Shown: piece after piece, positions 1 through 64,000 of the stretch
Position numbering within the stretch: position 1 is the stretch's first letter
How the letters are laid out: each line of letters starts with the position of its first letter
Origin: Acidobacteriota bacterium
Lineage (GTDB): Bacteria; Acidobacteriota; Terriglobia; Terriglobales; Acidobacteriaceae
Length of the DNA stretch: 64,000 bases
Direction: 5' to 3'
Assembly: GCA_013289795.1 (NCBI GenBank)
Contig: JABCZH010000007.1
Coordinates: forward strand, 124,001 to 188,000
Translations under genes and position numbers: made by a program
The notes under the pieces: model-generated
Told to the model about the DNA's origin: nothing
Database searches by the model: none
Seen by the model: the letters and a program-made list of their open reading frames with translations, nothing else

Positions 1-1211
1 GCGCCGCGCAGGATTTCTCTGGTTATCAATCCGACGGCATGCTGCTCGAAGCCGGATTCATCTCACTCTTCTTTGCTCCGCCGGGAATTCGCCCACGACT
101 GGGGCGCAGCCATCCGCCATCGCGTGCCAGCATGTTTCTTCTGCTCTGGGAGTGGTTTCGCATCTACTTTGAATCCGGTGCAGTGAAACTTCTGAGCGGC
201 GATCCCGAGTGGCGCAACTTCACCGCTATGGACGAGTACTACCAGAACGGCCCGCTGCCCACCTGGATCGGCTGGTATATGCAGCACTTGCCCCACTGGT
301 TTCATGCCGCAAGCGTCTATGCGACGCTGGCCCTCGAACTGGGCTTGGTATGGATGTTCCTTCTCCCGCGTCGCTGGCGCATCGCGTGCTTTTTCATCGT
401 GACCCCGTGGCAGGTGGGGGTTATTCTGACCGCCAACTATACGTTCCTGAATTATCTGGTGCTGGTTCTGGGCGTGTTGCTGCTCGACGACAAATTGTTC
501 AACCGTTGGGCGCCACACGTCTCGCCGCTCTTGCGAGACGCGAGAGCGGAGTCTGCCATTGTCCCCGAAGCCGCACACTCCCCGCTTCGCTCAACGATCA
601 ACACAATCAAGCTTTCTTTTTCTTCCGCAATCCTGCTCTGGATCTTCTACGCCACAACGGTGCTAATGCTGTGGATGTTCTGGCGGTCCATTCCTTTGCC
701 CACTCAGCCCATCGTTGCGCTCGAGCCGTTTCGCATTGCCAATCGCTACGGACTGTTCGCGGTCATGACTCGCGGCCGATACGAAATCGAATTCCAGGGC
801 TCAAACGATGGCCAGAACTGGGTCGCATATCCATTCGGCTACAAGCCCCAGGACGTAGGCCAAGCGCCGCGAATCTATGCGCCTTATCAGCCGCGCTTTG
901 ATTGGAACCTGTGGTTCGCGTCTTTGGGCGAATGGAGGGATTATCCCATCGTGCTCAATACTGAAGTGCGCTTGCTTTCTAACGACAAAGATGTACTCGC
1001 GCTCTTCGCGGGCAATCCCTTTCCGCAAGGTCCGCCCCGCCAAGTACGTGCCGTTCTCTGGCAATATTGGTTCACCACGTTGGCCGAGAAACAGATTACC
1101 GGGGCGTGGTGGCGACGCGAGATGCGAGGCTTGTATGCGCCGACGCTAGAGCGCAGGGCCGACGGCAAGATCGGCGCCATCGAGATGCCTACAGTGACGC
1201 CGCGCGAATAG
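1..1211 (+). CDS. Lipase maturation factor-like membrane protein (5' partial)
   Basis: The reading frame is open from the left edge (frame starting at base 3), so the start lies outside the window. The visible part begins with an LLLEAGFISLFFAPPG segment, the style of the lipase maturation factor (LMF1) family, which has several membrane helices followed by a soluble C-terminal domain. Hydrophobic helices are seen near ALELGLVWMFLLP, FLNYLVLVLGVLLL and AILLWIFYATTVLMLWMF. The C-terminal part carries the family-like RYGLFAVMTRGRYEIEFQGS and FDWNLWFASLGEW segments. In animals LMF1 helps lipases fold in the ER; the role in bacteria is not established. It is followed after 55 bases by an oxidoreductase gene on the same strand. 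Family assignment is confident, function is not. Confidence 0.85.
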   Translation, partial: AAQDFSGYQSDGMLLEAGFISLFFAPPGIRPRLGRSHPPSRASMFLLLWEWFRIYFESGAVKLLSGDPEWRNFTAMDEYYQNGPLPTWIGWYMQHLPHWFHAASVYATLALELGLVWMFLLPRRWRIACFFIVTPWQVGVILTANYTFLNYLVLVLGVLLLDDKLFNRWAPHVSPLLRDARAESAIVPEAAHSPLRSTINTIKLSFSSAILLWIFYATTVLMLWMFWRSIPLPTQPIVALEPFRIANRYGLFAVMTRGRYEIEFQGSNDGQNWVAYPFGYKPQDVGQAPRIYAPYQPRFDWNLWFASLGEWRDYPIVLNTEVRLLSNDKDVLALFAGNPFPQGPPRQVRAVLWQYWFTTLAEKQITGAWWRREMRGLYAPTLERRADGKIGAIEMPTVTPRE

Positions 1212-1266
1212 CGGATGTGTTCTCGCGGGATGTGCCATCATGAGATGACATGCGGAGAAGCCCCGA

Positions 1267-3351
1267 ATGAGCCGTAAAGCATGCGTGGTCGGTGCCGGCC
1301 CCAACGGCCTGGCGGCAGCCATTGTTTTGGCGCAGGCTGGTTTCGACGTGGATGTGTTCGAGGCTGAGCCAACTCCAGGTGGCGCGGCGCGCACGCTTCC
1401 TTTGACGCTGCCCGGCTTTCTTCACGATTTCGGATCGGCGGTCCATCCCTGGGTGGTTGGGTCGCCTTTCTTCTCCTCGCTGCCGTTGCGCGATTACGGG
1501 TTGGAGTGCATCCACCCACCTGCGCCTCTAGCCCATCCTCTGGACGACGGCACAGCTGTGGTGTTGGAGCGCAGTCTTGGCGATTCTGAAGCTGCGCTGG
1601 GTGCTGACGGTAAGGCATGGCGGCGGCTGATGAAGCCATTCGTCGAACATTGGCAGGAATTCGCGCCAGAGGTACTTCAGCCGATTCACTTGTTCAGTCG
1701 TCATCCCTTGCTCATGGCGCGCTTCGGACTGAGTGCGTTTCGCTCGGCGGAATCACTGGCGAGCGCGTTTCGTGACGAACGCACACGAGCGCTCTTTGCC
1801 GGACTTGCGGCCCACTCTTTTCTGAAAATGGACGACACACTGAGCGGGGCATTTGGAATTCTGTTGGGAGTAAGCGCTCACGCGGTGGGCTGGCCCATTC
1901 CCCGCGGAGGTTCGCAGTCGATTACCAACGCCTTGTGTGGCTACCTGGCGAAACTCGGCGGCAAAGTGAAGGCCTCCACCCGCATTGAGAATCTTGAAAC
2001 GCTCCGCGATTATGAATTCACACTTTGCGATGTTACACCGCGACAATTACTGCGGATCGCGAGCGGTCGATTGTCGAACCAATACCGGCGGCGGCTGGAA
2101 CAATACCGCTATGGCCCGGCCGCCTTCAAGGTGGATTACGCGCTCTCGCAACCCATTCCATGGAGAGCAAGAGAATGCGAGCGTGCCGGGACCATCCATC
2201 TGGGAGGCAGCTTCGCGGAGATTGCCGCATCCGAGAAAGCCATGGCGACCGGGCAGCCCCCGGAGCGGCCGTTCATGATTCTGGCTCAGCCCAGCTTGTT
2301 CGATGCCACGCGCGCACCCAGCGGCAAACACACGGTGTGGGCCTATTGCCACGTTCCTAACGGGTCGACATTTGACATGCTGCCGCGAATGGAAGCTCAG
2401 ATCGAGCGCTTTGCGCCGGGGTTCCGTGATTGTGTTCTGGCGCGAAAAGTGTTTTCTCCCGCGGACCTTGAAAGCATGGACGCCAATCTGGTAGGAGGAG
2501 ACATTGGAGGCGGGGCTATGGATCTACGGCAGTTCCTGTTTCGTCCTACGCGGCTGCAATACGCGACTTCTGCCAAAGATATCTTTCTCTGCTCAGCGTC
2601 CACGCCGCCGGGCGCCGGAGTGCATGGGATGTGCGGATATCACGCCGCGCGGCTGGCGGTGTCGCGGATGAAAGGCAAGATCGGCTGGCAAGAAATGTTC
2701 AAAATATTGATGGTTGCTTTTATAGTCATCGTTGCCGTACTGGCCTCTACTCATGCGGACACACAGAATTGCGTGCTGTCGGGAACCGCGACCTGGTCGC
2801 CGCAAATGCGGGACATAATTGCGGACTGCAAGAACCGCTTTCCGTCTCCGGATAATCACGTCATCCTTGAAGTCGGAACCCAAGGAGACATAAAGCTTTT
2901 CGCTGAGCCTGAATCGCAAAGGCTCGAACTAACCGCGCGCCGGATAGAGGCTCCGGCGATGGTTGTATGGTCTCCAACATCAGACGCGTTTTTCGTGAAC
3001 GACGGAGAAGATTCGGGCATGTCGAGCGTCTTTCGATTGTTCAGGCTGAAAGCTGATCATGTTGTGGAAGACGATTCCATCGGACAACGAGCCGTCGCTT
3101 TATATCGTCACCACGTACGTTGTAATCCGCATTCAGCTGATCCCAATGTGTGGGGGTTTGGGTGGACGCCCGATGGGCGAAGGGTGTTCGTTTTGGTTCA
3201 AGCGACGACGGATGATCCATGCGGTCGATCCGAATGGTTTGTAACTCTAGTTGTCAGTGAAACCGACGGTGTAATTCTTGAAACACTTAGCAAGGAGAAG
3301 TCTAGAGAGAGATTCGCGCACATATTGCCGCCGGATCTCCTTGGAAAGTGA
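1267..3351 (+). CDS. Phytoene-desaturase-like FAD oxidoreductase fused in frame to a secreted-type domain
   Basis: Residues 1 to about 470 are an NAD(P)/FAD-dependent oxidoreductase of the phytoene dehydrogenase/CrtI-like group: a Rossmann dinucleotide motif GAGPNGLAAAIVLAQAG at residues 8-24, an acidic residue ending the second strand (VFEAEP), the GGAART loop, and a C-terminal FAD motif ending GVHGMCGYHAARLAVSR. Homologues of this group normally stop about there. Here the frame continues for some 218 residues. The extension starts at an in-frame ATG (2695) with what looks like a signal peptide, MFKILMVAFIVIVAVLAS, followed by THADTQN and a domain I do not recognise (WSPTSDAFFVNDG, VWGFGWTPDGRRVFVL), perhaps propeller-like. 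No stop separates the parts. Either this is a true fusion or the stop between two genes was lost. Substrate unknown. Confidence 0.8.
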   Translation: MSRKACVVGAGPNGLAAAIVLAQAGFDVDVFEAEPTPGGAARTLPLTLPGFLHDFGSAVHPWVVGSPFFSSLPLRDYGLECIHPPAPLAHPLDDGTAVVLERSLGDSEAALGADGKAWRRLMKPFVEHWQEFAPEVLQPIHLFSRHPLLMARFGLSAFRSAESLASAFRDERTRALFAGLAAHSFLKMDDTLSGAFGILLGVSAHAVGWPIPRGGSQSITNALCGYLAKLGGKVKASTRIENLETLRDYEFTLCDVTPRQLLRIASGRLSNQYRRRLEQYRYGPAAFKVDYALSQPIPWRARECERAGTIHLGGSFAEIAASEKAMATGQPPERPFMILAQPSLFDATRAPSGKHTVWAYCHVPNGSTFDMLPRMEAQIERFAPGFRDCVLARKVFSPADLESMDANLVGGDIGGGAMDLRQFLFRPTRLQYATSAKDIFLCSASTPPGAGVHGMCGYHAARLAVSRMKGKIGWQEMFKILMVAFIVIVAVLASTHADTQNCVLSGTATWSPQMRDIIADCKNRFPSPDNHVILEVGTQGDIKLFAEPESQRLELTARRIEAPAMVVWSPTSDAFFVNDGEDSGMSSVFRLFRLKADHVVEDDSIGQRAVALYRHHVRCNPHSADPNVWGFGWTPDGRRVFVLVQATTDDPCGRSEWFVTLVVSETDGVILETLSKEKSRERFAHILPPDLLGK

Positions 3352-3356
3352 TCGCG

Positions 3357-4166
3357 CTAGCGTTTCGCCGAAGTTGCCGGCAAATGGTCACTTACCAACG
3401 CCAGCAGTTCGTTCTGGAGGCTAGGAGCGCAAGCCACCAAGCCGGAGAGAAGCGGATTGCGGTTGTTACAGCGCAGCGGCTGATGATCCAGCGTGCCAAC
3501 GTAGCCTCCAGCACTGAGTACCAATGCTGCTCCAGCCGCCACATCCCATTCATTCTTGGGAGTCAAGGTGAAAGTCGCATCCGCCAGACCCGCAGATACC
3601 AAGGCCAACTTGTAGGCGACCGACCCCATTGGCCGAATCTTGAATTTCGCACTCTCGAACCGTTTCCACTCTCCGCGCTTGGTTTCGCTGCGGCTGGCGA
3701 GCAGCAGAGAGCCCTCGAGGATGGTTCGCTGGCTGGGGCGCGCCGGCTTGCCGTTGTAGGTCAGGCCTGTCTCCAGAGACCCGAGAAAAGTCTCATTGCT
3801 CGCAGGATTACAGATTCCGCCGGCAATCGGCACTCCGTCTTCTACCATGGCAACGGAAATGCAGTACTCAGGAATTCCGGCAACGAACTCGCGGGTGCCA
3901 TCGAGTGGATCCACCACCCACACCCGGCTTTTCTCCAAGCGGCCCAAATCGTCCACACTTTCTTCTGAGAGCCAGCCTTCGCCATCACGCAGGAGCTCCT
4001 TGCGGAGAACGGCGTCCGCGGCGCGGTCGGCTTCGGTTACGGGGTCGTGTCCCAGCTTATATTCCGCATTGATTGCGCCGGCGGTGAAGCGGTCGAACAC
4101 GGAGCGGGTAGCCTCCAGAGCAGACTGGATGCGTTTAACTATTTCGGCGTGAGAATTATTTGTCAT
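3357..4166 (-). CDS. cysQ: 3'(2'),5'-bisphosphate nucleotidase CysQ-like (inositol monophosphatase family)
   Basis: A 269-residue protein of the lithium-sensitive phosphatase fold. It has DPVTEADRAAD near residue 40, WLSEES (metal-binding Glu), and the catalytic DPLDGTREFVAG signature near residue 90, then a second metal site in NEWDVAAGAALVLSAGG. CysQ removes the 3' phosphate of PAP and PAPS, recycling the by-product of sulfate activation. The gene lies 21 bases behind the TauE/SafE gene and is the last of three co-directional genes beginning with ATP sulfurylase/APS kinase, which supports the CysQ role over inositol phosphatase. The ATG has AGGAA upstream. It converges with the oxidoreductase gene, with only 5 bases between stop codons. 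Confidence 0.87.
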   Translation of the reverse strand: MTNNSHAEIVKRIQSALEATRSVFDRFTAGAINAEYKLGHDPVTEADRAADAVLRKELLRDGEGWLSEESVDDLGRLEKSRVWVVDPLDGTREFVAGIPEYCISVAMVEDGVPIAGGICNPASNETFLGSLETGLTYNGKPARPSQRTILEGSLLLASRSETKRGEWKRFESAKFKIRPMGSVAYKLALVSAGLADATFTLTPKNEWDVAAGAALVLSAGGYVGTLDHQPLRCNNRNPLLSGLVACAPSLQNELLALVSDHLPATSAKR

Positions 4167-4187
4167 GGATATTCCTGGGCTCCCTCG

Positions 4188-4952
4188 TCACGCCATTAGC
4201 ATTCGTGCTCCCGTTACCAGCAGGACGGTGCAGAGGATACGCCGCAACCAAACCGTCGGCATGCGGGTGCTTAAGTGAGAGCCAAGCACGCCTCCGGGGA
4301 TGGAACCAATGACCAGCGCACCCACCAGGTAAGGGTCGATGTTGTGAATGCGGAAATGCATCAGGCTGGTTACGCCGGTAAGAATGACGGCGTGCATAAT
4401 GTCACTGCCCACCATCATTTTCGGGGGAAAGCTATAGAACAAGAGCAGCATCATCATGATGATGCTTCCTGAACCCACCGAAGTCATACCCACCAGAAAG
4501 CCCGCCAGCAAGCCGATGAAGAACATGCCGACAATTGACTTCATGGTGGGCTTCCGTTGGGTTACATGTTCTTCGATCCGCCGCTGGAAGAACATCAAGG
4601 TGGGAATGCAGATCAGCAGAATGCCGACCGCAGTGGTGATGAAGGTATTGACACCGTTGCCGTAGACGGTTCGCAGATGGCTAAGCAGGCTGACGCCGGC
4701 AATTGATCCGGGGACGCTCCCGGAAGCCAGGCACATGACTACTCTCGGCTTGATGGTGCCTTTTTTTACGTGGACCCATGCTGAACCGATCTTGGTGACG
4801 AAGTTAAACAGTGCGTCGGACCCCACCGCTAAAATGGGTGGGACCCGAAGCACGAAAATCAGGATGGGCAGCAGCAACACGCCGCCCCCAATGCCGGTCA
4901 TTCCAATCAGGGTGCCGACTACAAAACCGATCAGAATTTTTTCGATTAACAT
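4188..4952 (-). CDS. TauE/SafE-family sulfite exporter-like membrane protein
   Basis: A 254-residue polytopic membrane protein with the two-fold repeated glycine-rich motif of the TauE/SafE family (GTLIGMTGIGGGVLLLPIL at the N-terminus and GFLVGMTSVGSGSIIMMMLL in the middle). About eight hydrophobic segments can be counted. Members move sulfite, sulfoacetate or other organic anions across the inner membrane. Its place between ATP sulfurylase/APS kinase (gap 39 bases) and CysQ (gap 21 bases) on the same strand suggests export or uptake of a sulfur anion, although the substrate cannot be read from sequence. The start is an ATG; no other plausible start is closer to the first helix. Confidence 0.87.
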   Translation of the reverse strand: MLIEKILIGFVVGTLIGMTGIGGGVLLLPILIFVLRVPPILAVGSDALFNFVTKIGSAWVHVKKGTIKPRVVMCLASGSVPGSIAGVSLLSHLRTVYGNGVNTFITTAVGILLICIPTLMFFQRRIEEHVTQRKPTMKSIVGMFFIGLLAGFLVGMTSVGSGSIIMMMLLLFYSFPPKMMVGSDIMHAVILTGVTSLMHFRIHNIDPYLVGALVIGSIPGGVLGSHLSTRMPTVWLRRILCTVLLVTGARMLMA

Positions 4953-4991
4953 AACGTCAGTCGCATCTGGTTGAGAGCACGAACTTCATCA

Positions 4992-6737
4992 TCAGGCGCT
5001 GTGGCCATTGACTCCGATGAACCCCTCGCGTTCCATGTGCAAAATGATCTGCTGTGCCGCCTCTTCGGGGCTGAGATCGGCGGTGTTGATTACCACGTCG
5101 GCGTCCTTTGGTTCCTCGTAAGGATCGGAGATGCCAGTGAACTCTTTAAGGATCCCAGCGCGTGCCTTGGCATACAGCCCCTTGCGGTCACGCTGCTCGC
5201 AAGTCTCCACCGAGGTGGCAATGTGCACCAGGATGAAACCACCCACCGGTTCGATCATGCCGCGGACTGCCTTGCGGGTTGAGTCGTAGGGCGCGATGGG
5301 GGCGCAGATGGCGATCCCGCCGTTCTTGGTGATTTCCGAAGCCACATAGCCAATTCGGCGGATGTTGATGTCGCGGTGTTCCTTCGAGAAACCCAGTTCA
5401 GACGAGAGATGCTTGCGCACCAGATCGCCGTCAAGGATGGTGACCGGACGCCCGCCGGTTTCCAGAAACTTGGTTAACAGAACGTTGGCAATGGTTGATT
5501 TGCCAGAGCCTGAGAGCCCGGTGAAGAAAATGGTGACGCCCTGTTTATGCCGCGGCGGAAAACTTCGGCGCAGTTCCTGCACCACCTCGGGATAGGTAAA
5601 CCAGTTCGGTATGTCGCGTCCCTGGTTGAGCCGATCACGCAGGTCGGTCCCGGAGAGGTTCAGAACGCGCGAGCCGTTCGGCACCTCGTTGTCAGGGACG
5701 TATTGGTCCTGGTCTTCGAGGTACACCATCATGTTGAACGGGACCATGGTCACGCCAATGTCAGCTTCGTGTTTCTTGAATAGTTCCTGAGCTTCGTAGG
5801 GACCGTAGAAGGGCTTGCCGTCAACGTCTTTGCCCGGACCAGCATGGTCACGGCCAACGATGAAATGCGTGACCCCGTGATTCTTGCGGATGAGCGCATG
5901 CCAAATGGCCTCGCGCGGCCCGCCCATGCGCATGGCCAGCGGGAGCAGGGAAAGCTTCACGGTCCCTGCGGGAAACTTGGACAGCAGCAGTTGGTAGCAG
6001 CGCACGCGGGTGAAGTAGTCAACGTCGCCCGGCTTCGTCATACCCACCGAGGGATTAATCAGCAGGTTGGCCTCGATTTGCTTGGCTGCACGGAACGTCA
6101 ACTCCACGTGGGCGCGGTGCATAGGGTTGCGGGTCTGAAACGCGACCAGACGGCGCCATCCTAAACGCGCGAACTCGGCACGCAGTTCGGCGGGAGTCAG
6201 CCGCAGCCCGCGGAAGTCGTAGTGGGAGGGCATCTGCAGACCTTCCAAACCCCCGCCGACGTACCACAGATTGGACTTGTTCATTGCGTAGTCGGCGCCA
6301 GGGTGAGCGGTACTGGTGCTATTGAACACCGCTTTCGCTTCAGCTGCGCGGTCGGGTTGCCACACATCTTCTACGGAAAGAACCGCCAACATCACACCTT
6401 CAGGATCGCGCAAAGCGATCTTGCTGCTGCCAGGTTTCACAGTCTTGGCGAAGGCTTCGGTGACGTCCAGGGTGATCGGCATGGGCCAGATCACGCCACT
6501 CTTGAGCCGCATGTTATGACATACGCCTTCGTAGTCGGCCCGGGTCATGAATCCACGCAGCGGCGAAAAACCGCCGCTTAATAAGAGTTCCAAATCGCAG
6601 GTCTGGCGGGCGGTCAAGTCCCAAGATGGATATTCGCGCGATTGCGCCTTCAATTCGGTCGAACGTGCCGGTGTTGCGATGAGATTTACAAGCTCTCCGC
6701 CATGCGGCGGAATAAGATGACTGGTCGAAGCGGTCAA
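4992..6737 (-). CDS. sat: Bifunctional sulfate adenylyltransferase / adenylylsulfate kinase
   Basis: The protein has 581 residues. Residues 1 to about 390 are ATP sulfurylase: LSGGFSPLRGFM, the QTRNPMHRAHVEL nucleotide-binding motif (about 203-215) and GRDHAGPG (about 300). Residues from about 400 to the end are APS kinase: P-loop GLSGSGKST, DGDLVRKHL, and FTGISDPYEEP near the end. Together they convert sulfate to APS and then to PAPS in the cytoplasm. It heads a three-gene unit with TauE/SafE and CysQ. There is no ATG before residue 63; the chosen TTG at 6737 is preceded by AGGAGG at a spacing of about 9 bases, which decides the start. A set of inverted repeats lies 220-340 bases upstream. 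No PAPS or sulfite reductase is seen here, so PAPS could also feed sulfation. Confidence 0.95.
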   Translation of the reverse strand: MTASTSHLIPPHGGELVNLIATPARSTELKAQSREYPSWDLTARQTCDLELLLSGGFSPLRGFMTRADYEGVCHNMRLKSGVIWPMPITLDVTEAFAKTVKPGSSKIALRDPEGVMLAVLSVEDVWQPDRAAEAKAVFNSTSTAHPGADYAMNKSNLWYVGGGLEGLQMPSHYDFRGLRLTPAELRAEFARLGWRRLVAFQTRNPMHRAHVELTFRAAKQIEANLLINPSVGMTKPGDVDYFTRVRCYQLLLSKFPAGTVKLSLLPLAMRMGGPREAIWHALIRKNHGVTHFIVGRDHAGPGKDVDGKPFYGPYEAQELFKKHEADIGVTMVPFNMMVYLEDQDQYVPDNEVPNGSRVLNLSGTDLRDRLNQGRDIPNWFTYPEVVQELRRSFPPRHKQGVTIFFTGLSGSGKSTIANVLLTKFLETGGRPVTILDGDLVRKHLSSELGFSKEHRDINIRRIGYVASEITKNGGIAICAPIAPYDSTRKAVRGMIEPVGGFILVHIATSVETCEQRDRKGLYAKARAGILKEFTGISDPYEEPKDADVVINTADLSPEEAAQQIILHMEREGFIGVNGHSA

Positions 6738-7460
6738 ATCCGTGAACCTCCTAGGTTCATAAGAGTTTATGTCTACTATCGATTCCCGGCCTTTTTCCTG
6801 ACTGAAACGCGAGGCTCAGCACTTGCGGATTCCAGAGGGAAGGTGAAACCGTTGCCCTGCCAGAGTACTACGCAATTGGGTATAGCATCAATTCTAGATG
6901 GAATCGAGCGCAGCAAACCAAGTATGGAGCAATTCGGATGCCTTCACGGCGGCAAGTAGATGTCTATAAACAATTGAAACTAATTATCTTATAGACATTG
7001 TCCGCGAAATCCCTATAGTCCAATCGACAATGTGCAAGTCTTTGCGACAAAACTCCATTCGATCTTGCAACAGTTTTGTTACAGGCTGCCAGAGGGAAGT
7101 GTAATTAATTCCGCGGCGGCACGCTGGATTGAGGAATTTTGACATGACGGAACCGCCGAAGTGGACTCCTCATACTCCTAGGACCGATCCGACTGTTATT
7201 GAGTCTGGTTCGCTCAACGTCCTCCTGACGCCAGAAACGTAGCGCTTCGGTGGGCGGGGACAGGTCATTTCGAGGGGCAAGGGGGAATTGCCCACAGAAT
7301 ATTTGAGGACTTGGTTCAGCGTGGCATCTTGAATGCTTATCAGATGTCATACAGCCATTTATTTAGGTGATCTTTCTCCGTGGGGTGGTAACGGTGCATG
7401 AGGGGAGAGGTCGCAGCGACAACCTGCACTCAACGTATGAGGATCTTCTGAGTAGTTGCA
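6738..7460. other. Long intergenic region between divergent sat and LuxR-type genes
   Basis: This 720-base stretch separates the start of the sulfate activation operon from the first LuxR-type HTH gene. I see no convincing coding sequence; open frames here have atypical composition and no family resemblance. It is locally AT-richer (about 6955-7085) than the neighbouring genes and carries three overlapping or adjacent inverted repeats, listed separately. Confidence 0.5.
6960..7079. promoter_or_regulatory. Ladder of three inverted repeats, possible operator region
   Basis: Three perfect inverted repeats follow one another. ATGTCTATAA (6960-6969) pairs with TTATAGACAT (6989-6998). ACATTGTC (6995-7002) pairs with GACAATGT (7026-7033). 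ACAAAACT (7047-7054) pairs with AGTTTTGT (7072-7079). Spacers are 19, 23 and 17 bases, and the first two share bases. The region is AT-rich and lies between divergent genes, so it may bind a dimeric regulator or form alternative RNA hairpins. No T-tract follows, so simple termination is unlikely. Which neighbour it serves is unknown. Confidence 0.45.
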
Positions 7461-7832
7461 ATGGGGGAGAAAACTGTTCGCTTGGGTCCGCGGGAGCAGC
7501 AAATCGCCGATCTCTTACTGCAGGGTTGCGATAACACTGAAATCGCAAGCGAACTGAAAATGGCTCGGCGTACCGTCAAGGCCCATTTTAACCGGCTCTT
7601 CCTCCGTTTCGGAATTACCAGCGGAATCAAGCGAGTCAAGCTCGCAACCCTCTTGTACCGGAGCCAACTATGTCAGCAGCCCAACTCTACGGCAGCCGCG
7701 TCCCTAGTGAACGAGAGCGCTGGGTCATTGAACTCGTGGCCCAGGGACTTAAGAACAGCGAAGTCGCGGAAGTTATCGGGACCACGGAACACGTCGTCAA
7801 GAACTACCTCCGGAACATTTACGACAAGCTAG
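7461..7832 (+). CDS. Stand-alone LuxR-type HTH protein, cassette 1, first gene
   Basis: Residues 8 to about 70 form a LuxR/GerE-type DNA-binding domain: GPREQQIADLLLQGCDNTEI, then RRTVKAHFNRLFLRFGI. There is no receiver or sensor domain. Residues after about 73 are read over the next gene in another frame and look like chance sequence (rich in Ser, Thr, Asn), so the functional protein is probably just the HTH part. It is a paralogue of the gene at 12758, sharing the RVKLATxxY end of the domain. In that copy the stop comes right after the domain; here it has been lost or was never present, giving a 163-base overlap with the following gene. The start ATG has only a weak ribosome binding site. 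Confidence 0.72.
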   Translation: MGEKTVRLGPREQQIADLLLQGCDNTEIASELKMARRTVKAHFNRLFLRFGITSGIKRVKLATLLYRSQLCQQPNSTAAASLVNESAGSLNSWPRDLRTAKSRKLSGPRNTSSRTTSGTFTTS

Positions 7833-7903
7833 GGCTGTGGAACCGGGTCGAACTAGCGTTGTGGTACGAAGCGCGACGCTACGAAGATGTAGCCCGCGCC
7901 TGA
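7670..7903 (+). CDS. Stand-alone LuxR-type HTH protein, cassette 1, second gene
   Basis: A 77-residue protein that is almost entirely a LuxR-type HTH: PSERERWVIELVAQGLKNSE, then TTEHVVKNYLRNIYDKLGLW. The ATG follows GGAG at about 6 bases. It overlaps the 3' part of the preceding HTH gene and is most similar, within the window, to the second gene of the other cassette (12975-13214), sharing GTTExVVKNYLR and KLGxWxRxELAL. Without an input domain it may act by dimerising with its partner or be controlled only by expression. Target genes unknown. The convergent GAF/zinc-ribbon gene ends 58 bases further on. Confidence 0.78.
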   Translation: MSAAQLYGSRVPSERERWVIELVAQGLKNSEVAEVIGTTEHVVKNYLRNIYDKLGLWNRVELALWYEARRYEDVARA

Positions 7904-7961
7904 GGGAGCCGGCTTCCATTCCCGCCGAAAAAGGCGCGACGCCTCATCCTGCAAGTAGACT

Positions 7962-9581
7962 CTATTCGCAGCTGGCGAGCCCTGCGGGTTGGAACTGGTC
8001 GATCTGGGCTTCGTGTTGAAGGACAAGTTTTCCGCCTGGGGTCTTCATATACAAGTCCGAGCCAGGACAGTAGTAGAGCGCGGTGTGAACGTCCACCCAT
8101 ACCCACACATTAGGATTGCCAGGCGCGGCCGCTTGTGGCGGCGCTTCCGCTACACCCAGACTTACCAGCATGCGCTCGAACAAAGTAAGCCTAGACTTGT
8201 GTGTGCCTGCGCCGCCCGGATGAAGTCCCCAGCCGGTAAGCGCCAGCAGCAGAACCATCGCCGAGAGTGCGATCGAAATGTCCCCGCGGTGCTTGGCCAG
8301 CCAAATCCGCCCCGGAGAGTTGTCTTTCTCGAGGGATTTTAGCCACTGCAATGCCTGGGAAGCGGAAGTCCAAGTCGAGGGTGAAGCCGACTCCGGTCGC
8401 TGCGGAATCGGGACGAGGGCCGGGCCCTGAACCTCTTCTTGCACATCTTCCTGCACTTTGGATTCATGCGTCGTTGCTTCCTCGGTAGCGCTGCTCGCAG
8501 CTAGGGCGGAGCTGCCATCGGTCAGCGATGCTTCGCTAAAGGTTTGTGCTTGGGTGATCTCGATCGCTGCCGGGCGCCGAGCCTCACTCACCAGGTGCGG
8601 GCCAGCGTCTTCTTCGTTCACCGTGGCAGGCTCTTCGGCTGGTGAACTCGGCGGCGATGGCGGCGTGTAGTTCGAGAAATCCAATTCTTCCGGTTTAGAA
8701 CTCATCAACCGGGGCGTTCCACAGCGTCCGCAGAACAATTCTCTGTCGCCAAATTGGTATCCACATTGCACACAGGTTGCGCCGGTGCCGTCCTTTTCCG
8801 CCGCCTGGCTCATCGCAGCCAGCAGCGCCTCGATTTCCGGGGCCGTTCTTTCCCGGTTGGGCGCCCCGAGGCCTGACTCTGCCTCCTCCTGTACTTCTTC
8901 CGAGGTATCCTCTGCCGGTTCCGAGGCCAGGCGCTCCAGTTGGGGACGCAGCCTTTCCAGCACGTCCAGCATGGTGGCTCGCTCGCTCGCTAGCGCCTGC
9001 TTCCATTCCACCTTGGCCGCGCTGGCAATTGCCTGACCCATCAACCCCGACATGACCTGGCAGCTTTGCACTTCTTGCAAAGGGATGCCGTCGCATTCTG
9101 CGAAGCGCACATCCAGTAATCCCGATACCTTTCCTTCGTTGTAAATCGGAAACAAGAAGGGCGATTTACTGTTCTGCCGCTTCAAGAGCTCGCCGATGAG
9201 GGCTGGGTTCGTCGCGGCGGTTTGAAGGAACTGGGACAAGCTGGAATCAATCGGCACTGCCATTCCGGCGAGGGCGGACGCGTTTCCCACTGCTGCGGAG
9301 TATTCCAATTGATCTTCGTGGATGAGAGCCACTGCCGCTCCCGTGGCGCTTGTGATCTTTAGCAGTTGTTCGGCGATCAGTTGGGCTGACGTTTTCAAGT
9401 CCCATTCTTTGGAATGGAGAACTTCTTGCGTAGCGGCGATCTCTGCCAGAGTGTCACCCAGTTCAAGCTTACGGCGCAATGCGGGCTGCTGCCTGCGGCG
9501 TTCTTGGAGCACATAGGCAGCCTCCAGCATTTGCTGGAAAGTGCCTTCGTCCAAGCCCGGCAGCGTATGCGCACTGGCCAT
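7962..9581 (-). CDS. GAF domain / zinc-ribbon / single-helix membrane protein
   Basis: Domains in order: a helical N-terminus rich in Arg and Gln, a GAF-like domain (about residues 55-190, with TGAAVALIHEDQLEYSAAVG), a coiled region, a double-CxxC zinc ribbon (CVQCGYQFGDRELFCGRCG, about 275-295), a low-complexity Glu/Ser/Ala/Pro linker, one membrane helix (ISIALSAMVLLLALTGWGL, about 450) and a 60-residue tail with VWVWVDVHTALYYCPGSDLY. This order suggests a cytoplasmic sensor tethered to the membrane with a small outer domain. Ligand unknown. The start is placed at ATG 9581 because GAGGTGG lies 7 bases before it; an upstream TTG at 9626 would add 15 residues. It converges with the first HTH cassette. 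Confidence 0.72.
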   Translation of the reverse strand: MASAHTLPGLDEGTFQQMLEAAYVLQERRRQQPALRRKLELGDTLAEIAATQEVLHSKEWDLKTSAQLIAEQLLKITSATGAAVALIHEDQLEYSAAVGNASALAGMAVPIDSSLSQFLQTAATNPALIGELLKRQNSKSPFLFPIYNEGKVSGLLDVRFAECDGIPLQEVQSCQVMSGLMGQAIASAAKVEWKQALASERATMLDVLERLRPQLERLASEPAEDTSEEVQEEAESGLGAPNRERTAPEIEALLAAMSQAAEKDGTGATCVQCGYQFGDRELFCGRCGTPRLMSSKPEELDFSNYTPPSPPSSPAEEPATVNEEDAGPHLVSEARRPAAIEITQAQTFSEASLTDGSSALAASSATEEATTHESKVQEDVQEEVQGPALVPIPQRPESASPSTWTSASQALQWLKSLEKDNSPGRIWLAKHRGDISIALSAMVLLLALTGWGLHPGGAGTHKSRLTLFERMLVSLGVAEAPPQAAAPGNPNVWVWVDVHTALYYCPGSDLYMKTPGGKLVLQHEAQIDQFQPAGLASCE

Positions 9582-10057
9582 TTGCGGATCCACCTCTGAC
9601 TGTTTTCTCCGTGATGTCCGTTTCAATTTGCTGCCCCTAGGAAGTGCAATTGGCAGTCCAAACGCCTACCGTACACCCGCAAGCGCTTGATTCTAGCAGC
9701 CTTCGTCAAGCCAAACTATGCCTCGGCGGCAGCCGCCAAAGTACTTTCCGTTCTTGTGATTATGGCGGGTGGGGTGCACCCGAGCCAGGGCCACGGCATC
9801 CTCGTTATCTGCCGCGAGGTAACCCTTACCAAAGATCCAGCGGTACCTGATGCGCAAGACTTTGCACCCTGGGGGGAAGTCTCTCACTATCCGGCCTTGT
9901 CCGATTCTGAACAATTCAATCTCGCGGTCGAACAGGCGCGTGTGGTCCTCGCGATGTACATGGCGTGAAATCAGCGATTTAGGATTGGTGACTGCGGAAG
10001 CTAGCTTGCACTGTGCTGCTCGTCACTCGACGATCTGCCTTTGGACAACGGGATCCT
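9582..10057. other. Intergenic region without a confident gene
   Basis: About 475 bases upstream of both the GAF protein gene and the large permease. A plus-strand frame (TTG at 9687, stop at 9968, 93 residues) begins with a hydrophobic stretch, and a minus-strand frame over the same bases is also open, but neither has a good ribosome binding site or a recognised family. I therefore call no gene. Promoters of the two divergent genes must lie here, but I cannot place them. Confidence 0.4.
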
Positions 10058-12526
10058 ATGACAACTTTGATGGAAGACATTCGTTACGGACTGCGGATGT
10101 TGCGCCAATCTCCGGGGTTTACGCTGATTGTAGTGCTGACGCTGGCGCTCGGCATCGGTGCCAATACCGCGCTCTTCTCCGTCGTGAACGGCGTCCTGCT
10201 GCATCCCTTGCCTTACCCCGAGCCCGAACAACTGGTTCGGCTCCACGAAAGCAAACCGAGTTTTGAAACTGGTTCCATTTCCTATCCCAACTTTCGCGAC
10301 TGGCAGAGGGAAAACAATACGTTTTCCGCAATGGCGATTTCGCGTGGCAATTCCTTCGCTTTGTCCGGCGTCGGCGAAGCCGAACAAGTGAACGCAGAAT
10401 TAATTTCGTCGGATTTTTTCTCGTTGCTCGGCGTGAAGCCTGTGGTCGGCCGGGTTTTCGCGTCCGGGGAAGATGAAATCGGTGCCGCTCCCGTCGCCAT
10501 CATCAGCGTCAGCCTGTGGAAACGTAAGTTCTCTTCTTCCCCCAGAATCTTAGGCAAGGGAATCACTCTCGACGGCAAAGATTACACCGTTGTAGGCGTC
10601 ATGCCTTCGAATTTCAATCTCCTGCTGCGGAGCTCCAGCCGGAGCTTTCAGCCCAGCGAAGTATATGTGCCCATTGGTCAGTGGGGCAATCCGGCGCTAC
10701 TAAACCGTGGTGCCGGTTTGGGACTTCATGGCGTAGGCCGCTTACGACCTGGCATCAAGGTTGAGCAAGCCCAGGCAGACATGGACCGGGTAACTCGCAA
10801 TCTCGCTGTCGCCTACCCGGACAGCGACCGCGGCATCAGTGCCAAGCTAGTTCCTCTCAAGGCTGAAGTAGTGGCCGGAATTCAAACGATTCTGCTGGTG
10901 TTGCTGGGCGCGGTGGGCTTTGTTCTTCTGATCGCCTGCGTGAATGTTGCCAATCTGCTACTCGCCCGCTCGACTACGCGCATGCGCGAGTTTGCGATTC
11001 GCGCGGCTCTGGGCGCGTCCCAGGGACGCGTGGTCCGGCAACTCCTCACCGAAAGCATGATGCTTGCCTTGGCCGGCGGCGGACTCGGGCTTCTGTTCGC
11101 GGCTTGGGGAACTCGCACCGCCCTCGTGCTGTTGCCGGCGGCGCTGCCGCGTGCGCAGGAAATCGGACTCGACAGCCGCGTCCTGGTCTTTACTATGGCT
11201 ATCTCCGTGATCGCCGGCGTGCTCTTTGGTATGGTTCCGGCTCTGAGAACTTCGCGGCAAGATTTGCATGGCACCCTCAAAGAAGGCTCCCGCAGCGTGA
11301 GTGGCGTGCATCATCGCACCCAAAACGCTTTTGTGGTTGTCGAAACGGCGATGGCGTTGGTTCTTTTGACCGGAGCCGGATTGATGATCCGCAGCCTGGT
11401 ACGGCTGTGGAGCGTCAGCCCCGGATTTGATTCCCACAACGTATTGACGTTCAACGTGTCGCTTCCACCGTCCACAGCGCAAGCCAGTCCCGATGCCATC
11501 CGGGCCACTTGGCGGCAGTTCGACGACAAGGTGAAAGCGACTCCCGGCATCGAGTCCGTCTCGCTGTTGTGGGGCGCATTTCCCCTAAGTGGCGATGACG
11601 AAGCACTCTTCTGGATCGAAGGTCAGCCAAAACCCTCGAGCGAACACGACAAGAGTTGGGCGGTCAAGTACGTGGTCGAACCAGACTATCTGCGGACCAT
11701 GGGAATCCAGTTGCAAAGGGGCCGATTCCTGAATGCGCAAGACAATGAACACGCGCCCCCAGTCGTAGCCGTTGATGATGCTTTTGCCAGCAAGTACTTT
11801 CCCAATCAGAATCCCATCGGCAAGCGGTTGTATCTGGATGTGTTCGATCCCGATGCGGCAGAGATCGTCGGCATCGTGGGCCACGTGAAACAATGGGGTC
11901 TCGATCGTGATGACGCCGAAGCCGTCCAGGCCCAGGTCTATCTTTCGTTTATGCAACTGGGAGACCCAATCATGAAGCCAACAGCTCCGGGAGCGGGAGT
12001 AGCGGTGCGGTCGACCGGTTCGGCACTTGCACTGTTCGACTCTTTGCGTCACGCCAGTGCACAGATGAGCAGCCAGCAGGTAGTGTACGGGCCCGAAAGT
12101 ATGGACGAGATTATTTCTGCATCGCTGGCGGAGCGGCGTTTTTCCATGATCCTGTTGAGTGTTCTTGCGGGCCTGGCATTGCTGCTGGCCTGTGTGGGTA
12201 TCTACGGTGTGATCTCCTACGTCGTTGGAGAGCGCACCCGCGAGATGGGTATCCGCATGGCCTTGGGTGCACAGCGCCGAGATATCTTGTGGCTCGTCCT
12301 CCGGCAAGGTGGAACCCTGGCGGGAGCGGGTGTCGTGCTTGGTTTGATCTCGTCGATGGGACTCGCCCGCTTCATGACTGGCATGCTTTACGGAGTGAGG
12401 GCTACGGATCCGGTAACTTTCCTCGTTGTTGCGTTGTTGCTGGGCGTGGTAGCACTCGCAGCCTGCTGCGTCCCCGCGCTGCGTGCGTCAAGAGTCGATC
12501 CCATGGTGGCTCTCCGTTTCGAATAA
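10058..12526 (+). CDS. MacB/FtsX-type ABC permease without ATPase (acidobacterial orphan permease type)
   Basis: The 822-residue protein starts MTTLMEDIRYGLRMLRQSPGF, the typical opening of the long MacB-like permeases that are expanded in Acidobacteria. Order: membrane helix VVLTLALGIGANTALFSVV, a periplasmic MacB core, FtsX helices near 280-400 (VLLGAVGFVLLIACVNVANLLLAR, then MRE-FAIRAALGAS), a second periplasmic core, and a second FtsX block at the C-terminus with TREMGIRMALGAQ. It therefore contains two permease halves in one chain. The partner ATPase is not adjacent, as is usual for this type. Substrate unknown; MacB relatives use periplasmic mechanotransmission. The ATG at 10058 matches family starts better than an upstream frame extension to 10013. 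Confidence 0.9.
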   Translation: MTTLMEDIRYGLRMLRQSPGFTLIVVLTLALGIGANTALFSVVNGVLLHPLPYPEPEQLVRLHESKPSFETGSISYPNFRDWQRENNTFSAMAISRGNSFALSGVGEAEQVNAELISSDFFSLLGVKPVVGRVFASGEDEIGAAPVAIISVSLWKRKFSSSPRILGKGITLDGKDYTVVGVMPSNFNLLLRSSSRSFQPSEVYVPIGQWGNPALLNRGAGLGLHGVGRLRPGIKVEQAQADMDRVTRNLAVAYPDSDRGISAKLVPLKAEVVAGIQTILLVLLGAVGFVLLIACVNVANLLLARSTTRMREFAIRAALGASQGRVVRQLLTESMMLALAGGGLGLLFAAWGTRTALVLLPAALPRAQEIGLDSRVLVFTMAISVIAGVLFGMVPALRTSRQDLHGTLKEGSRSVSGVHHRTQNAFVVVETAMALVLLTGAGLMIRSLVRLWSVSPGFDSHNVLTFNVSLPPSTAQASPDAIRATWRQFDDKVKATPGIESVSLLWGAFPLSGDDEALFWIEGQPKPSSEHDKSWAVKYVVEPDYLRTMGIQLQRGRFLNAQDNEHAPPVVAVDDAFASKYFPNQNPIGKRLYLDVFDPDAAEIVGIVGHVKQWGLDRDDAEAVQAQVYLSFMQLGDPIMKPTAPGAGVAVRSTGSALALFDSLRHASAQMSSQQVVYGPESMDEIISASLAERRFSMILLSVLAGLALLLACVGIYGVISYVVGERTREMGIRMALGAQRRDILWLVLRQGGTLAGAGVVLGLISSMGLARFMTGMLYGVRATDPVTFLVVALLLGVVALAACCVPALRASRVDPMVALRFE

Positions 12527-12757
12527 CTAGGCATTCGAAGTTTCTAACTAGACCCGTTCCGGAACCGATCGGGAGTGGTTGCGCCCAATCTGGCTATTCG
12601 GAATTTCCTCAACCGGGACCGTGCGCGGAAGAAACTGAGCGATCACAAGTCTTTAGCCCTGTGGGTTCTCTGGCGAAGGTTTGGCGAAGCGCTTGCTTTA
12701 TCTTTCATCGACGGCGCGAACCTGATGATCTGCAAACGGCGCTGATGGAGAGAAGAT

Positions 12758-12988
12758 ATGGTCGATCTTACCGGAATCAAGATCACTCGCAGAGATGAAC
12801 AAGTTCTGAACCTCTTGGTGCAGGGATGCAGCAACAAAGAAATTGCAGAACAACTGAACATCAGCCCGCGGACAGTGAAGCAGCACTTGCGTACATTGTT
12901 TCTCCGTGCCGGGATCATCGACGGTCGCAAACGCGTTAAGCTGGCCACCGCGATGTATCAGAAAGGAGTCTCCTGTGCAGCCCTGTGA
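12758..12988 (+). CDS. Stand-alone LuxR-type HTH protein, cassette 2, first gene
   Basis: A 76-residue protein consisting of a LuxR-type HTH: ITRRDEQVLNLLVQGCSNKE, then SPRTVKQHLRTLFLRAGI. The ATG follows GGAGAGA at about 5 bases. It is the counterpart of the gene at 7461 (shared LLxQGCxNxEIAxxL, RTVKxHxxxLFLR and RKRVKLAT-like end). Its last 14 bases overlap the start of the second HTH gene, suggesting translational coupling. No input domain is present. The gene lies about 230 bases behind the large permease on the same strand. Confidence 0.82.
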   Translation: MVDLTGIKITRRDEQVLNLLVQGCSNKEIAEQLNISPRTVKQHLRTLFLRAGIIDGRKRVKLATAMYQKGVSCAAL

Positions 12989-13214
12989 TCAACTCACCGG
13001 CAAAGAAACGCAAGTGGCGACCCTGGTCTGGCAGGGCCTCACCAATCGTGAGATCGCCAACAACATCGGAACTACCGAGCAAGTGGTCAAGAATTATCTA
13101 CGCAGTACTTTCGACAAACTCGGGGTTTGGAGTCGCTTGGAACTTGCCCTTTACGTGGCCAGTCATGGCGGTGCCGAATGGAGAGCTCCCCTGGAATGGC
13201 CACAACCGGCATGA
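12975..13214 (+). CDS. Stand-alone LuxR-type HTH protein, cassette 2, second gene
   Basis: A 79-residue LuxR-type HTH protein: LTGKETQVATLVWQGLTNRE, then GTTEQVVKNYLRSTFDKLGV. The start is placed at GTG 12975 because AGGAG lies 7 bases upstream and the family domain begins immediately after; a longer frame from 12906 would only add out-of-family residues. Counterpart of the gene at 7670. In both cassettes the second protein has Asn-Tyr (KNYLR) in the recognition helix where the first has Ala-His or Gln-His, so the two positions in the cassette are distinct lineages. The C-terminus is a short tail with two Trp residues. Confidence 0.8.
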   Translation: MQPCDQLTGKETQVATLVWQGLTNREIANNIGTTEQVVKNYLRSTFDKLGVWSRLELALYVASHGGAEWRAPLEWPQPA

Positions 13215-13690
13215 GGGGCCTCCTCGGAGTTGCTTAATAGGGCCAGGGCAGGGGCGGCCCAGCAACCGTCTCTGACCGCAAGAGGTAGGTGCCAATTCGG
13301 GATTGCGACCTTGCCTGTCAGGACTGATTTTGGCCGAGTTTTTCACAGACGGCAAATCGCCGCCAGAAGTCGCCTCGATTTTTCGTCGCCTAACATTGAT
13401 GGCGTTTGCGCATGGGACGATTGGCTCGATCAGTGCCTATCCACGCTCTGCACTGTTGTTGGTGCAGCGGGTTGTGGAGGACGGGCATGTGCTAGAAAAC
13501 CCAGAGCCCTGTTGGCCAACGAAAGTGATTGACGCGAGCCCGCTCATAGCGTAGACAGCCAAGCAGTTTCGCCGTCTCAACGCGCCGGGATTCAAGCCAT
13601 GATGTGGAGTGCTGCCACCTTTCTAGGCAGCCGTCATAGGACGTGCCTGCCCGGCGCGGGGGATTGTTGGCGAACGAATGTGACCTCCTG
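13215..13690. other. Intergenic region with a short imperfect direct repeat
   Basis: About 475 bases between the second HTH cassette and the receiver gene. Open frames cross it but show no family resemblance. A 17-base direct repeat with two mismatches is present: TTGGCCAACGAAAGTGA at 13512-13528 and TTGGCGAACGAATGTGA at 13667-13683, the second just before the receiver start codon. Its meaning is unknown. Confidence 0.35.
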
Positions 13691-14155
13691 ATGCCAACGA
13701 ATGGATTTAACCCGACGAAAGCTTCGGTTTTGGTGGTTGAAGACACCATCGAGCTGCAGAATTACCTCCGCCTTCTGCTGGAACTGGATCGTTATCAGGT
13801 CGAGGTCGCTGGCAACGGCGAAGAGGCACTGCAGCGCATGAGCAACGGATGCACTCCCAGAGTAGTGTTGCTCGACATGCAAATGCCACGAATGGATGGC
13901 TTGGAGACGTTACGGATTCTGCGGCAACTTCACCCCGCGGCAAAAGTCATCATGTGTTCCGGCGTGGATGATCCCGACAAGATCCGGCAGGCGATCTTGC
14001 TGGGCGCGCAGGCTTATCTGATTAAACCGGTTCAGCACTTGTACCTCTCGGCTGCCATCGAACGCTGCTTGGGGCAGGGTTCTGGCGAGAGCGACGAACT
14101 AACAAGGTCACGTATGGCCGCGCCAGCATTGCAACTGGTGTATCGGCCGAATTAG
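13691..14155 (+). CDS. Receiver-only response regulator
   Basis: A single receiver domain of about 120 residues (SVLVVEDTIELQNYLRLLLE with the acidic pocket, the phosphoacceptor Asp in VVLLDMQMPRMDG, switch Thr/Ser position in IMCSG, and the conserved Lys in AYLIKPV), followed by a 30-residue tail. There is no output domain. The chosen ATG at 13691 is close to the domain; a GTG at 13643 would add 16 residues. Receiver-only proteins act by binding partners. Its position just behind two stand-alone LuxR-type HTH proteins raises the idea of a response regulator split into separate input and output chains, which is inference. No histidine kinase is nearby. Confidence 0.85.
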   Translation: MPTNGFNPTKASVLVVEDTIELQNYLRLLLELDRYQVEVAGNGEEALQRMSNGCTPRVVLLDMQMPRMDGLETLRILRQLHPAAKVIMCSGVDDPDKIRQAILLGAQAYLIKPVQHLYLSAAIERCLGQGSGESDELTRSRMAAPALQLVYRPN

Positions 14156-14167
14156 CTCACACCGCGC

Positions 14168-14830
14168 TCATCTCGCAATGCGAACTGTGCTTTCGAGGAA
14201 TCGCAGCAGTTGGCTCTTGTCCTGTTCAGAAATCTCGACAAATTGCACACCGATTCCGAACCCCGGAGTACTGGTTACCACTCGACCTTTGGCCCACAAC
14301 TTGACGTCATTCACCCAGATTCCGACCTTCATCTGGGTACTTTTCGGAAGCGGATTGGGCATCTCGATGAAACATCCACCCTCGCTCAGGTCTGCGGTCC
14401 GGGCTCGAATGGGGGCCTCTTGTCCCTCAGGATGAATTTCAACCGAGTTCACCGTCTTGAACCGAGGATGTGCCCGGCGGTCGTGGGGATCGCGTACTGG
14501 GCCGGATCCGGTTCCATCGATACCCGGCGCTGGCAGGGCAAAGTCCCAAAGCGGCTTATCCGGCGATAAGTTGAGCAGCCCGATGCGTCCCTGCTTCGGA
14601 CTGCCAGGCGACCCCACCCACATGATCCGGAAGTGGACTTTGTTGGTTCCATAGGTCAGGCCAATGATCTCGCCCATCTTAAGCTGGGCCTGCACTCCAC
14701 CCAGCTCGGCGCCGTGGCGGCTCACGTTGAGCGTGGTTAGCTTTTCGGAAAAGATTTGCCCGTTGGCATCGGTACCGAAGATTCGGACCGGCAATGCCTT
14801 GTCGACTCGGGGCTCCCGGCGCTTGCCCAT
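14168..14830 (-). CDS. Tandem PilZ-domain protein
   Basis: Two PilZ-like domains in 220 residues. The N-terminal one starts RREPRVDKALPVRIFG and has NVSRHGAEL; the C-terminal one has DRRAHPRFKTVNSVEI, DLSEGGCFIEM and GIGVQFVEI. The second carries the RxxxR plus D/NxSxxG residues needed to bind cyclic di-GMP; the first has similar residues (RREPR, NVSRHG). The protein has no output domain, so it probably acts as a cyclic di-GMP effector by protein contact. The start is an ATG with GGGAGA upstream. It converges with the receiver gene. Confidence 0.88.
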   Translation of the reverse strand: MGKRREPRVDKALPVRIFGTDANGQIFSEKLTTLNVSRHGAELGGVQAQLKMGEIIGLTYGTNKVHFRIMWVGSPGSPKQGRIGLLNLSPDKPLWDFALPAPGIDGTGSGPVRDPHDRRAHPRFKTVNSVEIHPEGQEAPIRARTADLSEGGCFIEMPNPLPKSTQMKVGIWVNDVKLWAKGRVVTSTPGFGIGVQFVEISEQDKSQLLRFLESTVRIAR

Positions 14831-15122
14831 GGTTCTCCCAGACTCCTCCGCTGATCAAGTTGCGCTCCCTCTGGGTGTGGTGATTCTAATGCAAACCGCC
14901 CGCTTGCCAAAGTATCGGACCTGCCACCTGTGTGCCCGAAGTGCGATATTGGTGGGAAAAACGCTGCAAAAGGTTGCACGATTCCTGCCCCGCGAAGCCC
15001 GCACAGTGCCGGTAAAACGGGCGTTTGCCCCGTCTGGCGCGGCCTTCCAATTGCTCAACAGAGCTCGATGTTCGGACTCCAGTGCCTCTCCCGCTCGGCG
15101 GTCTCGAAATCTGAGGTAGGGA

Positions 15123-15545
15123 ATGACCCACAAAGAAACTTTCTGGATGGCCTGTGACTCTACCGAGTCTTTGCGGGCCGAATACGGCCCCTTTCATACC
15201 CGCGCCGAGGCGGAAGCTCAGGCCCAACGCCTCGGATTTGGCTACCTCCTGCGCTACGAGCATGTCATCGATGGCAAAGACGACATCAAAGAAGTCCGCT
15301 GCATTTTCATTGAACTGCCCGGGGCTACCGTCTCCGCTCCAGTTCCAATCACTCGTGAATCTCGAAAATTCCACACGCGCTGCGCCAGCTGTGGAGAGAC
15401 TGCAGTTCACGACGAACCTTGGCGGGCTGAAGTCTGGGCTGACATTCATGAATTCGAGCACACCCGGCATCGCGTTCGGCTGTTTGAACAGTCTCGCGCC
15501 GATGGCCTTAAGGAGATAAGCGACTGGCGCGACCAGTGTGCCTGA
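15123..15545 (+). CDS. Conserved-looking hypothetical protein with CxxC
   Basis: A 140-residue soluble protein that I do not recognise. N-terminal half: ESLRAEYGPFHTRAEAEAQA, resembling short acidobacterial proteins with a threading or dosage-type helix. C-terminal half: a CASC pair followed by acidic and His residues (VWADIHEFEHTRHRVRLF), which might bind metal. The start ATG follows AGGTAGGGA. About 290 bases separate it from the divergent PilZ gene. The plus frame is preferred over a 231-residue minus frame across the same bases because it has a good ribosome binding site and balanced composition. Confidence 0.55.
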   Translation: MTHKETFWMACDSTESLRAEYGPFHTRAEAEAQAQRLGFGYLLRYEHVIDGKDDIKEVRCIFIELPGATVSAPVPITRESRKFHTRCASCGETAVHDEPWRAEVWADIHEFEHTRHRVRLFEQSRADGLKEISDWRDQCA

Positions 15546-15629
15546 TCTCGATACCATCCGCCCCTCCGATCTCCAAAACATGAGTTTTTCTGCTAGTCTG
15601 TTTCTCGATACTCTTCTGAGATCTGCTCT

Positions 15630-16058
15630 ATGACCTTGCTCCTGTTGCTGGTGCTGGCCGGAATCCCGGTGTTGGGCGTGCTTTGGATTGCCGTCTACGG
15701 TTCGCTCACCACCGTGGACGGCCTGTTCATGTCTCTGATATTGCTGGCGATGTCCGGTATCCTCGGAACGACGGCGTTATTCGAACTGCGCCGGCCCAAG
15801 TCAGCGGCCTCGTTCGGCGGCCGCGCTGTTGCTGGAGGAATGGTGCAAAGCGGCCGGGTGCAGGATGTTGTCTTTTACGAAGCCCACGTGGGAGAGCCGA
15901 ACAAGTCCATCGTGACCCTCACGAACGATGGCCGTGCCTTACAAACCTTGGTAGTCGAAGGCGACGCCCGCAACGCCCTCCCGGTAGGGCAAAAGGTCCA
16001 GGTCACCCTGCGCAAGCAGCACGGGCAAAACGTGCTGGCCGACGTTGTGTATTCCTAA
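15630..16058 (+). CDS. Small membrane protein with a beta-rich tail, unknown function
   Basis: A 142-residue protein with two N-terminal membrane helices (LLLLVLAGIPVLGVLWIAVY and LFMSLILLAMSGILGTTALF) and a soluble tail of about 85 residues with a predicted beta pattern (VVFYEAHV, SIVTLTNDGRALQTLVVEGD, QKVQVTLRK). The tail resembles small NfeD/OB-like or DUF domains, but I cannot name a family. The gene is 84 bases after the CxxC protein on the same strand and converges with the kinase gene. No enzyme motif is visible. Confidence 0.6.
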   Translation: MTLLLLLVLAGIPVLGVLWIAVYGSLTTVDGLFMSLILLAMSGILGTTALFELRRPKSAASFGGRAVAGGMVQSGRVQDVVFYEAHVGEPNKSIVTLTNDGRALQTLVVEGDARNALPVGQKVQVTLRKQHGQNVLADVVYS

Positions 16059-16076
16059 GGGTTAGGAACCTACCTC

Positions 16077-19034
16077 TCACAGTAACCTCGCGTACTCCGC
16101 CTTGGCGTCTTTCAGGATAGGGATGTCGGGATCGGCGTCTTTCCAGAGGGTGAGGAAATCCTGATAGGCGGCTTTGGCCTTGGCCGTGTTGCCGGAGACG
16201 GCGTACGCGCGCGCCAGTTGGAGATGGGCGAGCGAGCCCAGTAGGAAGTTCTGCACGATTCCGGGATGGTCGAGAAACTTCTGGAATTCGGCAGCCGCAG
16301 CGGGGCCGTTCTTTTGCGCTAAATAAGCCAGGCCTCGAATGTACGCGGGATACATTGAGGTTCCGGGAGGAGGTCCCCCGAGTTCGTAGGGTAGGGCGGG
16401 CTCGAGCGCTACGATCGCCCGGTCAGGCGCCTGCTGCGCCATCGCAATCGAGGCCTCGATCACCGGAAACCAGTACACCTTGAGATAAGTGTTGGTAGGT
16501 TCAGACTTTTCGAGCGCTTCGAGGATGGTTCTGGACTGAGCGGTTTCGCCGCTGCGTGCCAGCACAACGGCGGAGATGACTTTGACATCACGCCCGGGGG
16601 CGAGCGCCAGCGCCCGGGCGACGCCTTGCCGGGCAGCAGCCCCGTTGCCAAGCTCAGCTTCGCGCAGCGCCTGAAAGGCCAGCCACTGGGCGCCGGTTTC
16701 TTTCGCATCCGAGCGCACAGCGGAGTCGGTGGCCCGGCGGGCTAGGTCGCGCGCTTTTTCCACGCGGCCGTAGTAGGCCTGGGTGTCGGCGTGCGCATTG
16801 AGCATCTGGTCTTCTTCGCTGGGGCGGCCCGCCGCCCAGGCCACGTCGCGCTCCATTTCCGCCGTACCCCCGGAAAGAAAAGCCAAAGAATACAGATTGG
16901 ACCGGATGAACAAGTCATCGAAGCCTCTCTGCTGTGCTTCCTGGAGCGTCTGCCGGGCGTCCTTGAGCCGATTGACGGCGATGTAGTTGGTCGCCAGATT
17001 TGAATAGCTGGCGATAGTGGGTTCCAGCCGTTGCGCCGCTTCGGTTTCCGTGATCGCTTTGTCCCACTGGCCCAGATTGGCATAGAGACTACCGAGATTC
17101 GTATGCGGCACCGAGTCCCGCGGGTAGCTTTTCGCCCAGAGTTCGTAAGCTTCCGTGGCCTTCTCCACTTCACTGGTGACGTTCTGAAAATACAAAGCGG
17201 AAATTCGGTAGCGCTCGCGTTCGCTGACCCGGTCGCGCAGGTCGTAAGCCTTCCTGGCATAGTCCGCAGCCAGACTTGCCTGTCCAAGATTGGAGTAATT
17301 AACCGCCAGACCGGCATAGGCGATGGCGAAGTTGGGGTCGAGCTCGATGGCCCGCTTCATGAACGGAATGGCCTCGGCATTGCCCTTGGTGCGGCCGGTC
17401 GTGATGCCCATGCTGTAGGCCTTCAAGGCTTCTAGCGAGGGCGTGGTGGCTTCCACGGGCACGTCGAACTTCTGCACCGAGGCGAGCGATTCCCCCAGTC
17501 TGGCGCGCAGAATGGTTGCCGCCGTGCCCAGTGCCTTGAGCACGCCCTCCTTGCTGGCCGCTTCGGCTTGCTCCTTGGCCAGCGTGTCCCCGGTGCTGCA
17601 AGCGGTCGCCTCCAGACCGATCACATACTGAGTGCCAAGGCTGGAGACCGAACCGGTCAAAATGGCTTTGCTTCCCGTCCGCAGGCAGAGCTCCTTAGCC
17701 ACATCGGCGGTAACGTGTTCTGTGGGCGGGCGGCCCATCAGCTTCAAGGTCGCGCCGACTTTGCGGTCGGAAAGAATGTTGAGAAAGGGAGACTGTTCGA
17801 GATCGACGGCCAGGGCTTGTTTGAGAGTGCCGTCAAAGACCGGGTCGCCCGTCGAGTTGGTGAAGTCCGTGAGAACTACCGTGTCTTTCTCGGTGAGCGG
17901 CGCAGCGCTGGTTGCTGGCGTCGCGGACCGCGAGTGCCAGTAGAGGCTACCGGCAACCAGGGCGACGAGAACCACCAGCGCGACCGGGAGAAGGATCTTC
18001 CAGCGCGAACTGGGCGGCGCCGCACTCGGCACAACTGCAACGGAAGACGAAACGGGGACCGCAGCTACGCTTCCCGAGGAAGGCGTCGCAGGGGGTGCGG
18101 ACGGAGCTGGCGTATCTTGCACCACCACCATCGTCCCCGAACTTACTGGTGCGCTGTGCCGCGATTCGGTTTCCCGTTTCAGCCGTTTCAGGTCGGCCCG
18201 CATTTCTGCCGCACTTTGGTAGCGCAGGTCGCGATCCTTCTCGATCGCCTTATCGATGATCCGCTCGAGTTCGGCGGGGAGATCAGGATTCAAACGAACT
18301 GCCGGTGTAGGCTCCGCGTCCAGAATGGCTTTGAAGATGACTGCCGTGCTCTCGCCCCGGAAAGGCAGTGCGCCGGTCGCCATCTCGTACAGCACCGTTC
18401 CGAAGGAAAACAAATCGCTGCGCGCATCCAGTTCTTTCGCTCGCGCCTGCTCCGGGGACATGTAGGCAACCGTCCCAAGCGCAGAGCCAGGGCTGGTGAG
18501 ATGCTGGTCGTCGATGGTGCCGGTGATGGTATTTGACGGCACTTGCTTCGACGCGTTGGCGGTCGGCGTCACTTTCGCCAGCCCGAAGTCCAAAACCTTG
18601 GCATGTCCGCGTTTAGTGACAAAAATGTTTGCGGGCTTGATGTCGCGGTGAACTATGCCGGCGGTGTGAGCGGCATCGAGTGCATCAGCGATGTCGATGC
18701 CCAGCGACAACACCGCCTCAATCTCCAGTGGACGCCCGGCGATGCGATGCTTCAACGTCAGCCCATCCAGGAATTCCATGGCGATGAAGGTCTGTCCATG
18801 CTGGTCATCAATCTCGTAGATGGTGCAGATGTTCGGATGATTCAGTGCAGATGCCGACTGAGCTTCGCGTTGAAAGCGGGCTAGAGCTTGCGCATCCTTG
18901 GCAATCTCGTCAGGCAGGAACTTCAATGCCACAAAGCGGTGCAGCTTTACGTCCTCCGCCTTATAGACGACACCCATACCTCCGCCGCCGAGTTTCTCGA
19001 CGATGCGGTAGTGCGAGATGGTTTGGCCGATCAA
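16077..19034 (-). CDS. Membrane Ser/Thr protein kinase with C-terminal TPR repeats
   Basis: The protein has 985 residues. The kinase domain (about 8-275) has the glycine loop [13 protein letters not shown], catalytic Lys in [17 protein letters not shown] and DFGLAKV, then APE-like MSPEQAR. A Pro/Ala/Ser linker leads to one membrane helix ([20 protein letters not shown], near 350). Outside the membrane lies a domain of the kinase-associated type ([20 protein letters not shown]) followed by many TPR repeats to the C-terminus. This is the common acidobacterial PknB-like architecture. The start is a TTG at 19034, matching the family opening [15 protein letters not shown]. Substrates are unknown; no neighbour is an obvious target. 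Confidence 0.92.
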
Positions 19035-19281
19035 GTGTCGAAGCTCGCGCTGGACGCGACCATATTAGGGGCTAAGTCAGGGCGAGTCAATGCATTGCGA
19101 GGGGATCGGCCCAACTTTAAATCTTTTCCACAAACTACCCGAATGAAGAGCAGCGCCCCACCCATGATTACCGCCGTAACCCCGACTTCCGGTTCTGTCT
19201 CGCTCCAAGCTCCACTCTCGGAGGAAAATTCTGTCTGGTGTCGGTTTCGGCTCGTGTTGGCTGGAATCCCAAGGTGCGTTT

Positions 19282-20118
19282 GTGCAGAAGAATTTTGTAC
19301 AGAAGAATGAGGAACAAGCCGCGCCGCCTTCCATGCTGGCCCGGACAGAACAAATTCAGCGGGAGATTCAGAACCTATCGGGGCGCGACTTGCAGCTCTG
19401 GTCGATTGGGGCCTTGGTCATGCTGGTGCTTGCCGCCGGCCTGTCGGCCTTGATCTTTCCCCACGTCATGTGGGCACAGCGAGTGGTGCGTATTGAATCC
19501 GCCTACCTGCCACAACTGTTCTTCGGGCTGATCTCGCTGGTGCTGCTGTTCAACATCTACCTGATCGGTCAAAAGCTCACCCTAAACCAAACCCGCCGCG
19601 CGCTGATCAGCGAATTGGTGCTCAACGAACGCCTGGAGAGCCTTTCCCTGATCGACCCTCTGACTCAGTTGTTGAACCGGCGCGCATTGAATGAAATGAT
19701 TCCCCGCGAGGTTGCCCGCGCCAACCGCATGGGCGGCCACCTCACCTTCCTGACCATGGACATCAACGGTTTCCGCGAGATCAACTCCAAGTATGGAGCC
19801 TTCGAGGGCAATCTGATCCTGACGGAGTTCGGCAAAATGCTGAAGACGGTGTTCCGCGGCGGCGACATGATCTTCCGCCATGGTGGCGACGAGTTCCTGG
19901 TGGTCATGCCGGACACGCAGGAAGAAGAAGCCGACGCTCCCATGCAGCGCCTGTTGCGTTCAGTGGAACATTGGAACCTGAATAACGGCAAGCGTTACGA
20001 AATGGCTTTTAGCTGGGGCATCGCACCTTACATCACTGGCAGTGATTTTTCCGATGTGCTTCGCGCGGTTGACCGCAGGCTGTATCAGAAGAAACACAAC
20101 CTAGTCCCGGTGTTCTAA
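19282..20118 (+). CDS. Membrane diguanylate cyclase (GGDEF)
   Basis: Two N-terminal membrane helices (GALVMLVLAAGLSALIF and LFFGLISLVLLFNIYLIG), a short coiled linker and a GGDEF domain from about residue 120 (DPLTQLLNRRALNE) with an intact active site RHGGDEF. Five residues before it is RGGD, which fits the RxxD inhibitory site, so product inhibition is likely. The enzyme makes cyclic di-GMP from two GTP at the inner membrane. No separate sensor domain is present between the helices. The GTG at 19282 is used; an ATG at 19333 is an alternative with no better ribosome binding site. PilZ effectors are encoded at 14168, 26525 and 29085. Confidence 0.92.
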   Translation: MQKNFVQKNEEQAAPPSMLARTEQIQREIQNLSGRDLQLWSIGALVMLVLAAGLSALIFPHVMWAQRVVRIESAYLPQLFFGLISLVLLFNIYLIGQKLTLNQTRRALISELVLNERLESLSLIDPLTQLLNRRALNEMIPREVARANRMGGHLTFLTMDINGFREINSKYGAFEGNLILTEFGKMLKTVFRGGDMIFRHGGDEFLVVMPDTQEEEADAPMQRLLRSVEHWNLNNGKRYEMAFSWGIAPYITGSDFSDVLRAVDRRLYQKKHNLVPVF

Positions 20119-20153
20119 CGGTGCGGATTTCGGTTTGAGGCGCCATACAGGTC

Positions 20154-21137
20154 CTAACTCGCAGCCTTCGCCACTGCGCAGCGCGCCGCGCCCATTAGCG
20201 CAGTCTGTTCATTGGTGATAACTTTCACCGGCATGGCTTCAAGCAACGGCTGCATGCGGCCTTTGCCGACGAATGCCTCCATAAACAGCTGTCCTGCCAA
20301 TTTCGATACCAGCTTGGGAGCGATGCCGCCGCCGAGATACACTCCCCCGGTCGAGAACAGTTTCAGAGCCAGGTTACCGGCTTCGGCGGCATAGATGGAG
20401 ATAAATATGTCGAGCGCCTGCTCGCACAGCTGGCACTTGCTATCTATCGCAGCCCGCGAAATGGCCGCGGCCGGAGCAATCTCTTGCATTTGCTCGGTAA
20501 GCCAGGCCGGTTCCGCACCGCGTCCGGTGTCGCGCAGGAATTGGAATACATTGACCAGACCTGGACCTGAAACAATCCGCTCGTAACTGACGTGCCCGTA
20601 ACGCTTGGACAGATATCGCAGCAGTTCGATCTCCAAGTCATTGCGCGGCGCAAAGTCCGAGTGTCCGCCTTCACAGGCGAAGATGTGGTGCTGGGTTCCA
20701 TCCCAATACATGCCGGCCTCGCCCAGGCCGGTGCCGGCCGCGATCACCGCCTGATTTCCCACCGGGGCATCTTTTGCATGATTCAAACAAACCACGTCGT
20801 TGGCACTGAGAGTAGATATGCCCCAGGCATTGGCTTCGAGGTCGTTGATCAGGACCGCTCTCTTGATCTTCAGTTCATCGGCAAGGCGTTTGGCTTCAAT
20901 GGTCCAGGGAAGGTTGGAGGTTACTACACGGCCGTTTCGGACCGGGCCGGCAATTCCGAAACAGGCAGCGTCCGCCTGAAGCGCAGAAGTATCCACAAAC
21001 TTGGCAACGATTTCATCGAGGCCGGAATACTCGCGGCTCGGAAATACTGACGCCGAGACCAGGCGGAAGCCACCGTTGCTGACATCAAAGAACGCTAGCC
21101 GTGAGTTTGTGCCTCCGATGTCGCCGGCCAGAATCAT
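20154..21137 (-). CDS. glk: Glucokinase
   Basis: ATP-dependent glucokinase of the bacterial Glk family: phosphate loop [13 protein letters not shown] at the N-terminus, [11 protein letters not shown] with the catalytic Asp, AAGTGLGEA, and [11 protein letters not shown], then [12 protein letters not shown] for ATP. It phosphorylates glucose to glucose 6-phosphate, the substrate of the enzyme encoded just upstream. The ATG at 21137 overlaps the zwf stop in an ATGA arrangement and is preceded by GGAGGA at 9 bases, so this start is better than the TTG at 21155. Last gene of the tkt-tal-(gnd)-zwf-glk unit. Confidence 0.95.
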
Positions 21138-22684
21138 TTTTCGAAGTTCCTCCAACGGCGTCCATCGCGCTCCAACAACTCATCGGCATCCTTGGGGCCC
21201 CAGCTCCCTGCTGAATAGTTGGGAAAGTTGCGCGGTGGCAGGGCCTTCCAGACGTCAAGAGCCGGGCTGACCACGCACCATCCTGCTTCCACCATGTCGG
21301 CGCGTTGGAATAGCGTGGCGTCGCCGATCATGCAGTCGTGCAACAGGCGCTCATAGCCGGTGCTGGGCTGAGTCCCAAAGTAGTCTGCGTACTCGAAATT
21401 CATGTCTACCGCTCCCAATCTCATGATGGGGCCCGGTACCTTCGCAGCGAATTGCAGGGAGATGCCTTCCTCCGGCTGGATGTGAAGCACCAACTGGTTA
21501 GGCATTAGATTTTCCACCGGAGTGTCGCGAAACAGAACAAATGGCGCTCGCCGGAATTGGATGACGATGTGCGTGTTCTGAGCCGTCAGTCTTTTTCCGG
21601 TTCGGAGATAAAACGGGACATCGGCCCAGCGCCAGTTATCGATCAACAACTTCATGGCAACGAAAGTTTCAGTCTTGGAATCGGGAGGCACGCCGCTCTC
21701 TTCACGATACCCCGGTACCCGCTGACCGTCGTGAGTTCCCGGGCCATACTGTCCGCGCACCGTCCTGGTGAGCACTTCTTCGGAACTCAAGGGCTGGATG
21801 GCGTGCAGAATCTTGTTTTGTTCATCGCGCACCGCATCCGCCTGGAAGGAGACTGGAGGTTCCATCGCAGTCAGGCTGATAAGTTGCATGATGTGATTGG
21901 GCACCATGTCACGCAGCGCCCCGGCAGTGTCGTAGTAGCCACCGCGCTTTTCCACGCCCACGGTTTCCGCCACCGAAATCTGCACGTGATCGATATAGCG
22001 GCGGTTCCAGATCGGTTCGAAAATCCCATTGGCGAAGCGAAACGCCAAAATGTTCTGGACAGTCTCTTTGCCCAGATAATGGTCGATGCGGTAGATCTGC
22101 TTCTCTTTCGCGACCTTCAGCAGTTGCTGGTTCAGTATCCTGGCGGAATCCAAATCGTGGCCGAATGGCTTTTCAATTATTACCCGGCGCCAGTGCTGAT
22201 TGGCTTCCTCCATCAATCCCGCATCGGCAAGTTGCTCGACGACAGGCCCGAAGAAGCGGGGCGCTGTCGCCAGATAGAAAAAATAGTTCTGGTGGGTGGT
22301 GTGGTCACGGTTGACTTCTTCCAACAGTTCTTTCAGCTTCGTATAGGCATTTTTGTCGTCGAACTCGGCAGAGACATAGTACACACGCTTTAAGAACCAC
22401 TCCACAATGTCGGCGTCTGCGTTCTTGCCCGCGTATTGCCTGATGTCGTCCGCTATCCATTTGCGGAAGTCGTCGGTGGACATGGCCCCGTGGGAGAGTC
22501 CGACGACAGCGAATTCGCGCGACAGCAACCGTTCCTTGGCCAGGTTGTAGAGCGCGGGAAACAGCTTGCGGCGAGTCAAATCGCCGGCCGCGCCGAAGAT
22601 CACCATGACGCAAGGATCGCCGGGCCGTCCTACAGGATGTGCTTGCGAGTTTGGATTTGTCGCAGTGTCGAGCATGGGGGTCAT
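21134..22684 (-). CDS. zwf: Glucose-6-phosphate dehydrogenase
   Basis: A full-length enzyme with the NADP loop [25 protein letters not shown], the active-site signature RIDHYLGKE, and a normal C-terminus. It oxidises glucose 6-phosphate to 6-phosphogluconolactone. It is translationally coupled to glk by a 4-base overlap. The ATG at 22684 has AGAAGGAA about 10 bases upstream; a TTG at 22726 would add 14 residues of non-family sequence. Immediately upstream is only a short remnant of 6-phosphogluconate dehydrogenase, and no lactonase gene is visible, so the following steps of the oxidative pentose phosphate route must be encoded elsewhere or be missing. Confidence 0.95.
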
Positions 22685-22738
22685 CTTAGTTAGATTCCTT
22701 CTTGCGTTAGGTTCCTTCCAGAGCAAAGGCCGAACGCT

Positions 22739-22849
22739 TTACGCCGTTCTCTTGCTGGCTGTCGGCGCTACCACTTCATGGCCTCCGCGCAACAGGCGCC
22801 GCGCCATGTTGGCGCCCATTTTTCCCAAACCGACCATGCTCAATCTCAT
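22739..22849 (-). pseudogene. gnd: Remnant of 6-phosphogluconate dehydrogenase (N-terminal fragment)
   Basis: Reading the minus strand from ATG 22849 gives 36 residues ending at TAA 22739-22741. It starts MRLSMVGLGKMGANMARRLL and continues RGGHEVV, which is the NADP-binding Rossmann opening of decarboxylating 6-phosphogluconate dehydrogenase (GLGxMGxNMxRRLLxxGHE). After about 29 residues the similarity ends and a stop follows. The full enzyme has some 300 or more residues, so about nine-tenths of the gene is gone. The ribosome binding site AAGGAG survives 5-6 bases before the ATG, so a peptide could still be made. Its place between tal and zwf is where a complete gnd would sit in such a sugar operon. 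Confidence 0.8.
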
Positions 22850-23055
22850 GCCTGCTCCTTGTGCAATGCTAAATCGTTTCCATAGAGCCGTGGAAGAAAA
22901 TAACCAAAGAAAACCGACGGGAGTCTCACGCCAGCGCTTCGCGGGAAAATGCCCGCCAGCTTGCCCACTCCCGACTTGAGATCACCGCGAAGGTGTACCC
23001 GCACCGAAGCCGCTATGGCTTGCGGAAGTCTGTAGGTTCGCTGGCTCACTCTTGC

Positions 23056-24216
23056 TCACTGGGCCTGCGAGCTTTTGTCCACCGCTTTCAAAAGCTTGTC
23101 AAAGGCTTCCGCGAACAGGCGGACGCCGTCATCCGTCAGCTTATCGGTCACTTCCTTGATGGAAATTCCGAGCCGCGCCAGAGTCGACATAGTACGATTC
23201 GCCGACTCCACGTCCTCGGTCAAACTCGCCCGCGGATGGCCATGCTCACGGAACGCATCAAACGTTGCCGGAGGAATGGTGTTGACCGTGTCGGGCCCGA
23301 TCAGTTCCTCGACGTACATCACGTCACGGTAACTGGGATTCTTGGTGCTGGTGCTGGCCCACAGAACGCGTTGGGTTTGCCCGTCTTTGACAGCGAGTTT
23401 CTTCCAGCGGTCGCTCCCGAAGATTTTCAGGTAGTTCTGATAGGTCTGTTTGCCGTTGGCGATGGCTACTCTGCCCAGCACGCTTTGCAGGTCCGCCTTT
23501 TCGCGATCGTCCGTGGAAGTCTTCAGTCGGGCTGCAATAATGGAATCCACCGACGAATCGATGCGGCTGATGAAGAAGCTGGCCACACTGGCGATCCGGC
23601 TTAAGTCGCCACCGCGAGCCGCGAGCTGTTCGACTCCGGCAATGTAGGCTTCCGCGACTCTTGCATACACCTCCTGGGCGAATAGGAGTGTGACGTTGAT
23701 GTTGATACCTTCGCTGATCAATTGCTGGAAGGCTGGAATGCCTTCCGTCGTGCCGGGAACCTTGACCATCAGGTTCTCGCGGCCGACGGCCTTCCACAGC
23801 CGGCGCGCCTCTTTCAAAGTGCCTTCGGTGTCACGAGCAAGGTAAGGCGAGACCTCGAGACTTACGTATCCGTCGCGGCGTTTGCTGCTGTCATAGACAG
23901 GGCGCAGAGCGTCAGCCGCGGCCTGGATGTCGCGAATGGCGAGAAGCTCATAACGCCCGGTGGCATCAAGATCTGTCCGCGACGTCAATTGCTTGAGCAT
24001 GTCCGCGTAGAGCGTACTGTCAGCGATGGCCTTCTCGAAAATTGCAGGATTCGAAGTCATCCCGCGCAAGCCGTCTTCATCGATCAAGCGCTTAAGTTCG
24101 CCGCTGGTAAACAAGTCGCGGCGAATGTAGTCCAGCCACACCGACTGGCCAAACGTCTGTAGATCTTTCAAAGGGTTGGCGGCTTTAGCGGGTTCGAGAA
24201 CTCCAGTGGGCTGCAT
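23056..24216 (-). CDS. tal: Transaldolase
   Basis: A transaldolase of about 386 residues, of the longer bacterial subgroup: SVWLDYIRRDLFTSGELKRL near the N-terminus, GMTSNPAIFEKAI, the Schiff-base Lys in LMVKVPGTTEGI, NINVTLLFAQEVYARVAEAY, and SFFISRIDSSVD. It interconverts sedoheptulose 7-phosphate plus glyceraldehyde 3-phosphate and erythrose 4-phosphate plus fructose 6-phosphate. The ATG at 24216 follows AGAGAGG at 5 bases and is preferred to the GTG at 24222. The gene begins 36 bases after the tkt stop. A gap of about 205 bases, without a clear gene, follows before the gnd remnant. Confidence 0.95.
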   Translation of the reverse strand: MQPTGVLEPAKAANPLKDLQTFGQSVWLDYIRRDLFTSGELKRLIDEDGLRGMTSNPAIFEKAIADSTLYADMLKQLTSRTDLDATGRYELLAIRDIQAAADALRPVYDSSKRRDGYVSLEVSPYLARDTEGTLKEARRLWKAVGRENLMVKVPGTTEGIPAFQQLISEGININVTLLFAQEVYARVAEAYIAGVEQLAARGGDLSRIASVASFFISRIDSSVDSIIAARLKTSTDDREKADLQSVLGRVAIANGKQTYQNYLKIFGSDRWKKLAVKDGQTQRVLWASTSTKNPSYRDVMYVEELIGPDTVNTIPPATFDAFREHGHPRASLTEDVESANRTMSTLARLGISIKEVTDKLTDDGVRLFAEAFDKLLKAVDKSSQAQ

Positions 24217-24252
24217 AGACACCTCTCTGTCGAAGAAACTAATGGGGTTACG

Positions 24253-26334
24253 CTACTTCGATTGTGCAATCGCCTCGCGCGCTGCTTCCACGACATGTTC
24301 CACGGTAAATCCGAACTTCTTCTGGACGTCTTTCGCCGGAGCGGAAGCTCCGAAGCTGTGCATGCCGATCATCTTCCCACAGGGACCGACATACCTGTCC
24401 CATCCGAAGGTTGCCGCCTGCTCCACTGACACTCGCGCTTTCACTGCTGGTGGCAAAACCTGGCTTTTATAGGCGTCGCTTTGCTTTTCGAAGATGTCCC
24501 ATGAGGGCATGCTCACCACTCTGGCCTTGATTCCTGCTGCCGTAAGCTGCTCATACGCGCTAATGCACAGCGAAACCTCGCTACCCGTCGCCAGCAAGAT
24601 GACCTCGGGCTTGCCACCGGGCGCATCCGCCAGAACGTACGCTCCCTTGGCAACTCCCGCGGCTGGCCCATACTTCGTACGGTCAAACGTCGGCAGCGCT
24701 TGCCGGGTTAGAACCAGCACGACCGGCTCGTGAGTAAGCGGAATGATGACCTTCCACGCTTCCACCACTTCATTGGCATCCGCAGGCCGCAGCAAGACCA
24801 GCCCAGGCATCGCGCGCAAACCCGCCAATTGCTCGACCGGTTGATGCGTCGGACCGTCTTCGCCCAGTGAAATGGAATCGTGGGTATAAATGAAAATGCT
24901 GGGAATCTCCATCAGTGCGGCCAGTCGAATTGCAGGCTTCATGTAGTCGCTGAAGTTGAAGAAGGTTCCACCATAGGCGCGAACCCTTGAGACCACCATT
25001 CCATTTACCGCCGCGCCCATGGCATGCTCGCGCACGCCAAAATGCAGGTTGCGTCCACCGTAGCTTCCTGGCTGAAAGTCACCTGCGCCTTCGAACTTAA
25101 GCCGTGTGCGGTCTGAAGTTGCCAGATCCGCCGAGCCGCCCATGAGCCAGGGAACGTTCTGCGCGATGGCATTGAGCACTTTGCCTGAACTATCGCGCGT
25201 CGCAACACCTTTGGCGTCAGCAGGGAACGAGGGCAAGTCTTTGTCCCATCCTTTGGGCAGTTCCCGGCGCTGCATTTGTTTCAATTCTTCGGCGAGCTCG
25301 GGATACTTCTTTCCATAGTCATCGAAAAGCTTGCTCCACTTCTGGTAGAGTTCGTGACCGCGCTTGCCGATACCGAGCTGAAAATGCTCGAGCACGCCAT
25401 CCGGAACCAAAAAGTTGGCGTCTTCCGGCCAACCGTAATTCTTCTTCGCCAGCCGCGCTTCTTTTTCGCCTAACGGCTCACCATGGGCTTCGTTGGTATC
25501 TTGTTTGCCGGGTGATCCATATCCGATGTGACTGTTCACCACGATCAGAGTGGGCCGGTCGCTGGTCCGCAGGAAGTTGTTGTATGCCTTCCCCAGCGCG
25601 TCGAGATCATTGGCATCCGTCACGTGAATAACATTCCAGCCATACGCAGCGAAGCGCGCGGCGACATCTTCCGTAAATGACCAGTCAGCAGGCCCATCGA
25701 GCGTGACTCGATTGTTGTCATACATCCAGCACAAGTTGGAGAGCTTCAAATGGCCGGCTAGCGATGCGGCCTCGGAGCCGACGCCTTCCATCATGTCGCC
25801 GTCTCCGCACATGGCGTAGGTGTTGTAGCTGAACAGTTCAAATCCCGGGCGGTTGTAGCGCGTTGCCAGCCACTTGCTGGCGATCGCCATACCCACGCTG
25901 TTCCCCACGCCCTGTCCAAGCGGCCCAGTCGTGGTTTCAATGCCGGCAGCCACGCCGTATTCGGGGTGCCCGGGAGTGCGGCTACCGATCTGGCGGAACC
26001 GCTTTATTTCGTCCAGTGAGATGGCAAGCTCGTCGGTCGGCTGACCCGAGGAATTTACGTTATGAACTCCACTCAGGTACAGCATCGCGTACAGCAACAT
26101 CGACGCGTGGCCATTCGAAAGCACAAAGCGATCACGGTCAGGCCACGCAGGATCGCTAGGGTCGAAGCGTAGGAACTGTTGAAACAAAGAATAGGTGACC
26201 GGGGCCAACCCCATGGGTGCGCCGGGATGCCCGGAGTTGGCTTTCTGCACCCCGTCGATGGCCAGGGTGCGAATGGTGTTGATGCACAGGAGGTCCAACT
26301 GTTTGCCGGTCAGAATCTGCTCGCTCGCCACCAT
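24253..26334 (-). CDS. tkt: Transketolase
   Basis: Full-length 693-residue transketolase: NSGHPGAPMGLAPVTYSLF at the N-terminus, the thiamine diphosphate motif GDGDMMEGVGSEA with a following Asn (MYDNNRVT), SHIGYGSP, and the pyrimidine-domain signature REHAMGAAVNGM. It transfers two-carbon ketol units in the pentose phosphate pathway. First gene of the minus-strand unit with tal, the gnd remnant, zwf and glk. About 190 bases without a gene separate it from the PilZ gene upstream, so the operon promoter probably lies at 26335-26524. Confidence 0.96.
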   Translation of the reverse strand: MVASEQILTGKQLDLLCINTIRTLAIDGVQKANSGHPGAPMGLAPVTYSLFQQFLRFDPSDPAWPDRDRFVLSNGHASMLLYAMLYLSGVHNVNSSGQPTDELAISLDEIKRFRQIGSRTPGHPEYGVAAGIETTTGPLGQGVGNSVGMAIASKWLATRYNRPGFELFSYNTYAMCGDGDMMEGVGSEAASLAGHLKLSNLCWMYDNNRVTLDGPADWSFTEDVAARFAAYGWNVIHVTDANDLDALGKAYNNFLRTSDRPTLIVVNSHIGYGSPGKQDTNEAHGEPLGEKEARLAKKNYGWPEDANFLVPDGVLEHFQLGIGKRGHELYQKWSKLFDDYGKKYPELAEELKQMQRRELPKGWDKDLPSFPADAKGVATRDSSGKVLNAIAQNVPWLMGGSADLATSDRTRLKFEGAGDFQPGSYGGRNLHFGVREHAMGAAVNGMVVSRVRAYGGTFFNFSDYMKPAIRLAALMEIPSIFIYTHDSISLGEDGPTHQPVEQLAGLRAMPGLVLLRPADANEVVEAWKVIIPLTHEPVVLVLTRQALPTFDRTKYGPAAGVAKGAYVLADAPGGKPEVILLATGSEVSLCISAYEQLTAAGIKARVVSMPSWDIFEKQSDAYKSQVLPPAVKARVSVEQAATFGWDRYVGPCGKMIGMHSFGASAPAKDVQKKFGFTVEHVVEAAREAIAQSK

Positions 26335-26524
26335 AGAAAAGCGTTCTCCCTTCGGGCACGGATCAGAGTTCGATTCTTCTACTCAGGCAGTTTATCAAGT
26401 TCTCGCCAGGCGTGGGTGACGGACGAAGTAGGGCTCAGCGCCGGCGGGCGTCTTAACGCTTGAGATGAGTTTGCTCTCGGAAGGATTCAGCGGTGGGTGA
26501 GAATGTAATAAGGAGAGTGAGATT

Positions 26525-27190
26525 CTAGCGCTTGATCTGTGCCAGGTAGCCGTGCTCGTAGTGGTAACCCTTGGTAGTGTTTTCCACAAACTTCAGGAAC
26601 TCGCGCAGCCGCTCGCGTTCCGAGACTTCCATCTCGCCGAACTTGATGCGAAGTCCGAAGGAATTGCTTCGCGTTACGGTCCCGTTGATGATCAAACCCT
26701 TGACCCAGATTTTTCCGTTGGCCACCCAGAGCCCAATCTCCAGTTTCGCACCGTTACCCAGCATGGTGGCTGTCTCTACGAAGCATCCTCCGCGGCTGGT
26801 GTTGGAGAGGTTGCCCCAAACCGGAGTAAGAGAACCTTCCATCCGCAGTTCGACGGCGACAAAACACTTCATACGCGGGTAGCGTCTGCGATCTTCTCCC
26901 CATGAAGGGGTAAAGATGTCAGGCTCGAACGGCGGACTAGCGGCGGGATCTGTGGCGGTAATTTGCTCAATCGGATTGGGATGGGATGTGGGGGCAGAGC
27001 CGCTTGTGGTCCGCGCGTGAGTTGATTCACCTTTGATCTTGCGCATGGCTTCGAGTAGCGCGCGATCACGTTTTTCAGGCGGAGCTTCCCGATAAGCCCG
27101 GAGCAGTTCGCCGAGGTGGCTGGCAATCTGCGGGTCAGTGAGAAGCTTGGTCCAATCCGCGCCCGGCGCGGCGGCTTCAGGCTTGTTCAT
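26525..27190 (-). CDS. PilZ-domain protein
   Basis: A helical N-terminus (GELLRAYREAPPEKRDRALL) and a linker are followed by a PilZ domain from about residue 105: DRRRYPRMKCFVAVELRM, NTSRGGCFVET, and SFGLRIKFGEM. The RxxxR and NxSxxG residues for cyclic di-GMP are present. The C-terminal helix ends with KFVENTTKGYHYEHGYLAQ. It resembles the tandem PilZ protein at 14168 in the LEIGLWVANGKIWVKG stretch, so the two may be paralogues. No catalytic domain is present, so an adaptor role is likely. It lies upstream of tkt on the same strand. Confidence 0.87.
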   Translation of the reverse strand: MNKPEAAAPGADWTKLLTDPQIASHLGELLRAYREAPPEKRDRALLEAMRKIKGESTHARTTSGSAPTSHPNPIEQITATDPAASPPFEPDIFTPSWGEDRRRYPRMKCFVAVELRMEGSLTPVWGNLSNTSRGGCFVETATMLGNGAKLEIGLWVANGKIWVKGLIINGTVTRSNSFGLRIKFGEMEVSERERLREFLKFVENTTKGYHYEHGYLAQIKR

Positions 27191-27377
27191 TTCTGGTCAG
27201 TCAGTGCGCGCTTCAGCAGAATTTTCAACAAACCCTAGAGTGAAGCAGGCTGCCGGGTTGGGCAAGATGACCGTGGTTACCATCGTCAGTAACCAGACCC
27301 ATGGTTACCGGCGGAGAAAAGGGGCCGCGGTCCCAGGGGCGGACAGCAACCCTCCCGTGTCTCGCCAATCGAATGTC

Positions 27378-27860
27378 TCAGGCCTGCACGTTGATTGCGG
27401 GTCCTGTCGGATTTTCGCTGGTTGTCGCAGGTAGGTTCGGGGCAAGTGAGCTTTGGAGGTCTTGCCCAGTGACAGCCCAGAAGTCCCCTTTCAAATTGGC
27501 CAGGGATTGTCCGCCTGCTGGATTGCCGGACTGCACGTCCTTTTCATATCGGTTGAAATCCTTCGCAAGTTGCTGGCCTGCGATTTGGCTGGCTTCCTGT
27601 TGGGCGCCGCTCAGATCTCCTGCCTGGATCGACTGACCCAAGCTCTTGAATTCAGCAGCCTGTGTGGGATTAGAGAACGGCCCAGAATTGTTCTGCCCAA
27701 ATGCAGTCAGCGTCGTGTAGGCCTGTTGCACTCCCGCCAGATCGCCGGCCTGCAGCCCTTGCTGTAACTGCCGCCAGGCAGCATCTTCCTGTTGTCTGCG
27801 GGAGATGGGCTGCGGTTGTACCGCCGCCGAACTGGCATTGCTAACGCTTGAAATAGACAT
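27378..27860 (-). CDS. Unknown protein with a repeated QAGDLxGxQQ motif
   Basis: A 160-residue protein starting MSISSVSNASSAAVQPQ. Two related helical units are visible: QQGLQAGDLAGVQQAYTTL and GQSIQAGDLSGAQQEASQI, each followed by a less hydrophobic segment, and a third weaker one further on. The protein is rich in Gln, Ala and Ser and has no signal peptide or membrane helix. Similar repeats occur in small acidobacterial proteins of unknown function. The start is decided by AGGAGAG just before ATG 27860; a longer frame to 28379 would translate non-family sequence. It stands alone on the minus strand, with 187 bases to the downstream PilZ gene. Confidence 0.65.
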   Translation of the reverse strand: MSISSVSNASSAAVQPQPISRRQQEDAAWRQLQQGLQAGDLAGVQQAYTTLTAFGQNNSGPFSNPTQAAEFKSLGQSIQAGDLSGAQQEASQIAGQQLAKDFNRYEKDVQSGNPAGGQSLANLKGDFWAVTGQDLQSSLAPNLPATTSENPTGPAINVQA

Positions 27861-28284
27861 AGACTCTCCTGTGATGGTGTGTTGTCCGACCTGAAAGGGT
27901 TCCTTCCCCGGTTGACTCATCGGCAAAATGCCACATCGCTTTAGTGCCGGGAGGTTTTCATGGCCCCCAGTCTTGCAGTGCCAGTAGTTGCATGTGACTC
28001 GCCAAACAGATCCGGGTCTCCCCCGTGCGAAACCTGTTGATTCTTGGTAGGTATTCCCCGCGACCTCCTTAACGACCTGCTCTGCCCGGGAATCTAACCG
28101 GGAAACCCCTGCCGCTCCTATGACGCACCCCGGCAAATTGTGCCCTATGCAGCCGGCCTGAGCGATCTCTGCTTTTGTGTCCCTCCGGCTGACCGCTACA
28201 ATTAATAATCGACTTTCTGTGGCGGCATGTGCCCGGTGTGCGCTTCTCGATTCGCCTGGCGGAGTCGAAATCAAGTAGGCTTCC
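27861..28284. other. Divergent intergenic region
   Basis: About 420 bases between the repeat protein (minus) and recO (plus). I see no gene. An AT-rich patch, TACAATTAATAAT, near 28197-28209 is a candidate promoter element for recO. A short stem CCCGG/CCGGG with an 8-base loop lies near 28086-28104. Nothing else is distinct. Confidence 0.35.
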
Positions 28285-29028
28285 ATGGTGCTGAAGGAAT
28301 CGGAAGCAATCGTTCTGCGGACGTATCCGCTGCGGGAAGCCGACCTGCTGGTCACTCTATTCACTCGTGCCGAGGGCAAAGTCGACGGTGTGGCCCGCTC
28401 GGCGAAGAAGTCCCGTCGCCGCTTCGGGGGCGCGCTCGAACCCCTGACCTACGTGCGCGCCCACTACGAAGACCGGGAACGCCGCGAGTTAGCGCGGTTG
28501 GATTCCTGCGAAGTGCTGGAATCTCCTCTCGCCTCGGAAGTTACCTATGCACGCGCAGTTGCGCTGGCGCATGTGGCGGAGTTGCTGGATGAGTTGCTGC
28601 CCGACCGCGAGCCCAACGATGCAGTTTTCCGGTTAGCCCTTGCAGTGCTCTCAGGCCTGCGCGGGCCCGACCTCTGGTTGCCCATCACCTATCTCGAGCT
28701 TTGGATGACCCGCCTCATGGGTTATCTGCCGGAGCTGTCCGAGTGTATGACGTGCGGGCGTACGCTGAACGGCAGCCGGGCGTTCTACCATGCTCTTGCA
28801 GACGGGCTGGTGTGTATAGATGACAAGCGGCTGGCGTCCTCGGAGATTTCCGCTGAATCGCGTGTGCTGGCAGCGCGAATGCTCCGCGCCCCGCTGGAGA
28901 GCTTTGCGGGTGCCCCTTGGCCCGAGGCCCAAGCCGCCGACCTGCGAAAGTTCTTGATCCAAACTCTGCAACGGCACATTGAGAAAAAACTGGTGACCGC
29001 AGGGATGCTGGAGAAGGGTGGATTCTAG
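28285..29028 (+). CDS. recO: DNA repair protein RecO
   Basis: A 247-residue protein with the N-terminal OB-fold of RecO (KESEAIVLRTYPLREADLLVTLF, then FGGALEPLTYVRAHY), a helical middle region and a zinc-finger-like segment (CMTCGR, then a third Cys in DGLVC). RecO helps load RecA at gaps with RecF and RecR. The fourth Cys of the usual zinc site is not evident. It precedes glyQ and glyS on the same strand, an order common in bacteria, although here a divergently placed PilZ/SPOR gene intervenes. The ATG matches the family start. Confidence 0.92.
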   Translation: MVLKESEAIVLRTYPLREADLLVTLFTRAEGKVDGVARSAKKSRRRFGGALEPLTYVRAHYEDRERRELARLDSCEVLESPLASEVTYARAVALAHVAELLDELLPDREPNDAVFRLALAVLSGLRGPDLWLPITYLELWMTRLMGYLPELSECMTCGRTLNGSRAFYHALADGLVCIDDKRLASSEISAESRVLAARMLRAPLESFAGAPWPEAQAADLRKFLIQTLQRHIEKKLVTAGMLEKGGF

Positions 29029-29084
29029 GCGCGCACCAAATCGCACGGTCAGTCTAGGGACCGAGCCACACTACAGAATGTCGC

Positions 29085-30692
29085 CTAGGATTTACCGAAG
29101 ACAAGAGCCTGACGTGTACCCCCAAAACGGATTTCAATCAGCAGTCGCGATCCGTCGGGATTTCTCCTGTATACATACGCATCACGCGGGTACTTAACGT
29201 CGCGTTTCACCCATCTCGCGTTGGCGCTTGCAACCACGTAGTCGTTGTGCAGCAATTTCACACTGGCATCGTCGAGGGAGGATTCCCAACTGATAATGTA
29301 ATCCCCCGCGGGTGTGCGGGTACCATTTAGCGTCACCGGGGAACCTAACGTGAAGGGTCGGGAACCTCTTTCGAAAGGTCGCGGCTTGAACCCGCTGGAG
29401 ACCAGATTCTGGTGTGTGATCTTTGCCCGCTCCTCATCACTGTAGGGGCCAACTAATATGTGATAGGAATTGGTCCAAAGAAAACCCTTCTGAACGGCAG
29501 TTGTGGGAAACCCAAGCTGCGACAGTTTATTCATCTCGACGTGAGCCTGTGACTGGTTCTTGAATTTCCCGACATCGAAATACATCTCGGAGGTTGACGC
29601 GGCATTCTCTGAGGTGGAACTCTCGGTCTGGACCTCAGCCTGCTTCGCCGGTTCGACCTTCGGGGCCGGACCGGGCTTGCTTGGAACAGGGTTTGAGCTG
29701 GCTGCGATGGCAGCCGGTGCCGTCGTCGGAGGTGGCGACGAAGGCGACGGGGCGGGAGCCGTGGCCGGAATCTTTGGAGTAGGAGTGCTGGTTGCAGCTG
29801 GTGCAGCGGCAATACTCGATCTTGCGGGCTCGACCTTTGCCTGCTGAGGCGGCGTTGAGTTTGCCTGCGGCGGTGACACGATCTTCTCGGGCTGTCGCAC
29901 GGGCTGGTTGGGCGGTGTCACCAGCTTGTTGAGCTGTGGGGAGCTCTTGCTGGGCGGCGAAGTCGGGATCGGCGCCGCTGCCGGCAATACCACTTGCGGC
30001 GCGGGCGGCGGCAACACCATCGCGGACGCTGGGGGCGTAGCTGGCGATACCGTCGGTGTGACTACGCTCTGCGTCTGGGGTTTTGCCGCAAATCGTTCGC
30101 CCAACCGGATCAGCGACTCACCCAACTCACGACGATAGCTTTGAAACAAGAATGCGGCCACCACGACTGCCGACACCAAAACGCCGGTGAGCAGACCACG
30201 GGAAAACCCGCTCAGTTGCGTGCGTACTCGCACCTTTGTCGAAACCACCCCGAGCGGCGCAGAATCAGGCGCGGCCTGTGTGTCCAGCCGGCCGCTAGCC
30301 GGAGTAGGAAACGCGCGAGGAGGCGGCAAACTCGGTGGAGCGGCGCCAGCGACTGGAGTTGCCGATTGGATCATCCATTTGCGGATTTGTTCGCGACCTT
30401 CCGCGGGAAGAGTGGTGAATTGCAAGCCTGCCTTCTGCGTCTCATCCGTCCACGCCAGGGTAGCTTGGGCCTCAATCCGCCGGTTGCGGTCCGAGAACCA
30501 AAAGCGGACTTTCCCATTCCGCTGAACCGGATCGAAGGAATGAAAGCACAGTCCCTCATCCGAGACGTTCAACACGATCCCGCCATTATTCGGCTCGATG
30601 TTGACATAGGCATGCCCGGTAATGGCGGTTCGCGGAGTTCGGCGGCGCTCCAGGTTTGTCATGCCTTGAACCACTGGGTTGGGGGAAACCAT
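29085..30692 (-). CDS. PilZ - membrane helix - SPOR-like protein
   Basis: Domains in order: PilZ (LERRRTPRTAITGHAYVNIE, then VSDEGLCFHSF; RRxxR and D/NxSxxG-like residues present), a Pro/Ser linker, one membrane helix (GLLTGVLVSAVVVAAFLF), a long Pro/Ala/Lys-rich spacer, and a SPOR-like domain (YFDVGKFKNQSQAHVEMNKL, then YHILVGPYSDEERA) with a beta-rich C-terminal tail. SPOR domains bind denuded peptidoglycan. The arrangement puts a cyclic di-GMP sensor in the cytoplasm and a wall-binding part in the periplasm. The start is uncertain: ATG 30692 or ATG 30662 fits the PilZ domain, while a TTG at 30734 would extend it. Confidence 0.8.
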   Translation of the reverse strand: MVSPNPVVQGMTNLERRRTPRTAITGHAYVNIEPNNGGIVLNVSDEGLCFHSFDPVQRNGKVRFWFSDRNRRIEAQATLAWTDETQKAGLQFTTLPAEGREQIRKWMIQSATPVAGAAPPSLPPPRAFPTPASGRLDTQAAPDSAPLGVVSTKVRVRTQLSGFSRGLLTGVLVSAVVVAAFLFQSYRRELGESLIRLGERFAAKPQTQSVVTPTVSPATPPASAMVLPPPAPQVVLPAAAPIPTSPPSKSSPQLNKLVTPPNQPVRQPEKIVSPPQANSTPPQQAKVEPARSSIAAAPAATSTPTPKIPATAPAPSPSSPPPTTAPAAIAASSNPVPSKPGPAPKVEPAKQAEVQTESSTSENAASTSEMYFDVGKFKNQSQAHVEMNKLSQLGFPTTAVQKGFLWTNSYHILVGPYSDEERAKITHQNLVSSGFKPRPFERGSRPFTLGSPVTLNGTRTPAGDYIISWESSLDDASVKLLHNDYVVASANARWVKRDVKYPRDAYVYRRNPDGSRLLIEIRFGGTRQALVFGKS

Positions 30693-30879
30693 ATGGGGTA
30701 TTTTGTCAATCGTGCAGCAATCGAGTCCGTTCAATAAGCGGCGAACTGACCTGCAGAGGGAACCGCACGTCGGACTTTCCTTGCTGCTTTCCGCCCGCGA
30801 GGTCTAGTCGGAATCTTTTTCCGACTTCAAAAAAGTGCACCGATTTTACACCACTCTGCTTTTTTCGCAAGAGGAGAAA

Positions 30880-30963
30880 ATGACAGTCGCCAATGCGTCC
30901 GAGGCGGACATCCCCGGCGATTCGTCGTCCCGGCGCTCAGTAGCGAGGCTTGCTAGGCTCTAG
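30880..30963 (+). CDS. Possible 27-residue small ORF upstream of glyQ
   Basis: An ATG directly behind GAGGAGAAA starts a 27-codon frame ending at TAG 30961. The peptide is Ser/Arg/Ala-rich (begins MTVANASEADIPGDSSS, ends SVARLARL). It lies about 70 bases before the glyQ start, which itself has no good ribosome binding site. It could be a leader peptide coupling translation to glyQ, or a chance frame behind a purine-rich patch. A repeated AAGCTGACGA follows at 30968-30977 and 30998-31007. No homologue recognised. Confidence 0.3.
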   Translation: MTVANASEADIPGDSSSRRSVARLARL

Positions 30964-31032
30964 CTTGAAGCTGACGAGGAGTTAGGTTTCGGGCCTCAAG
31001 CTGACGACTTCCATCGGCTTCCGTTACAATCG

Positions 31033-32025
31033 TTGCTTAATCCACGCGTCGCTGAACAGGCCTTGAACCCATCCAAGCCCAACTCGCTGACTTTTCAGGA
31101 GCTTATCCTGCGGCTCCAAACCTTCTGGGCGGAGCGCGGATGCGTCTTGCAACAGCCCTACGACGTGGAAGTCGGTGCCGGCACCATGGCACCCGAGACC
31201 TTTTTACGGGTGCTCGGGCCACACTCTTATAAGGTCGCGTACGTCCAGCCCTCTCGCCGCCCGGCCGACGGCCGCTACGGCGAGAACCCCAACCGTCTTT
31301 ATAAGCACACGCAATTGCAGGTCGTCCTGAAGCCGCCGCCGGAGAACGTCCAGGAGCTTTATCTGGAATCGCTGGCTGCCATCGGCATCGACCTGCGCCA
31401 GCACGACATCAAGTTCGAGGAAGACAATTGGGAAGCGCCTACTCTTAGCGCGTGGGGTGTCGGCTGGCAGGTCATGCTTGACGGTCTCGAGGTCACGCAA
31501 TTTACTTATTTCCAGCAGTGCGGCGGCGTGGACCTCGATCCGATTTCTGCGGAGTTGACTTACGGCCTAGAGCGAATCACTGCGTTTCTACAGGATGTCG
31601 ACTCGATCTATGACATCGTGTGGTCGCGCGATCCGGAAAATGGAAAGGCCACGACCTACGGTGACGTGCGGCTCGCCGATGAACAGCAATTCTCGGTTTA
31701 CAACTTTGAACTGGCGGATGTCGAGAAGGCCTGGAAACATTTCGATCTGTGCGAAGCCGAGTGCAAGACCCTGTTGGAGCGGTACTCCGAGCAGATCAAA
31801 GACAAGAAGTCCGGCGACGGTGTAGCCCGCGACAAGAAACGTTTTCCGATTCTTGCAGCCTACGATCTTTGCCTAAAATGCTCGCATCTGTTCAACATTC
31901 TCGATGCACGCGGTGCGATCTCGGTGACAGAGCGCGTGGGGGTGATTGCCCGAGTGCGAGCCTTGGCTGTCGGAATCGCCCGGGCGTATGTGGATCAGCA
32001 AAGAAGCTACGCAGCTGCGGCCTGA
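31033..32025 (+). CDS. glyQ: Glycyl-tRNA synthetase alpha subunit
   Basis: Class II synthetase alpha chain, complete at about 330 residues: [40 protein letters not shown] (motif 2 region), [17 protein letters not shown], and ECMxx-like [16 protein letters not shown] at the end. With the beta subunit encoded 73 bases later it charges tRNA-Gly in an alpha2beta2 enzyme. There is no ATG at the N-terminus. TTG 31033 gives the longest frame; a TTG at 31063 ([11 protein letters not shown]) fits the family start about as well and has ACAGG upstream, so the exact start is open. Confidence 0.95.
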
Positions 32026-32098
32026 ACAGAAGCAAGTAGAACTGGTGGAATCTTCGACCTTGTTTGGATCTCAACGACTGCGATCGAAAGCTTATTAA

Positions 32099-34252
32099 AT
32101 GCCTGACTTTCTGCTCGAAATCGGTTGCGAAGAAATTCCCGCGCGGATGATTGATGCCGCCGCGCAGGACCTGTGGGCGCGTACCGCGGCGGTATTGCAA
32201 CAGAACAAACTGGCTCCGGAAACCCGCGATGGGATATATGGGACACACTACTCAACCCCGCGGAGGTTGGCTGTTTTATTCCCTGATGTCCGCGATACGC
32301 AGCAAGACATGCACGAAACAATGGTAGGGCCCTCCGCAGCTATCGCCTACAAAGATGGCCAGCCCACGCCGGCTGCCCACGCATTCGCCAAGAAAGCGGG
32401 CATCGATGTTTCTCGCCTGGAACGCGTCACAACTGCCAAAGGCGAATACCTCTCCGCGAAGGTTACCAAGAAAGGGCGATCGGCCTCCGAAGTCTTGGCC
32501 GAGTTGCTGCCCAAAGAGATCAACTCGCTGTATTGGCCGAAGAATATGTACTGGCGCAAGCCCGGCGAAGTCTTTGTGCGCCCGGTCCGCTGGCTGGTTG
32601 CGTTGTTAGACGCGGAAGTGATCCCGCTCGAATTCGATGGCATCCGCGCCGGAAGCCAGTCGCGAGGGCACCGCATCCTGGCCCCAAGTGCGATTCAGAT
32701 TCCAAGCGCGGGATCTTCATATGTCGACGCTCTGCGCGCCGCGAAAGTCTTAAGCCGCGGCGAGCGCGAGCAACAAATCCGCAAAGCCCTCGACGCCGCA
32801 ACCCGCACCCTCCCCGGCGCCCGCTGGCGTGAAGACAAGAACCTGCTCGATACCGTCGTCAACCTCACGGAGTGGCCGTCGGCGATTCTTGGCGCTTTCG
32901 ATCACGAGTTTCTGCAACTGCCGGAAGAAGTCCTGGTCACCGTCATGCGCGACCATCAGAAGTATTTTGCGGTGGAAGACGGCGCTGGCAAGCTACTGCC
33001 GCATTTTCTCGCAGTGCTGAATACCGACGGCGACCCACAGGGCATTATTCGTCACGGACACGACCGCGTGCTGCGTGCCCGCTTCAACGACGCACGCTTC
33101 TTTTGGCAGACCGATCAGAAACATCCGCTGCGCGAGCGTGTACAGTGGCTAAAGCATGTAACTTTCCAGAAAGATCTGGGCAGTTACTACGAAAAAACTC
33201 TGCGAGTGCAACGCCTGTGTAGTTGGTTGTGCGAGATCATCCGCCAAAGCGGGATGACGATTCGCCCCGGCGTCGTTCACAAAGCTGCGTACTTGGCGAA
33301 GACCGATCTGACCACCGAGCTGGTGAAAGAATTCACCGAATTGCAGGGCGTTGTCGGGGGCTTGTACGCACGGGTTCAGGAACTCGATAGTGAAATTCCG
33401 GATGCGACTCGCCAACTGATCGCGCAAGCCGTTTACGATCAGTACAAGCCGGAATCGATGGAGGATTCAGTGCCGCAAACGCCTGGCGGTGCGGTGCTTT
33501 CGATCGCCGACAAGGCCGACACCATCGCCGGAATGTTTGCTTTGGGATTGCAGCCCACCGGGTCGAAAGATCCATTCGCCTTGCGCCGCCAGGCTAATGG
33601 CATTGTCAGGACGATTGCCGAGCACAAGCTGCCACTGAATTTGAGCGACTTGTTCCGTGACGCCCGCGAGACCTACCGGGGGTCGGAGGCCGAGCGCAAG
33701 TTCTCGAAAGAGATCGACTATGCGGGCGCGGTTCGGGAATTCTTCCGTGAGCGCCTGGAGTTTTATTTGCGTGATGCCTTGGGTTTTAAGTACGACGTGA
33801 TTAAGGCCGTCCTGGCCTCCGGTTCGGACGATGTCGTAGACGTCGTGGCACGTGCAGCGGCGGTCAAGAGTGTATTGCATATGCCGGAGTTTCAAGCCAT
33901 CGCAGCAGCATGCAAACGCATGCGAAACATCCTGAAGCAGGCTGAGGAGAAGGGAATCGAGCCGGCGGCAAAGTTGGAGGATTTGCCGGCGTCGTCGCCA
34001 GAAGAGAAGGACCTGGCAGCCTACTTGGATCTCAACGCCCCGAAGGTCGAGACCAATCGGCAGAAGAGAGAATACGCAGATGCGCTTCGCTTGCTCTCGA
34101 CGGTGCGAGATCAGGTTGACGCCTTTTTCGACAAAGTCATGGTGATGGTGGAGGACGAGCGTATCCGGGCCAACCGGCTGGCGCTGCTGCAGACGTTGTT
34201 AAGAGAATTCTCCACGATTGCAGACTTCTCTGAGATCGTGACCGGTTCGTAA
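32099..34252 (+). CDS. glyS: Glycyl-tRNA synthetase beta subunit
   Basis: Complete at 717 residues and typical for the family: start MPDFLLEIGCEEIPARMI, GPSAAIAYKDGQPTPAAHAF, FVRPVRWLVALLD, the HD-like core DHQKYFAVED, and the C-terminal anticodon-binding region with KVMVMVEDERIRANRLALLQ. The ATG at 32099 matches the conserved start. It pairs with the alpha subunit gene directly upstream. It converges with a hypothetical gene, with an 11-base gap between stops. Confidence 0.96.
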   Translation: MPDFLLEIGCEEIPARMIDAAAQDLWARTAAVLQQNKLAPETRDGIYGTHYSTPRRLAVLFPDVRDTQQDMHETMVGPSAAIAYKDGQPTPAAHAFAKKAGIDVSRLERVTTAKGEYLSAKVTKKGRSASEVLAELLPKEINSLYWPKNMYWRKPGEVFVRPVRWLVALLDAEVIPLEFDGIRAGSQSRGHRILAPSAIQIPSAGSSYVDALRAAKVLSRGEREQQIRKALDAATRTLPGARWREDKNLLDTVVNLTEWPSAILGAFDHEFLQLPEEVLVTVMRDHQKYFAVEDGAGKLLPHFLAVLNTDGDPQGIIRHGHDRVLRARFNDARFFWQTDQKHPLRERVQWLKHVTFQKDLGSYYEKTLRVQRLCSWLCEIIRQSGMTIRPGVVHKAAYLAKTDLTTELVKEFTELQGVVGGLYARVQELDSEIPDATRQLIAQAVYDQYKPESMEDSVPQTPGGAVLSIADKADTIAGMFALGLQPTGSKDPFALRRQANGIVRTIAEHKLPLNLSDLFRDARETYRGSEAERKFSKEIDYAGAVREFFRERLEFYLRDALGFKYDVIKAVLASGSDDVVDVVARAAAVKSVLHMPEFQAIAAACKRMRNILKQAEEKGIEPAAKLEDLPASSPEEKDLAAYLDLNAPKVETNRQKREYADALRLLSTVRDQVDAFFDKVMVMVEDERIRANRLALLQTLLREFSTIADFSEIVTGS

Positions 34253-34263
34253 CGTAGTGCCGC

Positions 34264-34857
34264 TTACTGCACCTTCTGCAAGCGGGCAATCAGCTTCTGT
34301 GCCAGGTTCTCTTCCGCTTCCGACCACAGCAGCCGCCCGCTCGTTCCCGAGTGTTTTTCCACGTTGCCGGTGAAATCAACCAGCTTCTGAACATTCGCCC
34401 GCACCTGCATCTCCACTTCACCAGTGAGTTGCACATGCTCCTGCAAGAACGGCGAATCGGGACCGAAGTCGACTTGAATATGTCCCTCTTCGCGGTACGA
34501 TCCCTCGTCAAACTGCTCACCGCGCACCACAAACCTCACCAGTGATGGTTTGAGCAGCCAATGTTCCTGGCCCTCGCCAAGCATCCACAAGTCCCACGCC
34601 GCCTCGAACACATAGGCATAATCTTCGTGCAGCAGTTCGGACGCCACCAGCACCGCTGCCTCGGGCTGAATCCCATGCGGGAAGGACTGTTCCAGGATCG
34701 TGGCTTCGTCCCAGGAAACCGGATGCAGTCCCACATACTTGATCCCCGGCCGCTCCGCGGAAAACGGAAACTGGCGCATCACCGACAGGGCGCGGGGCAG
34801 CATGTCCTCGACTTCGAAGTCGGGAAACCACAAACTGAGATAAAGCGAATCAGCCAC
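34264..34857 (-). CDS. Conserved hypothetical protein
   Basis: A 197-residue acidic soluble protein I do not recognise. It opens SLYLSLWFPDFEVEDMLPRA and has an alternating beta/helix pattern with many aromatic residues (DYAYVFEAAWDLWMLGEGQE). There is no signal peptide, membrane helix or enzyme motif. The first codon is a GTG at 34857. It lies between glyS (convergent) and tRNA-Glu, alone on its strand. Composition matches its neighbours, so it is probably a real gene; function not assignable. Confidence 0.6.
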   Translation of the reverse strand: MADSLYLSLWFPDFEVEDMLPRALSVMRQFPFSAERPGIKYVGLHPVSWDEATILEQSFPHGIQPEAAVLVASELLHEDYAYVFEAAWDLWMLGEGQEHWLLKPSLVRFVVRGEQFDEGSYREEGHIQVDFGPDSPFLQEHVQLTGEVEMQVRANVQKLVDFTGNVEKHSGTSGRLLWSEAEENLAQKLIARLQKVQ

Positions 34858-35001
34858 GAATTTCTCCGCTGCATGAGATGCGGCGAACCACCGCGAAGGA
34901 ACTATTATTGTAGACGGTTTCTTCGGTCGATCTGCTTTGACAGTGCGGAAGACGCACTGCTACCATCGAAACTGTTCCGTCACAAGCTCTTGTCTCACCT
35001 C

Positions 35002-35079
35002 GTCCCCGTCGTCTAGCCTGGCCTAGGACATCGCCCTTTCACGGCGGTAACACGGGTTCAAATCCCGTCGGGGACGCCA
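35002..35079 (+). tRNA. tRNA-Glu (TTC anticodon)
   Basis: Acceptor arms GTCCCCG (35002-35008) and CGGGGAC (35069-35075) pair perfectly, followed by discriminator G and an encoded CCA. The anticodon stem TCGCC/GGCGG closes a 7-base loop CTTTCAC with anticodon TTC at 35038-35040. The T arm is ACGGG/CCCGT with loop TTCAAAT. The D arm fits a Glu tRNA. A stem-loop and the remains of an integrated element follow. Confidence 0.95.
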
Positions 35080-35091
35080 ACAAAATAAAAG

Positions 35092-35122
35092 GCTTGAAAG
35101 ATTCCGAGAAAATCTCTCAAGC
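35092..35122 (+). other. Stem-loop just downstream of tRNA-Glu
   Basis: GCTTGAAAGATT (35092-35103) pairs with AATCTCTCAAGC (35111-35122) with one mismatch and a 7-base loop. It begins 13 bases after the CCA end. No T-run follows, so it is not a classical terminator; it could still slow RNA polymerase or mark an integrase arm site. Confidence 0.4.
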
Positions 35123-35210
35123 TCGTGGGGACTATGGGGGGACGAAGAACTTCGCCCCCGGCCACGGAAGTGCCATTGTCATCGGTCTTCGGTTGCAGAA
35201 CACTTCGACC

Positions 35211-35836
35211 ATGAAGGAGCAACAAGAGGCGGTTCGCGGCCTAGGTGTGGCAGCTGTAGTCTGTCTCGCCATTGTCTTCGTGTCGCTCAACGTCAAAGCG
35301 CAAGAGCTTGCCGCGTCTGAACGAATAGAAATTGTTACGCATTTCGATACCGGACTCCCTCCGGGGGTGGGTGCGCCCGTTTGCCTGAAAGGCGATGGCC
35401 GTATCGGAAGGGTCAAAGATGTTCGCTTGATGTTCGGGCATGAATCCACTCATGATCTCTGGGAAGTGGTCATGGATCTAGATGCACGTTACGCGTCCAA
35501 GATGTCAGCTGACTCTGTTGCTACTCGGTGGCTGCACCGGACGAGGGTAGCAATTGCGATTCTCTCGAAAGGCTACCCTTTGTAGAAATAGGCGAAGATT
35601 CTTCCCATCTGCCCATACAGAGTCACACCGTGCTTGAAGGTAGGGTCACGTACGCCGCTGAGATCGGGTACATGCTCCCGAAGAGCTGGACGAGAAGGAC
35701 GGTTAACTCGATCACCCATTTCATCGTGATGGACATCGGTATCGTCTATGTCGAGTTGATTGGCGGAGCGATCATACTCCTCGCCGGGGTGGTGCTGGCC
35801 ATCCTCATATACCGTCGCAGGGCCTTAGTTCGATAG
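35211..35836 (+). pseudogene. MCE/MlaD-like membrane-anchored protein, frameshifted
   Basis: The first frame (35211-35585) has a membrane or signal helix (VAAVVCLAIVFVSLNVKA) and then an MCE/MlaD-type strand pattern: FDTGLPPGVGAPVCLKGDGR, IGRVKDVRLMF, and ADSVATRW. It hits a stop at 35583. A second frame, open to 35836, continues the likely product from about PFVEIGEDSSHLP and ends with a membrane helix (IIYVELIGG... region, AIILLAGVVLAILIYRRR). The switch point is near the CTACCCTTTGTAG bases around 35570-35585. MCE proteins carry lipids between membranes. The gene is split either by a true mutation or a sequencing error. No permease or ATPase partner is present. Confidence 0.5.
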
Positions 35837-35977
35837 GTAGAAGCCTGTTGTCTCCGGCAACACTTTCTTAAAGGCCACGTCCAGCTTTCCGGCCACGTTC
35901 TGCATGCATCCAGGAGAGAGGTGAGCGTACCGCTTCGTCATGTTCAGCGTCTTGTGGCCGAGCGGCCCCAGAAATTG
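35825..35977 (-). pseudogene. C-terminal remnant of a tyrosine recombinase (integrase)
   Basis: The last 50 codons of a minus-strand frame read LGPLGHKTLNMTKRYAHLSP followed by GCMQNVAGKLDVAFKK, which is the typical C-terminal end of phage-type integrases (LGHxTxxMTxRYAHLSP), including the catalytic His of LGH and the catalytic Tyr of RYAHLS. The upstream part, with the first Arg and the rest of the catalytic domain, is absent. The frame can be extended to 36076 but that part is not integrase-like. Its position 0.75 kb from tRNA-Glu fits a scar of an element integrated at the tRNA gene. Confidence 0.7.
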
Positions 35978-36126
35978 ACACGTGCTTATGACCGCACGCA
36001 GGCAAACCGGAAGTCGGGTGGCACAGTTTAAATGGGAGCCCCGCGCCGGGCGTGCGAAAACAATTACTCTAGTCAATCCCCTTGCTCGGCCATAACTCGT
36101 GAGTAATGGCCGATCGCACCGCGGTC

Positions 36127-38769
36127 CTAGTCGCCGACACCTGACAAAGGCAAACGTTCCGACAGGTTCGAGACCTTCAGAAAAGCACTACGGGCACCCG
36201 TCATCTGCGGGGTAAATACAACACTGATCGTGCAACTCAGATCCGGAGCCAGCATTGCAGTGCAACTGTTGGTGTGAATCGCAAAATCGCCCGGGTCCGG
36301 TCCCGTGATCGAAAACGTTCCAAGGGCCTGATCGTCCGCACCGACGTTGGTCAACTTGACAGACATCGGCGCGCTCGTGCTGCCGACTTTTGTGTTCGGG
36401 AAATTCAGCGACGTGGTAGAAGCCGTCAGCACCGGAACCATGTTGGTCTGGCGAATACGATTGTTGCCGTTGTCCGCAATCAGCAAGCTCTTTGCAGCGT
36501 TCACCGAAAGTCCGCTGTTATCCAGTGTGGCTTTGGTAGCAGGGCCGCCATCGCCTCCGAAACCTGCGGAGCCTGGGTGTTGTGGATTCCCAGCGACGGT
36601 ATCAACGGTTAGAGTCGCCGCGTCAATGCGCCGCACCAAGGAATTGCCGCCGCCACCCACATAGACGTTGCCAACAGGGTCCACTGCCACCTGCGAAGGA
36701 GTGACGGTCTTCGCGTTGATGGCCGCGCCGCCGTCACCGAAGAACCCGCGTTTGCCCGTGAAAGCAAAAGTCAGAATATCGTCGACCGGTAATCCAGATC
36801 CGCCGCATCCTAGCAGTACCGCGAGGATACAGCGCACTTTATTATTCTGCGTGTCGGATATGTAAACATTTCCGGCCCCATCGTTCGCGACCCCAGTCGG
36901 TTGGTTGACCCTGGCCATCGTCGCCGGGCCACCGTCGCCTAAATTCCCAGGCACGCCCGTCCCTGCGGCGGTCGTGATATTACCCTGATTCGGGCCGCTG
37001 AGGTAGACCTGGCGCACACGGTTTCCGAATGAGTCTGCAATGTACAGATTCCCTAGATTATCGACGGACAACGCGGTTGGGCTGGTGAAAGCCGCAGTTG
37101 GCCCAGTCGCAGAGCCTCCATCTCCGCACAGGTCGGTCGGCGGATCGCACTGTACGTTATAGTTCCCAGCAATAGTCGAGATCACGCCGCTGGGAGAAAT
37201 CTCGCGGATGACATAATTGAGACTGTCTGAGACGAAAATGTTGCCGGAGTTGTCTATTGCGACACCGAATGGAGCGTTGAGCGTCGCGCTTGTGGCCTGG
37301 CGGGTGTCCCCGCTCCAGCCAGCGCTGCCGGTGCCAGCGATCGTACTGATGGTTCCGCCGCTGACTTTGCGAATCCGGTTGTTGGCTGTGTCCGCGATGT
37401 AGAAGTTCCCATTATTGTCCCAAGTCACCGACTGCGGATTGGCGAGGGTTGCCGAAGTTGCCAGACCCCCGTCGCCTTCTGACACACCTCCGGCAAAGGT
37501 GCTGATCGTATTCGATACCACTTCGCGCACCCGCTGGTTGCCGGTATCACCAACCCAGATAGTGCCTGCCGAATCCACCAGGACCGCATAGGGGAAGTCG
37601 AGGCACGCGCTCGTGGGGGGGCCCTTATCACCGCAGAAACCCTGTATTCCGCTGCCCACAGCGGTTCCGATGATCGCTTTGTTGTTTATTTCGCGGATGC
37701 GGTGGTCCAATCGGTCGGCGATATAGAGATTTCCTGCCGAATCGAACGCTATCCCCGATGGATCGTGAAGCTCTGCGTTCTTTGCCGGACCATCGTCGCC
37801 GCAGGAGTTGGTGCAGACTTTTCCGGTGCCTGCGATGTTAACGATATCGCCAACCTGATACTTGTGACTCATGTCGCTGCATCCCCCGATCACCGCCAGG
37901 ACACAACGAACCTTCTGATCTCTTGTATCCCCTATAAAGATGTCTTGTGACGCGTCAAGCGTGATCCCCACAGGCAGGTCTAGTTGGGCAGCCAAAGCCG
38001 GGCCGTCGTTGCCACAACCCATGGTCGGTTGACCGCACACGTGGTCCGTTCCCGCAACCGTCTGGATATCTCCTGACGGAATCATGACACCCACCACCGT
38101 GACCGTAGCCGCTTGGGTGTTCACCACCCGAATCCGGCTGTCTCCGGTATCCGCGATGTAGATATTGCCGGACTTGTCGACCACCAAACCCTGCGGTGAG
38201 TTCAGTTGCGCGCTGGTGGCGGGACCACCATCTCCGCACGGTTGGGATGTGTAATCGCTTACGGGGCATGCCTTCCCGGTGCCGGCAACCGTATTGATGA
38301 TGCCGTTCGTTACTTTACGGACGCGGTGGAGGTCGGCGATGTAGATGTTCCCGGCAGAATCAATGGCCAGTCCGGCCGGGGCACTCAGCGTCGCCTGGGT
38401 CGCCGGTTTGCCATCCCCGCTAAAACCCTTGATGCCAGTTCCGGCAAACACGCTAATCGTGCCGGAGGGGGTTACCTCGAAGACGTTGTAGCTGTATGGG
38501 GCGGCAATGTAAATGTTGCCGCTCGCATCCTCAATCACGGCGCTGGGGCCAGGGATGTCGTTGGCCGTTGCCGCACCAGAGACGACTGCGCCACCGGCCA
38601 CCGTCTGTATAGTGTTGACGCCCTGCGCGTGGGCACTCGACACCACAAAGGGCCAGCCAACGATGCATTCCAGGCAGAGCAGAGCGGCCCAAAGAAAGAA
38701 GTATGAACTGCGCCTTCGATCTACTTTGAGATGTGTGCGGATCGAACGTGAGCAGGCGATGAGATACAT
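36127..38769 (-). CDS. Secreted NHL-repeat protein with Hydin-like C-terminal domain
   Basis: The protein has 880 residues with a long N-terminal signal segment (FFLWAALLCLECIVGWPFVV ending in AHA-QG). About a dozen NHL-type propeller repeats follow, each with a variant of GLAIDSAGNIYIAD and GDGGPATxAxLNxP. The last 100 residues form an Ig-like domain of the ASPM/SPD-2/Hydin type (STTSLNFPNTKVGSTSAPMS, DFAIHTNSC). Such proteins are abundant in Acidobacteria; roles in binding or cell-surface assembly are guessed. The ATG is 3 bases after GGAGGC. The upstream leader is nearly identical to that of the propeller gene at 40851. A second long propeller gene lies just upstream. Confidence 0.9.
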   Translation of the reverse strand: MYLIACSRSIRTHLKVDRRRSSYFFLWAALLCLECIVGWPFVVSSAHAQGVNTIQTVAGGAVVSGAATANDIPGPSAVIEDASGNIYIAAPYSYNVFEVTPSGTISVFAGTGIKGFSGDGKPATQATLSAPAGLAIDSAGNIYIADLHRVRKVTNGIINTVAGTGKACPVSDYTSQPCGDGGPATSAQLNSPQGLVVDKSGNIYIADTGDSRIRVVNTQAATVTVVGVMIPSGDIQTVAGTDHVCGQPTMGCGNDGPALAAQLDLPVGITLDASQDIFIGDTRDQKVRCVLAVIGGCSDMSHKYQVGDIVNIAGTGKVCTNSCGDDGPAKNAELHDPSGIAFDSAGNLYIADRLDHRIREINNKAIIGTAVGSGIQGFCGDKGPPTSACLDFPYAVLVDSAGTIWVGDTGNQRVREVVSNTISTFAGGVSEGDGGLATSATLANPQSVTWDNNGNFYIADTANNRIRKVSGGTISTIAGTGSAGWSGDTRQATSATLNAPFGVAIDNSGNIFVSDSLNYVIREISPSGVISTIAGNYNVQCDPPTDLCGDGGSATGPTAAFTSPTALSVDNLGNLYIADSFGNRVRQVYLSGPNQGNITTAAGTGVPGNLGDGGPATMARVNQPTGVANDGAGNVYISDTQNNKVRCILAVLLGCGGSGLPVDDILTFAFTGKRGFFGDGGAAINAKTVTPSQVAVDPVGNVYVGGGGNSLVRRIDAATLTVDTVAGNPQHPGSAGFGGDGGPATKATLDNSGLSVNAAKSLLIADNGNNRIRQTNMVPVLTASTTSLNFPNTKVGSTSAPMSVKLTNVGADDQALGTFSITGPDPGDFAIHTNSCTAMLAPDLSCTISVVFTPQMTGARSAFLKVSNLSERLPLSGVGD

Positions 38770-38772
38770 GGT

Positions 38773-38896
38773 GCCTCCACGGATCGGAAACTTAGTAAGC
38801 CTCGAAATTCATGCAATCTTGGGAAATTCCTCGCCAAAAGGAAACCAGCGAATTTTATGACGCAAGTCCTCGTCCGAACAGTGGACTTTCGTCTCT
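38773..38896 (-). promoter_or_regulatory. Conserved 5' leader, copy A (before the NHL gene)
   Basis: Bases 38773-38810 (38 bases, including the ribosome binding site) are identical to 41842-41879. The outer part of the block, ending in CCGAACAGTGGACTTTCG and TCTCT at 38896, is also shared with copy B, with 8 or so substitutions in between. Copy A has about 27 extra bases in the middle (38811-38842). The near-palindrome CTTAGTAAG lies at 38791-38799. It is likely a transcribed leader, perhaps with promoter at its outer end. Confidence 0.65.
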
Positions 38897-39018
38897 ACGC
38901 TCTTTGAGAATCAGCCCACACCCTTTGACTAGGTGGCATAAAAAGTCTTACAGCGTGGGATCGGGACGGTAGCGGCTGGAGAATTCCCGCAATCCCAATG
39001 CCGTGCCCGCAACGATGA

Positions 39019-40818
39019 TCAACAACTCGTTCTGGAAAGCGAACCAAAGATGTAGAACGTACCGTTGTTATAGCTGCCGTTCACTCCGCCCCCCGGTCCC
39101 ATGGTGCCCAAGTAGACATACCCATTGGCGATGGTGGGCACGGAGAATTTGGTGGCCGTAGTGATCGCGTCCACTCTGGTTGAGCATTGGCTGCTGGCGT
39201 ACAACGTCGCCATCGTGAGAGCGTCGTAAGCATAGAGTACGCCCGGCTTCGAAGTTCCGGAGATCGGCTCAACACTACCGTCTCCCCAAATCGCCCACAC
39301 AATGCCGTCCGGCGCAATTTGGCTACCAGAGTCTGACGTCACTGCCGGCGTTGTACCGAAAGCGAAGCCGTTTTTGGTAGATACTCCCGTGGTGGTGCAG
39401 ATGGGGAGCGTGGGGTTCGCACACAACGGATATTGCGTGAGACCGCCAGAAGTCCCAGCGATATAAATGTACTCTTGCACGTTGCCGTTCACATTGAATT
39501 GGCCGAAGGCCGGCGTGTTTTGGAAATAGGCAGCGTGCGGGCCCGTGGTGATTGGTACCGTTTGAATATTCTGATTGGCTGGAGCTTGACCGTTCGCGGC
39601 AGTGCAGGCGACACACGACCCCGAGACGCTGCAGGTGCCCGCATTGAACTTGCCCGGATTGGCGCGATTCATGACCCACAAGTTGCCTTCTTTTTCCCCG
39701 CTGATTGCCAGATAAGGCCAGCCCGGCACTTGTTCGTCCGGAACCAGCATTACCCCGCCCGACCCGAAATCGAGATTTTCGTTCTTGCCATGCGGCTGCA
39801 CACAATTGCGGTAGTATTGATCGGACGGCGTAAAGTAATCCGCGACGGTCAAATTAGTCGGATTCAGCTTCACGAAGGTGTCGCCAAAACTCGTGGTTCC
39901 GTCCCACTGACCGTTCCCAGTGTTGAAATAGATGTAGTTGCTGGTGCCGTCCCACCCGTATGCCAAGCCAGCTCCATCCTGCCACACTCCTCCACCCGCA
40001 CTCGATGAATCGCCCGGAGTGGTTGCGAAGCACAACGCAGGATCATTCGGTTTGGCAGTGTTATAGCCGAACACCATGCCGTTGGGCAGCGGAGCGTTCC
40101 CATCCATCATCGAGAACGCAACGTAGACGTAGTTGCTGGCGTACAGCAGCCCTGGGCGCTGAATATGCATTTGCGAAAACGGAGTCGAAGTGCTGCCGGC
40201 GGGGCAACCGGTGGGCGGAGTGATCGTGATGTGACCGATGACCTTCAGACTCGAGGTGTTGATCGCGAAGAGGGTGTGATACCAGTTGTTGGGTTGCCCG
40301 GTCTGCACATCCTGTGTCTCAGCCACCAAATAAAGTACGTCGCCGTTGATGACTGGCGTACCCAGAATGCCAACATAGGGAGCGATCGTCTGGCAATCTC
40401 CGTAGCCAATATACTGGCAGTCCACGGGATACTGACCCAGAAAGCTGCTGAGGTTAATACTGCCAAAAACCGTGCAGGGGGCTTCCGCGTTGGAGCTGGC
40501 GCCGCTGATGGCATAGAGCGTATCGTTCTCAGTGACGACATACGCCACCGTCTGAACAGAGCCTTTGAAGTTGACGGTCGATATCAGCGGCTGCGCATAA
40601 ACCTGTCCATCTACGTGAGTGGAGCAGATCTTGCCGAAGTTCGTATTCTTGAGCGTGTTGTAAAGAAGCGTGCCTTCTTGCGTATTTTCGCCCGAACGAT
40701 AGTTGTCATTGTGCCACGTGGTCACGGTGACCGTCTGGGCCCCGGACAGGAGGCTCGACGTCGGAAGCAATGCAAGACACAAGGCCAAACCAAAAAACAC
40801 AAACCGGCATTTAATCAT
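39019..40818 (-). CDS. Secreted PQQ-like beta-propeller protein
   Basis: After a signal peptide (FVFFGLALCLALLPTSSLLS) comes a long propeller-like domain without an enzyme signature: TPVINGDVLYLVAE, HTLFAINTSSLK, GNLWVMNRANPGKF, GVLYAYDALTMATLY and TIANGYVYLGTMG. These strand patterns resemble pyrroloquinoline-quinone-type or BamB-like repeats, but the quinoprotein active-site residues are not obvious. It has several Cys pairs. The ATG at 40818 follows GGAAGGA, and this start is chosen over the one at 40854. The gene is 32 bases downstream of the seven-blade propeller gene, so the two are likely co-transcribed. Function unknown. Confidence 0.82.
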   Translation of the reverse strand: MIKCRFVFFGLALCLALLPTSSLLSGAQTVTVTTWHNDNYRSGENTQEGTLLYNTLKNTNFGKICSTHVDGQVYAQPLISTVNFKGSVQTVAYVVTENDTLYAISGASSNAEAPCTVFGSINLSSFLGQYPVDCQYIGYGDCQTIAPYVGILGTPVINGDVLYLVAETQDVQTGQPNNWYHTLFAINTSSLKVIGHITITPPTGCPAGSTSTPFSQMHIQRPGLLYASNYVYVAFSMMDGNAPLPNGMVFGYNTAKPNDPALCFATTPGDSSSAGGGVWQDGAGLAYGWDGTSNYIYFNTGNGQWDGTTSFGDTFVKLNPTNLTVADYFTPSDQYYRNCVQPHGKNENLDFGSGGVMLVPDEQVPGWPYLAISGEKEGNLWVMNRANPGKFNAGTCSVSGSCVACTAANGQAPANQNIQTVPITTGPHAAYFQNTPAFGQFNVNGNVQEYIYIAGTSGGLTQYPLCANPTLPICTTTGVSTKNGFAFGTTPAVTSDSGSQIAPDGIVWAIWGDGSVEPISGTSKPGVLYAYDALTMATLYASSQCSTRVDAITTATKFSVPTIANGYVYLGTMGPGGGVNGSYNNGTFYIFGSLSRTSC

Positions 40819-40850
40819 AATTCCTTCCGGATACTCCTGCGCGCAACAAT

Positions 40851-41831
40851 TCATTCGCGAGTCCCAAATTCGATGAGGCTAGTGGGGGTTTGCGCTACCC
40901 AGACGCTGGTCCCATCAAAGATAATGCCTGATGTATTGAGCAACGTGATCTTGGACAGCAGGGTACCATCGGTGGCTCGTAACTTCATCAAGTAAGGACT
41001 GCCTGTCACCCAAATGTTCTTGCCGTCAAAAGCCAATCCGTAAGGCGCCCCCGGGGCGGCGAAGGTTCCAAGAACCTGGCCATCGCTGGCCCGCAGCTTG
41101 GACACTGAACTGCTGCCCCGGTTTGCCACCCAGATGTTGGTGCCGTCAAACACAATGCCCATTGCCCCGTTACCGACCGTATAGGTGCCAACTACAGTTC
41201 CGTCGCTCGCTCGTAACTTAGTCACGTAGTTGCGATCGCTGGTTACCCAGATATCGCTGCCGTCAAAGGCCACCGCGATTGCGCCCTCGCCCACGGCGTA
41301 AGTTCCCAATTGCCGGCCATCGTCTGCACGGAGCTTCGTAACCGAGCCATTGCCATTCGCAACCCAAATGTTAGCTCCGTCTGAGGACAGCCACCATGGG
41401 CCCTTGCCAACGCTAAATGTGCCCATATTCTTGCCGTCACTTGCCCGCAGTTTGGTCACCGTATTCTCGACATTGGAGGTAGCCCAGATGTGCGTGCCGT
41501 CAAAAGCCACGCCGTAAGGTCCGCGGCCAACGGCGAAAGTGCCCAAAACCGCTCCGTCATTCCTCCGCACCTTTGTGACAGAAGAGCCGTCATGGTTGGC
41601 GGTCCAGATATTGACCCCGTCGAAAGCCAGGCCATAAGGCTCGTCACCAACCGTGATCTTTCTTTTCGGATTCAGCGTCTCCTGGTGCGGCGTCGCTGAT
41701 TCTCGTGACTTCGCGGGTGCTGGAGCAGTTTGTGGCTGAGGGGATGGAGTGGTCGCTCTGCTTTGGCCGAAGCTGGGAAGAAGATTCGCGAGCGACAAAG
41801 CCACAAGCCCGGCGCAGACAGTCCTTCGCAT
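40851..41831 (-). CDS. Secreted seven-repeat beta-propeller protein (YncE/Vgb-like)
   Basis: Signal peptide MRRTVCAGLVALSLANLLPS, a Pro/Ala/Thr linker, then about seven repeats of roughly 42 residues, each built like PYGLAFDGxNIWVxN, SVTKLRASDG and a LGTFxVG turn. Such single-repeat propellers resemble YncE and virginiamycin B lyase. The catalytic residues of the lyase are not obvious. The start at ATG 41831 is preferred because of the signal peptide and GGAGGCG upstream; an earlier start at 42257 would add 142 unrelated residues. The leader is a copy of that of the NHL gene. Confidence 0.83.
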   Translation of the reverse strand: MRRTVCAGLVALSLANLLPSFGQSRATTPSPQPQTAPAPAKSRESATPHQETLNPKRKITVGDEPYGLAFDGVNIWTANHDGSSVTKVRRNDGAVLGTFAVGRGPYGVAFDGTHIWATSNVENTVTKLRASDGKNMGTFSVGKGPWWLSSDGANIWVANGNGSVTKLRADDGRQLGTYAVGEGAIAVAFDGSDIWVTSDRNYVTKLRASDGTVVGTYTVGNGAMGIVFDGTNIWVANRGSSSVSKLRASDGQVLGTFAAPGAPYGLAFDGKNIWVTGSPYLMKLRATDGTLLSKITLLNTSGIIFDGTSVWVAQTPTSLIEFGTRE

Positions 41832-41841
41832 TCCGATAGGC

Positions 41842-41938
41842 GCCTCCACGGATCGGAAACTTAGTAAGCCTCGAAATTCGCCAAACCAGCGGATTGTACG
41901 ACGCACATTCTCGGCCCGAACAGTGGACTTTCGTCTCT
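41842..41938 (-). promoter_or_regulatory. Conserved 5' leader, copy B (before the seven-repeat propeller gene)
   Basis: The counterpart of copy A at 38773-38896, lacking the middle insert. The first 38 bases (41842-41879) are identical to copy A, including GTGGAGGC, the ribosome binding site region of the minus strand. The outer 23-base segment ending at 41938 is also identical. The block ends sharply in both copies, which suggests duplication of a unit rather than chance conservation. Confidence 0.65.
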
Positions 41939-42469
41939 GTAGCCAGGACAACAGCCCTAGCGTGGCAAACCCATTCAGGAGCGAGACCGATCCCACCACA
42001 ATTCTTGCTGCTAGTGCTAAACGCAGGACTGCGCCAGGGGCCCACGAGCTAATCGTGCTCCTTGTACAGGATCGACCGTTCTCGTCCAGAATGATGGGTG
42101 ACACTCTCCCGTAGAGTGTTGCCATGCAACCCAAGAGTGGTAAGCCGGCTCGATCGGCGTGGTTAGCGGCGGTCGGGCTGATCTTCTCACAACGATCACG
42201 CGCGTCCACGCCCACCGACTCGATCAGAGTCGAGAGCGTGCCGGAACCGCCAGCCAACTTTCTTGCTGATGCCGGAATGGCGTGCTTTCGGCGTCCCGCA
42301 CGGCTTTGGCAAGGTCAGGGATGCCAGCGACCCCTCGCCGTGCCAGCGCAAGGAGGTGTATAATCGCGCGACGTTGGTGGCGAATAATTTCGTTTACGGT
42401 GCGAGAAGTGGTCGCCCGGCGTAGACCATGTCGATCACCCAACCGAGTGCCCAGGCTTTAGGAGACGAT
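41939..42469. other. Divergent intergenic region with a short hairpin
   Basis: About 530 bases between the propeller leader and the GH18-like gene. A perfect 7-base stem, ACACTCT (42101-42107) and AGAGTGT (42113-42119), with a 5-base loop is present. Long open frames here (for example from 42257 minus) are extensions without family resemblance. No gene is called. Confidence 0.4.
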
Positions 42470-44242
42470 GTGAAACATTCAGTGAAAAGTCATTTCGCAA
42501 ACACTTCCGTGCGGACGTTTGTCCGCGCCACTACTCTTTGCTTGTTTCTGGTGGCGGCATTCTCTACTGAAACGGCGTTCGCTCAGACCGGATATACGGG
42601 AATCTTCGGTGGCGGCCCGTTTTACAAGAATGCGGCCCCCAACATCATCGAAATAGAAAATTCCGGTTTCAGTGAAGCCATCGTGTGGAGCGTCGAAGTC
42701 AATAGCACTGGGGACTTGAATTTCAATGGAGAGTTTCCCTTGACCTCCAACGGAGTCTATGTCGGCAATCAGACCCATCCCGATTTTCCTGGGAATATGG
42801 CGCAGTTGAAGCAAGGGACGGTCAAGCGGGTCACGTTCAGCGTCGGCTCATCCAATGTTGGAGACTGGCAGGACATCACTGCCTTGATCCAGGCGCAGGG
42901 GACCGGCCCTAATAGCATCCTTTATAAGGATTTTCAAGCTCTGAAGGCTGCTATCCCAGCTCTGGATGCCATCGATTTCGACGATGAGAACAGCTATAAC
43001 TCTCCCACCACGATTGCCTTTGGGGTCATGCTCGGCCAACTGGGTTATCACGTGATGCCCGACCCGTACACCAACAACAGTTATTGGATCAACGTAGTGT
43101 CGCAAATTAACAGTCAACTGCCGGGCACAGTGGACGGAGTCCACCTCCAGGCATACGCCGGTGGCCAGGGCAACAACCCCTGCGTGGGATGGGATTTCGG
43201 GACCGTTCCTGTGTTTCCCGGCTTGTGGGACAAGAACGATACTCCCTCCCAGGTCGAGACCATCATGAGCGGCTGGCACAGCCAGTGTGGCATTATCGGC
43301 GGATTCCTGTGGCTGTACGACGATATCGTGGGCAAGGGCCTTGCGGCACAATATGCGGCCGCGATCAACACCGCAGTTGGCGCGAGCGGTTTCACGCTTT
43401 CCGGCCCCAGCAGCTTGTTCTTAAATCAGAGTGGAAAGACCGGCGGAATAATCACCATCACTCCCTCAAACGGATTTAACGGCCAGGTGACGCTGAGTCT
43501 TTCGCAACTGCCAAAGGGAGTCAAAGGAGGATTCAGAGGGCAAGGCGACAGCCGAAAAATGGGGTTCGAAGCTGGCCCTTCTGCTACTACTGGGTTGTTT
43601 CCTGTAACCGTGACTGGCACTTCGGGAAACATCATGCAGACTCTTATTTTTACTCTCGCGGTTAGTGCAGCCGTCGGCACAACCGGAACCGGCACGCAAG
43701 TGGATCTTTCTTCGGAGGTTGCGGTGTACGGTATCTATCAGGATGGCAGCAAGTATACGACCGGAGGCCTCGATGGGCTTGGGTATTCATACTCAGCGAA
43801 CCTGCTGACCGGGGCGCGCGTCCTTGACGGCGTGCTGTTCGATTTCGGTCCGGCGAATGCACCAGATGTCGTCGCTTGTAATGGCCAAACCATTTCGGTG
43901 CCACAAGGGCAGTTTTCCGATCTTGTGCTGTTTGCGACGGGCGTGAATGGGAACCAATTAGGCGAGACTTTTGTCGTCCACTACACCGACGGTACGAGCG
44001 CGCAAGTTGTTCAAAGCTTCAGCGATTGGTTCACCCCGCAGAACTTTACTCGCGAGTATGAAGCGGTCGCCATGCAATACCGAAACTTTGACGACGGCAC
44101 CAAGGACAAGCGGACGTTCAGTCTGTATGCGTATCTGTTTCCACTGAATCAGACTAAGGTCGTGCAGAGCATCACCTTACCCATCGATCCGGACGTCGTG
44201 ATACTGGCATCGACGTTGTTGCCTGCGAAAGGGGCTTATTGA
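42470..44242 (+). CDS. Secreted GH18-like protein with C-terminal beta domain
   Basis: Signal peptide (VRATTLCLFLVAAFSTETAF, cut near AQ), then a TIM-barrel-like domain of about 300 residues: YTGIFGGGPFYKNA, a GH18-type catalytic motif LDAIDFDDENSYN (DxxDxDxE with Glu present), a QAY motif in VHLQAYAGGQGN, and GGFLWLYDD. It ends with an Ig-like linker and a C-terminal beta-sandwich-like domain (YGIYQDGSKYTTGGLDGLGY). GH18 enzymes cut chitin-type N-acetylglucosamine links. The start is at GTG 42470, 5 bases after AGGAGA; ATG 42428 has no such site. Activity is likely but substrate is not known. Confidence 0.75.
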   Translation: MKHSVKSHFANTSVRTFVRATTLCLFLVAAFSTETAFAQTGYTGIFGGGPFYKNAAPNIIEIENSGFSEAIVWSVEVNSTGDLNFNGEFPLTSNGVYVGNQTHPDFPGNMAQLKQGTVKRVTFSVGSSNVGDWQDITALIQAQGTGPNSILYKDFQALKAAIPALDAIDFDDENSYNSPTTIAFGVMLGQLGYHVMPDPYTNNSYWINVVSQINSQLPGTVDGVHLQAYAGGQGNNPCVGWDFGTVPVFPGLWDKNDTPSQVETIMSGWHSQCGIIGGFLWLYDDIVGKGLAAQYAAAINTAVGASGFTLSGPSSLFLNQSGKTGGIITITPSNGFNGQVTLSLSQLPKGVKGGFRGQGDSRKMGFEAGPSATTGLFPVTVTGTSGNIMQTLIFTLAVSAAVGTTGTGTQVDLSSEVAVYGIYQDGSKYTTGGLDGLGYSYSANLLTGARVLDGVLFDFGPANAPDVVACNGQTISVPQGQFSDLVLFATGVNGNQLGETFVVHYTDGTSAQVVQSFSDWFTPQNFTREYEAVAMQYRNFDDGTKDKRTFSLYAYLFPLNQTKVVQSITLPIDPDVVILASTLLPAKGAY

Positions 44243-44449
44243 AATTTCCGGAAATATAGATGTCAATATCCTCCCCGGTCGGAGCTAGCCTGCACTACAG
44301 GAGCCCATTCTTCCAGGTGGGATGAGCATCGGGGTGCGACCACGCACTTCTGTGGTGCTTCAACTCCACAAGACCCAGACGGGGTAACAGGCTGGTGGAA
44401 CTTTCCGCCCGTGCGTCGTAATATCTAGCGATCCGGAAAGGACAATCCC

Positions 44450-44932
44450 ATGATGTTCGGTATGAGCTTGGAGACCTACACGCTGGTCCACGTTGCGATC
44501 AGCTTGATTGGCATCGGCTCGGGACTCGTCATGGTATTTGGGATGCTGAAGGGAAGACTCCTCCACGGTTGGAACGGACTCTTCCTGCTGACGACCGTGT
44601 TGACCAGCGCGACCGGGTTCGGCTTTCCCTTTGATCACCTCCTGCCATCGCACAAGGTCGGCATCATTTCGCTGCTGGTGCTGGCGATTGCGATCGTGGC
44701 TCGCTATGTCCAACATTTAGCTGGAGGCTGGCGTCGAACCTATGCGATCACTGCCGTGATTGCTCTCTATCTCAATGTATTCGTGCTCCTGGTGCAGAGT
44801 TTTCTGAAGGTTCCGGCCCTCCACGCTCTTGCCCCTGAAGGGAAGGAACCGCCATTTTTGCTCGCACAGCTTATCGTTATGGCCATATTCATCGGGCTTG
44901 GCGTTGGTGCAGTGAAGAAATTCCGCAATTAA
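44450..44932 (+). CDS. Four-helix membrane protein, unknown function
   Basis: A 160-residue protein with four membrane helices ([55 protein letters not shown], and [20 protein letters not shown]), then a last helix near the C-terminus. No enzyme or transport motif is seen. The start ATG has GAAAGGA upstream. It is followed after about 52 bases by an alpha/beta hydrolase on the same strand, and such pairs are common next to short-chain hydrolases. Function unknown. Confidence 0.7.
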
Positions 44933-44984
44933 CAGGTCGAACTGCTTTATCAAACATCTACTGCTTGTCCAAGGAGGACATTCC

Positions 44985-45824
44985 ATGCCTACCATTACAA
45001 CCAAAGACGGCACACAGATTTACTACAAGGACTGGGGATCAGGCCAGCCAATCGTGTTCAGTCACGGTTGGCCGCTCACTGCGGACGACTGGGACGGACA
45101 GATGCTTTTCTTCGGCCAGCGTGGCTATCGAGTCATCGCGCATGATCGGCGCGGACACGGCCGCTCCACTCAAACCTGGGATGGCAACGAGATGGACACC
45201 TACGCTGACGATCTTGCCGCTCTCACCGAAAAGCTCGACCTGAAGAACGCAATCCATGTGGGCCACTCTACCGGCGGCGGGGAAGTGGCGCGTTACATTG
45301 GCCGGCATGGCACGAAACGTGTTGCCACGGCTGTGCTGATCAGCGCGGTGCCGCCGCTGATGGTGAAGACGGAGAAGAATCCAACTGGCCAGCCAGTCGC
45401 AGTGTTCGACGGGCTCCGAGCCGCCCTGGCGGCAAACCGGGCGCAGTTTTACAAAGACATTACGCTCCCGTTCTACGGGTACAATCGGCCGGGCGCCAAG
45501 ATTTCTGAAGGCATCCGGGAGCACTGGTGGTTGCAGGGGATGTTGGGTGGCATGAAGGCCCACTACGACTGCATCAAGGCTTTCTCCGAGACTGATTTCA
45601 CTGAGGACCTCAAGAAGTTCGATGTGCCAACGCTGATCATGCATGGCGACGATGATCAAATCGTTCCCATCGTCGCGGCGGCTCCGCTGTCGGCGAAGCT
45701 TGTGAAGAACGCGACTCTGAAGGTGTATCCAGGATTTCCGCACGGGATGCCCGCAACCAACGCGGACCAGATCAACACCGATCTGTTGACGTTCCTCAAG
45801 CAACGCAAGCTAGCGGCAGCCTGA
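44985..45824 (+). CDS. Alpha/beta hydrolase of the non-haem chloroperoxidase type
   Basis: A 279-residue cofactor-free hydrolase with a full catalytic triad: nucleophile Ser in GHSTGGGE, Asp in HGDDDQIVP, and His in GFPHGM. The N-terminal motif is [19 protein letters not shown] and the following loop has HDRRGHGRS. This group includes arylesterases and enzymes called chloroperoxidase, which can make peracids. The start has an excellent AAGGAGG at 7 bases. It is cytoplasmic. A strong hairpin follows the stop. Confidence 0.93.
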
Positions 45825-45835
45825 TTGTCGAGTCG

Positions 45836-45867
45836 CCCGGCCTTTCACCCCTCCGGTGAAGGCCGGG
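45836..45867. terminator. Intergenic hairpin between convergent genes
   Basis: CCCGGCCTTTCACC (45836-45849) pairs with GGTGAAGGCCGGG (45855-45867) with one bulged T and a 5-base loop, giving a 13-base-pair stem. It lies between the stop codons of the hydrolase (45824) and the convergent gene (45916), so it may serve both strands. The T-run behind it is weak on the plus strand (TGGCTTGTTCG). Confidence 0.6.
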
Positions 45868-45915
45868 TGGCTTGTTCGTCTGTGGGATGACAGTGAACGA
45901 CAAAGGCTCCGATCT

Positions 45916-48510
45916 TTATTCGTCCCCTCGTACCCGCCACCAATCCATCTGCTCGAACTCGGCCATTTTGTCGACCCCGTGGTCGTTATACCATCGCTCC
46001 CAGGCGGAAGCGTCCGCAGGCAAGTGTTCGTCGGTGATTTCCGCCAATGCGAGGAAGGTCCAATTGCGCATTTGCGGCGTGGTCTGAGGGTCTTGCGCCA
46101 ATGCGATCAGTTTTGGCGCCATACGCATGCGTTGTTTGCGCATGAAGTTACCGCAGTCAGAGATGTTGCATCCGGCGCGGTCGCGGACGGCGTTCGAGGC
46201 ATCGTGAGTGAAGGAGTCGAACAGCTGATCCAGGGCCTCGTCGGTGCCGAGATAGCGCATGCCTTCGACCGCCCACTGCCGGACGTAAGGATCAGGATCG
46301 TTCTTCGCATAATCGACCAACACCGGGTAAATCAAGTTGTAGCCGACACCGCGTCCCGCCAGCATTCCCATCTGATACACAGCTGCGGCGCGTGATTCCT
46401 TGTCGCTCTGGGCTTGCGTGATCAGTAGATCGGCCGAATGTTCTGTCCTGGCCCAACCATTCAGTGCAAGGTTGAGATCGGCATTGGCATAACGCACCCG
46501 CAGGTCGGTGGAAAAACGGGAGCGCCACTCGAGTTGTTTCATGCCGTTGGTGAGTTTGATGTTCCCCTGCCACATGACGATGTCCTGTTCGAAGAGGTCC
46601 CGAGCCCGGTCATCGTGGTGAATGGCACGATCCAGCAATTCTTCCGCTTGTGTCTGCTCGGGCAGCAACTGCAGGCGCTGTGCATCGATATCGGTAAGAG
46701 GTGTGTAGGTTACGCGTTGCGCCCGGGACTTCGCCGCAGTCTGTGCTCGGGTTGCCGCCGGACGCTTGGGCACACCGCGCATTACAGAATTGAAGTGGTA
46801 GGTCATAAACCCAATCCAGGCCATAGCGAAAGCCGCGCTGACGGCCATCGCCACGGCTCCACCTCGCCGCAACGCCATCGGTTGGCTGGATGGCGTCACG
46901 CCCCGTTGTGGGGGTGGGCCATACACCCCGAATACATTGTCCACTGCAACGTGCGTGTCCAGCTTTAGGCCAACGAACTTCTCCAATTGAGCGGCGACCC
47001 AGCGTGCTTCCTCACGGTTATCGATGGCATCGGCCAGAGTGATCTTCTTTCCGCCCTTGGTTTGCAAGCGGAGGAGGTAAGAAGCATTGTTAGGATTTGT
47101 GCCCTGCTGGCCGCTGGTCACAGCAAGAATCTTTTCAATCTCAGGGAAAGGAATTTCACGCGTCGAGGACACTCCCAGCAACGCACGGCTCACTCGAAGC
47201 TTGCCATTGCCCACTTCAATGCGAGAAGAGGCAATTGCCGACTGGACCACGCCATAGACCAGTAACAGGTCGACCAAACCGAATATAACGGTGAAGACCG
47301 ACGGAGCCTTGGCATTGTGCAGGAAGTAAACGACACCGGCGAATCCCGCCGTGACGAGAATCAATACCAGAACGCGGATGGGGTTGCGAAACGGTGGGAA
47401 ATAGAACTCCGTGCCGCCGGTCGGACCAGTCGAAACCACGACCTTCGGGTTCTGAGGCGTTGCCACGTCCGAGGCGTCGTTTTGGAAAGCCGGGGCAGCG
47501 TCGGGTTGTGAGTCGCCGAAGGAGGCAGGCGCGGGCGTTGTGGTCGCAAGCGGTGTCAGCCGGAAGACCGGGACTTCAAAGTCGTCCGAATAATCCACGC
47601 CGGGAACGTCGGCTTGCGCGTGCAGCAACCAGAGAACCTGGTCGCGTGCCTGGTCGTGATTGGTTTCATAGGCATCACTGGGGACAACGAAGTTCACGGG
47701 GATGGTTGCGTCTCCCATGGGGCCGGGAGTGAGTGCCTCTTGTGGCACGTTCGCTTGCGCTTGCCAGAGGACGACCCGGTTGGTGCTTTGGCTCTTGCCC
47801 GATCCGGTGATGACCTGGCGAACGCAGGAAAGTGTGAGATCGACTCCGTGGCGTGTGGTTGTGTTGAAACGCAGGTGGATGGTTCCCTTGAGCGATTTCC
47901 CCGGAGAGAAGGGAAGGGAAGCGAATTCAAAGTAAGTCTTGCCGAAGCGTTTCTTGCGGATGGTTACACGCAGCGCTATGCCGGCCAGAATTACACCGGG
48001 AATGCAGAATCCGAGAGCAGGTAGAAAAGTAGAGCCGGAATTCCGCCCGGGAGTGCGAGCCGTCAACGTGATAACGGTGAGAGAAATGAGAGTCCAGACT
48101 CCAGCCACCAGCCACAAGCCAGCCGGGTTGTTGAGGTTCTTACTCTCGGCGCGGCTGGCGGACCAATCCTTCTGCCACAGCCAGGGAGAATCCGGGGCAG
48201 ACTGCCGGGCCTCGGCTTGTTCCTTCAGCTTGCGATTGCCATAGGTGGCGGCATAAACGATTCCCCCGCCGACTAGAATAAATATTCCACAAACCAACAC
48301 CGTGACCATGGGATTTCCGTGCACGTGGGCGGGATCAGCAGCCAGGAAGGCGCTAGCTACCGCGATGCCAAGGCCCACGAATATCATGCCGAACGCGATC
48401 AGCGATGTAGCCGCAGCTTGGGATGGTCTGGTCACCACAAAATTATAGGGTTGGGTACGCTGATGGTAGAGGCAGGAAAGCGCGGGTTCCATTACCTTAG
48501 TCATAGGCAT
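45916..48510 (-). CDS. Large membrane protein with HEAT-like C-terminal tail
   Basis: About 864 residues. The N-terminal half has four helices (LIAFGMIFVGLGIAVASAFL, VTVLVCGIFILVGGGIVYAA, LWLVAGVWTLISLTVITLTA, ALGFCIPGVILAGIALRVTI), a beta-rich domain, two more helices (VLVLILVTAGFAGVVYFL and IFGLVDLLLVYGVVQSA), and a further soluble part. Near residue 595 there is another helix (AVAMAVSAAFAMAWIGFM), then a tail with helical repeats of the HEAT type (VYQMGMLAGRGVGYN, VRQWAVEGMRYLG, AVRDRAGCNISDCGNF). I know no family. The start (48510, 48504 or 48492) is uncertain; ATG 48492 has AAGG close by. The gene is divergent from the MBL-fold gene. Confidence 0.6.
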   Translation of the reverse strand: MPMTKVMEPALSCLYHQRTQPYNFVVTRPSQAAATSLIAFGMIFVGLGIAVASAFLAADPAHVHGNPMVTVLVCGIFILVGGGIVYAATYGNRKLKEQAEARQSAPDSPWLWQKDWSASRAESKNLNNPAGLWLVAGVWTLISLTVITLTARTPGRNSGSTFLPALGFCIPGVILAGIALRVTIRKKRFGKTYFEFASLPFSPGKSLKGTIHLRFNTTTRHGVDLTLSCVRQVITGSGKSQSTNRVVLWQAQANVPQEALTPGPMGDATIPVNFVVPSDAYETNHDQARDQVLWLLHAQADVPGVDYSDDFEVPVFRLTPLATTTPAPASFGDSQPDAAPAFQNDASDVATPQNPKVVVSTGPTGGTEFYFPPFRNPIRVLVLILVTAGFAGVVYFLHNAKAPSVFTVIFGLVDLLLVYGVVQSAIASSRIEVGNGKLRVSRALLGVSSTREIPFPEIEKILAVTSGQQGTNPNNASYLLRLQTKGGKKITLADAIDNREEARWVAAQLEKFVGLKLDTHVAVDNVFGVYGPPPQRGVTPSSQPMALRRGGAVAMAVSAAFAMAWIGFMTYHFNSVMRGVPKRPAATRAQTAAKSRAQRVTYTPLTDIDAQRLQLLPEQTQAEELLDRAIHHDDRARDLFEQDIVMWQGNIKLTNGMKQLEWRSRFSTDLRVRYANADLNLALNGWARTEHSADLLITQAQSDKESRAAAVYQMGMLAGRGVGYNLIYPVLVDYAKNDPDPYVRQWAVEGMRYLGTDEALDQLFDSFTHDASNAVRDRAGCNISDCGNFMRKQRMRMAPKLIALAQDPQTTPQMRNWTFLALAEITDEHLPADASAWERWYNDHGVDKMAEFEQMDWWRVRGDE

Positions 48511-48521
48511 TTGCGCGCAGA

Positions 48522-49559
48522 GTGCACGGGGTGGCCGTGATTCGATTCCTTCGTCAATTTGCCCTACTTCTTGGCGTGGCATGGTTGCTTGTGCCTGTCG
48601 TGCTGGCCAGGTCGCACCGGCAACTGCAGATCTACTTCATCGATGTTGAAGGCGGACAGTCCACGCTGATCGTGACGTCCCAGAAGCAATCCTTACTCAT
48701 TGACGCCGGCTTTGCAGGCGAGCGTGACGCGGATCGGATTGTGCGGGCGGCCAAGGCCGCGGGCATCAAGCAGATCGACTACGTGCTCATCACCCACTAT
48801 TACGGAGACCACGTGGGTGGCGTGACGGATCTGTTGAAGAAAATCAAGGTCGGCACTTTCGTGGACCATGGTGAGAACCAGGAAGATTCCGACGCCACCA
48901 AGAAACACTATGCCAACTACGTGGCGGCGATCGCGCATTTTCCGCGCGTGGTCTTGAGGCCGAGCCAGGGAGTGCCACTGAAGGGCCTCACTCTGCAGGT
49001 GCTAGCCGCTGCGGGCGATCACATCACCGACCCTTTACCGGGTGCAGGGGAAGCCAACATCTACTGTGCATCGGAAAAGCAGCCTCCGGACGACACTAGT
49101 GAGAACTCCCGCTCGCTAGGGGTGCTCATCACTTACGGTCGGTTCCGGTTTCTGGATTTGGGCGATCTGACTGAGCAAAAAGCGCTGGAGTTGGTCTGTC
49201 CCAACAATTTGATCGGCAACGCCGATCTTTATCTGGCAACCCATCATGGAGGGTATCCCGACAATCCTCGGGCTCTGGTATGGGCGTTGCATCCGCGGGT
49301 GGTCGTGATCAATAACGGCCCACGCAAAGGAGGCAACCCACAGGCTTGGCAGATTATCCATGACTCGCCGGATCTCGAGGACGTGTGGCAACTGCACTAC
49401 GCCCTGGATTCCGACAAGCAGCACAATAGTGCGGAGGCTTTCATCGCCAATGTCGATGACAAATCAGACGGGCACTATGTCAAAGTAGAAGCCAGCTCCG
49501 ACGGGAGATTCAGGGTGACGAATTCACGAAATGGGATCGAGAGGAATTACGGAAAGTAA
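48522..49559 (+). CDS. Secreted MBL-fold metallohydrolase (ComEC-like)
   Basis: Starts with a signal segment (FLRQFALLLGVAWLLVPVVL), then an MBL fold: LQIYFIDVEGGQSTLIVTS, LLIDAGF, the metal motif THYYGDHVGG, and THHGGY with GNADLYLATHH further on. The usual HxHxDH motif is HYYGDH here: the second His is replaced by Tyr, although the other ligands are present, as seen in some ComEC-like relatives. The substrate is unknown. A GTG at 48522 or 48537 is possible. It ends 130 bases before the lipid gene cluster. Confidence 0.8.
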   Translation: MHGVAVIRFLRQFALLLGVAWLLVPVVLARSHRQLQIYFIDVEGGQSTLIVTSQKQSLLIDAGFAGERDADRIVRAAKAAGIKQIDYVLITHYYGDHVGGVTDLLKKIKVGTFVDHGENQEDSDATKKHYANYVAAIAHFPRVVLRPSQGVPLKGLTLQVLAAAGDHITDPLPGAGEANIYCASEKQPPDDTSENSRSLGVLITYGRFRFLDLGDLTEQKALELVCPNNLIGNADLYLATHHGGYPDNPRALVWALHPRVVVINNGPRKGGNPQAWQIIHDSPDLEDVWQLHYALDSDKQHNSAEAFIANVDDKSDGHYVKVEASSDGRFRVTNSRNGIERNYGK

Positions 49560-49689
49560 GCCGCCATTGAGAACAATGTGCATTCGTGCCTCGCTGCTAA
49601 CCCGATGTATTCTCGGCACTTCGCCGTTTCCGATGACTGTAGCTTCGCGCTTTGACCGCGATTGTTTACAATAAGGACTTTCGTTTCTC

Positions 49690-52086
49690 TTGTTGGCTCG
49701 AGAGTGGTACATCTCGGGAAGCAAAAAACCTTTGAAACCGTCTCTAGAAAATCCTGGCGGCCCCGGCCATGATGACCCCGTATATTGGCGGGTGGAGGGC
49801 AGTCTCCTCGAATTGACCACGGTCCGGTCAATTGCCTTCTTTACCTGGAATCTGCAAACCTTTACCGAACGCTGGACGCGCCGCGGCCTGGTTTTTCTGA
49901 TGGCTGTGTTGCGTCCTTTCCTGTATGCGCTGAACCGGGAATTTGCCACGCGCGTCGTGTACAGCGTGCTTCGGCGTGTCAGCCGCGACCGCCTTGATTT
50001 GCTGAGCGAAGAATACTTCCAATACAAGCTGAGACCTCAACTCAAGCCGGAGGGCGTGCGACAGCTTCAGGCGCTGATGAATTCGCGGCGGGACATCGTC
50101 CTGGTAAGCCAGGGGCTGGACCACATCATGCGCCCGCTGGCTCGGCATCTGGGCGTGCAGTGGATCGTTGCCAACCGCCTGGAGTTTCGCGACGGTATTG
50201 CCACCGGGAGGCTGCTTGACCCTGTGATTCGGCCACGCGGGGCTTTCGCCCGCATCACCGGAGCAGGCCCGGATGGGCAACGCAGCCCTGAACAGCTGAT
50301 TCGTGATCTTGACCTCGCCACGATTGAGGAGCTGCGCTCTGCCGTGGTTCCGTCCAGCCGCCAGGTGCCGATCCCGCAGCGACCCATCGTTCACTTTGAC
50401 GGTCCGCGACAAACCCGGCCTCTTTCCGTGCGCGCGGCGTTTGCCGGGAAGCACGTCATGCTGATTGGGGTGACGGGATTCATCGGCAAAGTTTGGTTGG
50501 TGAACACTTTGTTGGATTTGCCTGAGACCGGGCGCATTTATCTGCTGATCCGGCGCCAGAAGTCGAATCCAGCACAGCGCCGCTTCGAGAAGTTGATTGA
50601 GGACTCGCCTGTGTTCGATCCCTTGTGGGCGCGTCATGGCTCGGGGCTGTCACGTTTCCTCTCCGAACGTGTCGAAGTCGTGGAAGGCGATGTTTCCCAT
50701 CCCGGACTCGGACTTACTCCCGCGGCCGGCGAAATGTTGGGCAAGAATCTCGATTTGATTATCAACAGTTCGGGGCTGACCGATTTCAATCCCGATCTGC
50801 GGGATGCGCTGTTGACCAACGTCGATGCCGCCGTGAACGTGGTTGAGTTCGTGCGCCAGTCCGATCACGCGGGCTTATTGCATCTCTCTACCTGCTATGT
50901 CGCGGGACGGCAGGATGGGCGCGTCAGCGAGAGAATACGGCCGAACTACGTGCCCGCCGCTATCGCCGGCTACGACGCCGAACGCGAATGGCATGCCCTG
51001 CGCCAGTTGATCCAGGATACCGAACAGCGGGCGGAAGGCGGCGAAGTCACAGGAGAGCTCCGGCAGCAGGCGTTGCAGAAGGAACACGCCGCCAGAGACC
51101 TCCAGGGTGCGGCGCTCGAAAACCAGGTTCGTAAGAACCGGGTGCGCTGGCTCCGCAATCATCTGACTGAAGCTGGAACCAAGCGGGCGCTGGAGCTGGG
51201 CTGGCCCAATACTTACACTCTGACCAAGGGACTGGCGGAGTCGCTGCTGAACAAGTACGGAGCGGGCTTGCCGATTGCGATCGTTCGGCCCGCCATCGTC
51301 GAAACCTCGATTGAGAAGCCGTTCCGGGGATGGAATGAAGGCATCAACACTTCAGCTTCGCTTTCCTACCTGCTGGGTACGTATTTTCGCCAACTGCCGT
51401 CGAACGAGCGCAAGCGGCTGGATCTGATTCCGGTGGATTCGGTTTGCGCCGGGATGACCCTGATTGCAGCCGCGATCATGGAACGCCGCCACGACCCGGT
51501 TTATCAGCTCGCCGCTTCCGTCACCAATCCCTGCGATATGCGGCGGTCCATCGAACTCACCTCTCTGGCTCATCGCAAACATTACCGGGCGCAGGAAGGT
51601 CTGGAATACTGGCTGCGGCTGCGCTTTGACGCGATTCCCGTCTCGAAGGAGCGTTATCAGCGCATGTCGGCGCCTGCCCAGAAAGCGATCATTAAGTCCA
51701 TCCAGAGCATCATGTCGGCTTTCCCGCTGAAGAAGACCCCCTTGGCGCGCACCCAGCGCAATCTCGAGAAGGTCGAAAAACTGATTCAGCTGTTTGAACC
51801 GTTCATTCTGCTGAACGAGCATGACTTCGTGGCCGAGAACGTCGAGAAACTGGCGTACGCGCTGGTGCCCGAAGAGCAAGCCGATTTCGGCTACAACACT
51901 GCCGCCATCGACTGGTGGGAGTTCTGGATCAACATTCACGTCCCCGCGCTGCGCCGGTGGACTTATCCTCTGATTGAGGGGCGTCCGCTGGAAGCGAGAC
52001 CTGCGCGCGACTTCCACCTTGCCGAGGCGGAGAGCGACGTCACCGTAAAAACCGGCACGAACGGGGCAACGTGGCGATATTCCTGA
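49690..52086 (+). CDS. Degenerate HAD domain fused to a fatty acyl-CoA reductase
   Basis: Residues to about 250 resemble an HAD-IB (SerB-like) domain, but the nucleophile motif is [12 protein letters not shown] where DxDGT is expected, so phosphatase activity is unlikely. Residues from about 255 are an extended SDR reductase of the fatty acyl-CoA reductase type: [48 protein letters not shown] and the catalytic pair [14 protein letters not shown] (YxxxK). The C-terminal part is the Sterile-type helical domain. It would reduce acyl-CoA or acyl-ACP to aldehyde or alcohol with NADPH. The start is uncertain (TTG 49690). It overlaps the next gene by 16 bases. Confidence 0.85.
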
Positions 52087-53204
52087 CCGGCTCAACCGGC
52101 TACATCGGCGGCCATGTCGCTGCCAACTTGCTGGAACAACATGGCGCATCCGTGAATGTGCTGATTCGAGCGCGGGATGCGCATGAAGCCGAATTGCGGC
52201 TCTGGCAGGCCTTGCAGTTGCATCTCGACTTTCCCCGTTTCTATGAGCATCTGCAAACGCGGGTGCGGATCTTTCGCGGTGACCTGACCGGAGACCGTTT
52301 CGGCCTCAGCCGCGACGACTACGACCGGCTGATCCATACCAGCGATTCAGTGATCCACTGCGCCGCGTCGCTAAATCGCAAGTCGGAAAAGAGCTGCCTG
52401 AATGTGAATCTGCGCGGCACGTTGGAAGTGCTGCAACTCGCCATGCGAGTGCATCACTATCACGGCATGCGCCGCTTCAGCCATGTAAGCACGGTGGCCG
52501 TGGCAGGGAAGCGGCAGGACGAAGTCGTTACCGAAGACAAGTCGATTGATTGGGAACGCTCGGATTACGATCCCTACGCCCGCACCAAGAAATTTTGTGA
52601 GCACATGATTCGGCAGTTGCTTCCCGAAGTCCCGATTACGATTTTCCGGCCCAGCATCGTGCTCGGCGACAGCCGGCGCGCCGAAACCACGCAGTTCGAC
52701 ATGGTGAAGGCGTTTGTGTTTCTGGCGGGATTGCCCCTACTCCCCTTCCGTCCTAATGACAAGATCGACATCGTGAACGTCGATTTCGTAGCCGATGCGA
52801 TTGCCACGCTGCATCAAAAGGCGCAGGCGCAATACGACGTTTATCATCTTTCTTCCGGCAAAGACTCTCAGACCTTTCGCGAATTGACCAACGCCCTGGC
52901 TGCCGCCCGGCAAAAGCGCGGGCCGATATTTCTGCCGGCGCTGGAGCGGCCGTTTTCCGCTGTTATCAATACTCTGTCGAACTTCCGCGGCCCCATCTCA
53001 CATGGGGCCTCACTGATGAAGGTGTTCATGCCGTATCTGTTGTGGAACACTGTGTTCGACAACACTCGCGTGACGACTGAACTCGGACGCATGCCGGTGC
53101 CTTTTTCGCAATACAGTTTCCCGCTGCTCAAGTTCAGCCGCGAGGGCAAGTTCACTTACCGTTATCAGGATTGGCCCACGCGAGCCGGAGGTACAGCAGC
53201 ATGA
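52071..53204 (+). CDS. SDR-family reductase (thioester reductase / male sterility-like)
   Basis: A 377-residue NAD(P)-binding protein: [20 protein letters not shown], then [31 protein letters not shown], and a [11 protein letters not shown] YxxxK pair, then [13 protein letters not shown]. It belongs to the extended SDR group used by thioester reductases and long-chain acyl reductases. The GTG start lies inside the last 16 bases of the preceding reductase gene, and the stop overlaps the next start. Two reductases in sequence suggests reduction of an acyl intermediate in two steps or of two substrates. Confidence 0.87.
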
Positions 53205-54610
53205 TGGACTTCATCCTTGAAGCCTGGGTGAGCGCCTCTATTGAAAAGTCGAAGGCTGCGTGGATGCTGGGTAAGGGTAAGCCATGGCAACCGGGGGAAA
53301 AGCTCAAGCTGCTGTTCGCTGGATACAATGGCACCCGCAACATGGGTTCCGACGCGCGTGTGGAAGAAATGTTGCGGCAGATTCGCCACATCCTCGGGGC
53401 ACAGAACGTCGACTTCAGCGCGATGACCTTTAACTTCGAGCGCTCGCGCGGCTATTTTGAAGGAACTACCCAGGTGCGCTTGCCGGATATCTTTCCACCC
53501 TTCCTGGCCCGTGAAGTTCCCAAACACCACGGCGTCGTCGCCTGCGAAGGCTCGATGTTCAAGAGCAAGTTCGCCAACGCGCTGACTACGATGATGATTG
53601 GATCGTTGGGAATTGCGGCGGCCGAGAATAAACTCTCAGTCGGCTACGGAGCCGAGGCCGGCCAGATGGACCCGCTGGTCCGCAAGATGTGCTGCCGCTT
53701 CTGCAAGAATTCGCTGATCATCACGCGCAATGAGGAATCGCGAACCATCCTGCGCGAACTGGGTGTGCCCACGGAGTTGGGGACGGACACCGCCTGGACC
53801 TTCGAGCCGCATCCCGCCGAGTACGGACAGAAAACTCTGCGCAACGTGGGATGGGACGGCAAAACACCGGTATTGGCAGTGTGTCCCATCAATCCTTTCG
53901 AGTGGCCGGTGAAAGCATCGGTTGCCAAACTGGCCATCCACAGCTTGACCGGAGCTTATAAAGGAGAGCATTATCGCGGGCCGTATTTCCATAATTCGGG
54001 ACCGGATGCCACGCGCGCCTACCAGCAATACCTCACCGCCATCGCAAGAGCCGTCGATGCATTTTGCAAGCAGCGCAAGGTTTTTGTGGTCATGGTGGCA
54101 ACCGAGCGCCTCGACGCCCGTCCCGCGAACCGCATCTCCGAGCAACTCGGCGGCGTCCCGGTACTGACGTCCGAGGAGTACAACATCTACGAACTGGTGA
54201 GTGTGTTGCGCGCGTGTCACATGATGGCGTCTTCGCGTTATCACGGAATCGTGACCTCCATGCCGGGTTTAGTTCCGTCGGCGGGGATTACCATGGACGA
54301 GCGCATTCGTAACCTGATGCACGAGCGCGGCCACGCGGACCTCCTGATGAACGTTGACGACGCCGACCTTGAGCCGAAGCTGCTGGCGGCACTCGAGAAG
54401 CTAGCCACGGACGGGGAGCGCATCGCCGAAGCGATTGGGCGCACCGTGGTGCGTAATCTGAAAGTGATGGCGCGGATGGGTGTGTACTTCGAGGAAGAAG
54501 TTCAGCGGCGCTACCCGGAGTTTCCCACCCGCAGGGGCGAATGGAGTTGGGAAGATTACCTGCCCCCCCTGAGCACGGGCCTGAAGAGTTTGGTCGAGGC
54601 CTATAGTTGA
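53201..54610 (+). CDS. Polysaccharide pyruvyl transferase-like protein
   Basis: A 469-residue protein of the pyruvyl transferase fold (PF04230-like): [20 protein letters not shown] near residue 45, then [33 protein letters not shown], and [20 protein letters not shown], which matches the C-terminal signature. Members add pyruvate ketals to sugars or act on related glycan acceptors. The ATG at 53201 overlaps the previous stop (ATGA) and follows GGAG; the frame could start earlier at 53171. Its place between acyl reductases and acyl ligases is unusual and argues for a glycan- or lipid-linked target. Confidence 0.82.
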
Positions 54611-54635
54611 CGGAGCTCCACAGGAACCTTCACAC

Positions 54636-56282
54636 GTGAGCTTTCTGGATAATATTTTCGCGCGGCTGGCGGCCTCACCCGATGCCGTCTTCCTGCGCGA
54701 ATTACGAGATAGCCAACCCCCCGCCGCCGCCGGGCGCGAATTGCTCGAAAGAATCGCGAAGGCCCGAAGTTTCCTTGTCAGCCAGAGCATGAAGAAGGGC
54801 GATCGGGTCGCGCTCCTCGGTCACAACAGCATCGACTGGGTGGCTATCGACTTGGCCATTATGGCGGAGGGATTGATCGTCGTCCCGCTCTACGCGAGAC
54901 AATCTCCTGCGGAACTTGTCGCCATGATGAAGGACTGCGGGCCCACACTGATCTGCTGCGGAGATGCCGCCCTGCGAGATGGCATCCTGCGGGAATGGCC
55001 CAATGCGCCCTCACTGCATTTGTTCGATGACATGCTGACCGTGAAGCCCGGTGATAACGCGCTTCCGCGCGTTGAGGAGTCCCATCCCGTCACCATCATT
55101 TACACTTCCGGCACATCGGGCGAAGCTAAGGGAGTGGTGCTTACCGCGGGAAACATCGGCCACATGTTGGGCTGTACATCGGAGCGACTCGACACGCTGA
55201 TGGAGAAACGCTCCAGCCAGGACCGCGTATTCCACTATCTGCCGTTGTGCTTTGCCGGTTCGTGGATCATGCTTCTGACCTGCCTTTTTCGCGGCAGCCA
55301 GTTGACGCTTAATACCGACTTGACCAAACTTGCCAAGGACGTCCGAGTCGCTGCTCCCGACTATTTCCTGAATGTCCCCCAACTGCTCGAACGCATGCGC
55401 AAAGCCGTTGACGAACAACTGTGGAAGACCGGGGGCGTGGTGCAAACCGTTTACGGCAAAGCCAAAGCCGCATGGATGCGTAGGCAGGAGCGCAACTCGA
55501 GCTTCGCGGATTCAATGTGGCTGGCCTGCGCGAAATCCGTCGTGTTCCCCACTATCCGCAAGAAGATGATCGGATCGAATCTGAAAGCGTTGATCTGCGG
55601 GTCGGCGCCACTCAGCGTCGAGACGCAGCAGTACTTCATGATGCTGGGAATCCCGGTGCTTCAGGTGTATGGGCTGACCGAGACAACGGCGATCTGCACT
55701 ATGGACGACCCGCGTCGCGTCGAACCCGGGCGTGTAGGGCCGGCCATTCGCGGGATCGAAATGAAGCTGGGCGAAGATGGCGAGATCATCGTGCGTGGCC
55801 CCAACATTTTCCCCGAATATTGGAACCGTCGACAGGAGACCGCCATGGCGTTGCGCGATGGCTGGTTTCACACCGGCGATCAGGGCGAAGCGGACGCCAC
55901 GGGGAACTGGAAACTTGTTGGTCGCATCAAGAACTTGATTATTCTCGGCTCCGGCCACAACATTTCCCCCGAGCCGATCGAAGACGAGCTGCTCCTAAAT
56001 CTGCCAGGCGCCCAGCAGGCCCTGGTGGTAGGCAATGGGCGTGGCTATCTCTCGGCGATTCTTACCGGCCCGGTAACGCCTCAGCAGGCGCAGGCCGCGG
56101 TGGACGCGGTGAATCTTGCCATGCCACACTACAAACAGATTCGAGCGTTTCATGTTCACGCCGAACCCTTTTCCATAGACAATGGCTTGCTTACGGCGAA
56201 TGGAAAATTGAAGCGTGACCTTATCGCCGCCCAATTGAGGAGCGAGATCGAAAAGATGTATGCGGTGAAGCAGGCGGTATAG
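54636..56282 (+). CDS. Acyl-AMP-forming ligase (fatty acyl-CoA synthetase-like)
   Basis: A 548-residue ANL-superfamily enzyme: P-loop YTSGTSGEAKGVVLT, VYGLTETTAICTMDD, the Asp of HTGDQGEADATG, the hinge region GRIKNLIILGSGHNISPE, and the catalytic Lys near the end in LTANGKLKRD. It activates a carboxylic acid with ATP as acyl-AMP and transfers it to CoA or to a carrier protein. The N-terminus fits long-chain acyl ligases. The start is GTG 54636, 25 bases after the previous gene. A separate acyl carrier protein is encoded two genes on, so transfer to that carrier is plausible. Confidence 0.92.
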   Translation: MSFLDNIFARLAASPDAVFLRELRDSQPPAAAGRELLERIAKARSFLVSQSMKKGDRVALLGHNSIDWVAIDLAIMAEGLIVVPLYARQSPAELVAMMKDCGPTLICCGDAALRDGILREWPNAPSLHLFDDMLTVKPGDNALPRVEESHPVTIIYTSGTSGEAKGVVLTAGNIGHMLGCTSERLDTLMEKRSSQDRVFHYLPLCFAGSWIMLLTCLFRGSQLTLNTDLTKLAKDVRVAAPDYFLNVPQLLERMRKAVDEQLWKTGGVVQTVYGKAKAAWMRRQERNSSFADSMWLACAKSVVFPTIRKKMIGSNLKALICGSAPLSVETQQYFMMLGIPVLQVYGLTETTAICTMDDPRRVEPGRVGPAIRGIEMKLGEDGEIIVRGPNIFPEYWNRRQETAMALRDGWFHTGDQGEADATGNWKLVGRIKNLIILGSGHNISPEPIEDELLLNLPGAQQALVVGNGRGYLSAILTGPVTPQQAQAAVDAVNLAMPHYKQIRAFHVHAEPFSIDNGLLTANGKLKRDLIAAQLRSEIEKMYAVKQAV

Positions 56283-56303
56283 CTGCATTGTAGATTCGAA
56301 TCC

Positions 56304-57107
56304 ATGAATCACTTTAAGGGTGACACACTCTCGTGGCAGGTGACGGATGGCGTCGTCGAACTGGCGCTGCACCGCACGCCTTGCAATGAGATCGGCTCCG
56401 CCACGATTGTCGAGCTTGAAAAGTTTGTCGCAGCGCTGGGAGCCATGGAAGCGGAAGCTCATGCGCTCATTATCTACAGTGAACTCAAGCCTGGGTTCTG
56501 CGCCGGAGCTGACCTACGGGAGTTGTATCGCCGTTCCAAGGAGATGGCGCAAGCCGATGCCCTAAAAGGAGTGCGTCATCACGTGGAACGCATTCACGCG
56601 GTAATGAATGCGATTGATGCCTCACCCCTGATGACCATTGCAGCGGTGCATGGCGTCACGTTTGGCGGAGGGTTCGAACTGGCGTTGACCTGCGACCTGA
56701 TCATCGCCGACAAGATGGCGCGCTTCTGTTTTCCGGAGTTGCGCCTGGGGCTGATTCCCAGCTTTGGCGGCATCCCGCGGCTAAAGCGAGATCTAGGAAA
56801 CGCAGTAGTCCGCGACCTTCTTTTAACAGGCCGCAGTTTTAACGCCACCAAAGCGCAGCAGATCGGCCTGGTAAGCCAGGTGGTGGGCGAGGATGAGGCT
56901 CTAAGAGCAGCACGTGCGACCGCCGCCCAACTAAGGAAATTCGACCGCACGACAGCCGCGGCCGCAAAGAAATTCATCAAACCGATTCCCTACGAAGAAC
57001 TGAATCGAGAGATCGATCTCTTTTGCGAGCTCTTTACGCACCCGGCGGTGGAAGCCGGTCTGCGGAAGTTCGTGGAAAGTACCGACGCGCTGCCGTACTT
57101 GCCGTGA
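56304..57107 (+). CDS. Enoyl-CoA hydratase/isomerase family protein
   Basis: A 267-residue crotonase-fold protein: GFCAGADLRELYRRS (oxyanion-hole region), TIAAVHGVTFGGGFELALTC, FPELRLGLIPSFGGI and a C-terminal helix region. Of the two usual acidic residues for hydration, Glu in the LGLIPxxGG-like stretch is not evident (PELRLGL has Glu-Leu earlier), so hydratase chemistry is not proven; isomerase, thioesterase-like or other crotonase reactions remain possible. Located 21 bases after the acyl ligase and 22 before the carrier protein, in the middle of the lipid operon. Confidence 0.87.
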   Translation: MNHFKGDTLSWQVTDGVVELALHRTPCNEIGSATIVELEKFVAALGAMEAEAHALIIYSELKPGFCAGADLRELYRRSKEMAQADALKGVRHHVERIHAVMNAIDASPLMTIAAVHGVTFGGGFELALTCDLIIADKMARFCFPELRLGLIPSFGGIPRLKRDLGNAVVRDLLLTGRSFNATKAQQIGLVSQVVGEDEALRAARATAAQLRKFDRTTAAAAKKFIKPIPYEELNREIDLFCELFTHPAVEAGLRKFVESTDALPYLP

Positions 57108-57129
57108 AAGGCCTTCTTGAGGACATGCA

Positions 57130-57378
57130 ATGCAGATGACAACAACCGACAAAACCCTGGACGAAATCCTCACTCTCGCCGCGACCCACTTCAAAGTGCC
57201 CCGGCAGAGGCTCACTCCCGACGATGACTTTTTCAAGACCCTCGGAATCGACAGCCTGCAAGCCCTCGACCTGCTGACCAAGCTGGAGAACCATTTCCGC
57301 ATCGAGCTGCCGGACTACGAGTTGCAGGGTGTCTCGGATTTCCGCACCCTGGCGAGCCGTATTCAGGCCAGGCTGTGA
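57130..57378 (+). CDS. Acyl carrier protein
   Basis: An 82-residue carrier: helix 1 DEILTLAATHFKV, then the phosphopantetheine site LGIDSLQALDLLTKL with the attachment Ser in DSL, and helix 3/4 with LPDYELQGVSDFRTLA. It is shorter and more basic in part than fatty-acid-synthase AcpP and is flanked by AMP ligases, which is the pattern for a dedicated carrier of a secondary lipid or polyketide-like pathway. AGGA lies 7 bases before ATG 57130. An ATG at 57136 is possible. Confidence 0.93.
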   Translation: MQMTTTDKTLDEILTLAATHFKVPRQRLTPDDDFFKTLGIDSLQALDLLTKLENHFRIELPDYELQGVSDFRTLASRIQARL

Positions 57379-57448
57379 GCGGAGAGTGGTGAATTGATAA
57401 CTAGCTCAATTCTGTACCTCCCCGTCTCTGTGGTGAAATAGATCTTTC

Positions 57449-59161
57449 ATGCTCAATCTTGACCAGTACAGTTGTCTGGGCGCTGCCTTGCGCGATGCGC
57501 TCGACCGCTGGCCCAACGAAGTGTGCCTGATTGAGTCCGACCGCAACCGGGAGAAGATACGGCTCACCTATTCGGACTTCAAGGAAACCGCCAAGCCGCT
57601 GTCGCGCGCGCTGCAGGATGCAGACCTCAAAGCCGGAGACCGCGCCGCCATCATTATGACCAATCAGTCCAAGTGGCTGATCTCCGCATACTCCATTTTT
57701 CATATTGGTGGCGTCGTGGTCCCGATCGATTACAAGCTCACGGCAACAGAACAGCTGCAACTGCTGGCGCACTCTCATGCGAAGTTCCTGGTGGTCGAGT
57801 ACCACCTCTGGCGGGCCATCACCCGTGCTCCGGAGTTCTCAAGCCACCAACTCAAGACCGTTCTAGTGACGGAAGCGCCTCTGGGCGCCGAGCTTGCCGG
57901 GGCGTTCCGCTGGGAAGAGTTCCGCCGCAAGGGCGAACCCGAATTCATACCCCGCAGGCGCGACGACATCGCTTGCATTGTCTATTCCTCGGGTACTGGC
58001 GGCCGACCCAAAGGATGCGTTCTTACCCACGAAAATTATCTCGAACAATGCAAGTCGTTGACCGCGTGGTATCCCTTCCAGCCGGGCGTGCGTTATCTGA
58101 GCATCCTCCCCACCAATCATGCTATCGATTTCATGGTTGGCTTTATTGGACCGCTCGTGTGCGGAGCGTGTGTGGTCCACCTGCGCACATTGCGGCCGGA
58201 ATTCGTTCGCGATGCCTTTGTGCGGTACAAGATCACTTATGTCAGCCTGGTTCCCATGGTGTTAAAGAACCTGGAGCGCGGCCTGAAGGCCAAGTTTCAG
58301 GAACTGTCGCCGGTAAAACGCTTCTTCCTGGACCGCATGATCGCGCTGAATCGCGTGCTGGTGCGCAGGCGGCCGAACCTCCAGCGCAGCCGCAAGTTGC
58401 TGCGGCAGGTGCATGAGGGATTTGGCGGGGAACTGCTGGCCATGTTCACCGGTGGCGCATTCATGGAGCCATCGACTCTGCAATTCTTCTACGATCTCGG
58501 CATCCCGGTGGCCAATGGATACGGCCTAACCGAGGCCGGCACCTCGCTCACGCTCAATGACTTCAGGCCTTTTCGTGCGGACACTGTAGGTAGGCCACTG
58601 CCGGGGGTCGAATTGCGCATTCTGAGTCCCGATGCCGAGGGCATCGGAGAGGTCTCCGCGCACAGCAAAACAATAATGGCCTACTACCTCGACGACCCCG
58701 AGCTCACGGCGGAAACCATAGTCGATGGATGGCTCTTGACCGGTGACCTGGGCCGCTTCGATACCGCTGGCCACCTGCAACTATTCGGTCGCAAGAAGAA
58801 CATGATCGTCACCGAAGGCGGCAAGAATATTTACCCCGAGGACATTGAGACTGTCTTTGATGGTCTCGCCGTCAAGGAATACTGCGTCTTTGCCGCCAAC
58901 TACATCTGGCCGGACAAGCAACTGGGCCACGAAACTCTGGTTTTGGTCTTGCGTATGGATCAGAATCAGGAATTCAACGAGCCCTTGAAAAACGAGATTG
59001 TTTTCCGTAACCGAAAGCTCCCCGATTTCAAGCGTGTAGGCGGATATGTGATCTGGGGCGAGGACTTTCCCCGCACTGCTTCCATGAAGATCAAGCGGGT
59101 ACTGCTAGCTGAGGAAATTGGCAAACATCTTGAGCGTGCCACCGCGGTGGTGGACTTGTGA
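57449..59161 (+). CDS. AMP-dependent acyl ligase, second
   Basis: A 570-residue ANL enzyme: [20 protein letters not shown] (adenylate loop), [52 protein letters not shown], and the C-terminal Lys region [15 protein letters not shown]. The loop between the N- and C-terminal parts is long. It differs strongly from the first ligase and could use another acid or act as an acyl-ACP ligase for the nearby carrier protein. The stop of this gene overlaps the lipid kinase start by 4 bases. ATG start; ribosome binding site weak. Confidence 0.9.
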
Positions 59162-60063
59162 GTGAGACGTTTCTGGCAGTAGTGAATCCTGCCGCCGGCG
59201 GCGGGCGCTGCCGCAAGCTAGTGGGACCCGCACTTGATCGCTTGCGAGCCGGCGGCGTTTCGGTGGAAGTCATCGAAACAGCGGGGCCGGGTCACGCTAC
59301 CCATATCGCCCACGATGCCTACGCCCAGGGCCGCACTCATTTCATCGCCGTTGGCGGCGACGGTACCTCCTACGAAATCGTCAACGGACTCTTTCCGCAA
59401 GCGGCCCCGTCGGGCCCGCGCCCCACGCTGGCTTTTCTTCCCCTCGGGACCGGCAATTCATTCCTGCGGGAATTCACCGATCGCGGAGTGGAGCACGCAA
59501 TCGAAGCCTTGCTGGCCCGGCGTTCCCAGCCCTGCGATGTTCTGCGCATGCGGCACGCGGGCGGAACCCTCCATTACATCAATCTTCTGAGCGTGGGTTT
59601 TGCCGCCGATGTTGCCACACTCCGCGCACGCCGCTTCCGCGCCTGGGGCGAACTTGGCTACCAAGCATCCATTTTCATTTCATTGACCCGCATGCGGCGC
59701 CGGCCCTTTCCCCTACGCATTGAAGAACAGGGAGAACTCGACCGCCGGCCGTGCCTCTTCTTGACTTTCAACAACAGCAAGTTTACCGGCGGGACCATGA
59801 TGATCGCGCCCAAAGCGGAAGTGAACGACGGGTTGATCGAATATGTGCGCTGGGGGCCAATCGGCAGAATTGAACTTGTCCGCAAACTGCCGACACTATA
59901 TGACGGTACTCACATCAACCATCCGCTGGCAGAGCGCTGTGCCGTCAAGCGCATAGATTTTGAACTCGACGCGCCGGTGGATGTCATGGTGGACGGGGAA
60001 GTGATGAGCATCCAGTGTCAGACGCTGGATGTTCTGCCCTCCGTCCTCAACGTCGTGGTATAA
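59158..60063 (+). CDS. Diacylglycerol/lipid kinase (YegS/DagK family)
   Basis: A 301-residue lipid kinase: nucleotide loop [35 protein letters not shown] (GGDGT), LPLGTGNSF, and a C-terminal domain with [15 protein letters not shown] and [20 protein letters not shown]. It phosphorylates a hydroxyl of diacylglycerol, alkylglycerol or another lipid. The GTG start overlaps the preceding ligase stop, so the two are translationally coupled and probably act on the same product. It ends the core of the lipid cluster; a thioredoxin-like gene follows 11 bases later. Confidence 0.92.
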
Positions 60064-60074
60064 AAATTATTGCC

Positions 60075-60500
60075 ATGTCGGACACCCGAAAGAAGCGCCA
60101 GCAGGATCGGAGTGCGAACGCTCAGCCCCACCCGCTGGCGCTCAAGATCGTCATTGTTGTTGGAATCGTCGCCGTGTGCGCCGGCCTCTATTTTCTCCTG
60201 CGGCATAAACATGACAGCCGTATGGATGCTTTTGCCCAGTGCCTCGGTTCCAAGGGTGCCAAGATGTACGGCGCCTATTGGTGTCCGCACTGCGCCGACC
60301 AGAAAGAGCTGTTCGGTTCCTCTTTTCAGTATGCCCCCTACGTGGAATGCGGAATCAAGGGTTCGCGCAACCAGGCGCAGGTCTGTACTGACGCGGGCGT
60401 CAAGCGCTTTCCCACCTGGACTTTTGCCGACGGGGCTAAGGTCGAAGGCGAGCACTCGCTCGAGTTTCTCGGCGAGGCAACCGGATGCCCTCTGCCATGA
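60075..60500 (+). CDS. Membrane-anchored thioredoxin-like protein
   Basis: A 141-residue protein: basic N-terminus, one membrane helix (IVIVVGIVAVCAGLYFLL), then a thioredoxin fold with MYGAYWCPHCADQKELFG (redox pair CPHC) and FPTWTFADGAKVEGEHS. It is typical of the small thioredoxin domain that accompanies VKOR. The ATG at 60075 is used; a frame from 60015 is longer but overlaps the lipid kinase. Its stop overlaps the start of the VKOR gene in an ATGA arrangement, so the two are made together and likely form a disulfide-forming pair on the outer face of the membrane. Confidence 0.9.
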   Translation: MSDTRKKRQQDRSANAQPHPLALKIVIVVGIVAVCAGLYFLLRHKHDSRMDAFAQCLGSKGAKMYGAYWCPHCADQKELFGSSFQYAPYVECGIKGSRNQAQVCTDAGVKRFPTWTFADGAKVEGEHSLEFLGEATGCPLP

Positions 60501-60964
60501 GTAACGTGGCGACGACCGATGCTGTGATGAGCCATGCCGTTCGGCGAGTCTTCTTAACTGTGGCGGTCTTAGCTTTGGCCGGAATCGTGGTGTCTTCCGT
60601 TTCGCTCTACCACCATTACGGGACCTCGCAGACCAACTATTGTGATTTCGGCGCGAACTTCAACTGCGATATCGTGAACCGCAGCGTCTATTCGACTATT
60701 CTTGGCGTACCCGATGCTCTGATCGGCATTTTGGGATACGCTGGGCTGCTCGCCCTGGCGACCACGTATCGCGCGAAGGCCGAAGCCCCCGCGATGCTGC
60801 TGATCGGTTCAGTGGCGGGCCTGAGCTTCGCACTTTACCTCACCTACGTCGAAGCCTTCGTGCTGGCCACGTGGTGTGTATTGTGCCTCTCATCGCTTAC
60901 TTTGATTGTTCTGATCACCGGGCTTTCATCATTTCTGGTTGCAAGCGCAATGCGGCGTTCCTGA
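60497..60964 (+). CDS. Vitamin K epoxide reductase (VKOR) family protein
   Basis: A four-helix membrane protein with the VKOR loop: NYCDFGANFNCDIVNRSVYS (loop Cys pair) and the active-site WCVLCLSS (CxxC) in the last helix. Bacterial VKOR oxidises a thioredoxin-like partner with quinone as acceptor, replacing DsbB. The partner is encoded just upstream. Start ATG 60497 is coupled to the previous stop; a start at 60485 is also possible. The pair provides periplasmic disulfide formation and may serve secreted or membrane enzymes of this operon, but this is inference. Confidence 0.9.
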   Translation: MSNVATTDAVMSHAVRRVFLTVAVLALAGIVVSSVSLYHHYGTSQTNYCDFGANFNCDIVNRSVYSTILGVPDALIGILGYAGLLALATTYRAKAEAPAMLLIGSVAGLSFALYLTYVEAFVLATWCVLCLSSLTLIVLITGLSSFLVASAMRRS

Positions 60965-60970
60965 TCTCTC

Positions 60971-61831
60971 ATGTCCTCAGACCGGCTCATAGAAAAGGCT
61001 GACCACTCGAAGATGGAACGGCCAGTGGTTGTTCGGGGTCCATCGGTCGTGGGCGACTTTCGCCTGCATGAATTCTCCAGCCGCATCTACCGTAACACCC
61101 GCATGCTGCGCGTCTGGCTGCCGCCCGACTACGAAGCCCCGGAGAATGCGGCGCGTCACTATCCGGTCTTTTATCTCAACGACGGACAAAACTTGTTCGA
61201 CCCTGCAACTGCATTCGCAGGGGTCGAGTGGCGAGTGGATGAAACCGCCGACCGATTGATTCGGGAGGGGAAGATTTCGCCGCTCATCATCGTTGGGATC
61301 GACAATACCGGGGCGGAGCGGATCAAAGAATTTCTTCCCTATCGGTCGTTCAGTCCGCCGGTCCTGCGTCCACAGGGCAAACGTTATCCAGATTTCCTGA
61401 TGAGCGAGGTCATGCCGTTCGTCTATGAGCGCTACCGCATCGCGCGTGGGCCGGAAAACACCGCCTTGGGAGGCTCGTCTTTGGGCGCGCTGATTTCGTT
61501 GTACACCGTGATGGATCGCCCCGGTACATTCAGTCGCCTGCTGTTGGAGAGTCCATCGTTGTTCGTTTCCAACCGGCGAATATTGAAGTACAGCCGCTAC
61601 TTCCGGCAGTGGCCGGAGAAAATCTTCGTCGCCATTGGATCCCGTGAAGCCGGGCGGGAAGACAAAGACCGCCAGGTGGTCGAGGACGTCCGCGAACTGC
61701 AGCGCATCATGCATCACGCGGGCCTGGGAGACGATCAGCTCAGAGTGCGTATCGATATAGGGGCCGGTCACAACGAAGCGGAGTGGGGCAAACGATTCCC
61801 CGAGGCTGTGAGCTTCTTGTTTGGAAAGTAG
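60971..61831 (+). CDS. Alpha/beta-fold esterase (Fes/EstD-like)
   Basis: A 286-residue esterase: MLRVWLPPDYEAPENAARHY, FYLNDGQNLFDP, nucleophile Ser in LGGSSLGALISLY, and the His of GAGHNEAEW near the C-terminus. The Asp/Glu of the triad is not pinned. The family includes enterochelin esterases and related carboxylesterases; the substrate is unknown. It has no signal peptide, starts 6 bases after the VKOR stop and is the last gene of the plus-strand run. It converges with a GT87-like gene. Confidence 0.87.
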   Translation: MSSDRLIEKADHSKMERPVVVRGPSVVGDFRLHEFSSRIYRNTRMLRVWLPPDYEAPENAARHYPVFYLNDGQNLFDPATAFAGVEWRVDETADRLIREGKISPLIIVGIDNTGAERIKEFLPYRSFSPPVLRPQGKRYPDFLMSEVMPFVYERYRIARGPENTALGGSSLGALISLYTVMDRPGTFSRLLLESPSLFVSNRRILKYSRYFRQWPEKIFVAIGSREAGREDKDRQVVEDVRELQRIMHHAGLGDDQLRVRIDIGAGHNEAEWGKRFPEAVSFLFGK

Positions 61832-61898
61832 TTGGTTGCTTCAGCCCCTCGCTAAAACTCGAATTATGAAGTGGGGTGATTGTTGCAGAGCTCCATCT

Positions 61899-63212
61899 TC
61901 ATCCTCCATTCGAAACAGCCGCGCCGGTGGGGCGAGCGTCGAAGAGCCGTTGGCCGGCAAGGAGAAAATACAAGAGCAGCATCGCCAGGGGAATAAATAA
62001 AACGGTACCCACTGGGACAATCCAGAACTTTCGAAGCACGTTTGAAGAAACGACCGTTGCTGCAGCCATGAAAATGAGAGAACCTACCCATTGCCAGCCA
62101 ATCAGAGCCCAAACCCCGACATAAATCAGTCGTGAGTAGCGTCCGCCGGCCCACACCCTTTTGAACTCCTTCACTAGGACAAAGATTGCGGGGAGGAGCA
62201 TAACTTGTCCCGTGGTATAGGGTATGGGGGTCACAACCACGGTTACGACTAAGGCGAAGGACAACCCAAAGTTAAATGCAGCTGAACCAGCGGGTTCGCG
62301 TGGGATACGCCAAATCATACGCGCGAAGAGAATCAGTATTGCAACGCATACCACTAGGGCGCCAGGTTGTGTCACTAAGTTGCCAAGCATCCAGGAACCG
62401 CGAGTATACCGGCTGTAGGCCGCCAAGCCGGAGACAAACTCGGGAATCCATCCTGGCAGAAGGTGTTCCGAAGCTCCGACGAGCAAAGCCATGGCGAGGA
62501 CGAATCCCCACACCAGGTTCTTCCTAGAACCCCAATCCCAGAGTGCCCACACTAGCAACCAGACAACCGCCAGCCAACTTACAGGAGGCTTGATAGTTGC
62601 CAACGCCAGCAGCACGCCGGCGAGAGGTAGAAGTCCCTTGCTAAGAGCAGCGCAAGATGCAGCCAGGAATAGCGCAGCCAATAGGACGGGCTGTTGGAGG
62701 TAAACGTCCTGCAACGTCGTGAAGCTCCCGAAACTCAACAGCGTCAGTAACCCTACTGTTAGCCTGTCGCATCGCCACCGAAGCGCAGAAAGCCACAATG
62801 GAACGGTCACCAGCACGGTGATCGGCAGAATCCATCGGAAAAGAGCCTCGACTGCCGGGAAGGAGTAGCGAACGGTGGGGGTCAGCAGAAACACTATGTA
62901 CAACGGATATGCAAATCTGGGCTCGTCGTGTAGCTCTGCTTCGCTGATCACATGAGCACGCCCCCAGGATTGTATTTCACGCGTCACCTCCGGACCATAT
63001 GGATCTCGGCCACGGAGCAGCAGTTCGCGCGCACCGTACCACCGGGGGAACAGATCGGAATAGTACAGATAGACTGGAGGCGCCCAGACGCGATCTACGT
63101 AGAACCACATGCTGAAGCAAAGCAAAGCCGCCATCAGCAAAAGGGTTTGGCGCCTTTCTCCGGCCACCTCGACGATCGAAAACCCTTGGGCTGCCCTGTC
63201 GTGTCTGTCCAC
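61899..63212 (-). CDS. Polyprenyl-phosphate-dependent glycosyltransferase, GT87-like
   Basis: A 437-residue protein with about ten membrane helices (for example LLLMAALLCFSMWFYVDRVW, ALFRWILPITVLVTVPLWL, VLLAALFLAASCAAL, LVCVAILILFARMIW). The first loop after helix 1 contains SDLFPRWYGARELLLRGRDP, with the acidic residue typical of GT-C enzymes, and a YGPEV motif as in the GT87 (DUF2029) mannosyl/hexosyltransferases. Such enzymes transfer sugars from polyprenyl phosphates outside the membrane. The first codon is GTG at 63212. Substrate unknown. Confidence 0.82.
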   Translation of the reverse strand: MDRHDRAAQGFSIVEVAGERRQTLLLMAALLCFSMWFYVDRVWAPPVYLYYSDLFPRWYGARELLLRGRDPYGPEVTREIQSWGRAHVISEAELHDEPRFAYPLYIVFLLTPTVRYSFPAVEALFRWILPITVLVTVPLWLSALRWRCDRLTVGLLTLLSFGSFTTLQDVYLQQPVLLAALFLAASCAALSKGLLPLAGVLLALATIKPPVSWLAVVWLLVWALWDWGSRKNLVWGFVLAMALLVGASEHLLPGWIPEFVSGLAAYSRYTRGSWMLGNLVTQPGALVVCVAILILFARMIWRIPREPAGSAAFNFGLSFALVVTVVVTPIPYTTGQVMLLPAIFVLVKEFKRVWAGGRYSRLIYVGVWALIGWQWVGSLIFMAAATVVSSNVLRKFWIVPVGTVLFIPLAMLLLYFLLAGQRLFDARPTGAAVSNGG

Positions 63213-63512
63213 CGCGTCCTTGGTTCCGCCTCCTTCGCCTTAGTTGTTGAAAAACTCCCGGCCCTCCAACAATCCAAAATCTCAGCTTTCGGCAGATACC
63301 AGAAAGAATACCAAAGTGAGAGCGGCAGGCCCAGGCCTGGAGCGATCGGCAATTAACTTTGAAAGTAGCCCGCTGCGAGAGCATCAAAATACTCGCTCGG
63401 GCATGATTGTGGCCAGCAGAGGAAAGCAGACGTTGGTTCAACCCCGAAACACAAAGTGTGGAGCGGCAATTTCTGACAATCCCTAAACAACCGCTGCTAC
63501 AATCGTGCACCC
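63213..63512. other. Divergent intergenic region
   Basis: About 300 bases between the GT87-like gene (minus) and the following glycosyltransferase-like gene (plus). I see no gene or distinct repeat. It should contain both promoters. Confidence 0.4.
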
Positions 63513-64000
63513 ATGCCAAGTGTGCGCCGCAGTCTACTGCGAATCGCGGAATCTCCAGGCGTAGTTTTTCTGGTGGCTTTGACCATCAGGGTGTGGCTGC
63601 TCTCACAGTTGCTTCCGCAGAAAGCCTGGGAGTATTTTTACCGCTACAACGAACCGTCGCGCATTGCCTGGGCTCTGGTATCCGGCTTTGGCTACAGCTC
63701 TCCTTGGCCGGACACTCCGCTGGCCCCCACGGCCCAGCAACCACCGGTTTATCCATTCATTGTCGCGGGGATCTTCAAACTGGCTGGGGCCTACACGTAT
63801 CGCTCTCTTTTGATTGCGGTGGGTCTCAACGCGGTGTTGTCCAGCTTGACCGCGGTAATGGTTCTGCGGCTGGGGAAACGCGAGTTCGGTTCCCTGGCTG
63901 GAGTTTTGGCAGCCTGGGTGTGGGCTTGCTGGATGTACGAAGCGGCAGTCGCAGTGCGTCTCTGGGAAAGCAGCTTGTCCACCCTACTGCTAATGCTTGC
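63513..64000 (+). CDS. Membrane glycosyltransferase-like protein (3' partial)
   Basis: An open frame starts at ATG 63513 and runs off the window end without a stop, about 162 codons. It begins MPSVRRSLLRIAESPGVVFL with an early membrane helix (VVFLVALTIRVWLLSQLLP), followed by RYNEPSRIAWALVSGFGYSS, which has the acidic residue and aromatic pattern of the first outer loop of GT-C enzymes (ArnT/PMT type), then PTAQQPPVYPFIVAGIFKLA and further helices. The rest is outside, so the family is only likely. The two GT-C-like genes are divergent neighbours. Confidence 0.72.
   Translation, partial: MPSVRRSLLRIAESPGVVFLVALTIRVWLLSQLLPQKAWEYFYRYNEPSRIAWALVSGFGYSSPWPDTPLAPTAQQPPVYPFIVAGIFKLAGAYTYRSLLIAVGLNAVLSSLTAVMVLRLGKREFGSLAGVLAAWVWACWMYEAAVAVRLWESSLSTLLLML

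Follow-up and report, generated by a model that had tools for sequence, protein, structure and literature searches.

We interpret a run of eleven co-directional genes in an acidobacterial genome, with a probability of roughly 0.55, as a dispersed derivative of the elb ether-lipid pathway, the product of which would be an alkyl, probably ether, glycerolipid. The genes (Table 1) occupy positions 49690-61831 on the plus strand of the analysed stretch of 64,000 nucleotides (hereafter the window), as confirmed by an ORF check. The tight packing previously claimed for them was borne out, with junctions of -34 to +70 bases and start/stop overlaps at several of these, but eleven ORFs were counted rather than twelve. 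Profile matches also upheld the domains that had been named, namely two NAD_binding_4 reductases, PS_pyruv_trans, two AMP-binding ligases, ECH, a PP-binding carrier, and DAGK_cat; what had been missed is that g1 is a fusion with a degenerate HAD part. The DAGK_cat gene is followed by VKOR and esterase genes, beside a CPHC protein (g9) with no significant Pfam match, which from its motif we would guess to be a thioredoxin-like partner of the neighboring VKOR. A promoter and terminator scan gave a signal no higher than in shuffles.

Table 1. Genes of the plus-strand run, with predicted products and supporting profile matches or motifs.
Gene	Coordinates	Strand	Predicted product	Support
g1	49690..52086	+	Degenerate ElbB-like HAD (about residues 30-225) fused to putative ElbD-lineage fatty acyl reductase (about residues 250-775)	PF07993 171.5 bits; PF12710 47.4 bits
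g2	52071..53204	+	Stand-alone thioester-reductase-like SDR	PF07993 158.8 bits; GSTGYIG, YARTK
g3	53171..54610	+	PS_pyruv_trans-family protein, predicted to have a GT-B-like fold; translation probably begins at ATG 53201 or 53204	PF04230 36.2 bits (cut-off 25.3)
g4	54636..56282	+	Acyl-activating enzyme (ANL ligase) 1	PF00501 197.5 bits; motifs
g5	56304..57107	+	Crotonase-fold enoyl hydratase	PF00378 146.7 bits; GGGFELA, PELRLG
g6	57130..57378	+	Dedicated acyl carrier protein	PF00550 48.8 bits; DSL at residue 41
g7	57449..59161	+	Acyl-activating enzyme (ANL ligase) 2	PF00501 219.7 bits
g8	59158..60063	+	YegS/DagK-type lipid kinase	DAGK_cat (PF00781) 88.5 bits, over cut-off, with GGDGT; PF19279 90.4 bits
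g9	60075..60500	+	CPHC protein, accessory	ATG at 60075
g10	60485..60964	+	VKOR-family membrane protein (disulfide formation), accessory	PF07884 85.7 bits
g11	60971..61831	+	Esterase, accessory	PF00756 82.5 bits

In Acidobacteriota, g1-g8 form a conserved core of eight genes. A genome scan recovered 294 relatives of g3, of which the best 80 all carry titles naming an Acidobacteriota group and all come from MAGs; of the 80 corresponding loci, 42 are broken by contig ends and were left out of the counts, leaving 38 with about 10 kb on either side. All eight core genes are present in every one of these 38 loci, which rules out a chance gathering of lipid genes, and they are collinear in 37. The accessory genes g9, g10, and g11 are found in 37, 37, and 30 of the 38, respectively. 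Separation of the genes in relatives, named earlier as an argument against a functional unit, is thus not seen in any well-flanked locus, yet it does occur in G132 and G062, genomes from two other families, where the g6-g7-g8 block and g1-g4 lie on different contigs.

The pivotal gene is g1. Its reductase part displays an NAD_binding_4 domain with the GxxGxxG and YxxxK motifs, and a C-terminal match to the Sterile domain (PF03015) that scores slightly below the cut-off (32.7 versus 35.4 bits). In a tree of fatty acyl reductases (FARs), the 15 g1 rows form a single clade (support 100/100), which is joined at 99/98 by 11 ElbD and 3 solo elb-cluster FARs; the remaining 10 ElbD rows fall outside, as one clade of nine (97/99) and L170. 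The tree thus places the g1 reductase among the ElbD reductase domains, with an unsure root given few, long-branched outgroups (the plasmid outgroup comprising one long match from Streptomyces and one short match). The top PDB fold match of g1 is the rice fatty acyl reductase DPW (7eoz), which would also suit an operon that makes wax esters or free fatty alcohols, as a store or as a surface coat. We regard this as unlikely: a lipid kinase and a dedicated carrier better suit membrane lipid synthesis, and the genome has no match to the WS/DGAT family, although the control genomes gave none either, so that absence is not shown.

Reciprocal profile searches indicate that the N-terminal part of g1 is homologous to the HAD phosphatase ElbB. 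Of the 71 g1 rows, 12 were tried with an ElbB HMM, and all were detected at 69.7-93.0 bits; the highest score among the other HADs tested from the same genome was 44.0. An HMM of the g1 N-terminal domain detects 16 ElbB sequences with 38.5-90.6 bits, against 18.4 for the control. The catalytic aspartate has been lost: the first D of HAD motif I (D-x-D/E-G-T) is R in all 71 g1 sequences (those with >700 aa and >700 bits out of 89 possible ones, cut, broken, or lower-scoring sequences being dropped) and is retained in 16/16 ElbB. Despite the missing nucleophile, this part is 57-80% identical across 70 relatives, which raises the question of what role a dead phosphatase has within a fatty acyl reductase; it might serve in substrate binding or as a scaffold. 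ElbB and ElbD are described, in the part of the source available, as components of the Myxococcus ether-lipid operon, with ElbD being important for the ether lipids of M. xanthus (PMC9131029). The kinship of g1 to both is why the earlier guess of an ether-type lipid fits, and the FAR tree, the reciprocal HMM matches, and the M. xanthus role of ElbD all argue for derivation from elb.

In the M. xanthus operon (elbA-elbE), ElbD combines FAR, ACS, ACP, and AT domains in one polypeptide, whereas in the window the first three are encoded by separate ORFs. The two systems share the FAR lineage (judged by acidobacterial ElbD rather than M. xanthus ElbD itself), an ElbB-like HAD domain, a ligase, a carrier, and, as a candidate counterpart of ElbE, an SDR, but the HAD of the window is fused to the FAR and has lost its nucleophile, and ElbC (identified here as Lar_N) is missing; the nucleophile loss and the lack of ElbC weigh against elb derivation. 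No ElbC match at E<=1e-10 was found in the window's own genome; the same holds for families f1 and f60 (five genomes), and the four genomes of f70 and f37 gave partial matches (27-31%). The acyltransferase has a counterpart in three related families, represented by G235, G132, and G062, which display the order carrier-ligase-kinase-acyltransferase, and G235 possesses all four ElbD domain types, each as a separate protein. Both observations favor elb derivation, and the acyltransferase point is strengthened by the detection, via tblastn, of the kinase and carrier genes of L207/L208. On the opposing side, no acyltransferase match was found within the window and none of the kind in L038 among the 80 loci (the best of 294, with 57 reaching at least 2 kb past g8). 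The stretches of L036, L037, and L038 stop before or <2 kb past the end of g8, and a post-g8 acyltransferase was accordingly not searchable in L036 and L037.

The same phylum also contains elb-type clusters (24 stretches, L040-L045 and L153-L170) that have the FAR and HAD homology in common with the window. They differ in having the ElbD acyltransferase part (20/24 stretches), an intact HAD motif I in every ElbB, and an ElbC match (16/24), and no g3 match was found in any of the 24. A YegS-like kinase is present in 12/24, on the FAR strand in 10, and the two cluster types were never found together in the 45 genomes with g1 matches (<=3 candidates scored per genome); these two observations likewise argue for the elb-derived reading. 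The portion of a report on sponge-symbiont Acidobacteriota and Poribacteria available to us describes elbD-like clusters in which the elbD homolog is flanked by hydrolases/dehydratases and oxidoreductases, as in the window, but with one NRPS-like multidomain core gene in place of separate proteins (PMC9426513). The statement that no described pathway has exactly this gene set holds within the literature searched, while the set itself would be kin, in rearranged form, to one already described. An alternative bacterial route to ether bonds is the glycerol ester reductase Ger/PlsAR, the domains of which differ from those of the window operon. A candidate Ger-like protein, recognized by domain content (two BcrAD_BadFG and DUF2229), is encoded elsewhere in the genome (G000:C17), and the genome may therefore have an ether route besides the operon. 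This, together with the lack of any g1 match at E<=1e-20 in 20 same-family genomes among those listed, counts against the elb-derived reading.

Beyond the M. xanthus elb set, the fixed members of the window operon are the g3 protein, an enoyl hydratase, a second ligase, and a lipid kinase. We assign g3 to the PS_pyruv_trans family with a GT-B-like predicted fold: the structural matches listed for its model (pLDDT 86; 50 rows) are by title mostly UDP-sugar 2-epimerases and glycosyltransferases, folds that we take to be GT-B. None of the 50 is named as a pyruvyl transferase, which excludes nothing, and no solved structure matches g3 by sequence at E<=1. An alignment of 38 sequences has a mean column identity of 72%, with R356 and H358, presumably the PEP motif, being invariant. 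Paralogs were uninformative as guides to function, one in G062 (38% identical) adjoining a sensor kinase and a patatin and a weak one in G131 lying near glutamine synthetase genes. The constraint on g3, its tight linkage to g1 (full-length g1 and strong g3 matches occur in the identical 9/297 genomes of the phylum), and the presence of the lipid glycosyltransferases PimA and MGD1 among its many fold matches would suit a specialized glycolipid or capped-lipid pathway, wherein g3 adds a pyruvyl or sugar moiety to a long-chain alcohol or diol formed by the reductases, the lipid is phosphorylated, and the elb kinship reflects ancestry rather than function; the absence of ElbC and the dead HAD likewise depart from elb. 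We consider this rather improbable, as the eleven genes include no polysaccharide genes and g3 scores far below the equivalog cut-off of the CsaB model (TIGR03609; 59.2 versus 213.1 bits).

Descent of g2, g7, and g8 from elb counterparts was not established, which also counts against the elb-derived reading. The second reductase, g2, scores below the cut-off of TIGR01746 (137.8 versus 213.35 bits) and reaches no more than 44-53 bits against the stand-alone SDRs of the elb loci L041, L044, and L045. The ligase g7 outscores g4 in tblastn against the ElbD ligase region in 4/4 loci (L040-L043), but the ligase tree, in which g7 sits on a long branch close to both the ElbD ligases and further ligases of its own genome, did not establish its descent from the former; g4 groups with another ligase of its genome, L131. 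Comparison with the elb-neighbor kinases likewise did not establish descent of g8 from them, and this kinase scores marginally below the TIGR00147 cut-off (117.4 versus 118.65 bits). In g5, the listed motifs presumably carry the two catalytic glutamates. A polyketide-like or elongated fatty-acid product, for which KAS III, g2, and g5 would extend or modify the chain before reduction, draws on the similarity of g2 to NRPS/PKS terminal reductase domains (a profile match) and on a KAS III lying between g5 and g6 in two relatives (L036 and L037). We deem it very unlikely: the core has no recognized ketoreductase or enoyl reductase, and among the close relatives the six remaining stretches give no KAS III match (those of L035 and L039 being without the g5-g6 junction), nor do the 80 loci.

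Returning to the elb-derived reading, we propose that the ligase g7 and/or g4 would activate a long-chain, probably iso-branched, acid that is then loaded onto the carrier g6. Reduction of the thioester to an aldehyde or alcohol would fall to the reductase half of g1, to g2, or to both, with g5 perhaps working on an enoyl or hydroxyacyl intermediate. An acyltransferase, encoded directly after the kinase in the three other families but not beside the window cluster, might link the chain to the glycerol backbone, and phosphorylation of the alkyl(acyl)glycerol by g8 could feed phospholipid synthesis. The g3 product may decorate the head group or substitute for ElbC.

Tentatively, this operon could be of a third type among bacterial alkyl-lipid operons, next to ElbD and Ger/PlsAR: a dispersed descendant of elb in which a pseudo-phosphatase is fused to a reductase and a GT-B-like pyruvyl-transferase-family protein carries out an obligate step. 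Its product would be an ether glycerolipid of new chemistry, perhaps pyruvylated, made by Acidobacteria of soil and peat, and it might contribute to the branched ether lipids that serve as climate proxies. In a Black Sea study, the pathway is given, in the part of the text available, as unclear because just some of the subdivision 4 genomes have the elb cluster or agps homologs (PMC11868695). The finding bears on which genes form ether bonds in Acidobacteria and on which soil bacteria produce the branched tetraethers used for past-climate reconstruction. Searches for a whole ElbD could overlook or misname this operon type; as a conserved, putatively elb-derived operon in Terriglobia and relatives, it constitutes a defined, testable gene set.

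The operon is filled by co-directional ORFs, g1 to g11, neighbors of which overlap by up to 34 bases or are separated by at most 70, and its GC content is 0.585 vs 0.576 for the window. A motif check finds active-site motifs in the reductase part of g1, g2, g4-g8, and the CxxC proteins, and g1 and g2 are the only strong NAD_binding_4 proteins encoded in the window's genome (4.67 Mb, 33 contigs). The predicted model of g3 (pLDDT 86) matches UDP-GlcNAc 2-epimerases and glycosyltransferases (e.g., 7vz6_C; Z 22.0, rmsd 4.0, 328 aligned), i.e., its predicted fold is GT-B-like, and its R356 and H358 are invariant across 38 sequences.

Operon genes and other located features (window positions unless a compared locus, L, is named)
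Feature	Position	Assignment	Basis
g1-g11	49690-61831	eleven plus-strand genes	
g1		HAD + fatty acyl reductase	Pfam
g2		thioester-reductase-like SDR	Pfam
g3		PS_pyruv_trans	Pfam
g4		AMP-binding ligase	Pfam
g5		enoyl hydratase	Pfam
g6		carrier protein	Pfam
g7		AMP-binding ligase	Pfam
g8		DAGK/YegS kinase	Pfam
g9		CPHC protein	no significant Pfam family
g10		VKOR	Pfam
g11		esterase	Pfam
Upstream gene	48522-49559	metallo-beta-lactamase fold, operon strand	
Downstream ORF	61899-63212	437 aa, convergent	no Pfam match
KAS III gene	L036:14717-15718	between g5 and g6	
KAS III gene	L037:5640-6629	between g5 and g6	
Additional gene	L038:7994-9661	555 aa, between g1 and g2	no Pfam match
ElbC	L040:9456-11054	Lar_N type	
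ElbC	L041:5505-7100	Lar_N type	
ElbC	L044:8893-10644	Lar_N type	
ElbC	L045:1223-3106	Lar_N type	

At E<=1e-20, g1 is matched in 45 of the 297 sampled genomes of the phylum, near full-length in nine, including the window's own. Exactly these nine have strong g3 matches (674 bits or more); the remaining g3 matches at E<=1e-20 are a second copy in one of them, G062 (38% identical), and one in G131 (28%). Within genome family f70, g1 occurs in 10/11 genomes, in part as fragments. A scan of named genomes with the g3 alignment recovered 294 relatives, the best 80 of which are all titled as acidobacteriotal groups, such as Terriglobia, Candidatus Sulfotelmatobacter, and Acidobacteriaceae, and are metagenome-assembled throughout. 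Among the 38 of these 80 loci with ~10 kb on each side, all eight core genes (g1-g8) are invariably present and are collinear in 37, the g5-g8 block being inverted in place in L116; the accessory genes g9, g10, and g11 are found in 37, 37, and 30, respectively. In G132 and G062, g6-g7-g8 (carrier, ligase, kinase) and g1-g4 lie on different contigs; this separation, together with the conserved core, indicates that the core is old and made of two blocks. Genes g9 and g10, absent from L034 and L036-L039, look like later additions. Additional genes within the core are the KAS III gene, seen in two relatives only, and the gene for the 555-aa protein, seen in one; the flanking upstream gene has a match in 11/80 loci and the downstream ORF a relative in 6/80.

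For 32 of the other 36 genomes matching g1, the open frame containing the best match spans 1,442-1,809 aa; in the remaining four it measures 508, 581, 654, and 1,174 aa. One such frame, in L040, combines NAD_binding_4, Sterile, AMP-binding, PP-binding, and Acyltransferase domains in Pfam tests, which is the architecture of ElbD, the reductase-ligase-carrier-acyltransferase (FAR-ACS-ACP-AT) fusion of the Myxococcus xanthus ether-lipid operon elbA-elbE, and lies near genes for an ElbB-like HAD protein and ElbC. The latter, whose function is given as unknown in a Myxococcus review (PMC9131029), belongs to the lactate racemase N-domain family in all four acidobacterial copies tested. Across 24 acidobacterial elb-type stretches, ElbB is matched in 16, ElbC in 16, and the ElbD acyltransferase part in 20; 12 (L041, L043, L044, L045, L154, L161-L164, L166, L168, L169) also contain a YegS-like lipid kinase, on the FAR strand in ten. 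In the FAR tree, 15 g1 rows form a single clade (support 100/100) that unites with 11 ElbD rows and three solo elb-cluster reductases (99/98), while nine other ElbD rows (a single clade, 97/99) and L170 fall outside this group. Hence, if the root lies on the side of the outgroups, which are few and long-branched, the ElbD reductases exclusive of g1 are not one group. In structure, the predicted model of g1 best matches DPW, a fatty acyl reductase from rice (7eoz; Foldseek E 3.3e-30).

As judged from profile models, the g1 N-terminal domain and ElbB, a HAD phosphatase, recognize each other. With the ElbB model, the 12 g1 rows tested out of 71 give 69.7-93.0 bits, and with the g1 model, 16 ElbB proteins give 38.5-90.6 bits; another four HAD-family members encoded in the same genome reach at most 44.0 and 18.4 bits, respectively. 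ElbB retains D-x-D/E-G-T in 16/16 and the strict motif IV pattern in 9/16. All 71 usable g1 sequences show W-R-x-E-G-S, with arginine replacing the nucleophilic aspartate, and motif IV is not seen in the inspected alignment of the HAD part of g1. In 70 relatives, this HAD part is 57-80% identical to the window's copy. We infer that it is a pseudo-phosphatase under selection.

A PF01553 acyltransferase (the missing ACYLTRANSFERASE) is encoded directly 3' of g8 in G235 (L038), G132 (L207), and G062 (L208), where it closes a carrier-ligase-kinase-acyltransferase series; the G132 and G062 copies are 63-70% identical to that of L038. Therefore, the four ElbD domain types occur as separate proteins in these three families. 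No match to this acyltransferase is found in the 80 loci (57 with 2 kb or more past g8) or in the window. ElbD-like homologs of some other phyla almost all lack the FAR1 domain, according to PMC9131029. Two FAR-less ElbD-like (ACS-ACP-AT) proteins in the window's genome, L134 (contig 8; open frame of 912 aa) and L138 (contig 5; 850 aa), could supply the acyltransferase step. Contig 18 of this genome also has four adenylation-domain matches in ~21 kb (L127, L130, L133, L135), which may belong to a nonribosomal peptide cluster or one of a similar kind.

Two observations count against a necessary role of the operon in ether formation. First, the window's genome encodes a large protein with two BcrAD_BadFG domains and DUF2229 (L176/L191, contig 17), by domain content a candidate relative of the glycerol ester reductase, as we take this architecture to be associated with Ger/PlsA. 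Second, 20 listed genomes of the same family are without a g1 match. Published studies report iso-C15 mono- and diethers in Solibacter usitatus despite its lack of ElbD, PlsAR being proposed there (PMC10087280), and review iso-diabolic lipids, both ether and ester, for subdivisions 1, 3, 4, and 6 (PMC13274423). For M. xanthus, the review (PMC9131029) states that ether lipids are strongly reduced upon ElbD disruption and that in vitro activity was seen for its ligase and carrier domains, while no fatty alcohols produced by the reductase were detected. A search largely outside the subscription literature found no published account of this gene combination or of ether-lipid genes in Terriglobia; the accessible parts of the literature on elb and Acidobacteria concern intact elb, Ger, or lipids, and this gene set was not found described there. 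From the parts shared with elb, the operon is predicted to activate an acyl chain, load it onto the carrier, reduce the thioester, and phosphorylate a lipid; the favored interpretation is a dispersed, elb-derived pathway that would produce an alkyl, probably ether, glycerolipid.
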